From NCBI GenBank assembly GCA_022565155.1, contig JADFKB010000005.1:1-64000 (forward strand): a DNA stretch of 64,000 nt. The letters run 5' to 3'. Made by a program: the position numbers and the translations under genes. Source of the stretch: Chloroflexota bacterium. GTDB taxonomy: Bacteria; Chloroflexota; Dehalococcoidia; DSTF01; RBG-16-68-14. The notes beneath the pieces are model-generated. The model saw nothing but the letters and a program-made list of their open reading frames with translations, was not told the DNA's origin and searched no databases. Below, piece by piece: positions 1-64,000 of the stretch. Each line of letters begins with the position of its first letter. Within the stretch, counting starts at the first letter, position 1.

Positions 1-702
1 GGCTACACGGAAGACGTGTATATCAGACCCATCGCGTATAAGAGCGAAGAGGTGATCGGCCCGCGCATGCACGACGTCGCGGACGACTTCCTCGTCTTCG
101 TCATACCCTTCGGCAACTACCTGGACGCCGACGCCGGCATCCGCTGCATGACCTCCACCTGGCGTCGCGTCGACGACCTCGGCATCCCGGCGCGCGCCAA
201 AGTCAACGGCCTCTACGTCAACTCGGCGCTGGCGAAGACCGAGGCGCAGGAGAACGGCTTCGACGAGGCGATCATGCTGGACGATCGCGGCCACGTCTCG
301 GAAGGCAGCGGCGAGAACATCGTCCTCGTCCGGAACGGCAAGCTGATCACGCCGCCGGCGTCCGATAACATCCTGGAGGGCATCACCCTCAGCTCGGTGA
401 TCACTATCGCCCGTGACGAGCTGGGCCTTGAGACGGTCGAACGCTCGATCGACCGCAGCGAGCTGTACGTGGCCGATGAGTGCTTCATGACCGGCACCGC
501 GGCCCACGTCACGGCCGTGATCGAGGTCGACCGGCGGCCGATCGGCGACGGCAAGACCGGCGAGCTGACGCGCAAGCTCCAACAGCTCTACTCCGACGCC
601 ATTCGCGGCAAGAACGCCACGTACGCCCAGTGGGTGACGCCTGTGACGCCGCAGGCCGCCGGTGCGCCGGCCAGGAGCGCCAGGAGCGAGACTCTGGCGT
701 GA
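1..702 (+). CDS. ilvE: Branched-chain amino acid aminotransferase, 5'-truncated by window edge
   Basis: Frame is open from base 1 (GYTEDVYIRP...). Class IV aminotransferase motifs: AKVNGLYVNSALAKTEAQENGFDEAIMLD, EGSGENIV, DNILEGITL, ECFMTGTAAHVT. Confidence 0.93.
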   Translation, partial: GYTEDVYIRPIAYKSEEVIGPRMHDVADDFLVFVIPFGNYLDADAGIRCMTSTWRRVDDLGIPARAKVNGLYVNSALAKTEAQENGFDEAIMLDDRGHVSEGSGENIVLVRNGKLITPPASDNILEGITLSSVITIARDELGLETVERSIDRSELYVADECFMTGTAAHVTAVIEVDRRPIGDGKTGELTRKLQQLYSDAIRGKNATYAQWVTPVTPQAAGAPARSARSETLA

Positions 703-1583
703 TCTCTGAGCTGCACCCGAACCGGGCTATCGGCACGCTGGTCGGCGGCGCGATCACGCTCTGGTGCTTCCTCTTCACCGGCGCGCTCCTCTGGCGCGGC
801 CTCACCCAGCCGATCGACCTGCCCGCCGTTGGCGCGTACGTAGCGGCGACGCTCTTCTTTAGCGTCGGCTGCCTCTTCGCCTACTGGACCTACGGCTGCC
901 TTTCGATGCGCTACTACCTGGACCGCAACGGCCTCACGATCCACTGGGGCGACATTCGGCAACTGATCCCGATGGACCGCATTCAGCGGCTGGTGCCCGG
1001 CCGCGAGCTACCGAACCCGAGGGTGACGGGCGTGAGCTGGCTGGGCCATCACGTCGGCCACGGTGACGTGGACGACCTGGGGAACGTCATCTTCTACGCC
1101 ACGCATCGCTCTCGCGACGAGCTGCTCTACATCGTCACCGCCGACCAGACGTACGCGATCTCGGTCGACGATGAAGTGCGCTTCGCAGAGGAGCTGCAGG
1201 GTCATCAGCGGCTGGGCCAGGTCGTCTCGCTGCCGCAGGTGACGGAGCGACACTCGATCGCCAGCCTGCCGTTCTGGCACGACCCGCTGGCGCAGCTTCT
1301 GGCGCTCGCCGCTGTCCTCGCCTGCACCGTCACGCTGGGCTACGTCTTCCACCAGTACCCCGGCCTGCCGGAGAGCATCCCCTTCCCCTTCGCCACGCTC
1401 GGCTTCGGCGAGAAGCGGGAGCTGCTCAGCATCCCGATCACCGGCCTCGGCCTGCTGGCCGTGAACCTGGTGCTGGGGTTCGCCCTTCACGCCGTCGATC
1501 GAGCGGTGGGCTACCTGCTCTTCCTAGCGGCTTTCGGCACGCAGGTAACGCTGCTGGCCGCTGCCATTATCACACTGAACTAG
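699..1583 (+). CDS. Membrane protein, bacterial PH-domain/DUF1648-like
   Basis: ORF 480..1583 trimmed to the GTG at 699 that overlaps the ilvE stop (GTGA). Multiple hydrophobic segments; PH-like central region RNGLTIHWGDIRQLIPMDRIQRLVPG. Confidence 0.7.
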   Translation: MISELHPNRAIGTLVGGAITLWCFLFTGALLWRGLTQPIDLPAVGAYVAATLFFSVGCLFAYWTYGCLSMRYYLDRNGLTIHWGDIRQLIPMDRIQRLVPGRELPNPRVTGVSWLGHHVGHGDVDDLGNVIFYATHRSRDELLYIVTADQTYAISVDDEVRFAEELQGHQRLGQVVSLPQVTERHSIASLPFWHDPLAQLLALAAVLACTVTLGYVFHQYPGLPESIPFPFATLGFGEKRELLSIPITGLGLLAVNLVLGFALHAVDRAVGYLLFLAAFGTQVTLLAAAIITLN

Positions 1584-1609
1584 TGGGGTATCACGCTGAA
1601 CGAGTGGGG
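1568..1609. repeat. Imperfect 21-bp tandem duplication
   Basis: TATCACACTGAACTAGTGGGG / TATCACGCTGAACGAGTGGGG, period 21, spanning the stop codon of the preceding CDS. Confidence 0.7.
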
Positions 1610-1664
1610 CGCGAACGCGGCCGCGCTTCGGTACGCCGCACTTCGATACGGATGCCGTAGCGTC

Positions 1665-2102
1665 ATGCTTCCAATGGCGCACATCGCCTCCGCGCTGGTG
1701 GTGAACCGGGTGGCCGGACTGGATACCGGCATGGCGCCGGCCGTGGCAGGCGCTCTTCTCCCCGACGCTATCGATAAAACGCTCGCCTGGGTGCTCGGCG
1801 TCGTACCGGCGGCGAGGCACGCCGGCCACACGCCGCTCGCCGTCGCGGCCTTCGGCCTCGCCGGCTCCGCCCTGATCGGGAAGCGGTGGGGCGCGGCGTT
1901 CGCCAGCGCCTACGCCACCCATCTCGTCGGCGACCTCTGGCAGCACGGCCACGTCCCCTGGCTGATGCCGTTCAAGCGCTACCACGTCCGCGGCGAGCGC
2001 TGGAGCGTCGGCCTCGACCGCTCGACGCTGCTGCTGGAGGCGATCGGACTCGCAGCGATCGCTCTGCTCGCCAGACAACCGGCCGGCAGCCAGAGTTCGT
2101 AG
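1665..2102 (+). CDS. Membrane-bound metal-dependent hydrolase-like protein (YdjM/DUF457-like)
   Basis: MAHIASALVVNRVAG...GALLPDAIDK...HAGHTPL...ATHLVGDLWQH; spaced His/Asp and hydrophobic segments typical of the family. Confidence 0.55.
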   Translation: MLPMAHIASALVVNRVAGLDTGMAPAVAGALLPDAIDKTLAWVLGVVPAARHAGHTPLAVAAFGLAGSALIGKRWGAAFASAYATHLVGDLWQHGHVPWLMPFKRYHVRGERWSVGLDRSTLLLEAIGLAAIALLARQPAGSQSS

Positions 2103-2133
2103 TCAGGTTTCACCTTGCAGGCGGCAGATGACA

Positions 2134-2239
2134 GAACCAGATACGCGCGCAGCGCTATCTGGGTGAGAGGAACCAGATACGCGCGCAGCGCTATCTGGGT
2201 GAGAGGAACCAGATACGCGCGCAGCGCTATCTGGGTGAA
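2134..2239. repeat. Three tandem 36-bp repeats, each a hairpin
   Basis: Copies start at 2134, 2170 and 2206: GAACCAGATACGCGCGCAGCGCTATCTGGGTGAGAG. CCAGATA(C)GCGC-gca-GCGCTATCTGG forms an 11-bp stem with one bulge. Confidence 0.9.
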
Positions 2240-2288
2240 CTGGTACTGTAACCGCATACGATGCCATCATCGTTAGGGCTTCTCCCGG

Positions 2289-2317
2289 TTGACATCGCCT
2301 ATCGTGGGCAGTACACT
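2289..2317 (+). promoter_or_regulatory. Sigma70-type promoter for the ilvB leader
   Basis: TTGACA (2289-2294), 17-nt spacer, TACACT (2312-2317). Confidence 0.7.
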
Positions 2318-2334
2318 GCATCACGATATATAAG

Positions 2335-2554
2335 GCGATGAAGGGGAGTAGTAAGAGCCTTCTAAGCCGCAGAGAGCCGGTGGTTGCTGCGAATCCGGCG
2401 CTGATCAGGCTCCCAACTCACCCCTGAGCCTTTGGGCCGAATGATGTAGGCCTGAACGGGTGCGCCCGTTATCGCGCATAGAGAGGTTCGGCTCGCGCCG
2501 GACAAGAAGGGTGGTACCGTCCTGTCCCCACGGGATCCCTTTGGGGGCGGGGCG
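2335..2554 (+). promoter_or_regulatory. T-box riboswitch, predicted leucine (CUC) specifier, upstream of ilvBNC
   Basis: Stem I: AGGGG-AGTA-...GAGCC pairs with GGCTC-CCAACTCA-CCCCT. Distal signature CAGAGAGCCGGTGGTTGCTGCGAATCCGGC. Specifier CTC at 2417-2419 followed by A. T-box AAGGGTGGTACCG 2507-2519. Antiterminator AAGGG(2507-2511):CCCTT(2537-2541). Competing stem CGTCCTGTCCCC(2518-2529):GGGGGCGGGGCG(2543-2554). Confidence 0.93.
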
Positions 2555-2576
2555 TATTGATCTAAGCGGAATTGAG

Positions 2577-2723
2577 ATGAACGTAGACAAGAGCGCATCG
2601 CTCCTGGAGGTGACCCCGGTTTCCCTAGCGGGAAACCGCGTCGTAATCGTATCTCCTCTTGCCCTCAGCCTGCTCGGGCTGCTGGGCGTCGGCCTGCTTC
2701 TGCTAGGCGGGCTGCAACCATGA
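2577..2723 (+). CDS. Candidate Leu/Val/Ile-rich leader peptide or small membrane peptide
   Basis: MNVDKSASLLEVTPVSLAGNRVVIVSPLALSLLGLLGVGLLLLGGLQP* (48 aa); 11 Leu in the last 21 residues. Stop lies directly before an inverted repeat. Confidence 0.5.
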   Translation: MNVDKSASLLEVTPVSLAGNRVVIVSPLALSLLGLLGVGLLLLGGLQP

Positions 2724-2790
2724 GGTTCTCGGACGAACTGTAAACTGGCAAGAATCGCCCGAGAACCGGCCCCGAACATATCGGGGCCGG
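2724..2790 (+). promoter_or_regulatory. Two consecutive strong hairpins between the Leu-rich ORF and ilvB (candidate attenuator)
   Basis: GGTTCTCGG(2724-2732)/CCGAGAACC(2759-2767), then CCGGCCCCGA(2766-2775)-acata-TCGGGGCCGG(2781-2790). The two share 2 nt. No strong T-tract follows. Confidence 0.6.
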
Positions 2791-2823
2791 ATCGTTACTA
2801 GGAACCGAGGAGGATACAGAGAC

Positions 2824-4532
<1,709 letters not shown>

Positions 4533-4536
<4 letters not shown>

Positions 4537-5102
4537 GCACGCATACGATCGTTGCGCTGGTGGAGAACCGGCCTGGCGTCCTGAACCGCATCGTCAGCAA
4601 GTGGCGGCAGCGGGGATTCAACATCGAGAGCCTCGCCGTCGGCCACAGCGAGGTGCCGGGGCTCTCCCGCATGACGTTCACCGTCGACGGCACAACGACG
4701 GACATCGACCAGGTGACCAAGCAGATGTACAAGGTGATCGAAGTCGTTAAGATCGCCGACCTGACGGAGCACGACATGGTGCACCGTGAGCTGGCGATGG
4801 TGAAGGTGACCGCGCCGCCGAAAGAACGGGGCGGCATCATGGAGGTCGTCGATATTTTTCGGGCCAAGATCGTCGATGTCGCCACGGAGTCCCTGATTAT
4901 CGAGGTGACGGGGACGGAAGAGAAGGTAGACGCCTTTCTGGAGATGGTACGGCCGTACGGGATCAAAGAGCTGGTGCGCACCGGCCGCATCGCGATGGCG
5001 CGCGGCGGCGGCACGCCGATGGCCATCGAGGGCGCCAAGGGCGAGCAGCACCGCTACCGCCCGGCCGGCGAAGGCAAAGCGAAAGTCGGGACGCTGATTT
5101 AG
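4533..5102 (+). CDS. ilvN: Acetolactate synthase small subunit
   Basis: ACT domain: HTIVALVENRPGVLNRIVSKWRQRGFNIESLAVG. Overlaps ilvB by ATGA. Confidence 0.96.
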
Positions 5103-5129
5103 GAGCTGGAGAAGGAGACATAACACATA

Positions 5130-6125
5130 ATGGAGATCTACTACGACAAGGACGCCGACATCGCGCTGTTGAAGGACAAGACGATCGGCATCGTCGGTTA
5201 CGGCAGCCAGGGCCACGCCCACGCGCTCAACCTAAAGGACAGCGGGATGAACGTCGTCGTCGGCCTCTACTCCGGCTCCAAGAGCTGGAAGAAGGCTGAG
5301 GACGCCGGGCTGCGCGTCGGCACCGTCGCCGATGTCGCGCGCGAGGCCGACATCGTCATGGTGCTGCTGCCCGACCAGGTGCAGAGCGAGGTCTATGCGA
5401 ACGAGATCGAGCAGGGACTCTCCGCCGGCAACATGCTCATGTTCGCCCACGGCTTCAACATCCACTTTAACCAGATCCAACCGCCGCCCGATGTTGACGT
5501 GACGATGATCGCGCCCAAGGGCCCCGGCCATATGCTCCGCCAGCTCTACAAAGAGGGCATCGGCATGCCCGCGCTGGTGGCCGTCCACCAGAACGCGACG
5601 GAGCTGGCGAAGCAGCTCGCGCTGGCATACGCGAAGGGCATCGGCTGCGCGCGCGCGGGCGTGCTGGCGACGACGTTCCGGGAGGAGACGGAGACCGACC
5701 TCTTCGGCGAGCAAACCGTGCTCTGCGGCGGCGTTACCGCCCTGATCAAGACCGCCTTCGAGACGCTGGTCGAGGCCGGCTACCAGCCGGAAGTCGCCTA
5801 TTTCGAGTGCCTGCATGAGCTGAAGCTGCTGGTCGACTTCATCCACGAGGGCGGCATGGCCTCGATGCGCTACACGATCAGCGACACCGCCGAGTACGGC
5901 GACTACACGCGCGGCCCGCGTGTGATCGATGAGCACGTGCGCGAGACCATGCGCCAGATCCTGCGCGAGATCCAGGATGGCTCGTTCGCGCGCGAGTGGA
6001 TTCTAGAGAACCAGGCCGGCCGCCCCGGCTTCCTCGCCCAGCGCAAGATCAACGCCGAGCACCCGATCGAGCAGGTCGGCGCGGAGTTGCGCGGCATGAT
6101 GAGCTGGTTGAAGAAGGACGAGTAG
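5130..6125 (+). CDS. ilvC: Ketol-acid reductoisomerase
   Basis: 331 aa; [52 protein letters not shown]. Confidence 0.98.
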
Positions 6126-6130
6126 CTAGG

Positions 6131-6829
6131 GTGAGCACCACGGCTGAGCAAGGCAGCGAACTGCGTACAGAGCGCACGACGGCGAAACGCCACCCGGAGC
6201 GCAGCACGCACGAGTTCGTGACGATCACGCGCATCCTCGATGAGGGGATCTACTGCCACATCGGCTTCTCCATAGATACCCAGCCGTTCGTCGTGCCGAC
6301 GGCTTACGGCCGGGAGGGACGCGCCCTCTACATCCACGGCTCGGCTGCCAGCCGTGCGCTACGTTCGCTTTCGGAAGGCCTGCCGCTCTGCCTGACGGTG
6401 ACGCTGTTCGATGGGCTGGTGCTGGCGCGCTCGGCCTTCCGCCAATCGATCAACTATCGTTCGGTGATGATCCTCGGCGTCGCGCATGTAGTGGCGGATG
6501 ACGATAAGGCGCGCGCGCTGCGGGTGATCACGGAGCACGTCGTCCCCGGTCGCTGGGCCGATGTCCGGCCGCCGTCGAGCCAGGAGCTGGAGGCGACAAC
6601 GGTGCTGAAGCTCGACATCAAGGAGGCCTCCGCGAAGATCCGCAGCGGCCCGCCGAACGATGACGAGGAAGACCACACGCTCCCCTGCTGGACCGGCGAA
6701 CTGCCGTTTACGCTTGAGGTACAGTCGCCGGTGCGCGATGCGCGGCTAGCGGCCGGCGTGAGGCCGCCAGCATACCTCACACAGTACCGCAGACCGTCGC
6801 GAGACGGCGCCGCGAGCGATGAAGTTTGA
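6131..6829 (+). CDS. Pyridoxamine 5'-phosphate oxidase (PPOX/FMN-binding) family protein
   Basis: ORF 5996..6829 trimmed to the GTG at 6131 after ilvC; YCHIGFSIDTQPFVVPTAYGREGRALYIHGSAASRALRSL. Confidence 0.8.
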   Translation: MSTTAEQGSELRTERTTAKRHPERSTHEFVTITRILDEGIYCHIGFSIDTQPFVVPTAYGREGRALYIHGSAASRALRSLSEGLPLCLTVTLFDGLVLARSAFRQSINYRSVMILGVAHVVADDDKARALRVITEHVVPGRWADVRPPSSQELEATTVLKLDIKEASAKIRSGPPNDDEEDHTLPCWTGELPFTLEVQSPVRDARLAAGVRPPAYLTQYRRPSRDGAASDEV

Positions 6830-6853
6830 TCCAATGTTGAGGAGATACCAGCG

Positions 6854-6928
6854 ATGAGATCGTACCGTGCGTCAGCGCTCAACCTGCGCCGGCCCTCTGC
6901 CCTTCCACGGAAGGACGAGGGGGCCTGA
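6854..6928 (+). CDS. Candidate leuA leader peptide (24 aa)
   Basis: MRSYRASALNLRRPSALPRKDEGA* with a good upstream SD (TTGAGGAGATACCAGCGATG). Its 3' half overlaps a hairpin and it ends 43 nt before leuA. Confidence 0.4.
   Translation: MRSYRASALNLRRPSALPRKDEGA
6891..6925 (+). promoter_or_regulatory. Hairpin in the leuA leader
   Basis: GGCCCTC-tgc-CCTTC-cacg-GAAGG-ac-GAGGGGGCC. Confidence 0.55.
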
Positions 6929-6970
6929 ATCGCACAACACGCACGACATCGATTAGGAGGTTGAGCAGTC

Positions 6971-8521
<1,551 letters not shown>

Positions 8522-8562
8522 CCATGCCAAGAAATAATGACAAATACCAAGCCAAAAGTGAT

Positions 8563-8591
8563 TTGACAAAGAAAACCAGGCGTAGTAAAGT
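8563..8591 (+). promoter_or_regulatory. Sigma70-type promoter for the AbrB/VapC module
   Basis: TTGACA (8563-8568), 17-nt spacer, TAAAGT (8586-8591). Confidence 0.65.
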
Positions 8592-8634
8592 ATCAGAAGC
8601 GGCGCTTGTGTACCTGCCGCAAGAGGCTACAGCT

Positions 8635-8913
8635 ATGCCAAAGACGACACTGAGCAGCAAGTATCAGATCACTCTCCCAGCGCGGCTAGTGCGCGAGCTG
8701 GGCCTGCAGCCCGGAGACAAGCTCGCTGTTGAGTTGGAGGATGGGCATTTGGTGCTGCACCCGCAGCCCAAAGATTGGGTCGCGTATACGGCAGGATCGA
8801 TGCCTGGTTACTACGGGAAGACGAAGGAAGAGATCGACGCCTATCTTAGAGAGGTACGAGGCGACTGGGGCACGTATCTGGAAGAAGAGGAGGAGACATC
8901 CGAGAGCAAGTAG
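8635..8913 (+). CDS. AbrB/MazE/SpoVT-type antitoxin
   Basis: MPKTTLSSKYQITLPARLVRELGLQPGDKLAVELEDGHLVLHPQP, a swapped-hairpin AbrB domain; acidic C-terminus. Confidence 0.85.
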   Translation: MPKTTLSSKYQITLPARLVRELGLQPGDKLAVELEDGHLVLHPQPKDWVAYTAGSMPGYYGKTKEEIDAYLREVRGDWGTYLEEEEETSESK

Positions 8914-9344
8914 CTGCGGCGAGGCGCATCTGCTTCGACACGAATACGATTATCTACCACCTGCACCGGGCCGAGCCGTACCATGAGGTCATCGAACAGC
9001 TCTTCAACACGGTTCGGGACGGGCAGAAGCAGGCGTTCGTCTCGGTCATCACGGAGTTGGAGTTACTGGTGCGTCCGTATCGCGAGGGCGATGGCTGGGA
9101 GGCCGAACAGGTTCGCATCGTCTTGGATGGTCCGGGGATGCATATCGTCGAGATGGACAGGCACGTGGCGCGCATGGGCGCTGAGATCCGCGCGAAGCGC
9201 GCCCTGTCGCTGGCGGACGCTACTATCGTCGCCACGGCCATCTACGCGAACTGCGATGTCATCGTCGGCAACGACGCCCGCTGCGCGCAGCGTGTCCGCG
9301 ATATCCCATACGTGCTGCTGGATGAGCTGGTAAAGGAGAGGTAG
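8910..9344 (+). CDS. PIN-domain (VapC-like) toxin; start codon uncertain
   Basis: In-frame VAAARRICFDTNTIIYHLHRAE...SVITELELLVRPY...LSLADATIVATAIYANCDVIVGNDARCAQRV. No ATG/GTG/TTG upstream of the FDTN motif before the in-frame stop at 8847. Confidence 0.75.
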   Translation, partial: VAAARRICFDTNTIIYHLHRAEPYHEVIEQLFNTVRDGQKQAFVSVITELELLVRPYREGDGWEAEQVRIVLDGPGMHIVEMDRHVARMGAEIRAKRALSLADATIVATAIYANCDVIVGNDARCAQRVRDIPYVLLDELVKER

Positions 9345-9346
9345 CC

Positions 9347-10597
9347 ATGATCGGCCACGATACGCTGACCCCCGAAGAGCGAGCCTACGTGGAAGAGTGC
9401 GACGCCTTTCTGGCGAAGCGGCTCGACCCGGAGCTGGTCGCCCGCATGGACCGCAGCGAGGTGCTCTACCCTGATGGCTTCATCCGGGAGCTAGCGGAAC
9501 AGCACTACCTGGGCGCCGCCGTACCGGCTGAAGAGGGCGGCGGCGGTCGCAGCTTCCTGGAGGAGGCGCTGCTGAACGAGCGGGTGGGCTACCACGGCTC
9601 GGCCGCGATCGCCTGCGCGCGCACGTTTACGGGGCACGTGGGCTGGATCCTGCATCGCTACGGCACGGACGTGCAGAAGGAGAAGTACCTGCGGCCGATG
9701 CTGCGCGGCGAGAAGATCACCGCCCAGGCGCTGACTGAGCCAGGCGCCGGCTCCGATATGGCCGGCATCCAGACGACCGCGCGCCGCGATGGCGACCGCT
9801 ACATCGTCAACGGGGAGAAGCGGTTCCTCGATGGCGCGCACACCGCTAACTTCATCTCGTGTGCCGTCCGCACCGCCGACGGCGACGACCCCCGGCGCAC
9901 CCTGAGCGTGCTGATGGTCGATACCGACCAGCCCGGCTACGAGATCCTGCAGACGCACGATGACTGGCTCGGCTTTCGCGGCCTCGGCTCGGCCTGGGTG
10001 CGCTTCACCGACGTTGAGGTACCGCTGGAGAACATGCTGGGAGAGGAGCACAACGGCTGGCAGTACCTATCAGAACAGCTGTTGTTAGAACGCGTCTACG
10101 CCACCCGAGCGCAGCTCGGCCAGGCGCACCGCGCGCTGGAGATCGCGGCGACGTATGCAGAGCAGCGCGAGACGTTCGGCAAGAAGCTGAAGGACCACCA
10201 GTGGGCCTCGTTCAAGGTCGCGGAGGCCGCGACGCGGCTCGATGCCGCGCTGCTGCTGAACGACCGCGCCGCCCGCATGTTGGACGATGGCCTCTGGGCG
10301 GAGGCGAAGATGGAAGTGGCGATGGCGAAGAAGTTCGGCGTGGAGGCCGCCTGGCAGACCGTCGACGACGCGATGCAGATCGTGGGCGGCATCGCCTATA
10401 CGAAGGCGTACCCGATCGAGCGGATCTTCCGCGACGTGCGCGCCTCTCGCTTCACCGCTGGCAGCACGGAGATGATGGCGCTGATCATCCAGCGCCGGGC
10501 GTTCGATAAGCTGCGCGACCCGAACTTCCGCACGGAGCTGGTCGGCCACGAGGTGGACGGCTCGCCGGTGGCGAAGCAGATGCCGGAACGAGTGTAG
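9347..10597 (+). CDS. Acyl-CoA dehydrogenase
   Basis: 416 aa; ALTEPGAGSDMAGIQTTARRDGDRYIVNGEKRF, QIVGGIAYTKAYPIERIFRDVRASRFTAGSTEMM. Confidence 0.93.
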   Translation: MIGHDTLTPEERAYVEECDAFLAKRLDPELVARMDRSEVLYPDGFIRELAEQHYLGAAVPAEEGGGGRSFLEEALLNERVGYHGSAAIACARTFTGHVGWILHRYGTDVQKEKYLRPMLRGEKITAQALTEPGAGSDMAGIQTTARRDGDRYIVNGEKRFLDGAHTANFISCAVRTADGDDPRRTLSVLMVDTDQPGYEILQTHDDWLGFRGLGSAWVRFTDVEVPLENMLGEEHNGWQYLSEQLLLERVYATRAQLGQAHRALEIAATYAEQRETFGKKLKDHQWASFKVAEAATRLDAALLLNDRAARMLDDGLWAEAKMEVAMAKKFGVEAAWQTVDDAMQIVGGIAYTKAYPIERIFRDVRASRFTAGSTEMMALIIQRRAFDKLRDPNFRTELVGHEVDGSPVAKQMPERV

Positions 10598-10704
10598 AAG
10601 CGGGACGGGTGACATTCTCGGCGAAATGGCAGAGACGCTGCGAAAGAGAGCGCCCAACTAAGCTACAATAAGTCAAGCGAATACTAGGGAATTGAGGCCT
10701 ACTC

Positions 10705-11988
10705 ATGGGCATGACGCTAGCAGAGAAGATCCTCGCCGCGCACTGCGGCAAGAAGGAAGTATCGCCGGGCGACTTGATCAACGCCAAGGTCGACCTGGTG
10801 ATGGCGAACGACATCACTGCGCCGATCGCTATCGAGCAGTTCAAGAAGCTGGGCGTGTCGGAGGTGTTTGACAAGGAGCGCGTGGTCTTTGTGCCGTCGC
10901 ACTTCCTGCCGGCGCGCGACATCGCCACCGCCGCTCAGGGGAAGGTGATGCGGGACTTCGCCAAGGAGTCGGGCATCGTCTACTACGAGATTGGCCAGGC
11001 CGGCATCGAGCACATCCTGCTGCCCTGGAAGGGTCACATCGTCCCTGGCGACCTCTACTGCGGCGCCGACTCACACACGCCGACGTGCGGTGCGCTGGGC
11101 GCGTTCGCCTGCGGCATGGGCAGCACGGACATCGCCGTCACCATGGCCACCGGCGAGACGTGGATGAAGGTGCCTGAGACGATGCGCCTGATCTACCACG
11201 GTAAGATGCCGACGTGGACGCGCAGCAAGGACCTGATCCTGCACACGATCGGCGAGATCGGCACCGACGGCGCCACCTACATGGCGATGCAGTTCGAGGG
11301 CGAGGCGCTGAAGGAGATGTCGATGGACGCCCGCTTCACGATGACGAACATGGCGGCAGAGGCAGGCGCAAAGGCCGGCCTGATGGTCGCCGACGAAGTG
11401 ACGTTGGAGTACGTGAAGCCCCGCGCCAAGCACGAGTGGACGGTCTACGAGCCTGACCCGGACGCGCATTACGCCTCCACGTACGAGTTCGACGCTTCGA
11501 CGATCGAGCCGACCATCGCGATGCCGTTCAGTCCGGGCAACACGAAGACGATCTCGGAGCTATCGAACGAGGACATCAAGATCGATCAGGTCTTCATCGG
11601 CTCCTGCACCAACGCCCGTATGGAAGACCTGCGAGAGGCCGCCGACATCATGCGCGGCCGCAAAGTCGCCGAGTGGGTGCGCTGCATCGTCATTCCGGCG
11701 ACGCAGGACATCTTCAAGGAGGCGCTCAAAGAGGGGCTGATCGAAGTCTTCACGGAGGCTGGCTGCCAGGTGAGCGCCGCCACCTGCGGCCCCTGCCTGG
11801 GCGGCCACTACGGCGTGCTCGCCGAGGGCGAGCGCTGCGTCTCCACGTCGAACCGGAACTTCCCCGGCCGCATGGGCCACCCCAAGGCCGAGGTGTTCCT
11901 GGTCAACCCGCCGCTGGCCGCCGCGGCCGCCATTGCTGGCCGCATCGTCCATCCGGAAGAGGTGATAGGAAAGGCAGCGGTGTCATGA
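10705..11988 (+). CDS. leuC: 3-isopropylmalate dehydratase large subunit
   Basis: 427 aa; GADSHTPTCGALGAFACGMGSTDIA, FIGSCTNARMEDLREAADI, ATCGPCLGGHYGVLAEGERCVSTSNRNFPGRMG. Confidence 0.94.
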   Translation: MGMTLAEKILAAHCGKKEVSPGDLINAKVDLVMANDITAPIAIEQFKKLGVSEVFDKERVVFVPSHFLPARDIATAAQGKVMRDFAKESGIVYYEIGQAGIEHILLPWKGHIVPGDLYCGADSHTPTCGALGAFACGMGSTDIAVTMATGETWMKVPETMRLIYHGKMPTWTRSKDLILHTIGEIGTDGATYMAMQFEGEALKEMSMDARFTMTNMAAEAGAKAGLMVADEVTLEYVKPRAKHEWTVYEPDPDAHYASTYEFDASTIEPTIAMPFSPGNTKTISELSNEDIKIDQVFIGSCTNARMEDLREAADIMRGRKVAEWVRCIVIPATQDIFKEALKEGLIEVFTEAGCQVSAATCGPCLGGHYGVLAEGERCVSTSNRNFPGRMGHPKAEVFLVNPPLAAAAAIAGRIVHPEEVIGKAAVS

Positions 11989-12484
11989 CTATGCGCGGCC
12001 GCGCGCACACGTTCGGCGACCACGTCGATACCGACCAGATCATCCCGGCCCAGTACCTGGTCACGACTGATCCGAACTGGCCAAGCACTGCATGGAGACG
12101 GCCGATGAGGACTTCGTGAAGCGCGTCAAGGAAGGCGACATCATGATCGCCGGCATCAACTTCGGCTGCGGCTCTTCGCGAGAGCACGCGCCGATCTCGA
12201 TCCGTGGCGCAGGCGTGACGTGCATCATCGCCAAAAGCTTCGCGCGCATCTTCTTCCGCAACTCGATCAATCTCGGCCTGCCCGTGCTCGAATGCCCGGA
12301 GGCGGTCGACGGCATCCACGCCGGCGACGAGGTCGATGTCGACCTCGAGACCGGCACGATCCGCAACCTGACGACGGAGGCGACGTTCAAGGCCAAGCCG
12401 TTTGAGCCGTTCATGATGGAGATCCTGGAATCGGGCGGCCTGATCGAGTACACCAAACGTCGGCTGGCGGCGGCTAACTCGTGA
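11985..12484 (+). pseudogene. leuD: 3-isopropylmalate dehydratase small subunit, interrupted by an apparent 1-nt deletion near 12074
   Basis: Frame 0: [30 protein letters not shown]. Frame 2 then continues with LAKHCMETADEDFVKRVKEGDIMIAGINFGCGSSREHAPISIRGAGVTCIIAKSFARIFFRNSINLGLPVLE. Confidence 0.9.
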
Positions 12485-12506
12485 CGCTGATCCTGCTGGC
12501 AGTTCG

Positions 12507-12528
12507 GTCAGGCTGAAGCCTGACCCGC
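12507..12528 (-). repeat. REP-like palindrome, copy 1
   Basis: GTCAGGCTGAAGCCTGACCCGC. Confidence 0.8.
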
Positions 12529-12595
12529 GGAAAAGAGAGAAACCTTTTGGCTGGAGGAGTGGTTGGATCAGCTCTCGGAACACACGACTTCTCTT

Positions 12596-12617
12596 GTGGG
12601 ACAGGCTTTAGCCTGTC
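12596..12617 (+). repeat. REP-like palindrome, copy 2 (opposite orientation)
   Basis: GTGGGACAGGCTTTAGCCTGTC. Confidence 0.75.
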
Positions 12618-12633
12618 GCGATAATTCCGCCCG

Positions 12634-13110
12634 ATGAGCATCTACCGGCGATTCCCCGCCGAAAACCTTCCTTTATTCATCACTACCAACACAAGCAAAC
12701 GTCGCCTCATCTTCACGTCTCCGTCTGCCTGCAAACTGCTCATCCGCACCATTTACGAGGTGCGAACTGAAACCCACTTTTCGCTGCTTGCCTTTACTGT
12801 TATGCCGGATCACTTGCACCTCCTTCTCGTTCCACAATGCTCAGGGCTTGGCCAAGTTGTTCAACTGATCAAAGGCCGTTATGCCCGAGCATATAATCAG
12901 AGTGTTGGGACTACGGGAGCAGTTTGGCAGAGTCGCTACCATGAGCAGACTCTCAGGAGTGAGACTGCGCTGTTCAAGGCGATTGCGTATGTACATCAGA
13001 ATCCTGTGGCGGCCTATTTGGTTTCAGAAGCCGAAGATTACGATTGGTCATCGGCAAGTGGCCGGTATGAGCTAGACCTTGACGAGTATCTTGGTCAGGC
13101 TGAAGCCTGA
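12634..13110 (+). mobile_element. REP-associated tyrosine transposase (RAYT, Y1/IS200-like)
   Basis: FSLLAFTVMPDHLHLLLVP (HUH), GLGQVVQLIKGRYARAYNQ, AVWQSRYHEQTLRSETALFKAIAYVHQNPVAAYLV; flanked by REP-like palindromes. Confidence 0.9.
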
Positions 13111-13115
13111 CCCGC
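13094..13115 (-). repeat. REP-like palindrome, copy 3
   Basis: GTCAGGCTGAAGCCTGACCCGC, identical to copy 1; contains the RAYT stop codon. Confidence 0.8.
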
Positions 13116-13280
13116 AAGAATATGGGGATTCCGGGCGCGACCTAGTCTGACTTTGGTACGTGAGGCGATCAAGCAGAGAAAAGCTGGCAGCAAAGGGCTG
13201 TTCGCGAACGGCCTCTACCTGAGAACTGAAGGGTTCTCCCCCTCCCTCCCTCCTGCCGGATGTGCTATCGTGATCTCGCT

Positions 13281-13388
13281 ATGATCTGCCTCTCGCCGCG
13301 CACGGCGAACCTAACGGAGCTTCTCCTAAGCCCCCGACAGCAACGTCGGGGGCGGGCGATTGGCGTCGCCTCCACGCCCATCGATTAA
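13281..13388 (+). CDS. Candidate cimA leader peptide with a Leu tract
   Basis: MICLSPRTANLTELLLSPRQQRRGRAIGVASTPID*. CTT-CTC-CTA Leu codons directly precede a strong hairpin. Confidence 0.4.
   Translation: MICLSPRTANLTELLLSPRQQRRGRAIGVASTPID
13331..13352 (+). promoter_or_regulatory. GC hairpin in the cimA leader
   Basis: CCCCCGAC-agcaac-GTCGGGGG. Confidence 0.7.
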
Positions 13389-13440
13389 CCGAACGGTCCT
13401 TCCGCGGAGGGACTGCGCACCCTACGGAGGTAACCCTTTC

Positions 13441-15012
13441 ATGCAGTTGCAACTGTACGACACTACGTTGAGGGACGGCGCCCAGATGGAGGGCATCTCC
13501 CTCTCGGTTGAGGACAAGCTCAAGATCGCCGCCAAGCTCGATGAGCTGGGCATCCACATCATCGAGGGCGGCTGGCCCGGCTCCAACCCGAAGGACATCG
13601 AGTTCTTTGAGCGGGCGAAGTCGCTCAAGCTCCAGCATGCCCGGCTCGCGGCGTTCGGCAGCACGCGCCGCGCCGGCGGCAGCGTCGAAGACGATGCGAA
13701 CCTGCGCGCGCTGATCGACGCCGAGACGCCGATCGTGACGATCGTCGGCAAGGCGAGCGACCGCCAGGTGCGCGACGTGCTGGAGACGACGACCGAGGAG
13801 AACCTGGCGATGATCGCCGACTCCGTGCGCTTTCTTAAGGGCGAAGGCCGCGAGGTGTACTTCGACGCGGAGCACTTCTTCGATGGCTACTTCTCGGACA
13901 GCGCCTACGCGCTCCAGTGCCTGAAGACGGCTGACTCCGCCGGCGTCGATGGCGTTGTCCTCTGCGATACGAACGGCGGCACGATCCTCACGAAGCTGGT
14001 GGAGGCACTACGCGCGGCGCGCGAGGCTGTGTCCTGCACGGTCAGCATCCACTGCCACAACGACGCCGGGCTCGCTGTCGCGAACACGCTCGCCGCCGTC
14101 GAGGAGGGCGTGACGCAGATTCAGGGCTGCATCAACGGCTACGGCGACAAGTGCGGCAATGCCGACCTGGCGAGCGTGATCGCCAATCTGAAGCTGAAGA
14201 TGGGTATCGATGTCGTGACAGACGAACAGCTCGCGCGGCTGACTGAAGTCGCCCACTACATCAGCGAGATCGTCAACGTCGTGCCGTCGCCGTTCCAGCC
14301 GTACGTCGGCGCCAGCGCCTTCGCCCACAAGGCCGGCCTGCACACGGACGGCATGATCAAGGACGAATCGTCGTACCAGCACGTGGCGCCGGAGCTGGTG
14401 GGCAACAGCCACCGGCTGCTGATCTCGGAGCTGGCCGGCAGCCGCGGCCTGCTGGAGAAAATGCGCGCTGCGGGCATCGGCGTGGAGCTAAATAGGGACG
14501 ACGCGCGCCGTGTGCTTCAGCAGGTGAAGGAGCAGGAGAGCCGCGGCTACCAGTACGAGGGCGCGGAGGCGTCGTTCGAGCTGTTGGTGCGGCGTTCGCT
14601 GCCTGGCTATGAACCGCCGTTCGAGCTGGAGGACTTCTGGGTCATCCAGCGCCGCGCAGCCAAGACGGCTGACCACGGCCGCGAGATGCAGACCGAGGCG
14701 ATGGTGAAGGTGCGAGTCGGGGGGGAGCTGATCCAGACGGCGGCGGACGGCAACGGCCCCGTGAACGCATTGGATGCGGCCGTGCGAAAAGCGCTGGTGA
14801 CGACGTACCCCAGCCTGGAGACGATCAAGCTGGTCGATTACAAGGTGCGCATCATCGATTCGGCGGCCGGCACCGGCGCGTCGGTGCGCGTGCTGATCGA
14901 ATCGACGGACGGCGATCGGCTCTGCAGCACCGTCGGCGCCTCGACCGACATCGTCGAGGCCTCCTGGCTCGCCCTGAACGACGCGCTGGAGTACTGGCTG
15001 CTAAAGAGGTAG
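13441..15012 (+). CDS. cimA: Citramalate synthase
   Basis: MQLQLYDTTLRDGAQMEGISLSVEDKLKIAAKLDELGIHIIEGGWPGSNPKD..., a LeuA-like fold with the CimA-type N-terminus. Start set at the ATG after RBS ACGGAGG. Confidence 0.93.
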   Translation: MQLQLYDTTLRDGAQMEGISLSVEDKLKIAAKLDELGIHIIEGGWPGSNPKDIEFFERAKSLKLQHARLAAFGSTRRAGGSVEDDANLRALIDAETPIVTIVGKASDRQVRDVLETTTEENLAMIADSVRFLKGEGREVYFDAEHFFDGYFSDSAYALQCLKTADSAGVDGVVLCDTNGGTILTKLVEALRAAREAVSCTVSIHCHNDAGLAVANTLAAVEEGVTQIQGCINGYGDKCGNADLASVIANLKLKMGIDVVTDEQLARLTEVAHYISEIVNVVPSPFQPYVGASAFAHKAGLHTDGMIKDESSYQHVAPELVGNSHRLLISELAGSRGLLEKMRAAGIGVELNRDDARRVLQQVKEQESRGYQYEGAEASFELLVRRSLPGYEPPFELEDFWVIQRRAAKTADHGREMQTEAMVKVRVGGELIQTAADGNGPVNALDAAVRKALVTTYPSLETIKLVDYKVRIIDSAAGTGASVRVLIESTDGDRLCSTVGASTDIVEASWLALNDALEYWLLKR

Positions 15013-15017
15013 CCCAG

Positions 15018-17315
15018 CTACTCCGCCATCTTGATTTCGGGTATCCACTGCAGCCAGGACGGCAGGTACCAGTTCCAATCGCCCAGGAGCTTCATGCTCG
15101 CCGGCAGCAGGATCGAGCGGATCACGGTGGCATCGATGAGGATGGCGACGCCGAGGCCGACGCCGAACTGCTTTAGGCCGATGTCGCGGGTGAAGGCGAA
15201 GATGCTGAACACCGCCACCATGATCGCCGCCGCCATCGTGATCGTCCCGGCGGTGGCCTTGATGCCAATGGACACGGCCTCGTCATTGCTGGCGCCCCGT
15301 TCATAGGCCTCCTTGATCCGGGCCAGGACGAACATGTGGTAGTCCATCGAGAGGCCGAAGAGGATCGCAAACAAGAATAACGGTAGCCACGCCTCAACGA
15401 TACCGGTCGCCTCGAAGTCGAGGATGCCCTCCAGCAGCCAGCCCTCCTGGAACACCAGCACCAGCACTCCATAGGCAGCGCCCACGGAGAGCAGGTTCAG
15501 GATGATCGCCTTGATCGGGATCACGATGCTCCTGAACATCACCAGCAGGATGATGAATGCCAACCCCAGCACGAAGGCGAAGACCAGCGGCGTCTTGGCG
15601 AGAATGTTGTCCTTGAAGTCGATGCTGCCAGCCGTAGCGCCGGTCGACAGAACGCGCGCCGGGCTGTCTCCGAAGGCTGCTGGAATGAGCTCGTCGCGCA
15701 GGCGGTTCACCGCATCGAACGCCTTGTCTTCGCCGAAGTCGGCGTTGATCGGGATGAAGAGAATTTCGGTGTCGCCGGCGTCGTTGAACTCAGGCTCCTG
15801 GGCTATCTCGCCGTAGAAGGCATCGGGGTCTTCAAGGACGCTCTCCGCCTCGACAAGACTGATGAGCTGATCCACGTGAGACTGGATGTTCGCATCGAAC
15901 ACGTTCCCCTTCTCGCCTGCGTCCACAAGGACGAGGGCCGGCTGTGCGAGGCCAAGCGTGAAGTTCTCCTCCAGCGCGATCAACGCCTTCTTCCCCTCCG
16001 CGTCGTCGGAGACGCTCTTCACGCCGTTGAAGCCGAGGTTGAAGCCGGGGAAGATGATTGGCGATGCCAGCGCAAGCAGCGCCACGAGCGCCGTGGTGGC
16101 CCAAATGGCAGGCCGAGCCAGCACCTGGTCTGTGATCACGCCCCAGATGCCGCCTCCCTCGCCGGTGCCACCGCCGATGAACGGGACGCGCAGCCGGTTC
16201 ACATTGTCGCCCAGCAGGGCAAGCAGCGCCGGAAGCAGCGTCATCGAGATGATCACCGCCATAACGACGACGACAATTGAGGCTAGTGCCAGGCTGCTGA
16301 ATATCAAATCGTCCACCAGGAACAGGCCGCTGAGGGACAGCAGTACGGTAACGCCGGCGAAGGCGACCGCCTTGCCGGAGGTGCTGGTGGCAATACGGAG
16401 CGCATCGTCCTCGGAAGCTCCAGCCGCCCGCTCCCGGCGGAATCTGGTGACGACAAATAGGGCGTAGTCGATGCCGGTGGCCAGACCCAGCAACAGCACC
16501 ATCTCGATATAGATCTCACTCAGCGCGAACCACTGGCTGATGATGGCCAGGAGGCCGTTGGCCGTAATGATGGCCGCAAAGGCGAGCGCCAGCGGTACTG
16601 AAGCTACGACCAGAGCCCCGAAGGCGAGGATGAGGATGAAGAACGTGATTGGCAGATTGAGGAAGAGCGCGCGGCCGAAGTCCTCTTCGACGATCTCGGT
16701 GATCTGTTTTTGGAGCGAAGCGCTTCCGCCAACTAAAATCTCGAAGCCCTCCGCCTCTCCCTGCGCCTCGGCCACCGCATCGAGCACGAGGCCGACGTTG
16801 TCGACCGCAGTGTCGATGTCGCCCTCGAGCTCGAGAATGGCGAACGTGACGTCGCCGCCCTCTGCGTTCGTCGCGACGAAGGGCGATTGCTCACGAGGAG
16901 CGCCGATGTCGTAGTGGGTCGTGATGCTGGCGACAACCCTGGTGTCGCTGACGACCGTTGTTGAGCCCTTCGCGGCCTTCTCCTCTACGACGAGGCCAGT
17001 AAGCGCGTCACGCAGTCCTCGGACGGTGTCTGCATACGCTTGGTCGTCAACGGTGAGCGACGGATGGGAAAATACGATGAATTCCGTGGGAATGTCCTCG
17101 TCCTCACCGAACCGCTCCTGGAGCAGATCGAAGGCCTCGCCGGCCTCGCCCGGCGCTTTCAGTTCGATGTCCGTGTTGGCGGGTACGGCGGAGCAGGCGG
17201 CCAGCGCGGCGATGACGATGAGCACCCAGGCGATGGCGACGGCCTTCCGGTGGCGGGCGCTCCACATGGCGATGCGGGCGGTGAAGGAGTGGGCTTCAGC
17301 TGACGCGTCGTTCAA
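15018..17315 (-). CDS. MMPL/RND-family transporter
   Basis: 765 aa, two SSD/MMPL halves; GLATGIDYALFVVTRFRRERAAGASEDDALRIA, GLSMDYHMFVLARIKEAYERGASNDEAV. Confidence 0.93.
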   Translation of the reverse strand: MNDASAEAHSFTARIAMWSARHRKAVAIAWVLIVIAALAACSAVPANTDIELKAPGEAGEAFDLLQERFGEDEDIPTEFIVFSHPSLTVDDQAYADTVRGLRDALTGLVVEEKAAKGSTTVVSDTRVVASITTHYDIGAPREQSPFVATNAEGGDVTFAILELEGDIDTAVDNVGLVLDAVAEAQGEAEGFEILVGGSASLQKQITEIVEEDFGRALFLNLPITFFILILAFGALVVASVPLALAFAAIITANGLLAIISQWFALSEIYIEMVLLLGLATGIDYALFVVTRFRRERAAGASEDDALRIATSTSGKAVAFAGVTVLLSLSGLFLVDDLIFSSLALASIVVVVMAVIISMTLLPALLALLGDNVNRLRVPFIGGGTGEGGGIWGVITDQVLARPAIWATTALVALLALASPIIFPGFNLGFNGVKSVSDDAEGKKALIALEENFTLGLAQPALVLVDAGEKGNVFDANIQSHVDQLISLVEAESVLEDPDAFYGEIAQEPEFNDAGDTEILFIPINADFGEDKAFDAVNRLRDELIPAAFGDSPARVLSTGATAGSIDFKDNILAKTPLVFAFVLGLAFIILLVMFRSIVIPIKAIILNLLSVGAAYGVLVLVFQEGWLLEGILDFEATGIVEAWLPLFLFAILFGLSMDYHMFVLARIKEAYERGASNDEAVSIGIKATAGTITMAAAIMVAVFSIFAFTRDIGLKQFGVGLGVAILIDATVIRSILLPASMKLLGDWNWYLPSWLQWIPEIKMAE

Positions 17316-17359
17316 GTTATCCTCCTAGACTGCGCTTGAGCCAGAGGCGCAATTGATCG

Positions 17360-17389
17360 TAATGTAACATTAATATGCATGTTAATGTT
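17360..17389. promoter_or_regulatory. AT-rich palindromic operator (TetR-like) between divergent genes
   Basis: TAATGT-A-ACATTA overlapping AACATTAATATG|CATGTTAATGTT (24 bp, one mismatched pair). Confidence 0.7.
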
Positions 17390-17426
17390 CAGTCAACCAG
17401 TGGCCACTGGAGATGAAGGGATGGAT

Positions 17427-18800
17427 ATGTTGCGATTGATGAAGCTGCCGAAGGCCATGATCTTCTTCCTTGGGCTTGTTTCCTTGCTGTACGTTGCGGC
17501 GGCGTGTGGCGAGGATGATGCGGACATACCCCCGGTCGACGCTGAGCCTATCGAGCGCGGTATAGACGTTCCTATTGTGATCCCGGCCGGTGAACCGATC
17601 ATCATCGGCATCTCGACCGCGCTGACAGGCGGGCCTGTGGGCGTGCGTGGGGCGGAGTATCGGGATGCCGCCATCGTTGCTGTCGAGCGCTGGAAGCAGC
17701 AGAACGGCGAACTGATAGGCGGCCACGAGATCGAAGTGCATGCCGAAGACGACGGCTGTTCGGATACCGAAATCACCATGCGCGCAGCCGGCCATCTCCT
17801 CCGTGGCGAAGACGGCCATCGCCAGCTCCCGGGTCTCGTCGGTGTGATAGGCCCGCAGTGTAGCGGCGGCGTCGCTGCCGTTATCGACGACTACGCGGAG
17901 TCTGGCATCGTCATGATCTCCGGCTCCGCCACCACGACGAGCCTCACCGACGACCAGGGGGAGGACGGCTTCTTCTTCCGCACAGCCTACCGCAACGACC
18001 TTGAGGGCACGTTAATCGGCCTGTTCGTCAGCGGTAGCCAGCAGCTCGGGATCGAAAGCGCCGTCATTGTGGACAACAGCGAGACGTACGGTCAGGACCT
18101 GGCAAACAGCGCGGCGCGTGTTTCCGAGGAGTTCGGCCTGACGGTAGTCCGTCTAAGCATCGTAGAGGGGACGGTCGACTTCGGCCCGGCGGTAAGCGAG
18201 ATCCTGAGCAGCGACCCCGACTTTGTTGGGTTCGCGGGGTTCAATCCAGAGGCGGCGCTGCTCTACCGCCAGCTCCGAGACGCGGGGTTCGATGGCATCT
18301 TTGGCGCGGGCGACGGCGCCGCTTCTGTAACCGGCTTTGTCGAGCCGGTAGGCGCCGCCGAGGCCGAGGGCGTCCTGTTCTCAGGCTGCACGCTGCTGCT
18401 TCCCCAGGTGTTCCTGGACAGCTTCGTAGACTTGCACGGCTACACACCCAGCGCTTCCTTCCCGACCCAGTACGCTGACGCTGTTACGGTCCTGCTGAAC
18501 GCGGTACACGCAGTGGCCGAGGCCCAGGATGACGGCTCTCTCGTCATCGAACCGACAGCGCTGCGTGATCGCGTGCGCGATACCGTCATCAGTGGCCTCT
18601 CCGGGGGCATCGCGTTCGATGAGAACGGTGACCGGCTTCCGCCGGGCGTCGCGAGCCTCGATGAATTCGTGGACGATGCGCTCGCGAACCAGGACGCGAG
18701 CGCCTACGTCGATCTTGGGCTCGTGCCTTGCCAGGTGCAGAACGGCAAGTTGGTCAACCTGCTGGGGCCAGACCCGGGCGAGATCATCCTGCCGGAGTAG
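17427..18800 (+). CDS. ABC-type branched-chain amino acid-like substrate-binding lipoprotein (Peripla_BP_6)
   Basis: Signal/lipobox LVSLLYVAAACGEDD; IIIGISTALTGGPVGVRGAEYRDAA; LVGVIGPQCSGGVAAVIDDYAESGIVMISGSATTTSLT. Confidence 0.88.
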   Translation: MLRLMKLPKAMIFFLGLVSLLYVAAACGEDDADIPPVDAEPIERGIDVPIVIPAGEPIIIGISTALTGGPVGVRGAEYRDAAIVAVERWKQQNGELIGGHEIEVHAEDDGCSDTEITMRAAGHLLRGEDGHRQLPGLVGVIGPQCSGGVAAVIDDYAESGIVMISGSATTTSLTDDQGEDGFFFRTAYRNDLEGTLIGLFVSGSQQLGIESAVIVDNSETYGQDLANSAARVSEEFGLTVVRLSIVEGTVDFGPAVSEILSSDPDFVGFAGFNPEAALLYRQLRDAGFDGIFGAGDGAASVTGFVEPVGAAEAEGVLFSGCTLLLPQVFLDSFVDLHGYTPSASFPTQYADAVTVLLNAVHAVAEAQDDGSLVIEPTALRDRVRDTVISGLSGGIAFDENGDRLPPGVASLDEFVDDALANQDASAYVDLGLVPCQVQNGKLVNLLGPDPGEIILPE

Positions 18801-18834
18801 CCTGACGTATGCCTGTGACTTGGGCGGCTGACGC

Positions 18835-19347
18835 ATGAGCGGCCTGGCGCAGATCAAGGCGCTTTACGCCTACAACGAGTGGGCGGACGGCCACGTCATG
18901 GACGCCGCCTCAAAGCTGACGGATGATCAGTACACCCGCGATCTGGGCGCCAGCTTCGGCAGCGTCCGGGGCAACCTCTCCCACATCGTCGGCGCTCAGA
19001 TACTGTGGCTCGCGCGGTTCAACAGCTCGGGCGGCAACTCCCTGCCGAAGATCGACGGAGACCTCGCGGCGATCCGCCGCCTGAGCGCCGATGTCCACAC
19101 TGGATTGCACGATCTCTTGGCCCTTATGGATGAAGACGACCTGTCGCGTGTTCTCTCCTACGTGGACACGCAGGGTAACGCCCAGCAGCACGAACTGGGC
19201 CCGGCCCTGCTGCACCTGGTCAACCACGGCACGCACCACCGTGCCGAGACGGCGCTGCTGCTGACATCGTTAGGCCACGCACCGCGGCAGTTGGACTACC
19301 TGTTCTTCGAGCTGGAGCGCGCCGGCGGCCCGCCGCGGCTCACGTAG
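18835..19347 (+). CDS. DinB family protein
   Basis: LYAYNEWADGHVMDAASKL...LSHIVGAQILWLARF...LLHLVNHGTHHRAETALLLTSLGH. Confidence 0.88.
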   Translation: MSGLAQIKALYAYNEWADGHVMDAASKLTDDQYTRDLGASFGSVRGNLSHIVGAQILWLARFNSSGGNSLPKIDGDLAAIRRLSADVHTGLHDLLALMDEDDLSRVLSYVDTQGNAQQHELGPALLHLVNHGTHHRAETALLLTSLGHAPRQLDYLFFELERAGGPPRLT

Positions 19348-20935
19348 CCGAATCGTCAGACCGAGCCGATTCGGTGCGGCCTTCGCGACGCTTCGTATTG
19401 TTTGCATCGGACGCCGCCGGCAGCGTAACGACGAACTCCGTGCCGTCCTCCAGGCTGCTGGTGGCGTGCGTGCGGCCGCCGTGCGCCTGCACCACCTCGC
19501 TGACGATGGCGAGGCCGAGGCCCGCGCCGTCCGTGCTGCGATTGCGTTCGACCTGGAAGAAGCGCTCGAAGACCCGCGGTAGCTTCTCCGGCGGAATGTA
19601 CGACCCGGTGTTGTGCACCGCGATGCGGACATCGTTGCCTTCGCTCTGGGCGCTGATCGTGATCACGCCGCCCGCCGGCGCGTGACGGACGGCATTGTCG
19701 ATCAGGTTGGTAAACGCCTGTTCCAGCCTTCGCTCGTCGCCGGCCACGGACGGGATCGGGGCGAGGTCGAAGCGTAGCTCTGCACCCGACTCGCGCAATT
19801 GCCAGTCGAACCGGCCGGCGCACGCTTCGAGTAGCTGCGCGAGATCGACCTGCTCCCGTTGTACCACGGCCTGGCCTGATTCCAAACGCGAGAGCTCAAT
19901 CAGGTCCTCGACTAACGTGCGCATCCGTTGCGCCTCTTGGTTGATGATCCGTCCGGCCTGCTCGCGCTCCTCCGGCGAGGAGATTGCGCCCTCCTCCATC
20001 GCTTGCGAGAAGCCCTGGATAGAGGTAAGCGGCGTCTTCAGCTCGTGCGAAACGTTCGCGAGTAGATCGCGCATCATCTGCTGGGAGCGGCTCACCTGAA
20101 GCGCCATCTCGTTGAAGGCGCGGGCTAGGCGGCCCACCTCGTCTTCCCCGCGCGGGTCAAGCTGTTGGTCGTAGTCGCCCTGCGCCATCTTCTGGGCCGC
20201 CTGCGTCACGCTCGCCAGCCGGCTGGATACTGAGCGCGAGATGAGCAACGCGGCTACTGCGGACGCGACGAGGGCGATGCCGCCGGCGATCGCTAGCTGC
20301 GGGATCAGGTCCTGCCAGGCGGACGCCACTTGCCCTTCCGGTACAGCGACCAGCGGCCGCAGGCTGGGAAGCGGCAGCATCCGCGACCCCTCCGCCACAG
20401 GGACCAGGCCCCGGACAAGTTGGTCTATGGTCTCCTGCGAGACGCCGGCGGCCGAAAGCTCGTAGATCGCAGTTTGTAGCTCCAGCAGCCCGCTGCTAGA
20501 GACGCGGAGAGTCTCGTTGGCTGGCGCGAAGAGAAGCAGCTTATCTCCGTTGGCCTCGTATGTGGCGCTACGGAAGCGAACCCCGTCCCGTTCGGTCACG
20601 TGCGGCCCGAGCGCGAGGAACGCATCGACCGTGTGGCCGGCCATGCCTGCTTCGGTGTCCATCGCCACGAGGCCGCGCCCGTCCACGAGCAGGATGCGCA
20701 CGTCAAAGCTCGTTGCGAAGCCGTTGATCGTGGTCCGGATCTCCATCGGGTCGACGCCCGCCTCCTCCAGCAGCGCCACCGCCAGCGTGATCGGCTCGGC
20801 CAGGCGGCCGACGCGCGATTCCGCGGCCTCTCGCTCCTGGTTGCGTAACAGCACGAGGGTGCCGACGGCCGAGACGGCCAGCGAGAGGATGATGACGAAG
20901 GCGAACGCCAGGAGTAGCCGGGGTCTAAGACTCAT
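19340..20935 (-). CDS. Sensor histidine kinase (HAMP-HisKA-HATPase)
   Basis: MRDLLANVSHELKTPLTSIQGFSQAMEEG; NLIDNAVRHAP; GAGLGLAIVSEVVQAHGG. Start at 20935 overlaps the upstream regulator stop. Confidence 0.95.
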   Translation of the reverse strand: MSLRPRLLLAFAFVIILSLAVSAVGTLVLLRNQEREAAESRVGRLAEPITLAVALLEEAGVDPMEIRTTINGFATSFDVRILLVDGRGLVAMDTEAGMAGHTVDAFLALGPHVTERDGVRFRSATYEANGDKLLLFAPANETLRVSSSGLLELQTAIYELSAAGVSQETIDQLVRGLVPVAEGSRMLPLPSLRPLVAVPEGQVASAWQDLIPQLAIAGGIALVASAVAALLISRSVSSRLASVTQAAQKMAQGDYDQQLDPRGEDEVGRLARAFNEMALQVSRSQQMMRDLLANVSHELKTPLTSIQGFSQAMEEGAISSPEEREQAGRIINQEAQRMRTLVEDLIELSRLESGQAVVQREQVDLAQLLEACAGRFDWQLRESGAELRFDLAPIPSVAGDERRLEQAFTNLIDNAVRHAPAGGVITISAQSEGNDVRIAVHNTGSYIPPEKLPRVFERFFQVERNRSTDGAGLGLAIVSEVVQAHGGRTHATSSLEDGTEFVVTLPAASDANNTKRREGRTESARSDDSAT

Positions 20936-21614
20936 CAGAGCTGACCACCAGCTTGTAGCCAATGCCCCAGACCGTCTGAATCTTCACGCGTTTGGCGCCG
21001 CTCAGCTTCTCCCGCAGCCAGGCGACGTGGACATCGATCGTGCGGGTGTCGCCGTAGTAGTCGCTGCCCCAGACCAGTTGCAGCAAGCGCTCCCTGTCCA
21101 GCACTGTGCCAGTGTGGCTCATGAACGCGGCCAGTAGGTCGAACTCCTTCGCCCGCAGGGTAACTTGCTCGCCTTCCACCGTCACCTCGCGGCTGGCAGA
21201 GTCCAGGCGGACGCCATCCGCTTCCAGCACGGGCTGAGCGGGCGGTTCGTTCGAGGCGCGGCGCAGCACCGCCCTCACGCGCGCGACGAGCTCTCGCGGG
21301 TTGAAAGGCTTCGTTATGTAGTCGTCCGCGCCGAGCTCCAGGCCGACGATGCGGTCGATGTCGTCGTCGCGGGCCGTCAGGATGATGATCGGGACGTTGC
21401 TGGTTTTGCGCAGCTCCCGGCAGACGGCCAAGCCGTCCATCTCAGGCATCATGATGTCCAGGATGATCAGGTCCGGTCGAATCGACTTCGCCTTCTCCAG
21501 CGCCTCTGCGCCGTCGTAAGCGGCCTCCACCTGGTAGCCGTCCTTGTTCAGGTAGAGCCGGGCGAGCTTGACGATGTTCTGCTCGTCATCGACAACGAGG
21601 ATGGTGCTGGCCAT
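20925..21614 (-). CDS. OmpR-family response regulator
   Basis: TILVVDDEQNIVKLARLYLNKDGY...PDLIILDIMMPEMDG; winged-helix C-terminus ending TVWGIGYKLV. Confidence 0.96.
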   Translation of the reverse strand: MASTILVVDDEQNIVKLARLYLNKDGYQVEAAYDGAEALEKAKSIRPDLIILDIMMPEMDGLAVCRELRKTSNVPIIILTARDDDIDRIVGLELGADDYITKPFNPRELVARVRAVLRRASNEPPAQPVLEADGVRLDSASREVTVEGEQVTLRAKEFDLLAAFMSHTGTVLDRERLLQLVWGSDYYGDTRTIDVHVAWLREKLSGAKRVKIQTVWGIGYKLVVSSDES

Positions 21615-21963
21615 ACTTCCGCTCCTGGCTTGTTTGCCTAAGACGTTACCCCTTTACTATAACGCGACAGGAGAAGGAACGTACGAAGATGGCAGGACGG
21701 ACCGCTCTCCTGCCCTGCCTCCAAGCACTGCAGAATGCACACTATCCATGTGTGCGGGCGGCCCGCCCTCATACCGATCATCCGGCATCGACGATAAGTC
21801 AAAGCTAAGGGACTGTAAACTCTATGTTAACTCTGCCCGATGTCGCTCCTGAAGCGGTCCAAAGAATCTCTGCTGTGCTATACTCCGCTCGTGTCCTGCC
21901 ATCATCCGCGGGCTGCTAGGGGGTCCGTGTGCAGAGATGTAGCGATTGGGGAGGTGGCTTGTG

Positions 21964-22173
21964 ATGATTAGCGGACTGCCAAGGTGTCAAAAGTGCAAGG
22001 CCGGAGACCTGGTTCCTCTGTCCGACTTTGGAAGCCAGGGGGCGGCGATTCACTACAAGGCTTGGGCATGCACTAATCCGGGGTGCGGGTTCAATCTCAA
22101 GATCCGCAACGGCGATCTCTACGTCGACGAGCCGATAAGTAGCGGCGTCGGCCACGTCCCGCGCCCGCGCTAA
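21964..22173 (+). CDS. Small zinc-ribbon-like protein
   Basis: MISGLPRCQKCKAGDLVPLSD...AWACTNPGCGFNLKIRNGDLYVD with CxxC and CxNPGC pairs; promoter-like TGTGCTATACT upstream. Confidence 0.55.
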   Translation: MISGLPRCQKCKAGDLVPLSDFGSQGAAIHYKAWACTNPGCGFNLKIRNGDLYVDEPISSGVGHVPRPR

Positions 22174-22201
22174 CCGACCGCGCGCAACGTACGGCTGACC
22201 G

Positions 22202-23452
22202 TTAGCGGCCGATGCCGAGATACTGCATGCCCGCAGCCTCCACGGCCGTCCGGTCCACCGCGTTACGGCCGTCCAGTAGCGCCCGGCAGCCCGTAAACGA
22301 CGCCAGATCGAGGTCTCGGTACACATCGTGCCAGGCCTGCACGATCAGCGCATCGATGCGTGGTGGTGGGAGCGCGCCGGCAGGCTCCAGCCCCAGCTTT
22401 CGCAGCTCATCATCGGAATACAGCGGGTCGTGCATAATCGGCCGCGCACCGCGCCGCCGCAACGCTTCGACGAGCAGTAGCGCGCTCGAATGCGCGGCCT
22501 CCTTCACGTTTGCCCGATAGGCCAGTCCCAGCACCAGTACCGTCGCCCCGCGCAGCGAGCCGATCGCTCGCTCCAGCTTTCCCACGCCGTAGTCCGCCAT
22601 CGCATCGTTGGCGGCGCGCGCTGCCGCCGGCAGGCGGAGGGCGGCCTCTGCTGGGAGGAAGTAGGGGTAGACAGGGAGGCAGTGGCCGCCCACGCCGACG
22701 CCCGGCTGGTGCAGGTGCGAGAACGGCTGGCTGTTCGCCGCCGCGATCGCTTCCGTCACGTCGATGCCGAGTTCGTCGGCGTAGCGCGCCAGCTCACCAG
22801 CGAGCGCGATGTTGACGTCTCGATACACGCCTTCGGCCAGCTTGGAGAGCTCCGCCGTCTCCGGATCGGCGACGCGCAGCACGTCCGGCGCCTCAAGCGC
22901 GTTCGTGTAGAATGCGTGGGCCCGAGACCAGCTCTCGTCGTCGATAGCGCCAACGATCTTGGGGTAGGACTTCAGGTCTGCGAAGATGCGGCCCGTGGTC
23001 AGCCGCTCCGGGCTCGCCGCCAGCAGCGTGGCATCGATGCCGGCCAGCGCGTTGCCCACGCGGCCGCGCGTCGTGCCGACAGGTACCGTGGTTTCAACGA
23101 CGACGAGAGTGCCCGGCTGCAATCCTGCACGAATCGATTCGACCGCGGCGTCCAGTTGCGAGAAGTCAGGCTGTTGGCTCGCAGTCAGGCCGAGGGGCAC
23201 GATGATGACGACGACGTCGCTTTCGCGGACGGCCGCTGCCGTATCGCTCGTCGCGCGCAGGCGGCCCGAAGCGATCGCCGCGTCCAGCGCCGCTTCCAAA
23301 CCGGCCTCGCCTGCGATCGGACAGTCGCCGGCGTTGATCCGCTCTACCTTCGACGCGTCGACGTCGCAGCCGATGACAGAGAGGCCGCGTGAGGCGTACT
23401 GCACCGCCAGCGGCAGCCCGACCTTGCCCAGGCCGACGACGCAGGCCTTCAC
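22202..23452 (-). CDS. UDP-N-acetyl-hexosamine 6-dehydrogenase (WbpA/WecC-type nucleotide sugar dehydrogenase)
   Basis: GTG start VKACVVGLGKVGLPLAVQYASRGLSVIGCDVD; TTVPVGTTRGRV; GVGVGGHCLPVYPYFL; VLGLAYRANVKEAAHS. Confidence 0.92.
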   Translation of the reverse strand: MKACVVGLGKVGLPLAVQYASRGLSVIGCDVDASKVERINAGDCPIAGEAGLEAALDAAIASGRLRATSDTAAAVRESDVVVIIVPLGLTASQQPDFSQLDAAVESIRAGLQPGTLVVVETTVPVGTTRGRVGNALAGIDATLLAASPERLTTGRIFADLKSYPKIVGAIDDESWSRAHAFYTNALEAPDVLRVADPETAELSKLAEGVYRDVNIALAGELARYADELGIDVTEAIAAANSQPFSHLHQPGVGVGGHCLPVYPYFLPAEAALRLPAAARAANDAMADYGVGKLERAIGSLRGATVLVLGLAYRANVKEAAHSSALLLVEALRRRGARPIMHDPLYSDDELRKLGLEPAGALPPPRIDALIVQAWHDVYRDLDLASFTGCRALLDGRNAVDRTAVEAAGMQYLGIGR

Positions 23453-24441
23453 CGCCCCGCTTCTCCCACTGGCACCTGGACTGCATCGCCAAGCTGCGCC
23501 GATTCGACGAGCGCCTCCGCCACTCGCATCGCGGCGATGGCATCGGCCGCGCCGACGAGCGGCGGCTCGAGTCCACGCGCCGTCCGTAGAAACGCTGCCA
23601 GCTCGACGCGCAGCGGCTCCTGCCGCTCCACGTCGATAGCAGTAACGTTGGCCGCGTCCTTGGGGGGTGACGGATCGGGGTCTGGCCCAGAATCGTAAAA
23701 GCGCAGCTCCTGGCGGATGTAATCGGCGACGAACATGCCGTTTTCGCCGACTACGGCCAGCGTTCGCTGCTTGACGGGCGTTAGCCAGTTCACCTCTAAC
23801 GAGCCGATGACACCGTTCTCGAATCGGAGCAGGCCCAGCAGCGCATCTTCGAACTCCGTTCGCACGCCCCGCTGCGTCTCCGCGCGTGCCCGCTCCACCT
23901 CGCAACCGAGCAGGTGGCGCATCACGTCGATGTCGTGCGTCGCCAGGTCGTGTACCACGCCGATGTCGCGGTGGCGCTGGTGGAACGGCCCAACGCGGAC
24001 GGCGCGCATTTGCAGTACTCGGCCGATCTCGCCAGCGTCCAGACGCCGCTTCAACTCCACGACGGCGGGGTTGCAGCGTTCGATGTGCCCTGCTGCCAGG
24101 GGCACGCCGCGCGCCTCGGCGGCCGCCTGTATCCGCTCCCCCTCGGCAACGCTGGCGGCCAGCGGCTTTTCGACCAGCAACGGCACGCCTCGTTCGATGC
24201 AGGCGAGCGCCACCTCCAGGTGCGACCGCGTCGGCACGGCGATCGATACGGCGTCCAAGTGCTCTTCCGCCAGCAGGCGGTGGTAGTCGCCGTAGGCGCG
24301 CGCAGGCGCGTCGTTAAGCCGCGACTCGTCGCAGTCGGCGACGGCGACCAGTTCGGCGTCAGGGAGCTCGCTGTATACTCGCGCGTGGTTGCCGCCCATC
24401 ACGCCCATGCCGATGACGGCGACGCGCAGCCGGTCAGCCAC
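23449..24441 (-). CDS. Gfo/Idh/MocA oxidoreductase (WbpB/WlbA-like)
   Basis: LRVAVIGMGVMGGNHARVYSELPDAELVAVADCD; LLVEKPLA; AAGHIERCNPAV. Confidence 0.9.
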   Translation of the reverse strand: MADRLRVAVIGMGVMGGNHARVYSELPDAELVAVADCDESRLNDAPARAYGDYHRLLAEEHLDAVSIAVPTRSHLEVALACIERGVPLLVEKPLAASVAEGERIQAAAEARGVPLAAGHIERCNPAVVELKRRLDAGEIGRVLQMRAVRVGPFHQRHRDIGVVHDLATHDIDVMRHLLGCEVERARAETQRGVRTEFEDALLGLLRFENGVIGSLEVNWLTPVKQRTLAVVGENGMFVADYIRQELRFYDSGPDPDPSPPKDAANVTAIDVERQEPLRVELAAFLRTARGLEPPLVGAADAIAAMRVAEALVESAQLGDAVQVPVGEAGR

Positions 24442-25540
24442 GGCTTGCTCCGGAAAGCGCGCGTGCGCCGTTCACCGCTGCTGCGATAGCTTCGAGGTCG
24501 CTCTGCGCGAGGGCGGGGTGGATGGGCAGTGACAGCACTTCCTGCGCCGCCCGCTCCGCGACCGGGAACGAGCCGCCGATGCCCAGCTTCTGGTACAGCG
24601 GCTGATGGTGCAGGCAGCGTTCGTAGTACGGGATCGCTTCGATTCCCTGCGAGCGGAGGCTGTCGCGGAGCGCGTTGCGTGCGCCGCCTGGCACTCTGAC
24701 CGTGTACTGCTGGTAGACGTGGCGGGCGTCCGGGCGCTCCTGCGGCGTGACGACTCCCGCCAGGCGCTCGCTGAGCCAGGCGGCGTTGGCGCGGCGGCGC
24801 TCGTTCCAACGGTCCAGTTTTCGTAGCTGCGCCAGCCCCAGCGCCGCGGCGATCTCCGTCATCCGGAAGTTGCCGCTCAGCAGCGAGGTAACGTAGCGCG
24901 TCTCCTCGCCCTGGTTGCGTAGTATCCGCGCCTGCTCCGCGACCCGCCCGTCGTCCGTCACCACCATGCCGCCTTCGCCCGTCGTCATGCTCTTCGTGGC
25001 GTAGAAGGAGAAGCAGGCCGTTCCCCGCGACCCTATGGTCGCTCCGCGCCAGGACGCCCCGATCGCCTGGCAGGCGTCCTCGACGATCAGTAAGTCGCGC
25101 GCCTCGGCGAAGCCGCGCAGCGCCGTCATATCGCAGGGATGGCCGAAGAGGTGCACGGGCACGATCGCCCGTGTGCGCGGAGTTACCGCCGCCTCCGCGC
25201 GCGCTATGTCGCCCGTCAAATCGATAGTATAGTCGTCCTCGCGGACGTCGGCGAGCACAGGCCGCGCGCCGGCGAGCAGGACGGCGTTCGCGCTGGCGGC
25301 GAAGGTGAACGCCGGCACGAGCACTTCGTCGCCGTCGCCGATGCCGTGCGCCTGCAGCGCGATCACCAACGCGGCGGTGCCGGACGAGACGGCGACGGCG
25401 TGGCGGGCTCCGAAGTGCTCCGCGAACGCCTCCTCGAACTCGGCGACGCGCGGCCCTTGCGCCAGGCGGCCGGAGCGCAGCGCGGCCAGCACCGCCTGCT
25501 CCTCCTCGTCGCCGATCAGCGGCTGGGCGATGCGGATCAT
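24434..25540 (-). CDS. DegT/DnrJ/EryC1/StrS aminotransferase (WbpE-like)
   Basis: MIRIAQPLIGDEEEQAVLAALRSGRLAQGPRVAEFEEAFAEHFGARHAVAVSSGTAAL; VEDACQAIGA; FSFYATKSMTTGEGGM. Confidence 0.93.
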   Translation of the reverse strand: MIRIAQPLIGDEEEQAVLAALRSGRLAQGPRVAEFEEAFAEHFGARHAVAVSSGTAALVIALQAHGIGDGDEVLVPAFTFAASANAVLLAGARPVLADVREDDYTIDLTGDIARAEAAVTPRTRAIVPVHLFGHPCDMTALRGFAEARDLLIVEDACQAIGASWRGATIGSRGTACFSFYATKSMTTGEGGMVVTDDGRVAEQARILRNQGEETRYVTSLLSGNFRMTEIAAALGLAQLRKLDRWNERRRANAAWLSERLAGVVTPQERPDARHVYQQYTVRVPGGARNALRDSLRSQGIEAIPYYERCLHHQPLYQKLGIGGSFPVAERAAQEVLSLPIHPALAQSDLEAIAAAVNGARALSGASRG

Positions 25541-26115
25541 CGCGTCTGCACCTCCGCCTCCTCGAACTGAAAGCTCTGTTTGCAGGTTTCGCAGCGCCAA
25601 CGTTCGTCCTCCTGCGCGAGCGGCCGGCCGCAGGTGCAGACGTAGCCAACGGCGCGGGCGGGGTTGCCTGTGACCAGCGCATGCTCCGGCACATCGCGCG
25701 TGACGACCGCGCCAGCCGCGACCAGCGCCCAGCGTCCGATGACGATGCCGGGCAGCACGACCGCGCCCGCGCCGATAGACGCGCCGTACGACACCAGCGT
25801 TGGTTCTGCCTGCCAGTCGTCCTCAGTGAGCGGCTCACCTTCGGCATTGACGGCGCGAGGATAGCGGTCGTTGCTGAAGCTGACGTGCGGGCCGATAAAG
25901 ACGCCGTCCTGAACCGTCAAGCCACGAAAGAGGGAGGCGCGATTCTGAATCTTCACCCTGTCGCCGACAACGACACCGCGGTCGATGTAGACGCCCTTGC
26001 CGATCACGCACTCCTCGCCGACGACGGCGTCTTCCCGCACCTGGGCTTCGTGCCAGATGCGCGTGCCCGCACCGATGCGGGCGCTATCCGCGACGTGCGC
26101 CGTGGGATGGATCAT
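25537..26115 (-). CDS. Left-handed beta-helix N-acetyltransferase (WbpD-like)
   Basis: HPTAHVADSARIGAGTRIWHEAQVREDAVVGEECVIGKGVYID; FSNDRYPRA. Confidence 0.9.
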   Translation of the reverse strand: MIHPTAHVADSARIGAGTRIWHEAQVREDAVVGEECVIGKGVYIDRGVVVGDRVKIQNRASLFRGLTVQDGVFIGPHVSFSNDRYPRAVNAEGEPLTEDDWQAEPTLVSYGASIGAGAVVLPGIVIGRWALVAAGAVVTRDVPEHALVTGNPARAVGYVCTCGRPLAQEDERWRCETCKQSFQFEEAEVQTR

Positions 26116-27166
26116 CGCGCAGCAACTCTACCATGCGCTGGGCAGCGTGGCCATCGCCGAAGAGGGCGGCCGGCTCACCTGTTGGCCCCGTCCGCTGCGC
26201 CGCTTTCACGATGCGAGAGGGTTCCGTGCCGGCGAGCACGTTCCAGCCGCCGCCGCACGTCTCCGGCCACTCCGTCTCCTCGCGCAGCGTCACGCAGGGC
26301 ACGCCCAGCAAGTAGGCTTCTTTCTGGACGCCGCCGGAGTCGGTCAGCACGACGCGCGCGCTCCGCTCCAACGCGAGCATCTCCAGATACCCGACCGGCT
26401 CGATCACGCGAACGTTTGGCGTCGGTTCCAGATTCGCCGCCACCAGCGCCGCCCGTGCCCGCGGGTGGATGGGGAAGACCACCGGCTCGTCCAGCAGCGC
26501 CAGCGCCTCCAGTATCCGGCCGAGGGCGGCCGGGTCGTCCGTGTTGGCCGCGCGGTGCACCGTCACCAATACGTACCCTTTTGGTTGCAACTTCAGCCGT
26601 TCAATAACGTCTGTTCGCTCCTCGCTCAGCGGCAGGTGCTGGAGCAAGGCATCGTACATAATGTCGCCGGTGAGGCGGGCGCGCTCCGCCAAGCCTTCGC
26701 GGGATAGCTGGTCGAACGCGGTCTGCGTCGGGCAGAAGAGCAGGTCGGAACAGTGGTCAGTGACGATTCGATTGATCTCCTCCGGCATCGAACGGTTGAA
26801 GCTGCGTAGTCCCGCCTCCACATGGGCCAGCGGCAGGCCCAGCTTCGCGGCCGCCAGCGCGCCGGCGAGCGTTGAGTTGGTGTCGCCGAAGACGACGACC
26901 CAGTCCGGCGCTTCCTCTTGCAGCACCGGCTCCAGCCGCTCCAGCATGCGGCCGGTCTGCTCTCCGTGCGGCCCGGAGCCGACGCCGAGCCGGTGTCGCG
27001 GTTCGGGCAGATCGAGAGACTGGAAGAAGACGGCGGACAGCTCGTCGTCGTAGTGCTGGCCGGTGTGGACGAGCGCCTCTTCGATTCGCTGGGCGCGAAG
27101 CGCGGCGCTGAAGGCGGCGGCCTTGATGAATTGCGGTCGGGCGCCGGCGATGGTGACGACCTTCAC
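26084..27166 (-). CDS. Non-hydrolyzing UDP-N-acetylglucosamine 2-epimerase (WecB/WbpI-like)
   Basis: MKVVTIAGARPQFIKAAAFSAAL; LVHTGQHYDDELS; HVEAGLRSFNRSMPEEINR; LTDSGGVQKEAYLLGVPCVTLREETEWPET. Confidence 0.95.
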   Translation of the reverse strand: MKVVTIAGARPQFIKAAAFSAALRAQRIEEALVHTGQHYDDELSAVFFQSLDLPEPRHRLGVGSGPHGEQTGRMLERLEPVLQEEAPDWVVVFGDTNSTLAGALAAAKLGLPLAHVEAGLRSFNRSMPEEINRIVTDHCSDLLFCPTQTAFDQLSREGLAERARLTGDIMYDALLQHLPLSEERTDVIERLKLQPKGYVLVTVHRAANTDDPAALGRILEALALLDEPVVFPIHPRARAALVAANLEPTPNVRVIEPVGYLEMLALERSARVVLTDSGGVQKEAYLLGVPCVTLREETEWPETCGGGWNVLAGTEPSRIVKAAQRTGPTGEPAALFGDGHAAQRMVELLRDDPSHGARRG

Positions 27167-27174
27167 GGGGGTGG

Positions 27175-29082
27175 CTAGTTTTCGGAGATAAAGGGCGCCG
27201 GGTGTACGTCCCGCAGGTCGATGCGGGCGAGCGCGTGCAGGCGGGCCGCCAGCTCGTCGCGGTCCTCCGGCAGGTCGCGCTGCAACGCTTCGATCTTGCC
27301 GATGATCTCGTCTGCGGAGCAGGCGGGCGTGTTGTCCGCCAGGAAGATCTTAGGATGCGCCGTGCCCAGGAAGCGGCCGCGTCGTTGCAACGGCTCCTCG
27401 CCCAAATGCTCCCCGGGGCGGAGGCCGGTGTAGACGATCTCGATCTCTTTGCCGGGCTGGTAGCCGCGCAGCCGGATCAGCTTCTCCGCCAGGTCGCCGA
27501 TCTTCACCTCTTCGCCCAGGTCGAGCACGAATATCGACTCTTGCTCCTGGAACGCCGCCGCCTGCAGCAGCAGGCGCACGACCTGCGGCGGCGACATGAA
27601 GTAGCGCGTCGCCTGGGCGTCCGTCAGTAGCACCGGCCCGCCGCGTTCGATCTGGCGCAGGAACAGCGGTACCACGCTGCCCCGGCTGCCCATCACGTTG
27701 TGCAGCCGCACGGCGTTGTAGCGTGTCTTGCTGCGGCTAGCCAGCGCCACCGTCAGCAGCTCGCCGATGCGCTTCGTCGCGCCGTAGACGCTGTCCAGTT
27801 CGGCCGCCTTGTTGCTGGAGAGGAAGACGAACTGCTGCGCCCCCACGGCGTCGGCTGCGCGGCAGAGGTTCATCGTGCCCACGACGTTGACGTGGAACGC
27901 AGCCTCCGGGTGGGCTTCGATGACGGGGATATGCTTGTAGGCGGCGGTGTGGAAGATGACATCGGGCCGGGCGGCGCGGAAGGTGCGCTCCACCTGTTCG
28001 CGGTCGACGATGTTCGTGATCCAGATGCGCGCCTCCACGCCTTCGGCCGCGAGATCGCGCTGCAGGTCGTAGAGGCCGGTCTCGTTGGTATCGAGCAGGT
28101 GGAGGACGGATGGCCCCAGCGCGAGCAGTTGCTTGGTCAGCTCCTGGCCCAGATAGCCGGCTGCCCCTGTGACCAGCACGCCGCGGTCGCGGACGAGGTC
28201 AGCGCACGCCGCGGTATCGACCTTCGTCTCCTCGCGGCCGAGCAGGTCGTCGACGGTGATCTCGCGGAGCTGGGCGGACCCGCCCGCGTGCACCATCTCC
28301 GGCACGCCCGGCACCGTCCGCACCGCCACGTCGCCCTGCTGGCAGAGGCCGACGAAGTCGCGGATCGTGGCGCCGCTGGCGGAGGGCATCGCCAGCGCGA
28401 CCATATCGACGCTGCGGCTGGCGACGAGGTGCGGAATGTCCTGCCGCACCCCCAGTATCGTCAGGCCGTGGATGCGCTGGCCGCGCTTCTTCGGATCGTC
28501 ATCGACGAAGCCGATCGGCTTGTACTGCCACTCCGGATGCTGGAGGAACTCGCGTGCCAGCATCTGGCCGGTGTGGCCCGCGCCGGCGATCAGCACCTGC
28601 TGCGCCGGCCCGCCCCAGCCCGTAAACGGGGCTTGTGAGCGCAACCTCGGCCAGAGCTTCGCCACGCCCATCGAGAGGAAGATCAGCGCCGGCGCGGTGC
28701 CCGTGACGGTGAGCGGGATATGGCGCGGCGTCAGGAAGACGTTGATGCCGATGAGGAGGATCGAGACGAGGCCGACGGCTGACGCCAAGGTGATCGCGTC
28801 GGCGATGCTGGCGTACTGCCAGGCCGTTCGATAGATGCCGAAGAAGTAGTTACCGGCCAGATACGCGAGCACGATCAGCGCGATCACCTGGCCGAAGAAG
28901 ACCATCGATTCGCGCGGGATCGTACCATCGAACTTGAGGCCGAGCGCCGCCGCGTAGCTGGCGATGATCAGCAGCGCATCGAGTGCGAGGACAGGCAGCA
29001 GCCGCAGGCCGCGCTCGAGCAGCCATCCCGTTCCGCGCTGGGAGGCCGGTTCGCCGCTAGAACTGCTGGACTGCTCCGGCAT
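27175..29082 (-). CDS. Membrane nucleoside-diphosphate sugar dehydratase (CapD/WbpM-like)
   Basis: N-terminal TM helices plus Rossmann domain: GVLVTGAAGYLGQELTKQLL; HTAAYKHIPVIEAHPEAAFHVNVVGTMN; GSRGSVVPLFLRQIERGGPVLLTD. Confidence 0.93.
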   Translation of the reverse strand: MPEQSSSSSGEPASQRGTGWLLERGLRLLPVLALDALLIIASYAAALGLKFDGTIPRESMVFFGQVIALIVLAYLAGNYFFGIYRTAWQYASIADAITLASAVGLVSILLIGINVFLTPRHIPLTVTGTAPALIFLSMGVAKLWPRLRSQAPFTGWGGPAQQVLIAGAGHTGQMLAREFLQHPEWQYKPIGFVDDDPKKRGQRIHGLTILGVRQDIPHLVASRSVDMVALAMPSASGATIRDFVGLCQQGDVAVRTVPGVPEMVHAGGSAQLREITVDDLLGREETKVDTAACADLVRDRGVLVTGAAGYLGQELTKQLLALGPSVLHLLDTNETGLYDLQRDLAAEGVEARIWITNIVDREQVERTFRAARPDVIFHTAAYKHIPVIEAHPEAAFHVNVVGTMNLCRAADAVGAQQFVFLSSNKAAELDSVYGATKRIGELLTVALASRSKTRYNAVRLHNVMGSRGSVVPLFLRQIERGGPVLLTDAQATRYFMSPPQVVRLLLQAAAFQEQESIFVLDLGEEVKIGDLAEKLIRLRGYQPGKEIEIVYTGLRPGEHLGEEPLQRRGRFLGTAHPKIFLADNTPACSADEIIGKIEALQRDLPEDRDELAARLHALARIDLRDVHPAPFISEN

Positions 29083-29108
29083 CTGGCAGGTGGGATTCCC
29101 TTCCGCGC

Positions 29109-29708
29109 TTAGCGTGCGCCTCGCTGGCTCAGTACGGCCGGCGGTGTCTTCGCCAGGATCACCAGGTCCCGCAGAAGCGAGTGGTGGTCTACGTACTTAA
29201 GATCGTAGAGCATCATCTCTTCATAGGTCAAACTGCTGCGTCCATTGACCTGGGCGAGGCCGGTGATGCCCGGCCGGACGGAATGCCGGCGCTGGTACTC
29301 GGCTGGATACTGGGCGACCAGCTCCGGCACGTCCGGCCGCGGGCCGACGATCGACATCTCGCCGCGCAGGACGTTGATCAGGTTCGGTAGTTCGTCGATG
29401 CTCGTCGAGCGCATGAAGCCGCCGATGCGTGTGTACTGCTTGCCGCCGTAGAGTGGATCGAAGACGTAGCTGCTGAAATCGGACACCTGCGGCACCGGCG
29501 ACGAGCCGTCGCCGGCGTCCTGCGGGTCGCTGCGCATCGTGCGGAACTTGAGCATGGAGAAGGTTGCGCCGTCCCTGCCGACGCGCTGCTGCCTAAATAC
29601 CACCGGCCCTGGCGATTCCAGCTTCACCGCGATGGCGACGGCGGCGATGAGCGGCGAGAGCGCGATCAGCGTCGCGCCCGCCACGACGATGTCGAACGCC
29701 CGCTTCAC
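29109..29708 (-). CDS. Undecaprenyl-phosphate sugar phosphotransferase (bacterial sugar transferase)
   Basis: MKRAFDIVVAGATLIALSPLIAAVAIAVKLESPGPVVFRQQRVGRDGATFSMLKFRTM; SIVGPRPDVPELV; RPGITGLAQVNGRS. Confidence 0.95.
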   Translation of the reverse strand: MKRAFDIVVAGATLIALSPLIAAVAIAVKLESPGPVVFRQQRVGRDGATFSMLKFRTMRSDPQDAGDGSSPVPQVSDFSSYVFDPLYGGKQYTRIGGFMRSTSIDELPNLINVLRGEMSIVGPRPDVPELVAQYPAEYQRRHSVRPGITGLAQVNGRSSLTYEEMMLYDLKYVDHHSLLRDLVILAKTPPAVLSQRGAR

Positions 29709-29710
29709 AG

Positions 29711-30904
29711 CTAACGGCCCGGGCGCCGGTGCGCCTCCGCGATCTCGCGCACGGCGGCTGCCACGCGCTCCACGCCGGCGTCCTCCATGCGTGGATAGAT
29801 CGGCAGCGAGATCAACCCTTCGTAGATCGCCTCGGTCACAGGGAAGTCGCCAGGGCCGAGCGATAACGCCTTTCGATAGTACGGATGCAGGTGGATCGGG
29901 ATGAAGTGGACGGAGGTGCCGATGCCGCGTTCGCGCAGCTCCTCGATGAAGTGTGCGCGGTCGATGGTGAGCCGGTCGAGCTGCAAGCGGATGGGGTAGA
30001 GGTGCCAGGCGTGGACGATCTCGTCGCGCATCGGCGGGCGGATCAGCTCCGGTACGCCGGCGAAGAGAGCGTTGTACTGGTTGGCGATGTGCGTGCGGCG
30101 CGCCTGAAACGCCTCTAACCGTTTTAGTTGGTGGATGCCCAGCGCGGCCTGGATGTCGGTCATCGCGTAGTTGAAGCCGGGCGCCAGTACCTGGTACTCG
30201 GCGCTGCCGCCTTTCGAGTAACGGTTCCAGGCGTTCTTGCTCAGGCCATGGAGGCTGAGCAACCGCACCTGGTTGGCCAGATCGGCGTCGTTTGTCGTCA
30301 GCATGCCGCCCTGGCCGGTGGTGATCGCCTTGATCGGGTAGAAGCTGAACACCGCCGCGTCCGTCAGGGCGCCGATCGGCTGCCCGCGATAGCGTGCGCC
30401 GATCGCGTGCGCCGCGTCTTCGATGACGCGCAGCTTGTGCCGGTCTGCCAGCGCTTGCAGCTCGTCCATGCGGCAGGGCTGGCCGCCGTAGTGCACCGGC
30501 AGTAGCGCCTTCGTTCGCGGCGTAATCTTACGCTCGATCTCGTCGACATCGATGTTGTAGTCGTCCTCGCGCACGTCGGCCAGCACCGGTGTGGCGCCGG
30601 CGTGGAGGATGACGTTGACCGTGGCGGCGAACGTGAGCGGCGTTGTGATCACCTCGTCGCCGGGGCCGATGCCCGCCGCCAGCAGCGCCAGGTGCATGCC
30701 CGCGGTGCAGGACGAGAGCGCGACGGCGTGCGACGCGCCGGTTACATCCCGGAAGCCCTCCTCGAAGGCCTGGACCTTGGGGCCGCCGGTCAGCCAGCCG
30801 GAGCGCAGCGTATCGACGACTTCGTCGATCTCCTCCTGCCCGATCTCCGGCTGCGCGAACGGCAGGAACGGCTCGACGGCGGCGGCCGGACTCGATTCGG
30901 TCAC
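29711..30904 (-). CDS. DegT/DnrJ/EryC1/StrS aminotransferase
   Basis: GTG start VTESSPAAAVEPFLPFAQPEIGQEEIDEVVDTLRSGWLTGGPKVQAFEEGF; IEDAAHAIGARYRG; FSFYPIKAITTGQGGML. Confidence 0.94.
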   Translation of the reverse strand: MTESSPAAAVEPFLPFAQPEIGQEEIDEVVDTLRSGWLTGGPKVQAFEEGFRDVTGASHAVALSSCTAGMHLALLAAGIGPGDEVITTPLTFAATVNVILHAGATPVLADVREDDYNIDVDEIERKITPRTKALLPVHYGGQPCRMDELQALADRHKLRVIEDAAHAIGARYRGQPIGALTDAAVFSFYPIKAITTGQGGMLTTNDADLANQVRLLSLHGLSKNAWNRYSKGGSAEYQVLAPGFNYAMTDIQAALGIHQLKRLEAFQARRTHIANQYNALFAGVPELIRPPMRDEIVHAWHLYPIRLQLDRLTIDRAHFIEELRERGIGTSVHFIPIHLHPYYRKALSLGPGDFPVTEAIYEGLISLPIYPRMEDAGVERVAAAVREIAEAHRRPGR

Positions 30905-31581
30905 TGCGCGCGCTCCTTGATCACGGCGGCGAGCAGGTGGCTGCGCAGCCAGGGCAGCCGTTCCAGCCGCCGGCAAAGGCCGGGCCGCCCGCCAAGCGCC
31001 CGCACGATCGGCGGCGCCAGCGTCACGCGTTCGACCTCGACCCGGCTTCCCGCGAAGAGCGCGCGCAGCTCGTTTGGCCGTAGCGAGCGCGTCGTCCGAT
31101 TTAACGGGTTGACCCAGAAGTCGTAGACGGCCAGCAATCCTCCCGGCCGCAGCACGCGGAGCGTCTCGGCCGCGGCTTGTTCGCGCTCCCGCTGGTCGAG
31201 CATGGAGGTCAGCGACGTGAACGCGAACGCTACGTCGAATGATCCGTCGCGGTACGGGAGCGCGGCGGCGTTGGCGACGGCGAGTGGTGTTCCGGGCAGG
31301 GCGGCGCCTGCGCCGGCGACCGTTGCGGACGCGATATCGATGCCTATTAGCCTGTCGCCATCCGCCCCATAGTGGAGCAACGTGCGTAGCAGCGAACCGC
31401 CGCCGCAGCCGACTTCGAGGATGCGTAACCCGGCGAGCGTCTCGATGCCGTGGCGGCGCAGCAGCGTCAGCAGCGCCTCGTCGCGGGATTGGTGAACATA
31501 ACGATCGGTGGCGTCGAGGTGTGCGTAGAGGCCAGTCTCCGGCGCGCCCGGCTGCGCTGCGGCTACCGGTACAAAGCTCAC
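30901..31581 (-). CDS. Class I SAM-dependent methyltransferase
   Basis: LRILEVGCGGGSLLRTLLHYGADGDRLIGIDIA; AAALPYRDGSFDVAFAFTSLTS; VLRPGGLLAVYDF. Confidence 0.87.
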   Translation of the reverse strand: MSFVPVAAAQPGAPETGLYAHLDATDRYVHQSRDEALLTLLRRHGIETLAGLRILEVGCGGGSLLRTLLHYGADGDRLIGIDIASATVAGAGAALPGTPLAVANAAALPYRDGSFDVAFAFTSLTSMLDQREREQAAAETLRVLRPGGLLAVYDFWVNPLNRTTRSLRPNELRALFAGSRVEVERVTLAPPIVRALGGRPGLCRRLERLPWLRSHLLAAVIKERAQ

Positions 31582-32606
31582 GGCGCTTCCGCTTCTCGCG
31601 GCATCGCGACCGGCTGGCGCAAGAGCGTACGCACAATGCCGATGAGGAAACCGAGCCCATAGGCGATATGGAGACATCCGAACGCCACCGGCAGCCGCGG
31701 CAGGTGACGCCAGCCGGAGCGCCAGGAAAGGACGAGAGAAGTGGCAACGGACGCGGCGAGGTACGCTCCCGCAATCGCTGCCAGCGGCAAGATGAACATG
31801 CCGCCGAACGCCGCGAGGATCCCGAACGCGAGCAGCGCCAAGATGAAGGCGGACGGCGCGAGCTGCCGTAGCCTCGTCTGACGCGGGTGGCGGGAGAGCA
31901 CGACCACTTTCGCCTGGCCGTAGCCGAAGTACTGGCGCGCCAGCTCCCAGTACGACCGGCGGGCATAGTAGGTCGATCGAATCGCCGGCGTCAGCAGGAT
32001 GCGGCCCCCGTGGTCGCGTAGCCGGTAGTGCAACTCGTCGTCCTCGCCGCCGTCGATCTCCGCGAACGGGCCGATCCGGTCGAAGACGTCGCGCCGGTAG
32101 GCGGGGAAGGCGACGGTGTCGGTCCACTGCTCGCGCTGGCTGTAGCGGAAGACAGCGTTGCCGATACCGAACGGCGATGAGATGGCGAGCGCGATTGCCT
32201 CGCCTGCCGGGCCATCACCCCGCGTCTCGATTGGGCCGCCGGCGACATCGGCGCCTGTGCGCTTCAGCGCGGCGACGCATTGGCTGATGTAGTCCGGCGC
32301 GACGGTTGCGTGCGCGTCGACACGGGCGATGACATCACCCTGCGCAAACGCGAGGCCGATGTTCAGGCCGCTCGCGGTGGACTTCCCCCGGTTTTCGATC
32401 ACCTGCAGCCGCGGCACCGCCTCTCGCAGCGACTCTGCGACGCCGCGCGAGCCGTCCTCCGAGCCGCCATCGACGACGATTACCTCAATTTGGTCGCGCG
32501 GGTAGTCCTGGGCTGTGAGGCTGCGAATGCAGCGCTCGATGTGGCGCTCTTCGTTGCGCATCGGGACGATGACGGAGACGAACGGCAGGGTGGATGCTTC
32601 AGACAT
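31578..32606 (-). CDS. Glycosyltransferase family 2 with C-terminal membrane segments
   Basis: LPFVSVIVPMRNEERHIERCIRSLTAQDYPRDQIEVIVVDGGSEDGS; VIARVDAHATV; hydrophobic C-terminus. Confidence 0.92.
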   Translation of the reverse strand: MSEASTLPFVSVIVPMRNEERHIERCIRSLTAQDYPRDQIEVIVVDGGSEDGSRGVAESLREAVPRLQVIENRGKSTASGLNIGLAFAQGDVIARVDAHATVAPDYISQCVAALKRTGADVAGGPIETRGDGPAGEAIALAISSPFGIGNAVFRYSQREQWTDTVAFPAYRRDVFDRIGPFAEIDGGEDDELHYRLRDHGGRILLTPAIRSTYYARRSYWELARQYFGYGQAKVVVLSRHPRQTRLRQLAPSAFILALLAFGILAAFGGMFILPLAAIAGAYLAASVATSLVLSWRSGWRHLPRLPVAFGCLHIAYGLGFLIGIVRTLLRQPVAMPREAEAP

Positions 32607-32629
32607 GGGATCGACCAGAACGGGCGGTG

Positions 32630-33733
32630 TTAGCCCTCGGGTACGGTAGCACGGGCCGCGCCTTCTGCAAAGGATTCGAGCAGGTGGCGGTAGAGCCGTT
32701 CCATCTGGGCGGCGTTCTCTTCCCAGCGATAGCGCTCCTGGACAAGGGCACGGCCCGCCGCGCCCATCTTCGTGCGCAGAGCCGCGTCTTCGGCCAGGCG
32801 CCGGATCGCGGCCGCCAGCGCGTCTACATCGCCGGGCGGCGTCAGGATGCCGGTGCGGCCGTCGTCCACGACGTCCGGGATGCCGTGGACGCGCGAGGCG
32901 GCGACGGGCAGCGTCATCGCTGACGCCTCGATCGCTGCTACGCCGAAGCCTTCTGCCAGCGAGGGCATCGCGAAGATGTCGAACTCCGCGAGCGTCGCCG
33001 GCACGGCTTCGTGCGCTATCTCGCCTCGAAACTCCACTGATGCGGCGATGCCGAGTTCGCCTGCCAATCGAGCCAGCTTCTCGCGTTCCGGCCCGTCGCC
33101 GGCCAGCACCACGCGCAGCCTCGTGCCGCTATCGAGCAGTCGAGCGGCGGCGCGGAGCAGCACGTCCAGCCCCTTCTCCGGCGACAGCCGCGCCACTGCG
33201 CCGACAACGACTTCGTCCTCGCCGGCAGCGTCGCGCGGGCCGGGCTGGAAGCGGGCTAGATCGACGCCGTAGGGCACGACCGTCACCGGCGTCGATTCGG
33301 GCGTGTACGGCAGCGTCGCGTTCGCCAGGTGGAGGCCGGTGGCGGTGACGTGGTCGGTTCGCGCCAGGGCGTATCTCGTGATCATGTTGTGGAGCGGGCT
33401 CCACCGCGGCGCTTCCAGGATGTCGGTGCCCCAGACCGAGGTAAGGGTGGGTCTAATGCCGCAGAGCGCGGCGAGCAGGCCGTAGCTGGTGAGGTGCATC
33501 GCGTGGAGCAGATCGGGCTGGAGCGCGCGCACCAGCCTGCGTACGCGGCGGGCGTGGAGCAGGTAGCGGGCCTTGCCCAGCCGCTCCCAGCCATCGATGT
33601 GGTGGACGCGCGCGCCTTGGATCTGCGCCGGCCGGAAGGAGACGACGTGCGTCTCCCAACCGGCGCGGGCGAAGTGCTCTACCCAGCGCCGGGTGTGGAT
33701 GTAGGGGGCATCGGCCAGATAGACGACACGCAT
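32630..33733 (-). CDS. Glycosyltransferase family 4
   Basis: MRVVYLADAPYIHTRRWVEHFARAGWETHVVSF; VGAVARLSPEKGLDVLLRAAARL; FAMPSLAEGFGVAAIEASAMTLPV. Confidence 0.92.
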   Translation of the reverse strand: MRVVYLADAPYIHTRRWVEHFARAGWETHVVSFRPAQIQGARVHHIDGWERLGKARYLLHARRVRRLVRALQPDLLHAMHLTSYGLLAALCGIRPTLTSVWGTDILEAPRWSPLHNMITRYALARTDHVTATGLHLANATLPYTPESTPVTVVPYGVDLARFQPGPRDAAGEDEVVVGAVARLSPEKGLDVLLRAAARLLDSGTRLRVVLAGDGPEREKLARLAGELGIAASVEFRGEIAHEAVPATLAEFDIFAMPSLAEGFGVAAIEASAMTLPVAASRVHGIPDVVDDGRTGILTPPGDVDALAAAIRRLAEDAALRTKMGAAGRALVQERYRWEENAAQMERLYRHLLESFAEGAARATVPEG

Positions 33734-33800
33734 GTCACATCGAGTGTACGGCGCAGAGCGGACGTTGCCAACCGAATCGGACCGACCACAAGGTCTGTCC

Positions 33801-35042
33801 CTATATATCAATGACGTCCGCTTCTCCCGCGCGGCCGGCCAGGCGGTAGTACCAGGCCTCCATTCTCGCCATGTTCGTCTCCTGCACGCCGTACTCCTCC
33901 ACGAACGCGCGGTTGCGCTCGACGGCGTCGCGCCGCAGGCTACCGTCTTCCAGCGCCGCGCAGATCGCTTCGGCCAGCGCCGCCTCGTCGCGGACGGGCA
34001 CGCGCAGGCCGGTGACGCCGTGTTCGACCAGCTCCTGCTGGCTGGGCAGGTCGGAGACGATAGGGAAGCAGCCGGCGGCCTGCGCCTGCAGTAACGCAAC
34101 CGACGTACCGTCGGATGACGGGACGGAGACGAAGACCTCGGCCTCGCTGAGGGCGGCGCGAAACTCCGGCTGCGCGAGCGCGCCGGTGAAGCGAATTACG
34201 TCGCTCAGGCCGAGCTCGGCCGCTAGCCTTTCGAGCCGCCCGCGCAGCCTACCGTCGCCGGCGACGACGAGCCGGGCAGCCGGCAGCGACTCCCGGACGC
34301 GTGCCATCGCGCGGACGATGACATCGACGTTGTAGAGCGGCATGTCGAGCGAGCGGGTGCTGATCAAGGTAGGCACGTGCTTCGATTCGGGCGGCCGGGC
34401 GTTGACAGAGGCCGGGCCGCGATCGATGAAGTCGCGCTCGACGCCGAGGACGATGTGCTGTACGCGCGCCCGATCGATGCCGAGCTTGAGCACCATCTCA
34501 CGCGCCATATAGCGGTTGTTCGCAGTCGCCAGGTCGGTTCGTCTCAATACGAATCTGGCTAGCGCGCGGTTGATCGGTGAGCGAGCGGCTTCGACGAGCA
34601 CATCGGAGCCCCAGGCGGAGACGACGTACGGATGGTAGTTGGCCGCCGTTGCGTACAGGCCATGCTCGACGAGGTAGTGCGCGTGTAGGACATCGGGAGC
34701 GATCGCTTCCACGGTGCGTCTGATGCCGGCGCGCCGATATCGGAGCAGGTTGGCCACTCGCTGCAGGCTGGGCGGTAGTAGCTGAGCTATTCGGGCGGTT
34801 GTGCTCTCCTTCCGCGACCCCGTTTGGGGGCGTCCGCCCTTCCGGGGAAGGGCGGGCCGGAGGGTGTGGACCAGCACGCCCTCCGGCGGCCGCGCCGGTG
34901 TGTAGTACGACACGCCGTGGACTTCGTGGCCGCGCTGGACAAAGTAGCGCAGCCAGCTCTGTGTATGGACGCCTTCCAGGTCGCCGACAACGCAGAGGCG
35001 CAGCCGGCGTTCGGGTGGCAGCTCTTTGACAGGCATCGTCAT
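33801..35042 (-). CDS. Glycosyltransferase family 4
   Basis: LRLCVVGDLEGVHTQSWLRYFVQRGHEVHGVSYY; STRSLDMPLYNVDVIVRAMARV; VSVPSSDGTSVALLQAQAAGCFPIVSDLP. Confidence 0.9.
   Translation of the reverse strand: MTMPVKELPPERRLRLCVVGDLEGVHTQSWLRYFVQRGHEVHGVSYYTPARPPEGVLVHTLRPALPRKGGRPQTGSRKESTTARIAQLLPPSLQRVANLLRYRRAGIRRTVEAIAPDVLHAHYLVEHGLYATAANYHPYVVSAWGSDVLVEAARSPINRALARFVLRRTDLATANNRYMAREMVLKLGIDRARVQHIVLGVERDFIDRGPASVNARPPESKHVPTLISTRSLDMPLYNVDVIVRAMARVRESLPAARLVVAGDGRLRGRLERLAAELGLSDVIRFTGALAQPEFRAALSEAEVFVSVPSSDGTSVALLQAQAAGCFPIVSDLPSQQELVEHGVTGLRVPVRDEAALAEAICAALEDGSLRRDAVERNRAFVEEYGVQETNMARMEAWYYRLAGRAGEADVIDI
34835..34856. repeat. Perfect 10-bp-arm palindrome inside a glycosyltransferase CDS
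   Basis: CCGCCCTTCC-gg-GGAAGGGCGG. Confidence 0.6.
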
Positions 35043-36382
35043 GACTGTACAGCGGCGAATCGACGGCGCGCCGCCTCCAGATAGCCGCGCAGGTCGTCGC
35101 CTCGAATCAACACAGCCTCCGATATCGACCCGCCGGACAACCGTCGATACGCCGCCAATGAGAGCGCGAAGTGAACGACGTACGCGATCGAAGACGCGAT
35201 CGCCGCGCCCGTGACGCCGAACGGCGGTATCAGCGCGAAGTCGGCGATGACGGTGGCGATGAGCGCGGCGGCGGTGATCAGGCTGTTGGTCAGCGGCTGG
35301 CCCTGGCTAAAGATGTAGCTGGTCAAGATCTTCGAGCCCGCCAGCGCCACCGTGCCCGGCAGCAGCCAGAGCAGCGGATTAAGCGCGGACCCGAACTCGC
35401 CGCCGAACAGCCCTTCCACCAGCCACGGGGAGATCGCGGCGAGCGCCGACGCCGCCAGCACGCTGACCAGCAGCGTGTTCCGGCAGACGACCGGCGTGGT
35501 GCGTGCTGCCTCGGTTTTCGAAGCGGCGGTGAGGCGCGGCAGCAGCACGGCGGCAACGGCGTTGGCGATGAACCAGACGCTCTGGCTCATGGTGACGCTG
35601 ACCGCGTAGATCCCGACCCCGGCCGTGCTCACGAAGAGCAGGACGATGTACTGGTCCAGCCGGTAGTTCAGCAGCTGCACCAGGTTGCCAACTTGGCCCC
35701 GCATGCCGAATCTCACCTGCCTGCGCAGCGACGGCCCATCGAAGCGCAGTAGCTCGCGCAGCCGCAGCGCCGGCCGGCCGAGCAGGAGCAGCGCCAGCAG
35801 CGTCGCCGCCAGCGTGCCGCCCGACCAGCTGAGCAGTGCCATCCTGGTGTCGATTTCGCCGAACGCGGCGCCGGCGCCGAGCAGCGCCAGCAACGCAATC
35901 GGTTGCGCGACGACGACCGCGCTCATCGCCGTGAAGCGGCTTGCTCCTTGCAGGATCGTCGTCAGCACCTGGTAGTTGACGAAGAGCGGCACGGCGAAGG
36001 CGAAGATCCAGTACGGCGTATCGTGATCGAGTAGCCTATCGCCGAACAGCGGCCAGGCGATCAGCACCAGCAGCCCGCTCACAACCGCCGAGCCTAGCAC
36101 CACGTGCTGGCTGTTCGCGACGATGCGGGCGATCGCAGTCGTGCCCTTCCCCAGCTCGTAGACGGCCGATACGCCGAGGCCGAGGCTGAGCGCCGCCTGC
36201 GTGATCGATGCCGAGAGCAGGAACAGCGCGTAGACGCCCCGGCCTTCCGCTCCTAACGCGCGGGCGAGAATGACGGCGATGACGAACGCGAGCGTGGCGT
36301 TGGCGACATAGGTGAGGAAGACGAAGTTGACGTTCGCCAGAAAGCCCGCCTGTTCTCGCCGCGCCACCTGCCCTTCCGCCAC
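35039..36382 (-). CDS. Polysaccharide flippase (Wzx/MATE-like)
   Basis: 447 aa with about a dozen TM segments; FVFLTYVANATLAFVIAVILARALGAEGRGVYALFLL. Confidence 0.9.
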   Translation of the reverse strand: MAEGQVARREQAGFLANVNFVFLTYVANATLAFVIAVILARALGAEGRGVYALFLLSASITQAALSLGLGVSAVYELGKGTTAIARIVANSQHVVLGSAVVSGLLVLIAWPLFGDRLLDHDTPYWIFAFAVPLFVNYQVLTTILQGASRFTAMSAVVVAQPIALLALLGAGAAFGEIDTRMALLSWSGGTLAATLLALLLLGRPALRLRELLRFDGPSLRRQVRFGMRGQVGNLVQLLNYRLDQYIVLLFVSTAGVGIYAVSVTMSQSVWFIANAVAAVLLPRLTAASKTEAARTTPVVCRNTLLVSVLAASALAAISPWLVEGLFGGEFGSALNPLLWLLPGTVALAGSKILTSYIFSQGQPLTNSLITAAALIATVIADFALIPPFGVTGAAIASSIAYVVHFALSLAAYRRLSGGSISEAVLIRGDDLRGYLEAARRRFAAVQS

Positions 36383-36383
36383 G

Positions 36384-37637
36384 CTAGCGGCTCCCGGCGA
36401 CCGGCTGCGCCGTCTGGCTAACTAGCCGCTCGACCTCGTCCAGCTCGGCCGCCAGCCGCGCCTCCCAGGTCCAGAACTCGCTCTCGGCGTAGTGGCGCGC
36501 GCCTGCGCCGAGACGGCCGCGCTCCTCGTCGTCCTCCGCCAACGCCACTACCGCATCCGCGATCGCTTCCGGTGCGCCCGTCGCGAGCAGGCGGCCGGTG
36601 TTCCCATCGCGGATCAGTTCGCCCGTCGCGCCGGCATCGACCGTGATGATTGGCAGGCCGCACGTCATCGCCTCCAACAGCGGATTGCCGACGTTCGAGA
36701 GGTCGGCTGGCGCAAGGAACAAGTCGGCGGCGTGCATGTAGTCGACCACCCTCTCCTGCGGCACCGCGCCCGCGAAGCGGACACGCTCCACAACGTTTAA
36801 CGCGCGCGCCTGCTGCTCTAAGCTAGCTCGCTCCTCGCCGTCGCCGACGACGAGCAGCAGCGCGTTCGGCACGCCGCGCAGGATGCGCGGCAGCGCAGCG
36901 ATCGCCCGGTCGACCCGCTTCCAGGCCGCCAGACGGGATGCCGTCAACAGCACGAAGTCTTCGTCCGCCAGGTTAAACGCAGCGCGCTTCGCTGGCCTCT
37001 CGCTGGCTTCGGCAGGTCCCAGACGATCGAGATCGAGGCCGTTGCGCCAGAATCGTAGCTTCTGCCCGGCGGCGCTATTGACGCGTCTCAGCACCTCGTC
37101 GCCGCGCGTGCCGTCGTTCGTCATGATGTAGATGTCCGCGGGCAGGCGCAAGGCCAGCAGCTCCTCGTACATACGTAGGCGCGCCAGCGGGCTGGCCAGC
37201 GCCGGATACATCACCGTGCCCTGAAATCGCGCGACGGTGGGAAGTTCGGCGCGCAGTAGGCGCGCGGCCAGCGCCCCGTGCACCTCGTAGGCGTAGAGCA
37301 GGTCGACCTGCTCGCGCTCCAGCACGCCGCGGGCGCGGCGCGCGGCTAGGAACGGATAGAGGAAGGCGAAACGTAGCTTCTGGTCGGCCTTCTTCAGCAA
37401 CTGAGGTAAGGGCAGGCGCGATTCCTGCAGGCTGGGGAGATGAAATCGCTCGAAGGTGACGCCGGCGATGTCCGGCGGCGGGCCGGGCGAGAACGCGTTC
37501 GCTCCCACCGTGGGTGCGATGTACGTCACCCGATGCCCGCGCTCGCCGTACGCGCGCAGGGTGCGATACAGCGTTGGCGCGCCGCCGCGACCCGGAAGCG
37601 CCCACACCTCCAGCGCGCACAGCATCAGTACGTGCAT
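36384..37637 (-). CDS. Glycosyltransferase family 4
   Basis: MHVLMLCALEVWALPGRGGAPTLYRTLRAYGERGHRVTYIAPTVG; LLTASRLAAWKRVDRAIAALPRIL; GNPLLEAMTCGLPIITVDAGATGELI. Confidence 0.9.
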   Translation of the reverse strand: MHVLMLCALEVWALPGRGGAPTLYRTLRAYGERGHRVTYIAPTVGANAFSPGPPPDIAGVTFERFHLPSLQESRLPLPQLLKKADQKLRFAFLYPFLAARRARGVLEREQVDLLYAYEVHGALAARLLRAELPTVARFQGTVMYPALASPLARLRMYEELLALRLPADIYIMTNDGTRGDEVLRRVNSAAGQKLRFWRNGLDLDRLGPAEASERPAKRAAFNLADEDFVLLTASRLAAWKRVDRAIAALPRILRGVPNALLLVVGDGEERASLEQQARALNVVERVRFAGAVPQERVVDYMHAADLFLAPADLSNVGNPLLEAMTCGLPIITVDAGATGELIRDGNTGRLLATGAPEAIADAVVALAEDDEERGRLGAGARHYAESEFWTWEARLAAELDEVERLVSQTAQPVAGSR

Positions 37638-37734
37638 CGTTCGCCTCCCGCGCAGTGTAGCCGCCGCGTGGAAGCCGATCAATCTTCTCGACAGTGTGAC
37701 GGACGGTTTGTTACCATGCGGCATACTCCCCGGT

Positions 37735-37812
37735 CGGGGTGTAGCTCAGCCAGGCTAGAGCGCACGGTTCGGGACCGTGAGGCCGGCAGTTCAAATCTGC
37801 CCACCCCGACCA
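37735..37812 (+). tRNA. tRNA-Pro(CGG)
   Basis: Acceptor CGGGGTG/CACCCCG, anticodon loop TTCGGGA, GTTCAAATC T-arm, encoded CCA. Confidence 0.96.
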
Positions 37813-38011
37813 ATCGCTACGCCTGCCAGGGGCCGGATCGCTGCCCCGTTTCGTAAGGTTTACCCTACTGTACGGTGCCTCAGATTCGACCGAGGGAAAC
37901 TGTGGAAAACTTTTCACACTTTATGCGCGCTGATGTCTTGCGCACCTATCTGCGCGGCGTTACAATCCGTCGGATATCGAGCGCGAACAGAGCGGAAATA
38001 CGAGCTGTCTA

Positions 38012-38872
38012 ATGTTCCAAGACGAGGATCAGAACCAGGTAAGACGTCGCCAGTCCGAGCAGGCGATCCAGCTAGCGATGGCCAACCGCTGGGAGGATGC
38101 CGTCCAGGCCAACCGTTCGGTCATCAAGATGTTTCCGAACGACGCCGATTCCTACAACCGGCTGGGCAAGGCGCTGATGGAGCTCGGTCGCTTTCCCGCC
38201 GCGAAGAAGGCGTACAAGCGGGCGTTGGAGTTGGACGGCGCGAACCAGATCGCCAAGAAGAACCTGGAGCGTTTGAACGTGCGAGCAAAGGTCGGCGGGC
38301 AGACGGAGGCGGCACAGGTCGATCCGAGCCTCTTCATCGAGGAGATGGGAAAGAGCGTCCTCACGATCCTGGAGAATACATCCGAAGAGGGGTTGGCGAA
38401 GCTGAACGCCGGCGACCGCGTCGAGCTGCGGCAGGACGGGAACGCGCTGCTGGTCGAATCCATCGGTGGCGACGTCATCGGTGAGATTGAGCCGAGGCTG
38501 CGCCTGCGGCTCTTCAAGCTGCTGGAGGGCGGTAACAAGTATAAGGCGGCGATCACCAAGCTATCGGATGAAGAGTGCCGCGTTCTGATCAAGGAGACGT
38601 ATCAGGACCCGAGCCAGGCCGGCCGCCCTTCCTTCCCGACGGCTATCGCTACCGAAACGCTCCGTCCATATACGAAGAGCAGCGTTCTGGACTACGGAAC
38701 GGCCGATGACGAACCAACGCGAGCAGGTCCAGGCGCAAATGATCTCGCGGCTGACGACGATGAAGCGGAAGCCGAAGGCGCCAGCACGGAAGTTATCTCC
38801 CAGGGCAGAAACGTCAGTCTGCACGCCGCCGTCGCTGCGGAGGAGGCTGCTCAGGAAGAGCTGGAAGAGTAG
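38012..38872 (+). CDS. TPR-repeat protein
   Basis: AIQLAMANRWEDAVQANRSVIKMFPNDADSYNRLGKALMELGRFPAAKKAYKRALELDGANQIAKKNLERL. Confidence 0.8.
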   Translation: MFQDEDQNQVRRRQSEQAIQLAMANRWEDAVQANRSVIKMFPNDADSYNRLGKALMELGRFPAAKKAYKRALELDGANQIAKKNLERLNVRAKVGGQTEAAQVDPSLFIEEMGKSVLTILENTSEEGLAKLNAGDRVELRQDGNALLVESIGGDVIGEIEPRLRLRLFKLLEGGNKYKAAITKLSDEECRVLIKETYQDPSQAGRPSFPTAIATETLRPYTKSSVLDYGTADDEPTRAGPGANDLAADDDEAEAEGASTEVISQGRNVSLHAAVAAEEAAQEELEE

Positions 38873-38898
38873 CGCAACGCCGAGATCCAGCAACCACC

Positions 38899-38932
38899 AC
38901 ACTCCTGACAGGCTCATGTCAGGAGTGTTTTG
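38899..38932 (+). terminator. Intrinsic terminator after the TPR gene
   Basis: ACACTCCTGACA-ggctca-TGTCAGGAGTGTTTTG; 12-bp perfect stem then T-run. Confidence 0.92.
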
Positions 38933-39025
38933 TAGCGTAGAGACCACAAGCCCGCCGTCCGCCGCGCCTACGCAGTTCACAGTTCGAGGTATCTGCTACA
39001 GTCATAGGAACGCCACCATACTGCC

Positions 39026-39949
39026 ATGTCTGAGATCATCCGCGCCCGCAGCCTGCTGAAGCGCTTCGGCGACCTCATCGCCGTCGATGGCATCGACTTC
39101 TCCGTTGGAGAGGGCGAGTGCTTTGGTCTGCTCGGCCCGAACGGCGCAGGCAAGACCAGCACGTTCAAGATGATCACCTGTGTCTCTCCGCCCACCGCCG
39201 GCGAGCTGCTGGTGGGCGGCATGGATGTCATGACGGAGGGGCGGCGGATTAAGGCGACGCTTGGCGTCGTGCCCCAGGAAGAGAACTTAGACCCCGATCT
39301 GAGCGTTTTGCAGAACCTGGCCGTCTACGCCCGCTACTTCGATATTCCAGCGTCAGAAGCCCGCCGCCGGGCCGAGGAGGTCCTCGATCTGTTCCAGCTC
39401 CTCGATCGGAGGAACGAGATCGTCGACAACCTCTCCGGCGGCATGAAGCGCCGGCTGATCTTCGCCCGCGCGCTGATCAACCAGCCGAAGATCATGGTGC
39501 TGGACGAGCCGACGACCGGGCTCGACCCGCAGGCGCGCCATCTCGTCTGGCGCAAGCTGCGGCTGCTGCGCGAACAGGGCATCACGATGCTCCTCACCAC
39601 CCACTACATGGAGGAAGCTGCCCACCTCTGCAATCGCCTGGTGGTGATGCACGTGGGCCGTATTCTGGCAGAAGGAAGCCCGGACGAGCTGATCCGGCAG
39701 TACGTCGGCGATCAGGTGCTCGAACTGCGCCTCACCGATGGCCAGCGGCAGGAGGCGGTGGCACTGCTCCAGCGGCACGATGGCGTGCGGCTGGAGGAGG
39801 TTGAGGACTCGATCTACGCCTTCGGCCCTGCCCAACAGTGGCAGCCGATCCTCGATATGCTCACACCCTTTGGGAAAGCCGTCCGGCTGCGCGAGGCGAC
39901 GCTGGAGGACGTGTTCCTGCAGCTCACCGGCAGGGGGCTGTCCGAATGA
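39026..39949 (+). CDS. ABC transporter ATP-binding protein (NodI/DrrA-like)
   Basis: LLGPNGAGKTSTFKMITCV, NLSGGMKRRLIFARALINQPKIMVLDEPTTGLDPQARH. Confidence 0.95.
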   Translation: MSEIIRARSLLKRFGDLIAVDGIDFSVGEGECFGLLGPNGAGKTSTFKMITCVSPPTAGELLVGGMDVMTEGRRIKATLGVVPQEENLDPDLSVLQNLAVYARYFDIPASEARRRAEEVLDLFQLLDRRNEIVDNLSGGMKRRLIFARALINQPKIMVLDEPTTGLDPQARHLVWRKLRLLREQGITMLLTTHYMEEAAHLCNRLVVMHVGRILAEGSPDELIRQYVGDQVLELRLTDGQRQEAVALLQRHDGVRLEEVEDSIYAFGPAQQWQPILDMLTPFGKAVRLREATLEDVFLQLTGRGLSE

Positions 39950-40728
39950 GCGTGATGGGCGTCTCTTATCGCAGCTATCGCGTCTGGCAGCGCAACCGCG
40001 ACGTCGTGTTCAAGCTCTGGATCGCAGAGCTGGCGCCGCCGATACTCGGGCCGATCATGGTGATCACGGCCCTCGGCTTGGGCCTGGGCGGCTTCGTCGA
40101 GCTGGGCGGCGACCAGGATTACATCGAGTTTCTCACGCCCGGCCTCCTCGCTCTCTTCCCCATGCTCTGGGCGATGTTCGACTGCGGCTGGGGCGCCTAC
40201 GGCCGCATGAACATGCAGGGCATCTACGATGCCGTCGTCGCCACGCCGCTCAACGTCGAGGATGTTATCGCCGGCGAGATCTTCTGGGGCGCTACCCGGG
40301 GGACGTTCCAGGCGGTGCACATCCTGATCGCGGCGCTCATGTTCACGCCTGCCTACGGCCTGATTGACTCCCCGCTCGCCGTGCTCGTGATCCCGTTCTC
40401 GTTGCTGTACGGCGTCCTCTTCGGCGCGATGGCGATGTCGTACACGTCGATCGCGCCCTCAATGAGCTCCTACAACTTCCTCTGGGCCTTCGTCATCAAC
40501 CCGATGTTCTGGTTCGGCGGCGCCTTCTACCCGACGGACCGCCTGCCGGATTGGGCGCAAGTTCTCGCCCAGTTCATCCCCCTCACGCATGTCGTGGAGA
40601 TCAATCGCGGCCTGATCGAAGGCGAGATGCACTGGTCGCACCTCGGCAACCTCGCCGTCGTTGCTGCGCTGACGGTGGCCCTCTTCGCGCTCGCCTTGTG
40701 GAGTATGCGCCGCCGCCTGGTGAAGTAG
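39946..40728 (+). CDS. ABC-2 type permease (NodJ/DrrB-like)
   Basis: MSVMGVSYRSYRVWQRNRDVVFKLWIAELAPPILGPIMVITALGLGLG...; ATGA overlap with the ATPase. Confidence 0.9.
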   Translation: MSVMGVSYRSYRVWQRNRDVVFKLWIAELAPPILGPIMVITALGLGLGGFVELGGDQDYIEFLTPGLLALFPMLWAMFDCGWGAYGRMNMQGIYDAVVATPLNVEDVIAGEIFWGATRGTFQAVHILIAALMFTPAYGLIDSPLAVLVIPFSLLYGVLFGAMAMSYTSIAPSMSSYNFLWAFVINPMFWFGGAFYPTDRLPDWAQVLAQFIPLTHVVEINRGLIEGEMHWSHLGNLAVVAALTVALFALALWSMRRRLVK

Positions 40729-40772
40729 CCTCCAGCCTCCCGCGTGCTATCCTGCAGCCGGGAGTTTGTCTC

Positions 40773-41489
40773 GTGAACGAATCACCACCGCGCATCGGCG
40801 TCACGCGCTGGGAGGACCTGCCCGGCGAGCGCATCGAAGACTACTGGCGGCGCATCGAAGAAGTCGGCAGCGAGCCTCTCGACCTGCGCGGCGTGGAGAC
40901 GGACGTTTCGACGTTGGACGGCCTCGTTCTTACCGGCGGCCTCGACATCGCGCCGGAGCGGTATGGGCAGGAGCCGCATGAGAGAACCGTGTGCGCCGAA
41001 CCAGCGCGCGATGCCTACGAGCTGGACCTGCTGCACGCGGCGCTGGCGGCAGATCTGCCGGTGCTGGCGATCTGCCGCGGGTCGCAACTGCTCAACGTCG
41101 CGCTGGGAGGCAGCCTGCTCCAGAACATCGCGTCCGCGAACCACCGCGCCGATTACAAGACCGAAGGCATGCCGTCGCGTTGGCACAGCGTTAGGGTCGT
41201 CTCCGGCAGCCGGCTCCGCGGGTTGCTCGGTGTCGAGGAGATGGAAGTGAACTCGCGCCACCACCAGGGCGTGCTGGCCGAGACGGTCGCGCCAGGCCTG
41301 ACCGCCGTTGCGATATCGCCGGACGGCGTCGTCGAGGCGATCGAAAGCGATGCGCACCGGTGGGTGGTCGGGGTCCAGTGGCACGCGGAGCGGCCGGAGC
41401 CGGAGTATCCAGATTTCGCGAAGCTATCGCGGCCGTTGTTCCAGGCGTTTGTAGATGCCGTGACACGGCAGCTGGAAGAGGTACACTGA
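40773..41489 (+). CDS. Class-I glutamine amidotransferase / gamma-glutamyl-GABA hydrolase-like (PuuD family)
   Basis: LDGLVLTGGLDIAPERYGQ, VLAICRGSQLLNVALGGSLLQNI, VNSRHHQGV, VVGVQWHAERP. Confidence 0.92.
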   Translation: MNESPPRIGVTRWEDLPGERIEDYWRRIEEVGSEPLDLRGVETDVSTLDGLVLTGGLDIAPERYGQEPHERTVCAEPARDAYELDLLHAALAADLPVLAICRGSQLLNVALGGSLLQNIASANHRADYKTEGMPSRWHSVRVVSGSRLRGLLGVEEMEVNSRHHQGVLAETVAPGLTAVAISPDGVVEAIESDAHRWVVGVQWHAERPEPEYPDFAKLSRPLFQAFVDAVTRQLEEVH

Positions 41490-41490
41490 C

Positions 41491-42873
41491 ATGGTGGACG
41501 CGCCGAACATCCAATTTCTCACAACACCAGATGGTGTCAGTATCGCCTATACCGTCGCCGGGGAAGGGCCGCCGCTGGTCTGCACGCCGGGCTGGGTGAG
41601 CCACCAGGAGCTGGAGTGGCAGGACTCATTCGGCGAGTTCTATCATCGGCTTGCCAGAGCGCGACGCCTGATCATGTTCGACGGTCGCGGCACGGGCCTC
41701 TCGGACCGCCGGGTCGATGACGTATCTCTAGACGCGCGATTGAACGACCTGGAGGCGGTCGTTGGCCACCTCCAACTGGACTCGTTCGCGCTCTTGGGCT
41801 CAAGCCAGTGGTCACCGGTGGCGATCAAGTACGCGGCTCAGCATCCGGACCGCGTTACCGAACTGATCCTCTACGCACCGTTTTGTGACGGCTTCGTGGC
41901 CTCAGAAGGGAAGGATGATCGGGCGGACTTGGCGCGAGCGCTGCTCGGCCTCATGCGCGCAGAGTGGGGTGTGGGAGCGCGCGCAGTCACGGGATTCGTC
42001 CACCCTGACGCCGACCTAGAAGAGCAACAGGCAAGCCTCCAGTACCTTCGCCAGGCAAGCTCCGGGGACGTCGCAGCCCGCATCTTGGAAGAGGGCATGT
42101 TTGAGATCGACGTGTCAGAGTACGTGCCGCAGATAGAGACACGCGCCCTGGTGCTGCATCGCCGGGACGACAACGCGGTGCCACCGGAATGCGGCCGCCG
42201 GGTCGCCTCGCTGTTGCCCAACGTGCGCTTTCTGCCGTTGAACGGTGACCACCACCTTCCCCAGTATGGCGACACCGAGTCGATCTTAGGCGCAATCGAC
42301 GACTTTCTTGGCATCGAGCCGATCGCGCCGGCGTCGGTCGCGCCCCCGACCGCGCCCGCGCCGTCCGGCGCGCCGGTGGCGCTGCTCTTCACCGATATTG
42401 AAGGCTCAACAGTGCTGACTGAGCGGCTGGGTGATGCGGGGGCGCAGGAGCTGCTGCGTGCCCACAACGACATCGTGCGCCAGGCGCTCGCCACGCACGG
42501 AGGCAGCGAGGTCAAGCACACCGGCGATGGCATCATGGCGTCCTACCCGTCCGCATCCAGCGCGCTGGACAGCGCCGTCCAGATCCAGCGCTCCCTCGCG
42601 AAGCGAAACGAAGAGAAGCCAGACGAGGCGATTCATGTTCGCATCGGCATCAACGCCGGCGAGCCGGTGCGCGAGCAGGACGATCTATTTGGCACCGCCG
42701 TGCAGGTCGCTCGTCGCATCTGCGACCAGGCGGAGCCGGGCCAGATCCTCGTCTCCAACGTCGTGCGGGAGCTCGTTGCAGGCAAGGGGTTCCTCTTCGC
42801 CGATATGGGCGAAACCGCGCTGCGCGGCTTTGAAGACCCGACGCGCGTCTACGAAGTGCGCTGGACAGAATAG
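41491..42873 (+). CDS. Alpha/beta-hydrolase fused to class III adenylate/guanylate cyclase domain
   Basis: N-terminus: GVSIAYTVAGEGPPLVCTPGWVSHQELEW, LLGSSQWSPVAIKYAAQHP. C-terminus: ALLFTDIEGSTVLTERLGD, VKHTGDGIMASYPS, HVRIGINAGEPV. Confidence 0.94.
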   Translation: MVDAPNIQFLTTPDGVSIAYTVAGEGPPLVCTPGWVSHQELEWQDSFGEFYHRLARARRLIMFDGRGTGLSDRRVDDVSLDARLNDLEAVVGHLQLDSFALLGSSQWSPVAIKYAAQHPDRVTELILYAPFCDGFVASEGKDDRADLARALLGLMRAEWGVGARAVTGFVHPDADLEEQQASLQYLRQASSGDVAARILEEGMFEIDVSEYVPQIETRALVLHRRDDNAVPPECGRRVASLLPNVRFLPLNGDHHLPQYGDTESILGAIDDFLGIEPIAPASVAPPTAPAPSGAPVALLFTDIEGSTVLTERLGDAGAQELLRAHNDIVRQALATHGGSEVKHTGDGIMASYPSASSALDSAVQIQRSLAKRNEEKPDEAIHVRIGINAGEPVREQDDLFGTAVQVARRICDQAEPGQILVSNVVRELVAGKGFLFADMGETALRGFEDPTRVYEVRWTE

Positions 42874-42985
42874 GCCACACTCCCTGCCGATCCGGCTCCG
42901 GAACGCTCCAAATTCGCGCGGCTGCCCCCATACGTGTCCGTAGCTGCGCGGTCGTGTACCATGACGGCAGGAGCGTGATTCACCT

Positions 42986-45718
42986 GTGACCACGGACAGC
43001 AACATCGGCGCCGTCCGCGATATCAAGATCGAGGACGAGATGCGCGCCTCGTACCTCGATTACGCGATGAGCGTCATCGTCCAGCGCGCGCTGCCGGACG
43101 TCCGCGACGGCTTGAAGCCGGTGCAGCGGCGCATCCTCTACGCTTGCTACGCGGAAGGCATCCGCTCCACCTCTCGATACAAGAAGAGCGCCGGCATCAT
43201 CGGCGAGGTGCTGAAGAGCTACCACCCCCACGGCGACGCCCCCGTCTACGAGGCGATGGTGCGCATGGCGCAAGACTTCTCGCTGCGCTACCCGCTGATC
43301 GACGGTCAGGGTAACTACGGCAGCGTCGACAACGACCCGGCGGCCGCCATGCGCTATACGGAGGCGCGTCTGTCCGCGATTGCCGAAGAGCTGCTGCTCG
43401 ATATCGACAAAGAGACTGTCGACTTCACCCCCAACTACGACGACAGCACCCAGGAGCCACGGGTGCTGCCGGCGCGCCTCCCGAACCTGCTGGTCAACGG
43501 CTCCAGCGGCATCGCCGTCGGCATGGCGACGAACATCCCGCCCCACAACCTGAACGAGATCTGCGACGCCATCGCCAAGCTGATCGAGGAGCCGGAGACG
43601 ACGACCGACGAGCTGTCGGAGATCGTCAAGGGCCCCGACTTTCCCACCGGCGGCATCATCTTCCGCATGCGCCGGGAACACGAGTACGACGCCGAAGGAA
43701 ACCGCGTCGAGGTGCTGCGCGACGCCGTCAAGCAAACCTACGCCGACGGTCGCGGCCGCATCGTCATGCGCGCTGTCACGGACGTCGAGTACATGGGCCG
43801 TGGCGACCGCATGCAGATCATCGTCACGGAGCTGCCGTTCCAGGTGAACAAGGCGGCGCTGGTGGAGCGCATCGCCACCCTGGTGCGCAACAAGAAGATC
43901 GAAGGCATCAGCGACCTGCGAGACGAGTCCGACCGCCACGGCATGCGCATCGTGCTGGAGCTGAGCCGCACCGGCAACCCGCAGCAGGTGCGCAACGCCC
44001 TCTTCAAGCACACCGCGATGCAGAGCACCTTCCCGGTGAACATGCTGGCTCTGGTGGACGGCCAGCCGCGCGTGATCAACCTCAAGACGGCGCTGGAGCA
44101 GTACATCGTGTTCCGGCGCGATGTGATCCGCCGCCGCGCTGAGTTCGAGCTAAGGAAGGCGCAGGATCGGGCGCATATCCTCCAGGGGCTGATCAAGGCG
44201 CTGGAGCGTATGGACGAGGTGATCCAGACGATCCGCAAGGCGGCGTCCGCCGACAGGGCGAAGACCGAGCTGATGGCTGCGCCGTTCGAGCTGAGCGAGA
44301 TCCAAGCTCAGGCCGTATTGGACATGCAGCTACGCCGCCTCGCCCGGCTGGAGCGGGAGAAGATCGAGGAGGAGTACGCGGAGATCGTCAAGACGATCGC
44401 CGAGCTGGAAGACCTGCTCGGGAACCCGCGCAAGATCGACTTCTTGATCGAAGAGGACGTCCAGGAGCTGAAGAAGACCTACGGCGACGAACGGAAGACG
44501 CAGATCGTCGCCCAGGAGGCGGAGCACTTCTCAGATGAAGACCTGGTGGCCCACCAGGAGATCGTGATCACGCTCAGCCAGCGCGGTTATATCAAGCGGC
44601 TGCCACTCGAGACCTACCGCCCGCAGCAGCGCGGTGGCCGCGGCATCGCGGGCATGGGCACGCGCGAGGAGGACGCAGTCCACCGACTCGTCGTCGCCGA
44701 TACGCACGATAGCCTGCTCTTCTTCACGGATCGCGGCCGCGTCTTCCAGGTCCGTGCCTTCGATGTGCCTGATGCATCTCGCCAGGCGAAGGGCATCCCC
44801 CTCATCAACCTGATCGAGATCGACCAGCGCGAACAGGTGACAGCCGTCGTCGCAGCGCGCGATTTCGAGAAGGACGCCATGGTGCTGGCAACGAAGATGG
44901 GCGAAGTGAAGCGAACCTCGCTCTCCGAGTTCTCCTCCGTCCGCCGCTCCGGATTGATCGCGATGGACTTCGAGCCTGACGACGTGCTGGTGTCTGCCAG
45001 GCTGGCGCACAACGACGACGATGTCGTCGTTGTCACATCGGACGGCCAAGCCGTCCGATTCCCCGTCACCGAGCTGCGCTCGGCGTCGCGCGCCAGCGGC
45101 GGCGTCCGCGGCGTCAAGCTCTCGAAGGGCGCCACTACGGTGAGCATGGAAGTGGCGTCGGCGGGAGACGAACTGCTGACGTTAACGGCGAACGGATTTG
45201 GCAAGCGGACGCCGATCGGCGAGTACCCGACGCATCATCGGGGAGGTAGCGGCGTGCTCACGTTCAAGGTGCTGGACAAGACCGGCCCCGTCGTCGCTGC
45301 GCGCATGGTAACGGGCACGCAGGAGCTGATCGTGATCTCGCGCGATGGCATCGTCCTGCGGACACGGATAGACGGCATCTCCATCCAGGGGCGCGCGACG
45401 CAAGGTGTAGCCATCATCGGCGTATCGCCGGGAGATGCCGTCGGCTCGGTCGCGACGATCGATATGGCGAACCAGCAGGCGGCCGCGGACGCGCAAGGAC
45501 CGGAGCCGGACGCTCCGGCCGATTCTACAAACGGCGCGCCGCAAGCGGGCCCGCCGTCTGCCGCCGGAGGGAAGACACAGCGCAAGACGAACCCCGTGCG
45601 CGAGAAGAAGGCGCTGGGCAAGGCAGACGCTGCTATGCGTAAAGCGGACGGCGCCATACGCAAGACACGCGCCGCGAAATCGAACGGTAAGAAGCCCGAC
45701 CCGCCAGCCCGCACGTAA
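42986..45718 (+). CDS. gyrA: DNA gyrase subunit A
   Basis: [35 protein letters not shown]; GyrA box [11 protein letters not shown]; basic C-terminal extension. Confidence 0.97.
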
Positions 45719-45727
45719 CCTCCGCCC

Positions 45728-46213
45728 GTGGTCCCGCAGTCCTCCGATAACGCGCTTGACGCCCCGCACATCCGCGACGCGCATGAGGCCGACCTGCCAC
45801 GCATCGTCGAGCTGCTAGCGCAGCTATCGCTGGACGCGCCGCGCGAGTGGCCGGACGAGCCCCTGCCAGCGTCCTATCTAGCAGCGTTCGAGGAGATCGT
45901 CGCGGACCGGCGCCAGCGGCTCCTCGTTGTCGAGGCGCAAGGACGGATCGTCGGCAGCGCCGCGCTGATCATCGTGCCTAACCTGTCGCGCCAGGGGCGG
46001 CCGTACGCGATCATCGAAAACATCGTCATCGATACGGACGCGCGCGGCGTGGGCCACGGGGAGGCGCTCGTGCGCTACGCGATCGAAGAGGCGCGGAAGG
46101 CCGGCTGCTACAAGCTCTCGCTCACCAGCAACAAGCGCCGTCCGGACGCCCATCGCTTCTACGAGCGTCTGGGCTTCCAGGCCACGCACGAGGGCTACCG
46201 GGTGGAGTTCTAG
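45728..46213 (+). CDS. GNAT family N-acetyltransferase
   Basis: YAIIENIVIDTDARGVGHGEALVRYAIEEARKAGCYKLSLTSNKRRPDAHRFYERLGF. Confidence 0.92.
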   Translation: MVPQSSDNALDAPHIRDAHEADLPRIVELLAQLSLDAPREWPDEPLPASYLAAFEEIVADRRQRLLVVEAQGRIVGSAALIIVPNLSRQGRPYAIIENIVIDTDARGVGHGEALVRYAIEEARKAGCYKLSLTSNKRRPDAHRFYERLGFQATHEGYRVEF

Positions 46214-47274
46214 TTCTGTCGCTCCGACAGCCATTGTCGAACCGCGCTGCCAATCTTGGCGAACTCGAACGCGATCGGCCCTGTCGGATCTCCTAGGACG
46301 AGCGGCCGGCCCTGGTCTGCCGCAGTCGACAGACGAACGTCAAACGGGATCCGCCCGAGCACCGCTAGTCCGGCTTCGCTGAGTCTTGACGAGCTTCCGA
46401 AGAGATCGATCCGCTTCGCGCAGTGCGGGCAGTTCAGCTCCGCCATGTTCTGCACCCATCCGATCACCGGCACGTGGTGCTCATTAAGCAGCGCCAACGT
46501 GCGTTCCGCGTCCATCTGCGCCAAGTCCTGCGGCGTCGTCACGAAGATCGCGCCGGAGAGCGGCAGCTCCTCTGCAATCGCGTGTAGCTCATCGCCGGAG
46601 CCTGGCGGCGCGTCGATGACGAGGATGTCTGCCTGCCAGACAACGTCGTATACGAGGTAAGAGAGGAGCGTCGATGCCAGCTCCCGGCCCGCTAGTACCG
46701 GCGCCATGCGCTCCGGCACGAGGAAGCCCACGGACATCACTTCTACGTCGAAGCGCTTGTGCGGACGTGCGCGTTCCGATAGTGGCTTCACCTTTCTAGA
46801 CATGATCTGCCATCCGAAGTCGCGCGGCGTCTCCTTCGGATGCAGGCCCAGGAGGTGGGGGAGGTCAGGTGCGCTGAGGTCGCCGTCGATGATGCCGACG
46901 GAAACACCCATCGCGGAGAGCGTGAGCGCCAAGTTCACAGAGAGTGTGGACTTGCCGACACCGCCTTTGCCTCCGATCACCGCAACCACGTGGCGGCCCT
47001 CGCCGAAGCCTCGCCCGCCGCGAAAGACCCGGCGGCCGGCCCTGACTTCGAAGTCGACCTCGGGGAACGCGCCGGCTAGGTGCGCATGCGCGCGAGCTAA
47101 CAGTTCTTTGGGCGGCTCCTCTCGACCGATGACCACGGCGGCCCATCCGCCCTCAAGCACCACGTCCGCGATCTCGTCAACGTTGAGCGACGGCGAGCCG
47201 TCCGGCTCTCGCATCGAAGCCAGCGCTGCTCTGATAGCAGCTACCCCGATCTCAGTCGCGTCCGGCCTGTCCAT
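46210..47274 (-). CDS. Mrp/NBP35-family P-loop ATPase (ApbC-like)
   Basis: VIGGKGGVGKSTLSVNLALTLSAMGVSVGIIDGDLSAPDLPHLLG; VIDAPPGSGDE; CPHCAKRIDLFG. Confidence 0.94.
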   Translation of the reverse strand: MDRPDATEIGVAAIRAALASMREPDGSPSLNVDEIADVVLEGGWAAVVIGREEPPKELLARAHAHLAGAFPEVDFEVRAGRRVFRGGRGFGEGRHVVAVIGGKGGVGKSTLSVNLALTLSAMGVSVGIIDGDLSAPDLPHLLGLHPKETPRDFGWQIMSRKVKPLSERARPHKRFDVEVMSVGFLVPERMAPVLAGRELASTLLSYLVYDVVWQADILVIDAPPGSGDELHAIAEELPLSGAIFVTTPQDLAQMDAERTLALLNEHHVPVIGWVQNMAELNCPHCAKRIDLFGSSSRLSEAGLAVLGRIPFDVRLSTAADQGRPLVLGDPTGPIAFEFAKIGSAVRQWLSERQN

Positions 47275-47671
47275 TGAACTCGATCACCTTCTCCGGCCGC
47301 AGGCGGATCGTCACGGAGCTGCCCGCCTCGGTTCTGGCGACGTAGGCGCGGCCCATCTCGCCGCCCAAGTAGCGCGTGGCCAGCTCCAGCCGCTTGGCGT
47401 CCGACAGCGGCGGGCCGATCTCCGCCCGGCCGCTCACCATCGCCGCGAAGTAGGGTAGCGTGCGCCGGTCGGCGACGAGCGTGACGTTCGGGTTGCGCTC
47501 GATGTTGCGGTGCTTCTGGGAGCCGCGGCCGGTGGAGACGATAAGATCGCCGTCTTCGTACAAGTACCAGACCGGCGCGGCGTGCGGCCGACCTTGCCCA
47601 TCGACCGTCGCCAGCACGGCTACGTTGGCTTCCTTGAGAAACTCCTGTACGTCGACTTGCCCGCTCATCAT
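47252..47671 (-). CDS. PPOX-class (FMN/F420-binding split barrel) protein
   Basis: VQEFLKEANVAVLATVDGQGRPHAAPVWYLYEDGDLIVSTGRGSQKHRNIERNPNVTLVAD. Confidence 0.87.
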   Translation of the reverse strand: MMSGQVDVQEFLKEANVAVLATVDGQGRPHAAPVWYLYEDGDLIVSTGRGSQKHRNIERNPNVTLVADRRTLPYFAAMVSGRAEIGPPLSDAKRLELATRYLGGEMGRAYVARTEAGSSVTIRLRPEKVIEFNGQAGRD

Positions 47672-48384
47672 GCCTCCTTAGTCCACACAGTTGCGTCGTG
47701 GCTGAAGTATACGCGCTCCGGCGCAAGGCCTCGCAGAGACGCTAGCGATCGGGCGTACGCTTCGCTGTCCCACTCGCCTTCTGTTGGTGGCGACGCGCCC
47801 GCGAACTCCGCCGCGCTGTACACCGCCTGGCCGGCGATGATTGAGAGGCCGTCTTCGCCCTCGACCAGAACCGACTGATGGCCGGGCGTATGGCCGGGCG
47901 TCGGTAAGACCGATAGGCCGGGCGTATGGCCGGGCGTCGGTAAGACCGATAGGCCGGGCAGCAGCTCCGATTCGCCGGAGAGCTGCTCGAGGCGTACGCC
48001 TGGGAAGTCGATCCACTCGCGGATGGTGTGGAGCGGGTCTTGCGCGGCCTCGTACTCGGCGGCCTGGACGTAGATCGGTGTGTCTGGGAACAGCCGGTTC
48101 TCACCGCAGTGGTCGAAGTGGAGATGGGTGTTGATAACGGCGACGATGACGGACGGGTGCAGACCGGCTTCGTCCAAAGTATTCGCCAACGGCTTACGCA
48201 CCGGCCGGTAGATTCTATCGATGCCGTCGTGGCGGCCGCCAACGCCCGTATCGACAAGCACCGGCCCGTCAGCGTGTCTGATGAGATACGCGAACACTGG
48301 ACACTGGTCACCAGCTAACGGATGTCCGTCCGGCAGCGTCAGATCCGCCAGATGTAGCGGTTCGATCGTTGCCGGTGGCGGCAT
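47668..48384 (-). CDS. MBL-fold metallo-hydrolase with duplicated PTPGHTPG segment
   Basis: VAVINTHLHFDHCGENRLF (HxHxDH); LPTPGHTPGLSVLPTPGHTPGHQSVLVEGEDG. Confidence 0.92.
   Translation of the reverse strand: MPPPATIEPLHLADLTLPDGHPLAGDQCPVFAYLIRHADGPVLVDTGVGGRHDGIDRIYRPVRKPLANTLDEAGLHPSVIVAVINTHLHFDHCGENRLFPDTPIYVQAAEYEAAQDPLHTIREWIDFPGVRLEQLSGESELLPGLSVLPTPGHTPGLSVLPTPGHTPGHQSVLVEGEDGLSIIAGQAVYSAAEFAGASPPTEGEWDSEAYARSLASLRGLAPERVYFSHDATVWTKEA
47891..47959. repeat. In-frame 36-bp tandem duplication within the MBL hydrolase
   Basis: TGGCCGGGCGTCGGTAAGACCGATAGGCCGGGCGTA at 47891, repeated at 47927. Confidence 0.9.
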
Positions 48385-48387
48385 GCG

Positions 48388-49440
48388 TTAGTATCCCCGC
48401 TGCGGGTCGGCGAGGTTCATCAGCGGCTCACCTGCAAGGTAGCGGCGCAGGTTATCGCAGAAGATGCCGGCGGCGCGCTGGTTGTAGATCTCCGTGCCGC
48501 CGGAGATGTGCGGGCTCATGATCACGTTCTCCATCTGCCAGAGCTCGCTGTCATCTGGCAGCGGCTCCTGCTCGAAGACATCCAGCCCGGCGCCGGCGAT
48601 CACGCCGTCCTTCAGCGCTTGCACCAGCGCGCCCTGATCCACGACCGCGCCGCGTGCGATGTTGATCAACACGGCATTCGACTTCATCGTTCGCAGCTCG
48701 GCCTCGCCGATCAGTTGCCGCGTCTCCTCGGTCAGCGGCACGGCGAGGACGACGAAGTCGCTCTCGGCCAGCAGGTGCGGCAGCTCCGCGGAGGGCAGCA
48801 GCTCGCCCAGCGCGTCGTCGACCGTCCGCTCTGTCAGCGACCGCCGCGTCGCCAGCACGCGGCAGCCGAAGGCCTTCGATAGCCGCGCCACCTCCGCGCC
48901 GATGTGGCCGAGGCCGACGACGCCGACGGTCTTGCCGTACAGCTCTTGGGGCATGTAGCGGATCCACTCGCCCCGATTCTGAGCGCGGACGAAGCGATGC
49001 GCTCCCTTGCAGAACATCAGCATGAGACAGAGCACGTACTCGCCGATGGGCGTCGCGTGCAGGCCGCTGGCGCTGGTCACCATCAGGTCGCTCTCCAGCA
49101 GGCCGCTGCGCGCCGCACGGTCGAAGCCGGCACTGGTGAGTTGCAGCCAGCGCAGGCGAGGCGCCGCCTCTCGCAGCGCCTGGGGCGTCGGGTACATCTC
49201 TATCAGGCCGGGTCCCCAGAAGCCGAAGAGCACCTCCGCCTCGGACATCGCCTCCTCGAACTCGCGGCGTGCCGTTTGCGCCTCCAGCTCGCTTGGGTAC
49301 TTGCTCTGCCCTCGGAACAGCCGCCGCGCGTCCTGCCCCAGCACCTGCGTCACGATGCGCGGATCGACGTCCTCTATCTGCTGCACCAGCTCCGGCTCCA
49401 GCGCGAAGCTGATCAGTACGCGCACCTTGCGTTCCTCCAT
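48388..49440 (-). CDS. D-2-hydroxyacid dehydrogenase
   Basis: GKTVGVVGLGHIGAEVARLSKAFGCRVLATRRS; LINIARGAVVDQGALVQALKDGVIAGAGLDVFEQEPLP. Confidence 0.95.
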   Translation of the reverse strand: MEERKVRVLISFALEPELVQQIEDVDPRIVTQVLGQDARRLFRGQSKYPSELEAQTARREFEEAMSEAEVLFGFWGPGLIEMYPTPQALREAAPRLRWLQLTSAGFDRAARSGLLESDLMVTSASGLHATPIGEYVLCLMLMFCKGAHRFVRAQNRGEWIRYMPQELYGKTVGVVGLGHIGAEVARLSKAFGCRVLATRRSLTERTVDDALGELLPSAELPHLLAESDFVVLAVPLTEETRQLIGEAELRTMKSNAVLINIARGAVVDQGALVQALKDGVIAGAGLDVFEQEPLPDDSELWQMENVIMSPHISGGTEIYNQRAAGIFCDNLRRYLAGEPLMNLADPQRGY

Positions 49441-49601
49441 CCGTTCCTCCTTACGACCATAGATTGACGCGGTATGTGTAGGCCGGGGTCTTCACCTGCC
49501 CGCCGGCAGGCGGGGACCCCGACGAAGGCTTGACTTATCCATACTGGTTCCATCTGTGGCCATCGCCGTCTACTGGTGATCCTACCTGCGGCTATCGCCG
49601 T

Positions 49602-50336
49602 CTACAGGCCCTCGCTCAGCCGATCGCTCAGCCAGCGCGGCAGCCCGGCCTTCTTCATCGCCCGCTGCGTCGCCGCGATATCGTACTCGACGCGAGCGAA
49701 TGTGACCGTGGCGGCGTCGGTATCGTAGAGCGCGTAGCCGACGCGCGGATCGCCGTCGCGGGGCTGGCCGGCGCTGCCGGGGTTCAGGATCAGCCGTTGT
49801 TCCGTGAGGTCGGCGCGCTCGCCGTCCGTCGCGAAGAGCAGCGTTGGCGGCGCCAGTTCGACCTCCCGGCAGACGAACGGCATGTGCGAGTGGCCGACGA
49901 TGCTGTAACGCGTCTCCTGCAGCGCGAACTGGGCGCGCGCCTGGCTGGTGGAGAGCAGGTACTCCCACTCGGGCTCGCGCAGGCTGCCGTGTACTAGCGT
50001 GAACTCGTCGCGCTGGGCCACCAACGGCAAGCTCTGTAGATACTCGCGAGAGCTCTGCGTGAGCTGCTTCTCGGTCCAGAGCGCGGCTTTGGCAGCGGCG
50101 TCGTTGAACTCCTCCACGGTCATGCTCCCGCACGCCGCCAGGTCGTGGTTGCCGGCGACGGCCAGGTGTTCGTAGCTGCGGAGCAGGTCGAGGCATTCGT
50201 TCGGCTGCGGCCCGTAGCCGACAGTGTCGCCCAGGCACCAGATCGCGTCCAGGCTGCCGCCCGCTTCGGCGTGCCGTAGCATGGCCTGAAACGAGGCGAG
50301 GTTGGCGTGAACGTCTGCAACGATAGCGATGCGCAT
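49602..50336 (-). CDS. Metallophosphoesterase (YfcE/calcineurin-like)
   Basis: MRIAIVADVHANLASFQAML...WCLGDTVGYGPQPNE...VAGNHD...IVGHSHMPF...LNPGSAGQPRDGDPRVGYAL. Confidence 0.93.
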   Translation of the reverse strand: MRIAIVADVHANLASFQAMLRHAEAGGSLDAIWCLGDTVGYGPQPNECLDLLRSYEHLAVAGNHDLAACGSMTVEEFNDAAAKAALWTEKQLTQSSREYLQSLPLVAQRDEFTLVHGSLREPEWEYLLSTSQARAQFALQETRYSIVGHSHMPFVCREVELAPPTLLFATDGERADLTEQRLILNPGSAGQPRDGDPRVGYALYDTDAATVTFARVEYDIAATQRAMKKAGLPRWLSDRLSEGL

Positions 50337-50438
50337 AGGTTTACTCAGCCATCGGATTCTAGCACGACCATGCAGCTGGTTGGCCGTCGCGCTCCAAGCG
50401 GCCGGGTGGCCGCGGCGCTCATAGAGGAGACCGTTCGC

Positions 50439-50444
50439 TATACT
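50439..50444 (+). promoter_or_regulatory. -10 element 7 nt from the thiL start (leaderless arrangement)
   Basis: CGCTATACT, 7 nt, then GTG at 50452. Confidence 0.5.
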
Positions 50445-50451
50445 CGAACGC

Positions 50452-51480
50452 GTGAAGGTCTCCGACCTGGGTGAATTCGGGCTGATCGAGCGGCTGGCCG
50501 CGGCGCTCGCCGCGCGGCCGGGCGTCGCTTCCAGCGAGCGGCTCGCCGTCGGCATCGGCGACGACGCCGCGGTCTGGCTGAACGGCCCGCGGGCGGCGTT
50601 CGCGACGATCGCCACCACCGATACCCTCGTCGCCGGTGTTCACTTCCTGCTGGACGCAACGCCCTGGTCCGACGTAGGCTGGAAGGCGATCGCAGTCAAC
50701 GTGAGCGACATCGCCGCGATGGGCGGCGAACCGGAGTTCGCCCTCGTCACGTTAGGGCTGCCGGGCAGCGCCGAGGTGGAACAGCTAGACGAGCTGTACA
50801 GCGGCGTCGCCGAAGCGTGCGAGGCGTACGGCGTCGTTGTCGCCGGCGGCGATGTCGTGCGCGCGGAATCGATGTTCATCACCGTTGGCTTGAGCGGCCG
50901 AGCGGAGCTGGACACCAAAGGGAAGCCCCTCGTGCTCCGCCGGGACGCGGCGCAGGCCGGCGATGCAGTGGCCGTCACGGGCTGTCTGGGTGGCGCGGCG
51001 GGCGGTCTGCGCGCTTTGCAAGACGGACTGGCGGAATCTGAGTCGACCCGCGCGCTGATCACACGCCAGCGCCGGCCGCGGGCGCGCCTGGCCGCCGGTT
51101 CAGCGGCGCTCGCGGCCAGGATCCGCTGTGGTATCGACATTAGCGACGGTCTGCTGCAAGACCTCGGCCACGTCTGTCGCGCCAGCGCGCTAGGCGCCGT
51201 TCTCCGTAGCGAGGAACTGCCTATCGATCCGGCGCTCGCTGACGTGTTCGAGCCGGAGCAGGCGTTGCAGTTCGCTGCCGCCGGTGGCGAGGACTACGAG
51301 CTGCTCTTCACGGGCGGTCGCGAGCAGATAGCTGAGTTAACGAGGCAGGCTGATATGCCGGTGACGATAATCGGCGAGATGGTGGACGTTGCCCGTGCGG
51401 GCGTCCGGCTGCTGGACGGCGCGGGCCGCGAGATCGAGGTGCCGGACGCGGGCTGGGACCACCTGCGAGGTGCGGAATAG
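50452..51480 (+). CDS. thiL: Thiamine-monophosphate kinase
   Basis: MKVSDLGEFGLIERLAAAL...GIGDDAAVW...ATTDTLVAGVHFLLDATPWSDVGWKAIAVNVSDIAAMGGEPEFALV. Confidence 0.95.
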   Translation: MKVSDLGEFGLIERLAAALAARPGVASSERLAVGIGDDAAVWLNGPRAAFATIATTDTLVAGVHFLLDATPWSDVGWKAIAVNVSDIAAMGGEPEFALVTLGLPGSAEVEQLDELYSGVAEACEAYGVVVAGGDVVRAESMFITVGLSGRAELDTKGKPLVLRRDAAQAGDAVAVTGCLGGAAGGLRALQDGLAESESTRALITRQRRPRARLAAGSAALAARIRCGIDISDGLLQDLGHVCRASALGAVLRSEELPIDPALADVFEPEQALQFAAAGGEDYELLFTGGREQIAELTRQADMPVTIIGEMVDVARAGVRLLDGAGREIEVPDAGWDHLRGAE

Positions 51481-51481
51481 C

Positions 51482-51982
51482 GTGCAGGTCGAGAGCCGGA
51501 CATCGGAAGAGACGCACGGCCTCGGTGTCAGGCTGGGGCGGCTGGCGCAGCCGGGCGATGTCCTGCTCTTCCAGGGCGAGCTGGCGAGTGGCAAGACCGT
51601 GCTCGCCCAGGGCGTCGGCGAGGGGCTGGCCGTGCAGGAGCCGGTGACCAGCTCGTCGTACGTCCTGATGGCCGAGTACCATGGCCGCCTGACGCTCTAC
51701 CACGCTGACCTATTTCGATTAGACGATCCGGCCCAGGTAGCGGAGCTAGCTCTCGAGGAAGTGGCGGCGGCGGGCGTCCTCATCGTCGAGTGGCCGGAGC
51801 GCGCCTGGGGCGAGTTGCCGGCCGAGCGCCTGCTGGTGGTTATCGAAGAGACGGAGCGCGAAGAGACGGAAAGCGGCCGAAAGCTGACGCTGACGGCCCG
51901 CGGCACGCGCTACGATGCGCTGCTGGAGGCGCTTGCAAACGACGGCAGTCGGCGCGAAGAGAGCGCAAGAGCCGGTGGCTGA
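51482..51982 (+). CDS. tsaE: tRNA threonylcarbamoyladenosine biosynthesis ATPase TsaE
   Basis: SRTSEETHGLGVRLGRLAQPGDVLLFQGELASGKTVLAQGVGEGL...VTSSSYVLMAEYHGRLTLYHADLFRL. Confidence 0.93.
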   Translation: MQVESRTSEETHGLGVRLGRLAQPGDVLLFQGELASGKTVLAQGVGEGLAVQEPVTSSSYVLMAEYHGRLTLYHADLFRLDDPAQVAELALEEVAAAGVLIVEWPERAWGELPAERLLVVIEETEREETESGRKLTLTARGTRYDALLEALANDGSRREESARAGG

Positions 51983-52646
51983 TTCGCTGGAGCTGTCGCT
52001 CGATACGGCATCGCAGCTCGCTTCGATCGCGCTCTCCTGCGAAGGCGACACCCTCGCCGAGCTGACGTGGCGCATCAACCGAGACCACTCTAAGCAGCTA
52101 CTGCCCGCCATCGATAGCCTCCTCGCCCGTCAGAGCGCCTCTCAGCGTGATCTGACGGCGATCTTCGTCTGTATGGGCCCTGGTGGCTATGCGGGCCTGC
52201 GTGTAGGCGTCAGTACGGCGAAGGGGCTCGCCTTCGCCTTAGAACAGCCGCTGGCCGGCGTCGGGCGGCTGGAGATCGAGGCGTACGCCCACGCGGCGTA
52301 CGGCGGCCCTGTCGCCGCCGTCCATGTGGCCGGCCGGGGCGAGCTGGCCTGGGCCGCCTACGCCGCCGATCCGGGCTGGCGCGAGCTGACGCCGCCGCGC
52401 CTCTGCAAAGCCGACGAGTTGGTGGACGCGTTGCCGCCCGCTGCGCTCGTCACAGGCGAATTGGACGACGAGCTGGCCGCGTCACTTACGGAAGCCGGTC
52501 ATCAACTGGTGCGCGGTGCGGCAGGTGCGCGGCGGGCGGCGCTGCTGGCGGAGCTGGGCTGGGCGCGACTGCAGGCCGGGCGCGCGGATGATCCTAAGTC
52601 GCTGGCGCCCCTATACTTACGGGAGCCGGCTATTGGACCGCAGTAG
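51975..52646 (+). CDS. tsaB: tRNA threonylcarbamoyladenosine biosynthesis protein TsaB
   Basis: SLELSLDTASQLASIALSCEG; AIFVCMGPGGYAGLRVGVSTAKGLAFAL. GTG start overlaps tsaE. Confidence 0.92.
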   Translation: MADSLELSLDTASQLASIALSCEGDTLAELTWRINRDHSKQLLPAIDSLLARQSASQRDLTAIFVCMGPGGYAGLRVGVSTAKGLAFALEQPLAGVGRLEIEAYAHAAYGGPVAAVHVAGRGELAWAAYAADPGWRELTPPRLCKADELVDALPPAALVTGELDDELAASLTEAGHQLVRGAAGARRAALLAELGWARLQAGRADDPKSLAPLYLREPAIGPQ

Positions 52647-52664
52647 CTATCCGAGGTCATCTGC

Positions 52665-53114
52665 ATGGAACGAACGTTGATTCTGATCAAACCCGACGCG
52701 CTCCAGCGCGGCCTGGCAGGTGAGATCATCTCGCGGCTAGAGCGGCGCGGACTGAAGCTCGCCGGCATGAAGCTGATGCAGATGGACGATGCGCTCGCCC
52801 GCCGTCATTATGCGGAGCACGAGGGCAAGCCGTTCTTGGAATCGCTCGTCAATTTTATCACCTCGGGGCCGCTCATCGCCGCCGTCGTCGAAGGGCCGGC
52901 CGCGATCGAGGCCGCGCGCAGCATGATGGGCGCGACGGATCCGCAGCAGGCCGCGCCGGGGACGATTCGTGGCGACCTCGCCCTCTACGTCCAGTACAAC
53001 CTGATCCACGGCTCGGATTCTCCTGAATCGGCCCGGCGCGAGATCGCACTCTTCTTCGACGAGACGGAGCTGGTCAGCTGGGAGCGCAGCACGGATCCCT
53101 GGCTGTTCGAGTAG
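52665..53114 (+). CDS. ndk: Nucleoside diphosphate kinase
   Basis: [72 protein letters not shown]. Confidence 0.97.
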
Positions 53115-53181
53115 CCTCGACGCTGCGTTATCCTCCGTCCCCCCGATCGTCCGACCCGAATTCCCCGACGATTTCGACACC

Positions 53182-53203
53182 GTCAGGCTAAAGCCTGACC
53201 CAC
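53182..53203 (-). repeat. REP-like palindrome, distant copy 4
   Basis: GTCAGGCTAAAGCCTGACCCAC; same family as 12507 and 13094. Confidence 0.75.
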
Positions 53204-53281
53204 GAGTTTGTTTCAGACTTCTAAGCCATGTTTCGACCGGCACCTATCCGAGCCGATCTGTGTCCTATTGCCGCCAATAGA

Positions 53282-53587
53282 CTACTGAAGCCGCACCACC
53301 TGCTTCGCCTCCCGCCAGAGCTCCTCCAGGTTGTAGCGTTCGCGCAGCTCCGGCGAGAAGAGGTGGACGATGATCGAGCCGTAATCGAGCAGCACCCAGC
53401 CGGAGTCGGACTCGCCCTCCTGGTGTCTGGGGCGAACGCCGTCGCCGCGCAGCTCCTTGGTCAGCGTGGCGACGACGGCGCGCATCTGGCGCGCGTTGGT
53501 GGCCGTGGCGATGATAAAGTAGTCGGCGAAAGAGGCGACCTCGCTGATGTCGAGCAGCGTGATCTCTTCCGCCTGTCGGTCGGTCAA
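53282..53587 (-). CDS. rsfS: Ribosomal silencing factor RsfS
   Basis: ITLLDISEVASFADYFIIATATNARQMRAVV...GWVLLDYGSIIVHLFSPELRERYNLEELW. Start may lie a little upstream. Confidence 0.92.
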   Translation of the reverse strand: MTDRQAEEITLLDISEVASFADYFIIATATNARQMRAVVATLTKELRGDGVRPRHQEGESDSGWVLLDYGSIIVHLFSPELRERYNLEELWREAKQVVRLQ

Positions 53588-53710
53588 CAGGTCGATGATG
53601 CGGCGGGCGGCGTCCGATGATTCCGTTGGTTAATGCTCCTATCGGTTGCGATAGCGGTTCGTCGTGCCCGCCAGTATAGCATCCCGAAATGGGAGCTGAG
53701 ACGGATGCGA

Positions 53711-53716
53711 TACAAT
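53711..53716 (+). promoter_or_regulatory. -10 element 8 nt from the mnmA start (leaderless arrangement)
   Basis: TGCGATACAAT, 8 nt, then ATG at 53725. Confidence 0.5.
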
Positions 53717-53724
53717 AGCAGCGT

Positions 53725-54801
53725 ATGGCTACGCCACGTGTGATCGTCGCGATGAGCGGCGGCGTCGATTCTGCCGTCGCCGCCGGCCTCCTAGTTCGCC
53801 AGGGCTACGATGTCATCGGCATCACCATGCGTCTCTGGGCGCAAGACGACCCGCGGGCCCCGCGCCTGCATCGCCGCTGCTGCCCGGCGGAGGACACCGA
53901 CGACGCCCGCACCGCAGCGGACGCGCTGGGCATTCCGCACTACCTGCTGAACATGGAGGAAGAGTTCAGCGCCAACGTCGTCGATTACTTCGTCCGGGAG
54001 TACGCGCGCGGCCGTACGCCGAACCCCTGTCTGCCCTGCAACGAGCACGTCAAGTTTCGCGCACTGCTGGCCCACGCGGGCGCGCTAGAGGCCGATTACC
54101 TGGCGACCGGCCACTACGCCCGAATCGCTGGCGATGAAGGCGCTTATCGCTTGCTGAGCGCGTATGACGCGGAGAAGGACCAGTCGTACGTGCTCTACAT
54201 GCTCGGCCAGGAAGAGCTGGGCCGTGTGCTGTTCCCGATCGGCGGCTATCGCAAGGAAGAGGTGCGTGGGCTGGCCGAGGAGATGGGGCTGCTGCTGGCC
54301 GATAAGCCTGACAGCGCCGACATCTGCTTCCTGCCTACCGAGGACTACCGCGACTTCATCGCGGAGCGCGTCCCGCAGAGCGAGGGCGATGTTGTCGATA
54401 GCGCCGGCGCGGTCGTCGGACGCCATCGCGGCGTTGCCGGCTTTACGATCGGCCAGCGGCGCGGCCTGGGCGTCGCCGTCGGCGAGAAGCGCTTCGTCAC
54501 CAGCATCGATCCGCAGCTCAACCTGATTACGATCGGCAGGGAAGAAGAACTGCTGTCCGGCTCGCTGACGGTGGAGGATGTGCGCTGGGTCGCGGGAGCG
54601 CCGCCGGGCGCAACGTTCGATGCTGAGGTGAAGATCCGCTATCGCACGACCGCGCAGCCGGCGGCCGTGGAGATCGTGGCGGACGCCGCTACGGTGCGAT
54701 TCCGGCAGCCGCAGCGGGCGATCGCCGCGGGCCAGGCGGCCGTGTTCTACCGTGGTGCCGAGATGCTTGGCGGCGGCATTATCTCTTCGGCGAGCACTTG
54801 A
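53725..54801 (+). CDS. mnmA: tRNA-specific 2-thiouridylase
   Basis: RVIVAMSGGVDSAVAAGLLVRQGYDVIGITMRLW; GRTPNPCLPCNEHVKF; LATGHYARI; KPDSADICFLPTEDYRDFI. Confidence 0.97.
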   Translation: MATPRVIVAMSGGVDSAVAAGLLVRQGYDVIGITMRLWAQDDPRAPRLHRRCCPAEDTDDARTAADALGIPHYLLNMEEEFSANVVDYFVREYARGRTPNPCLPCNEHVKFRALLAHAGALEADYLATGHYARIAGDEGAYRLLSAYDAEKDQSYVLYMLGQEELGRVLFPIGGYRKEEVRGLAEEMGLLLADKPDSADICFLPTEDYRDFIAERVPQSEGDVVDSAGAVVGRHRGVAGFTIGQRRGLGVAVGEKRFVTSIDPQLNLITIGREEELLSGSLTVEDVRWVAGAPPGATFDAEVKIRYRTTAQPAAVEIVADAATVRFRQPQRAIAAGQAAVFYRGAEMLGGGIISSAST

Positions 54802-54913
54802 CAGGTGTTGTGGCGGTAGGCTAAGGTGGCGTGGCTAGATTCTTGGCGCGCGCAATCGATATGCAAACCCCCGGTCACTAAGCACAGGATGAGACTGTAC
54901 GAATGGAGTTGGG

Positions 54914-55651
54914 ATGATTGAACACGCAGTTGTACTTGCGGCAGGTGAAGGCAATCGGTTACGCGGGCTGACCAACGGCCGGCCGAAGAGCCTGTTTCCC
55001 GTGGCGGGCAAGCCGCTCATCGATCATGTGCTCACCTCGCTCGCGCAGGCCGGCATCGGCGAAGTGGTGATCGTCCTTGGCTATTGCGGCGAGGAGATCA
55101 AGGAACACGTGGGAGACGGCAGCCGCTTTGCGTTGCGCGTCCGTTACGTCTGGAACGCATACTATCGGTTGGGCAACGCTAGCTCGTTCTGGAGTGCGCT
55201 CCCGTTAGTCGCGGGCAGCCCGTTTCTCTTGGCGATGGCTGATCACCTCTGTCATCCCGACCTGCTCCGGGCGTTTCTGGCATACGTGCCAGACCGTATC
55301 GCCATAGCCATAGATCGTTCGACGCTGGATCCGGAGCGAACGGATGATGCGACGAAGGTGGAGTTGCGTGCTGGCAGTATCGTCGACATCGGCAAGCGAT
55401 TGGTGCGTTGGGACGGCATCGATACTGGATTCTCGACATGGCCGGCGCACGTGGCCGCGGGAATCGATCAATCGATGTGCGGTGGCGAGCTGGCGGTGCT
55501 GATGACCAGCCTCGCCCGTGCGACCAGCGGACTTGCTGCGCGCGATGTGACCGGCCACTTCTGGTTTGACGTCGACACCGAGGACGATATGCGACTGGCT
55601 GAGAGGATGTTGGCTGCTGAGGCGGACGAGTTCGCTCCGGCGCTTGGATGA
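54914..55651 (+). CDS. Sugar-phosphate/choline-phosphate nucleotidyltransferase family protein
   Basis: HAVVLAAGEGNRLRGLTNGRPKSLFPVAGKPLIDHVLTSLAQAGIGEVVIVLGY. Confidence 0.88.
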   Translation: MIEHAVVLAAGEGNRLRGLTNGRPKSLFPVAGKPLIDHVLTSLAQAGIGEVVIVLGYCGEEIKEHVGDGSRFALRVRYVWNAYYRLGNASSFWSALPLVAGSPFLLAMADHLCHPDLLRAFLAYVPDRIAIAIDRSTLDPERTDDATKVELRAGSIVDIGKRLVRWDGIDTGFSTWPAHVAAGIDQSMCGGELAVLMTSLARATSGLAARDVTGHFWFDVDTEDDMRLAERMLAAEADEFAPALG

Positions 55652-55753
55652 ACGGCCGTCCCTTGCGCTGTCGATACGTACGTGCCTGCATGACAGGCGA
55701 CTGCATGATGAGCGCACCCATGCTATCATGCGCCGTATTGGGAGGTGATGTCT

Positions 55754-56077
55754 ATGAGTCTGGATAACGTACGTGACGTCGTGATCATCGTCGCCGGTTC
55801 TTTCGCGGTGCTGGTGCTGGTAGCCGTCCTGGTCTTTACCGTGGTGCTGGGGCTAGCATCACGGGCGCTGCTGAGAACCTTGCGGTCCGTACTCAAAGAC
55901 GACCTGGGGCCGCTGCTCGACTCGGCCCAGCAGACGGTGCAGACGGTGCGCGGCACCACCACCTTCATCGGCGAGAAGGCCGTCAGCCCCATTATCCGAG
56001 TCTTCGGTGTCGTCGCCGGCGCGCGGAGAGCGGTGGGCGTCGTCACGGGTGTTGTCGGCCGCCGCAAGGACGACTAG
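55754..56077 (+). CDS. Small membrane protein of unknown function
   Basis: MSLDNVRDVVIIVAGSFAVLVLVAVLVFTVVLGLASRALL...; RBS GGGAGGTGATG; one TM helix and amphipathic tail. Confidence 0.7.
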   Translation: MSLDNVRDVVIIVAGSFAVLVLVAVLVFTVVLGLASRALLRTLRSVLKDDLGPLLDSAQQTVQTVRGTTTFIGEKAVSPIIRVFGVVAGARRAVGVVTGVVGRRKDD

Positions 56078-56098
56078 GCGTTGGAAAGGAGTCAACTC

Positions 56099-56509
56099 AT
56101 GGCTGACGAGGAGATGGTTGACGAGACGGAAGCGGAAGAGGACGAGACGTTCGCTCCGGAAGAGTTGGAGGGCGAATCCCCTTCCGGCCGTGGCCCCGGC
56201 TTCATTCGTGGTGTCCTCCTTGGCTTGATAGCCGGCGCCGGGGCAGCGACGCTGTTCGCGCCCGCCGCCGGCAAGGAGTTGCGAGACAAAATCGCGGCGG
56301 AAACGACGCCGGTGCGCGGCTACGGCGGCGACCCGGACGCCCCGCTTGGCGGCGATGCCGGAGGGACGCCCATCGATCGAATCCGGGCGCTGTTAGCCCA
56401 GGTCCGCGCTCGCGTACAGGAAGCGAAGCGGGAGGGCGCGCTGGCATCACGGGAAGCTGAAGAGCTGAGCTACGCCCGCTACGCGGAGCTGACGCGCCAG
56501 GGCGATTAG
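56099..56509 (+). CDS. YtxH-domain-like protein
   Basis: RGVLLGLIAGAGAATLFAPAAGKELRDKIAAETTPV, a typical YtxH Gly-rich TM plus LFAPxxGKExR motif. Confidence 0.75.
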   Translation: MADEEMVDETEAEEDETFAPEELEGESPSGRGPGFIRGVLLGLIAGAGAATLFAPAAGKELRDKIAAETTPVRGYGGDPDAPLGGDAGGTPIDRIRALLAQVRARVQEAKREGALASREAEELSYARYAELTRQGD

Positions 56510-56595
56510 TCGTCTAATTGATCCGGCCTGGTGGCCGGCCGGTGAACCGCGCTGAAGGCGCGTCCGCGCTTTACGTGGCGTCCGGCCTTATATAC

Positions 56596-56683
56596 TGGCG
56601 GAGAGGGTGGGATTCGAACCCACGAGGGCTTGCACCCTACGCGCTTTCCAGGCGCGCCTGTTCGGCCGCTCCAGCACCTCTCC
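56596..56683 (-). tRNA. tRNA-Ser(GGA)
   Basis: GGAGAGG/CCTCTCC acceptor, G73, encoded CCA, anticodon loop CTGGAAA, long variable arm. Confidence 0.95.
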
Positions 56684-56813
56684 GCGATAGCGTTCGGACT
56701 CTGTATCGGTAGTTCGTACTTCGCTCTGACCTAACCGTGTCCAGCGACAACACGCGAACGACCTGGTGGCCGACGGATCACCCGCGCCAAAGGCGCGTCC
56801 GGCCCAATAATAA

Positions 56814-56901
56814 TGGCGGAGAGGGTGGGATTCGAACCCACGAGGGCTTGCACCCTACTGCTTTTCGAGAGCAGCACCTTCAACCACTCGGACACCTCTC
56901 C
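56814..56901 (-). tRNA. tRNA-Ser(CGA)
   Basis: GGAGAGG/CCTCTCC acceptor, G73, encoded CCA, anticodon loop CTCGAAA, long variable arm. Confidence 0.95.
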
Positions 56902-56916
56902 GGCACAGATCATACC

Positions 56917-56941
56917 AAAGAGCGCCGTCACGGCGCTCTTT
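56917..56941. terminator. Hairpin terminator (bidirectional-looking) between sortase and tRNA-Ser
   Basis: AAAGAGCGCCG-tca-CGGCGCTCTTT. Confidence 0.85.
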
Positions 56942-56971
56942 GCGAATCATACCGACACGCTGTCGTAGCGG

Positions 56972-57691
56972 CTATGGGGAGATTTGCGCGCCAATGGAAC
57001 TGTCGTCGTACACTCGCTGCGCACGGACGACTACGCGGTTATCATACTGGCCGACGCTCGGGTCGAACGTGCCGCCGCAGGTGATCAGCGTGATCACCTC
57101 GGCATCTGTCCGGCCGACGATCTCCTGAATGGGTGCGCTCGTCGCGTTGTATTCGTTTCTGGAAATGACGCCGTACTCGTAGACTGTGCCGTCCTGCAGA
57201 GTAACCTCTATGGTGTCGCCTTGCTCCAAATCCTTCAGGTTCCAGAAGACAGCTGCGCCGTAGTTGTAGTAGTCGACGTGGCCGGAGAAGACTGCGTTGC
57301 TGCCGAAGCCGGGACGGGCGCTGAAGTCGTACCAGGCGACGTCGAGCGGCCCGTCCGGTGATTCCATCACGCCATCATCGTCCACGCTTAGTACAATGAT
57401 CGGCGCGTCTATGTTGAATTTCGGGATCGCCATGCTTGCGATCGGCGCTTCGCTCGGTGGCGGCGGGGCAGCGGTAGGCGTAGCAGGCGGCGCGATGACG
57501 TCTCGGATATCTGGGCCGAATGTCGTGGAGGTTCCCGGGCCGCTATATCCGCCAGACCCGGTTAGCGTGAACACGAAGAGGACGGCCGCCGCGATCAGCG
57601 ACAGCACGCCCGCGCCCATGACGAAGAGCGAGAGCCGGTTCCAGGTGGCGTTCTGAGGCTTCATCTCGTTTCCGCTGTTCTGTTCCTGCAT
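56972..57691 (-). CDS. Sortase family protein (class E/F-like)
   Basis: N-terminal TM; MAIPKFNIDAPIIVL; NAVFSGHVDYYNYGAAVFWNLKDLEQGD; VITLITCGGTFDPSVGQYDNRVVVRAQ (catalytic H, C, R). Confidence 0.9.
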   Translation of the reverse strand: MQEQNSGNEMKPQNATWNRLSLFVMGAGVLSLIAAAVLFVFTLTGSGGYSGPGTSTTFGPDIRDVIAPPATPTAAPPPPSEAPIASMAIPKFNIDAPIIVLSVDDDGVMESPDGPLDVAWYDFSARPGFGSNAVFSGHVDYYNYGAAVFWNLKDLEQGDTIEVTLQDGTVYEYGVISRNEYNATSAPIQEIVGRTDAEVITLITCGGTFDPSVGQYDNRVVVRAQRVYDDSSIGAQISP

Positions 57692-57817
57692 TATGTACTA
57701 TATCGTCAGCTTCGGTACAGTACGCCAGATCACGAACGATCCGGTACGGTAATCTCGGCAGACGAATCTGGCCTGCCTCAGTGAAATCTTAGCAGCGGCC
57801 AGATAGCCGATCAAGCG

Positions 57818-58948
57818 ATGGCAAAGCGGTACGGAAGAGTGATGTCACAAACCAGCGAAAAGCCCCTGAATCGCCTTGGGAGCGCGGTAAGCACGCGGCG
57901 GCTGCCCGCGCTCGCCGCGCTGGCGACCCTCTGCCTGGTGCTTGCAATCGGCTGTGGCGGCGGGGGCGGCGACGCGATCGTGCGCGTCGAAGGGCCGGTA
58001 AACGTCATCGCGTTCGGCGCGCAGGACGGCGAACGCCACGGCCTCTACCTGGTGCGGCCGGACGGCTCCGGCCTGCGGGCGCTGACGGCGGAAGAGGCGG
58101 TTGTCTCCTTCCCGGTCTGGTCGCCGGCGGGCGGACGCATCGCCTACTACGCCGGCGCCACCGAGCCGCAACTTACCGGCGCGCTGCGCATCTACGATTT
58201 CGCGACCGAGAGCGTGATTACAGTCAGCGACCGTGCGCTCATCAGCGCACTTGGCCCGGCGATGAGCTGGTCTGGAGACGGCGGCAGGCTTGCCTTCGCG
58301 GACGTGGAGGGCCAGATTCGCATCTACGACGCGGACAGCGGGAAGCTGTTAGACGGCGCTGTGGTGTCGTCCAGTGTGATGGTCGCCTGGTCGCCCATCC
58401 GAGACGAACTCGCCGTCAGCCGGCAGGGCGGTGCGAGCCTCGGCGATCTGTACGCGGTGCAGCCGGACGGCGGTGGACTGCGCCCGCTGCTGCAGCGTCA
58501 GGGCGATGATACCGCGCCGGTCTGGTCACCGGACGGCGAGCTTCTCGTATTCTCGAGCGCGCCACCGAACACCGAGCAGGAGCGCCAGCAGCTACTCATC
58601 CTCGATCCCGAGACCGGCGCGCTGACGGAGCTGGGGCAGGGCTTCGGCGCCGCTTGGTCGCCGGATGGCGAGCGGCTGGCGTACAGCGGCCAGGCCGGGG
58701 ACGGCGCTGCCCAGAACCAGGACATCTTCATCGTGGCGGCTGGTGGCGGTGAGCCACAGGCGATAAGCAGCTCCGTGACGCGCGATGTCTGGCCGAGCTG
58801 GTCGGCAGACGGCGAGCGCGTCGTCTACCTGGCCCGGGTCGACCGGACGACGGCGTTCCTCTGCGTTGTGCGATTACAGCCGGAGGAGCGGGACTGTCTG
58901 GATCTGCCTGGCCTGCTCCCCTCGGCGCCTGCCTGGTCGCCCCGCTAG
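57818..58948 (+). CDS. TolB-like (PD40/WD40-like beta-propeller) lipoprotein
   Basis: Lipobox-like LCLVLAIGCGGGGGD; repeated PVWSPAGGRIAYYAG / PVWSPDGELLVFSS / AAWSPDGERLAYSG / PSWSADGERVVYLA. Confidence 0.9.
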   Translation: MAKRYGRVMSQTSEKPLNRLGSAVSTRRLPALAALATLCLVLAIGCGGGGGDAIVRVEGPVNVIAFGAQDGERHGLYLVRPDGSGLRALTAEEAVVSFPVWSPAGGRIAYYAGATEPQLTGALRIYDFATESVITVSDRALISALGPAMSWSGDGGRLAFADVEGQIRIYDADSGKLLDGAVVSSSVMVAWSPIRDELAVSRQGGASLGDLYAVQPDGGGLRPLLQRQGDDTAPVWSPDGELLVFSSAPPNTEQERQQLLILDPETGALTELGQGFGAAWSPDGERLAYSGQAGDGAAQNQDIFIVAAGGGEPQAISSSVTRDVWPSWSADGERVVYLARVDRTTAFLCVVRLQPEERDCLDLPGLLPSAPAWSPR

Positions 58949-59039
58949 CGCCGCCAACGCGCCGGTTCGGCGGTGCGCAAAAGGGCGCCGGATCCATGCC
59001 GGCGCCCTCTTGCTAGTAGCTTGGTTGCCTAGCTGTGCG

Positions 59040-62000
59040 TTAGTCCAATCCGATCCAGCGCCAGAACGTGCCTCCTCCGGCCGAACCCGCCGCGTTCGGG
59101 AAGCTATCGATCAGGCCCGCGTCCAGCTGCAGGATCCAGAGCGAGTCGAACGCGTCGATGTTGCCATCGCCGTTCACATCCGCGACCTCGGGGCAGGGCA
59201 GCTCCGCGACGTCGACCACATGGAACAGGATCCAGAGCGAGTCGATCGGGTCGATGCCGCCGTCGCAGTTCACGTCGCCCAGTTCTGGTGTTGTCGTTCT
59301 CGGTAGGACGCTCGGCTGGCCGAAGTTCCAGGTGCCGGCCGTGGACGAGAAGACGGTGATCTGGATGTCGCCGGCGGCCGGGCCTGACAGCAGGTTGCGC
59401 TTGGCGACGCAAGGGTCCGGGTCAGCCTTATTTGCAACCCCGGTGCAGTTCGGCACCAGAACGCCTCCCTTGAATATCGGCAGCGTCTGCGCGGTCATGC
59501 CCAGCGGAATGATCGAGGTGTCCAGGAGAAACTCAATAATCAGCGGTAGCTGGGCGGTCCCTGACGGGGCGCTGATGTTCACCTGCTGGCCGATGAGGAT
59601 GAATCCGTTCGGGTTGGGCTGGATGATCACCTTCTCCAGGATCGTCACCAGGCCGCCGACGGGCAGCGTCACGGAGGTCTCGACCGGGTCGGACTGTGTC
59701 GCTCCGTCTCCCTCCGTGTCGGTAGTGACGCGGCCGCCCGGCGGCACCTCCAGCACCCGTTCTTCCGGCAGCGCGGGCGTCGGTGTGAGCGTCGATGTCG
59801 GCGTGTGGGTCTGCGTCGGCGTATCGGTCGGCGCCGGTGTCGACGTGTTGGTCGGCGTGTGGGTCTGCGTCGGCGTCGGGCACTCGCCCGGGCACGGCGT
59901 ATTCGTTGGCGTCGGCGATTCCGCCGGCGTCACTGTCACCGTCGGCGTCACTGTCGGCGTCGTCGTGGGCGTGGGCGCTGCCGCAACAACGCAGTTGATG
60001 CGCAGCACGTCCAGGACTTGGATAAGGGCCGTATCTGTCAATTCGGTCGAATCGATGACCGTGTCGCCATTGGTGTCCATGCCGCGCGCACCGATGTGCT
60101 CCACTCCATCATCGAGGAAGTCGATGTTGCCGAGTGGCGAGTTAGGGTCCGGGTCGGTGCCGTAGAAGACCGATCCGGTCAATCGGTCCAACGTTGCAAC
60201 TCCTACATCGCGATACGATGTCAGCGAGACCGGGAACTGGTTGAGCGCCGGGCAGTGGACCTCCATCCGTACGAGAGTGCCGATCCGGCGGCTGGCCGGG
60301 AACGGCGGGAAGTCGGCCGACTTGGCGGACAGCCTGCGCTCGAGCGGGAGGCCGGTGGCCGGATTGCCAACGCGAACGAGGAGTGCCTCGCAGGTGAAGC
60401 CGGCCAGGTCGGCTGCGTCCGGCCTCCATATCACTTCATCAAGGCAGGAGCGCTCCTGGTATTTGAGTCCGTTGAAGTACGTCTCCGTCTGGAAGCCGCC
60501 GTAGCCGTCCGGAATGGAGCTGGCCTCGATCACGATCTCGAACTTCGCCGATTCCGGATCGTCTGCCACGAATGGCGCGGTACATTTCGTCGGCTGCCTC
60601 GGCTGGTCTACAGGTACGCAGGTGACGCCGGCCCCTTCGGCCCATAGCGACATAGCCGGCGGCGCCGGCTCGCAGTTGATGAAGAGCTTATCCGCGTCGG
60701 CACCGGCGAATGCCTTAACTGCCACGCGGTTGCCGGCTGCATCGATGTACCTGGTGCCGTTCTGGTTTCCGATTGGCGGATTGGTCAGCGTTATGGCCTC
60801 GTCCGGCCCGCCGAACTGCGTGCAGTGCACATCCAGCTCCACTAGTTTGCCGACGTGGGTGCTGTTCGTGAAGGTCGGCAAGAAGGCGCTTTGGGCGCTG
60901 TGACGCACAAACTGCCCGGAGCTGGCGGCGTTGCTGCACGAGAAGCTGTCCGGCCAGACAACTTCATCGCTGCAGGTGGCGCGCGGGAGCCACTGGAGAC
61001 CGGCGCTCAGCTTGACTTCCGATACGAATCCGCCGTAGCAGCCGCCCGGTTTGCCCGGCGCCGTCGGCGTCGCCGTCGGACAGCCGGCTGGCGTCGGCAG
61101 CAGGTTGGCGTTGATCGTGACGGTGAACTTGCCCTCCGCCTCTTGGCCTACGAAGAAAAAGGCGGTGCACTTCTCCGGCTTGACGAACGGCGTCGGCGTC
61201 GCCGTGGGCGTCGGCGCTGGGGTTGCCGTGCTGGGGGCGACGGCGTCGCAGTCGATCCCCTCGGCGCCGAGCGAGATCAGGGGCCCCGGTGTCTGCGCCG
61301 GCGTTTCGGTCGCCGTTGGTGTGAGCGTAGGCCCGCCCTGGGTGACGGTAGGCGTGGGCGTCGCCGTCGGCGTGACCGTCGGCGTCGGGGTCGGCGTGTT
61401 CGGGTTCGTGCAGTGCAGGGTGATCGTGTTGCCTCTCGCAGCGGTGATCAGGCCGCCGAACTCGGCGTAGGCGTTGCCGCTGGTGCCGGCGTTGGGCCCG
61501 CCCAGCGCCTCTAAGGTGAGCGTGTGCCCCTGAACCTTGTCAGTTGTGCAGTTGAAGCTGAAGACGAACAGGTCGCCCTTGTGGAAGCTGGCCGGCGGGT
61601 TAAGCAGGCCGGTCAGGGCGCCACAGCCGACGCCGAATCCGTTGTCGTTACACAGGAACGTGATGTCTGCCGGCGGCACCGTAGCATCTAGCCACGGCTG
61701 CGCCACCACGGCGCTCTTGAACGTCGGGCCGATGCGGAACGCCAGCATCACGCTGGTTAAGTCGTCCGCGCCGGCGATGGTGTCGATGTCGCCAGACTCA
61801 TCCACATCCACCTCGCCGTTGATGATGTCCACCTGATCGGGGCTGCCCGTAAGGAGAGGCAGCAACACGTCGGCCAAGTCGTCTGCGGCGTCGACGGTGC
61901 CGGACTCATCCACATCCACCTTGCCGTCGATGATGTCCACCTGGTCGGTGCCGCCGCCAAGGAGAGGCAGCAACACGTCGGCCAAGTCGTCATCGCCGTT

Positions 62001-62519
62001 GGTTTCGACTGTGCCATCCTGATCCACATCCACCCCGCCCTGGATGATGTCCACCTGGTCGGCGTCGCTGTACAGGATAAATGCATTGGCACCGACGTAG
62101 CCGTTGGTCAGCGGGATGGCGTCAGCGCTCACCGTGACCGTGAACGTGGTGCCGATCAGTACGCAGACGTCGCCAGGAGCCTTGGTGCCCGGACAGGTTA
62201 TCGTGGGGCTGACGGTCATGCTCATCGCCAAGCTAAACAGCAACACGTCGGGCAGGTCGTCGTCGCCGTTGGTCTCGATGGTGCCATTCTGATTCACATC
62301 CACCTTGCCGTTGACGATGTCCACCAGGTCGACGCTGCCGTCAGAGAGACGCAGCACCACGCCGGTCAAGTCGTCATCGCCGTTGGTTTCGATGCTGCCA
62401 TTCTGATTCACATCCACCTTGCCGTCGATGATGTCCACCTGGGCGGCGGGGGCGCCAGCGAGAGGCAGCAACACGTCGGCCAAGTCGTCCTCGCCGGTGG
62501 TGACGATGCCGGGTTCGTG
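59040..62519 (-). CDS. Large secreted/surface protein: EF-hand-like tandem repeats, PT-rich linkers, C-terminal dockerin-like pair; N-terminus missing
   Basis: C-term GDVNCDGGIDPIDSLWILFHV...ADVNGDGNIDAFDSLWILQL; linkers TPTPTVTPTATPTPTVT. Frame continues upstream of the ORF-caller start (HEPGIVTTGEDDLADV) until the repeat register is lost near 62520. Confidence 0.85.
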   Translation of the reverse strand, partial: HEPGIVTTGEDDLADVLLPLAGAPAAQVDIIDGKVDVNQNGSIETNGDDDLTGVVLRLSDGSVDLVDIVNGKVDVNQNGTIETNGDDDLPDVLLFSLAMSMTVSPTITCPGTKAPGDVCVLIGTTFTVTVSADAIPLTNGYVGANAFILYSDADQVDIIQGGVDVDQDGTVETNGDDDLADVLLPLLGGGTDQVDIIDGKVDVDESGTVDAADDLADVLLPLLTGSPDQVDIINGEVDVDESGDIDTIAGADDLTSVMLAFRIGPTFKSAVVAQPWLDATVPPADITFLCNDNGFGVGCGALTGLLNPPASFHKGDLFVFSFNCTTDKVQGHTLTLEALGGPNAGTSGNAYAEFGGLITAARGNTITLHCTNPNTPTPTPTVTPTATPTPTVTQGGPTLTPTATETPAQTPGPLISLGAEGIDCDAVAPSTATPAPTPTATPTPFVKPEKCTAFFFVGQEAEGKFTVTINANLLPTPAGCPTATPTAPGKPGGCYGGFVSEVKLSAGLQWLPRATCSDEVVWPDSFSCSNAASSGQFVRHSAQSAFLPTFTNSTHVGKLVELDVHCTQFGGPDEAITLTNPPIGNQNGTRYIDAAGNRVAVKAFAGADADKLFINCEPAPPAMSLWAEGAGVTCVPVDQPRQPTKCTAPFVADDPESAKFEIVIEASSIPDGYGGFQTETYFNGLKYQERSCLDEVIWRPDAADLAGFTCEALLVRVGNPATGLPLERRLSAKSADFPPFPASRRIGTLVRMEVHCPALNQFPVSLTSYRDVGVATLDRLTGSVFYGTDPDPNSPLGNIDFLDDGVEHIGARGMDTNGDTVIDSTELTDTALIQVLDVLRINCVVAAAPTPTTTPTVTPTVTVTPAESPTPTNTPCPGECPTPTQTHTPTNTSTPAPTDTPTQTHTPTSTLTPTPALPEERVLEVPPGGRVTTDTEGDGATQSDPVETSVTLPVGGLVTILEKVIIQPNPNGFILIGQQVNISAPSGTAQLPLIIEFLLDTSIIPLGMTAQTLPIFKGGVLVPNCTGVANKADPDPCVAKRNLLSGPAAGDIQITVFSSTAGTWNFGQPSVLPRTTTPELGDVNCDGGIDPIDSLWILFHVVDVAELPCPEVADVNGDGNIDAFDSLWILQLDAGLIDSFPNAAGSAGGGTFWRWIGLD
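61757..62515 (-). repeat. Array of about six EF-hand-like repeats (protein and DNA level)
   Basis: VDIIDGKVDVNQNGSIETNGDDDLTGVVL / VDIVNGKVDVNQNGTIETNGDDDLPDVLL / VDIIQGGVDVDQDGTVETNGDDDLADVLLPLL / VDIIDGKVDVDESGTVDAADDLADVLLPLL / VDIINGEVDVDESGDIDT. Confidence 0.88.
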
Positions 62520-63254
62520 GACCCTCAGACCTACACGCTGGATACCGGCTCACCCCGAGTCGCGGACATTCCTTTCCGATCGACCGCGAAACAGTTGGAG
62601 ATCGACTTCCTCGGCCGGATCGACAAGCCACAAACGGGGCTGACCGAGCCGATGATCCTGCCGCAAGGCCAACTCGAGATTCAGAACTTCTGGCCGACCG
62701 GTAAACTCTCGCACGGGCTGCCCGGGCCGATGCGCGACGTCCTGCTGCTTTACTGTCCGGGCGAAAACCAGACACCCTTCATCTGGCGGCTCGCCGACCC
62801 GTGGGAGCCCAAGCAGGTTCTGGACCTGGGCCAACTCACCAACCACCAGCCGCTTGTGCTGCGCCCCAAAGACAATTCCTATACCAATCGGACTTGGAAT
62901 AGCGAAGGTTTCCTGGGCCAGCTCATGAGCAAAAAACCCGGCCAAAATCTCATAGATGCAAGCGGCACCGAGGTCTTCGCCTCATCCAGCGAAACGATCA
63001 AGTACATCCAACTGCTTTGCTTCTACGACACCCTGCCCCCGCCGGACTTCCGCAAGACCGGGTTTCCCTACGCCGTGAGCTACCAACGCTCGCTGGGCCG
63101 ACAGCTTGACCTGACCCGTTTGCTCGCTGGCCGCAGACTCATCATCATCGGGCACCTCGAAGACACGCCCCTGCCCATCCCCATGACCGTCGAGGGCAAA
63201 GAGATCCCCTCCACCGGCTGGACCGTTGTTCGTTGGGTGTATGATTTTAAGTAG
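62517..63254 (+). CDS. Unknown protein, probably 5'-truncated at a junction
   Basis: (DDAGF)VDPQTYTLDTGSPRVADIPFRSTAKQLEIDFLGRIDKPQTGL...WTVVRWVYDFK*. No RBS at the GTG; the frame is open to the left into the repeat region. Confidence 0.55.
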   Translation: MDPQTYTLDTGSPRVADIPFRSTAKQLEIDFLGRIDKPQTGLTEPMILPQGQLEIQNFWPTGKLSHGLPGPMRDVLLLYCPGENQTPFIWRLADPWEPKQVLDLGQLTNHQPLVLRPKDNSYTNRTWNSEGFLGQLMSKKPGQNLIDASGTEVFASSSETIKYIQLLCFYDTLPPPDFRKTGFPYAVSYQRSLGRQLDLTRLLAGRRLIIIGHLEDTPLPIPMTVEGKEIPSTGWTVVRWVYDFK

Positions 63255-63358
63255 GCACCCTTACGCCTGTTTATCGCCGCCCCGCGGGGCAGGGCTTTGG
63301 ATGGGCAAGTAACTCACGGCGGTCTGTGATCGACCGCTAAACGACCGGATTGTTTCCC

Positions 63359-64000
63359 ATGCCCATGATCCAGACGATCAACCTGACCAAGCGCTACGGC
63401 AACCTCATGGCGCTATCGAACCTCAACCTCGAAATCGAGCAGGGCGATTGCTTCGGGTTCATCGGCCCAAACGGCGCGGGTAAGACCACCACCATCAAGG
63501 TCCTGGCCACCCTCCTCAAACCCACTTGGGGCGAGGCTCGCATCGACGGCTTATCCGTCGGCCCGGTCAACGCACGACAGGTCCGCTCCGTCATCGGCTA
63601 CGTCCCCGACTACTTCGGCTCCTACGAAGACATGGTCGTCCAGGAATACCTCGAGTTCTTCGCCGCCAGCTACAACATCCACGGCGACAAGCGTAAACAG
63701 GTCATCAACGACGTCCTGGACCTGACCGACCTGGCCTACAAGATCGACGCCGAGGTCAACTCGCTGTCACGCGGCATGCAGCAAAGGCTCAGTGTTGCCC
63801 GCGTCTTGCTGCACGACCCGAAGGTCCTCCTGCTGGACGAGCCCGCCTCCGGCCTGGACCCACGCGCCCGTATCGAGATGCGCGAGCTCTTAAAAGAACT
63901 CCACCGCATGGGCAAGACCATCCTCATCAGCTCCCACATCCTCCTTGAGTTGGCCGACCTGTGTAACCGCGTCGGTATCATCGAGCAGGGCGAACTTAAA
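63359..64000 (+). CDS. ABC transporter ATP-binding protein, 3'-truncated by window edge
   Basis: MPMIQTINLTKRYGNLMALSNLNLEIEQGDCFGFIGPNGAGKTTTIKVLATLL...SLSRGMQQRLSVARVLLHDPKVLLLDEPASGLDPRAR...; open to base 64000. Confidence 0.93.
   Translation, partial: MPMIQTINLTKRYGNLMALSNLNLEIEQGDCFGFIGPNGAGKTTTIKVLATLLKPTWGEARIDGLSVGPVNARQVRSVIGYVPDYFGSYEDMVVQEYLEFFAASYNIHGDKRKQVINDVLDLTDLAYKIDAEVNSLSRGMQQRLSVARVLLHDPKVLLLDEPASGLDPRARIEMRELLKELHRMGKTILISSHILLELADLCNRVGIIEQGELK

Follow-up and report, generated by a model that had tools for sequence, protein, structure and literature searches.

The window, a 64,000-nucleotide stretch that corresponds to bases 1-64,000 of contig C92, very probably belongs to an inter-phylum chimeric contig, in which a piece of Phycisphaeraceae (Planctomycetota) DNA was joined onto the contig of an unrelated bacterium. 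Assembly rather than biology almost certainly created the junction. This reading is supported by three observations: a different phylum lies on each side of the junction, everything to the right of it is a contig tail of ~2.6 kb (C92 ends at 65,098), and relatives of the left-hand genome continue differently past the same gene. The same observations support the sequence-only reading, which had preferred a misjoin. A chimera between two phyla explains all the observations made here. The draft genome comprises 2.80 Mb in 185 contigs and is 92.8% complete and 2.1% contaminated; its fragmentation suggests that it is itself a metagenome-assembled genome (MAG).

Table 1. Features at the right-hand end of C92, numbered from base 1 of the contig and of the window
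Feature	Position	Strand	Remarks
Secreted repeat protein, 3'-terminal part	59040..62522	-	N-terminus and start missing
Junction	62502..62522	.	21 bases readable as repeat unit (minus) and planctomycete gene (plus); codon-level comparison with other repeat units and five planctomycete genes
Membrane protein of ~750 aa, C-terminal third	62502..63254	+	67-81% aa identity to Phycisphaeraceae/Planctomycetota MAGs
ABC transporter ATPase	63362..64000, on to contig position 64,294	+	ABC_tran
LTXXQ-type gene	64,460-65,098 (L013:6460-7098)	-	matches Phycisphaeraceae, 74-76% (L010, L011); C92 ends there

The native side of the junction

The open reading frame on the left extends from stop to stop over 59,040-62,549 (minus) and encodes tandem V-D-x-[D/N]-E-x-G units and Pro/Thr-rich linkers, followed by a C-terminal dockerin type I domain (Pfam Dockerin_1, residues 1068-1117). 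Relatives of the repeat protein were found in 16 of the 18 genomes of the order, its own included, and the best of them come from the same family. The same query, which matched strongly among the genomes of the order, found no counterpart in four planctomycete genomes (0/4). The affiliation of the left side was also apparent from MnmA, which is encoded ~8 kb to the left of the repeat protein: it is 71-76% identical in four genomes of the same family and 43-48% identical, over long segments, in planctomycete genomes. MnmA and a repeat-protein homologue share one contig in three relatives (G002, G004 and G005), and thus the gene order on the left side is conserved up to the repeat gene.

In two of these relatives (G004:C7 and G002:C105), the repeat protein resembles that of the window in its C-terminal half (49-62% identical), its dockerin type I end and its MnmA neighbourhood. 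However, it is complete and begins with a signal-like N-terminus in both, whereas the copy in the window is cut, with tandem repeat units at the cut end. Past the intact repeat protein, both relatives carry an array of further secreted-protein genes on the same strand.

The window's genome and its family relatives hold numerous paralogous secreted proteins that combine Pro/Thr-rich linkers with dockerin-like domains at the C-terminus. They amount to dozens of matches per genome and lie, in the window's genome, on contigs C19, C46, C50, C62, C72, C81, C103 and C181 besides 59040-62483 (minus). Dockerin_1 was the only domain that Pfam recognised in the two members scanned.

Planctomycete genes in the contig tail

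The tail holds the truncated membrane protein, the ABC ATPase and the LTXXQ protein. Its nucleotide identity to Phycisphaeraceae genomes is about 73-86%, including 80% over 1,865 bases to one Phycisphaeraceae MAG (L009, E = 0), a match far beyond chance. A DNA match was found in 49 of 51 Phycisphaeraceae genomes, the weakest covering no more than short stretches of the ABC gene. A different plus-strand protein had been proposed to start mid-frame at this point, and this is indeed the case: the plus frame (...GGDDAGFVDPQTYTLD...), closed by a stop at 63,254, aligns with residues 495-749 of a Phycisphaeraceae protein 749 aa long and lacks the N-terminal part. The alignments begin at the first residues of the frame in three Phycisphaeraceae MAGs and one Planctomycetota MAG, and a full-length relative shows weak DUF7408 similarity. 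The ABC ATPase gene is 84-86% identical at the nucleotide level to Phycisphaeraceae/Planctomycetota sequences (L010, L053 and L012), while its best homologues in the same family as the window's genome reach 39-40% amino acid identity and the highest value among all relatives is 53%.

The order of the first two genes in the tail agrees with that in Phycisphaeraceae. The membrane protein and the ABC ATPase are adjacent and in the same order in L010, and this pair in L010 and L009 is about 78-84% identical to the window in nucleotide sequence, but the membrane protein of the window is without the N-terminal two-thirds. L010, like C92, has an LTXXQ-type gene downstream of the pair, ~3 kb further along; two other genes separate it from the ABC gene in L010, whereas in C92 it follows the ABC gene directly.

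The sequence-only reading had also noted a change to an A-rich style to the right of the junction. A shift in composition was recovered, in that the tetranucleotide profile of the tail is nearer to the planctomycete reference than to its own genome (difference +0.069) and lies beyond all 167 segments of the own genome (average -0.151, maximum +0.058), with planctomycete segments averaging +0.140. It exceeds the most extreme own segments only narrowly, however, and GC3 overlaps between the two sides (0.77-0.86 on the right versus about 0.83 on the left), so composition was rejected as a proof by itself. The tetranucleotide lean agrees with the gene evidence and would not be decisive alone.

These results bear on the possibility that both sides are native and that the two genes simply stand head to head in this species. 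The continuous sequence would fit such an arrangement, but both genes are without their N-terminal part, the genes on the right are affiliated with another phylum, and the two relatives that were read past the intact repeat gene (G004 and G002) have other neighbours there. We therefore regard a native head-to-head arrangement as barely credible.

A short stretch readable as either source

Two truncated genes had been described as meeting head to head near 62518, with the repeat register lost at HEPG. Both half-genes were confirmed, and codon-level comparison narrowed the junction to the interval given in Table 1, the left limit of which could be 62,496, given two ambiguous Gly codons. The minus-strand frame still follows the repeat register V-D-E-S-G-T-V, here as V-H-E-P-G-I-V, as far as the V codon at 62,520-62,522; upstream of this codon the pattern is lost, with no fit to the other five repeat units. 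The plus-strand frame gives the planctomycete reading G-D-D-A-G-F-V-D-P from ~62,502 onwards, and the match to Phycisphaeraceae DNA starts at 62,492-62,514, varying with the relative. Judged from the relatives on either side, the 21 bases are thus tenable for both sources. Lineages differ across the join, and the genes on both sides are cut there with no intact rest on C92.

The misjoin had been envisaged as running through the repeats. A repeat-to-repeat join was rejected because the Phycisphaeraceae partner genomes (0/4) are without the repeat; what is found instead is a coincidental match of ~20 bases inside a repeat unit. At equal base frequencies, ~18 exact 20-mers are expected to be common by chance to two unrelated genomes of this size, and the overlap therefore needs no biological cause. 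Elsewhere in the window's genome, the closest copies of the 21-base junction carry 3 mismatches. No native continuation could be identified for the repeat gene, as none of the contigs of its own genome that were examined has a 15-mer in common with 62,381-62,620.

The missing continuation counts against the chimeric contig, and so does a second observation. Identical 127-base ends of another contig of this genome, C50, suggest a final assembly k of 127, and a match of 20 bases would then be too short by itself to bring contigs together in the final step. It follows that the join would have to stem from a smaller k, from gap closing or from a chimeric read.

Horizontal transfer, misassembly and consequences

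We also considered a real horizontal transfer, the alternative named by the sequence-only reading, in which a Phycisphaeraceae fragment of at least 2.6 kb entered by recent illegitimate or microhomology-mediated recombination at the ~20 bases and destroyed the secreted repeat gene. Short microhomology occurs in illegitimate recombination, which the overlap would fit, and the join is continuous in the assembly, with no N run at the junction. However, only one boundary is in view, since C92 stops at 65,098 within the foreign part and any second boundary would lie beyond it, and no mobile-element gene (integrase, transposase) was recognised among the open reading frames and Pfam matches from 59 kb to the contig end. 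Moreover, the membrane-protein gene is a cut fragment: a full-length query finds only residues 495-749 in the window's genome, at the junction, and the N-terminal two-thirds are absent from it. The truncated gene occurs in none of the 29 relatives (0/29) and is confined to the own genome among 30. Transfer would also need an integration that cut genes on both sides and fell, by coincidence, no more than 2.6 kb from a contig end. Taken together, this makes a transfer highly improbable.

The chimeric contig, in contrast, may have arisen as follows. Bases 1 to ~62,510 of C92 very probably come from the genome that makes up most of the bin, and ~62,510 to 65,098 from a Phycisphaeraceae (Planctomycetota) bacterium that presumably shared the sample. 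Either the assembler or a chimeric read may have fused the two genomes inside the secreted-protein repeat gene at ~20 bases common by chance, and the bin would then have inherited the Phycisphaeraceae tail. Misassembly is a recognised source of error in MAGs, rarer than mis-binning, and the GUNC paper (PMC8201837) names chimeric contigs produced by misassembly as a class of error. Like known misassembly chimeras in MAGs, C92 is a two-source contig with both genes cut at the join and the foreign part at the contig end, and no departure from them was found.

The case matters for quality control only. Annotation from C92 would credit three planctomycete genes to a phylum that is not theirs and point to a spurious transfer. 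We recommend cutting the contig at ~62,500 and either removing the tail or giving it a separate bin.

Contig C50 (L084, G000:C50, 1-7732) was considered as the missing partner of C92. It has the expected neighbour genes, in that homologues of the array in G002 (proteins of 487, 281, 272, 341 and 345 aa) lie on this separate contig of the window's genome and not on C92. It was rejected because its 127-base end overlap is with itself and not with C92. Joined at these ends, C50 forms a circle of ~7.6 kb, on which the cyclic order of the secreted-protein genes is that of the linear array past the repeat protein in G002 (L050). C50 could represent a tandem duplication of the array that was collapsed, or else a small circular element.
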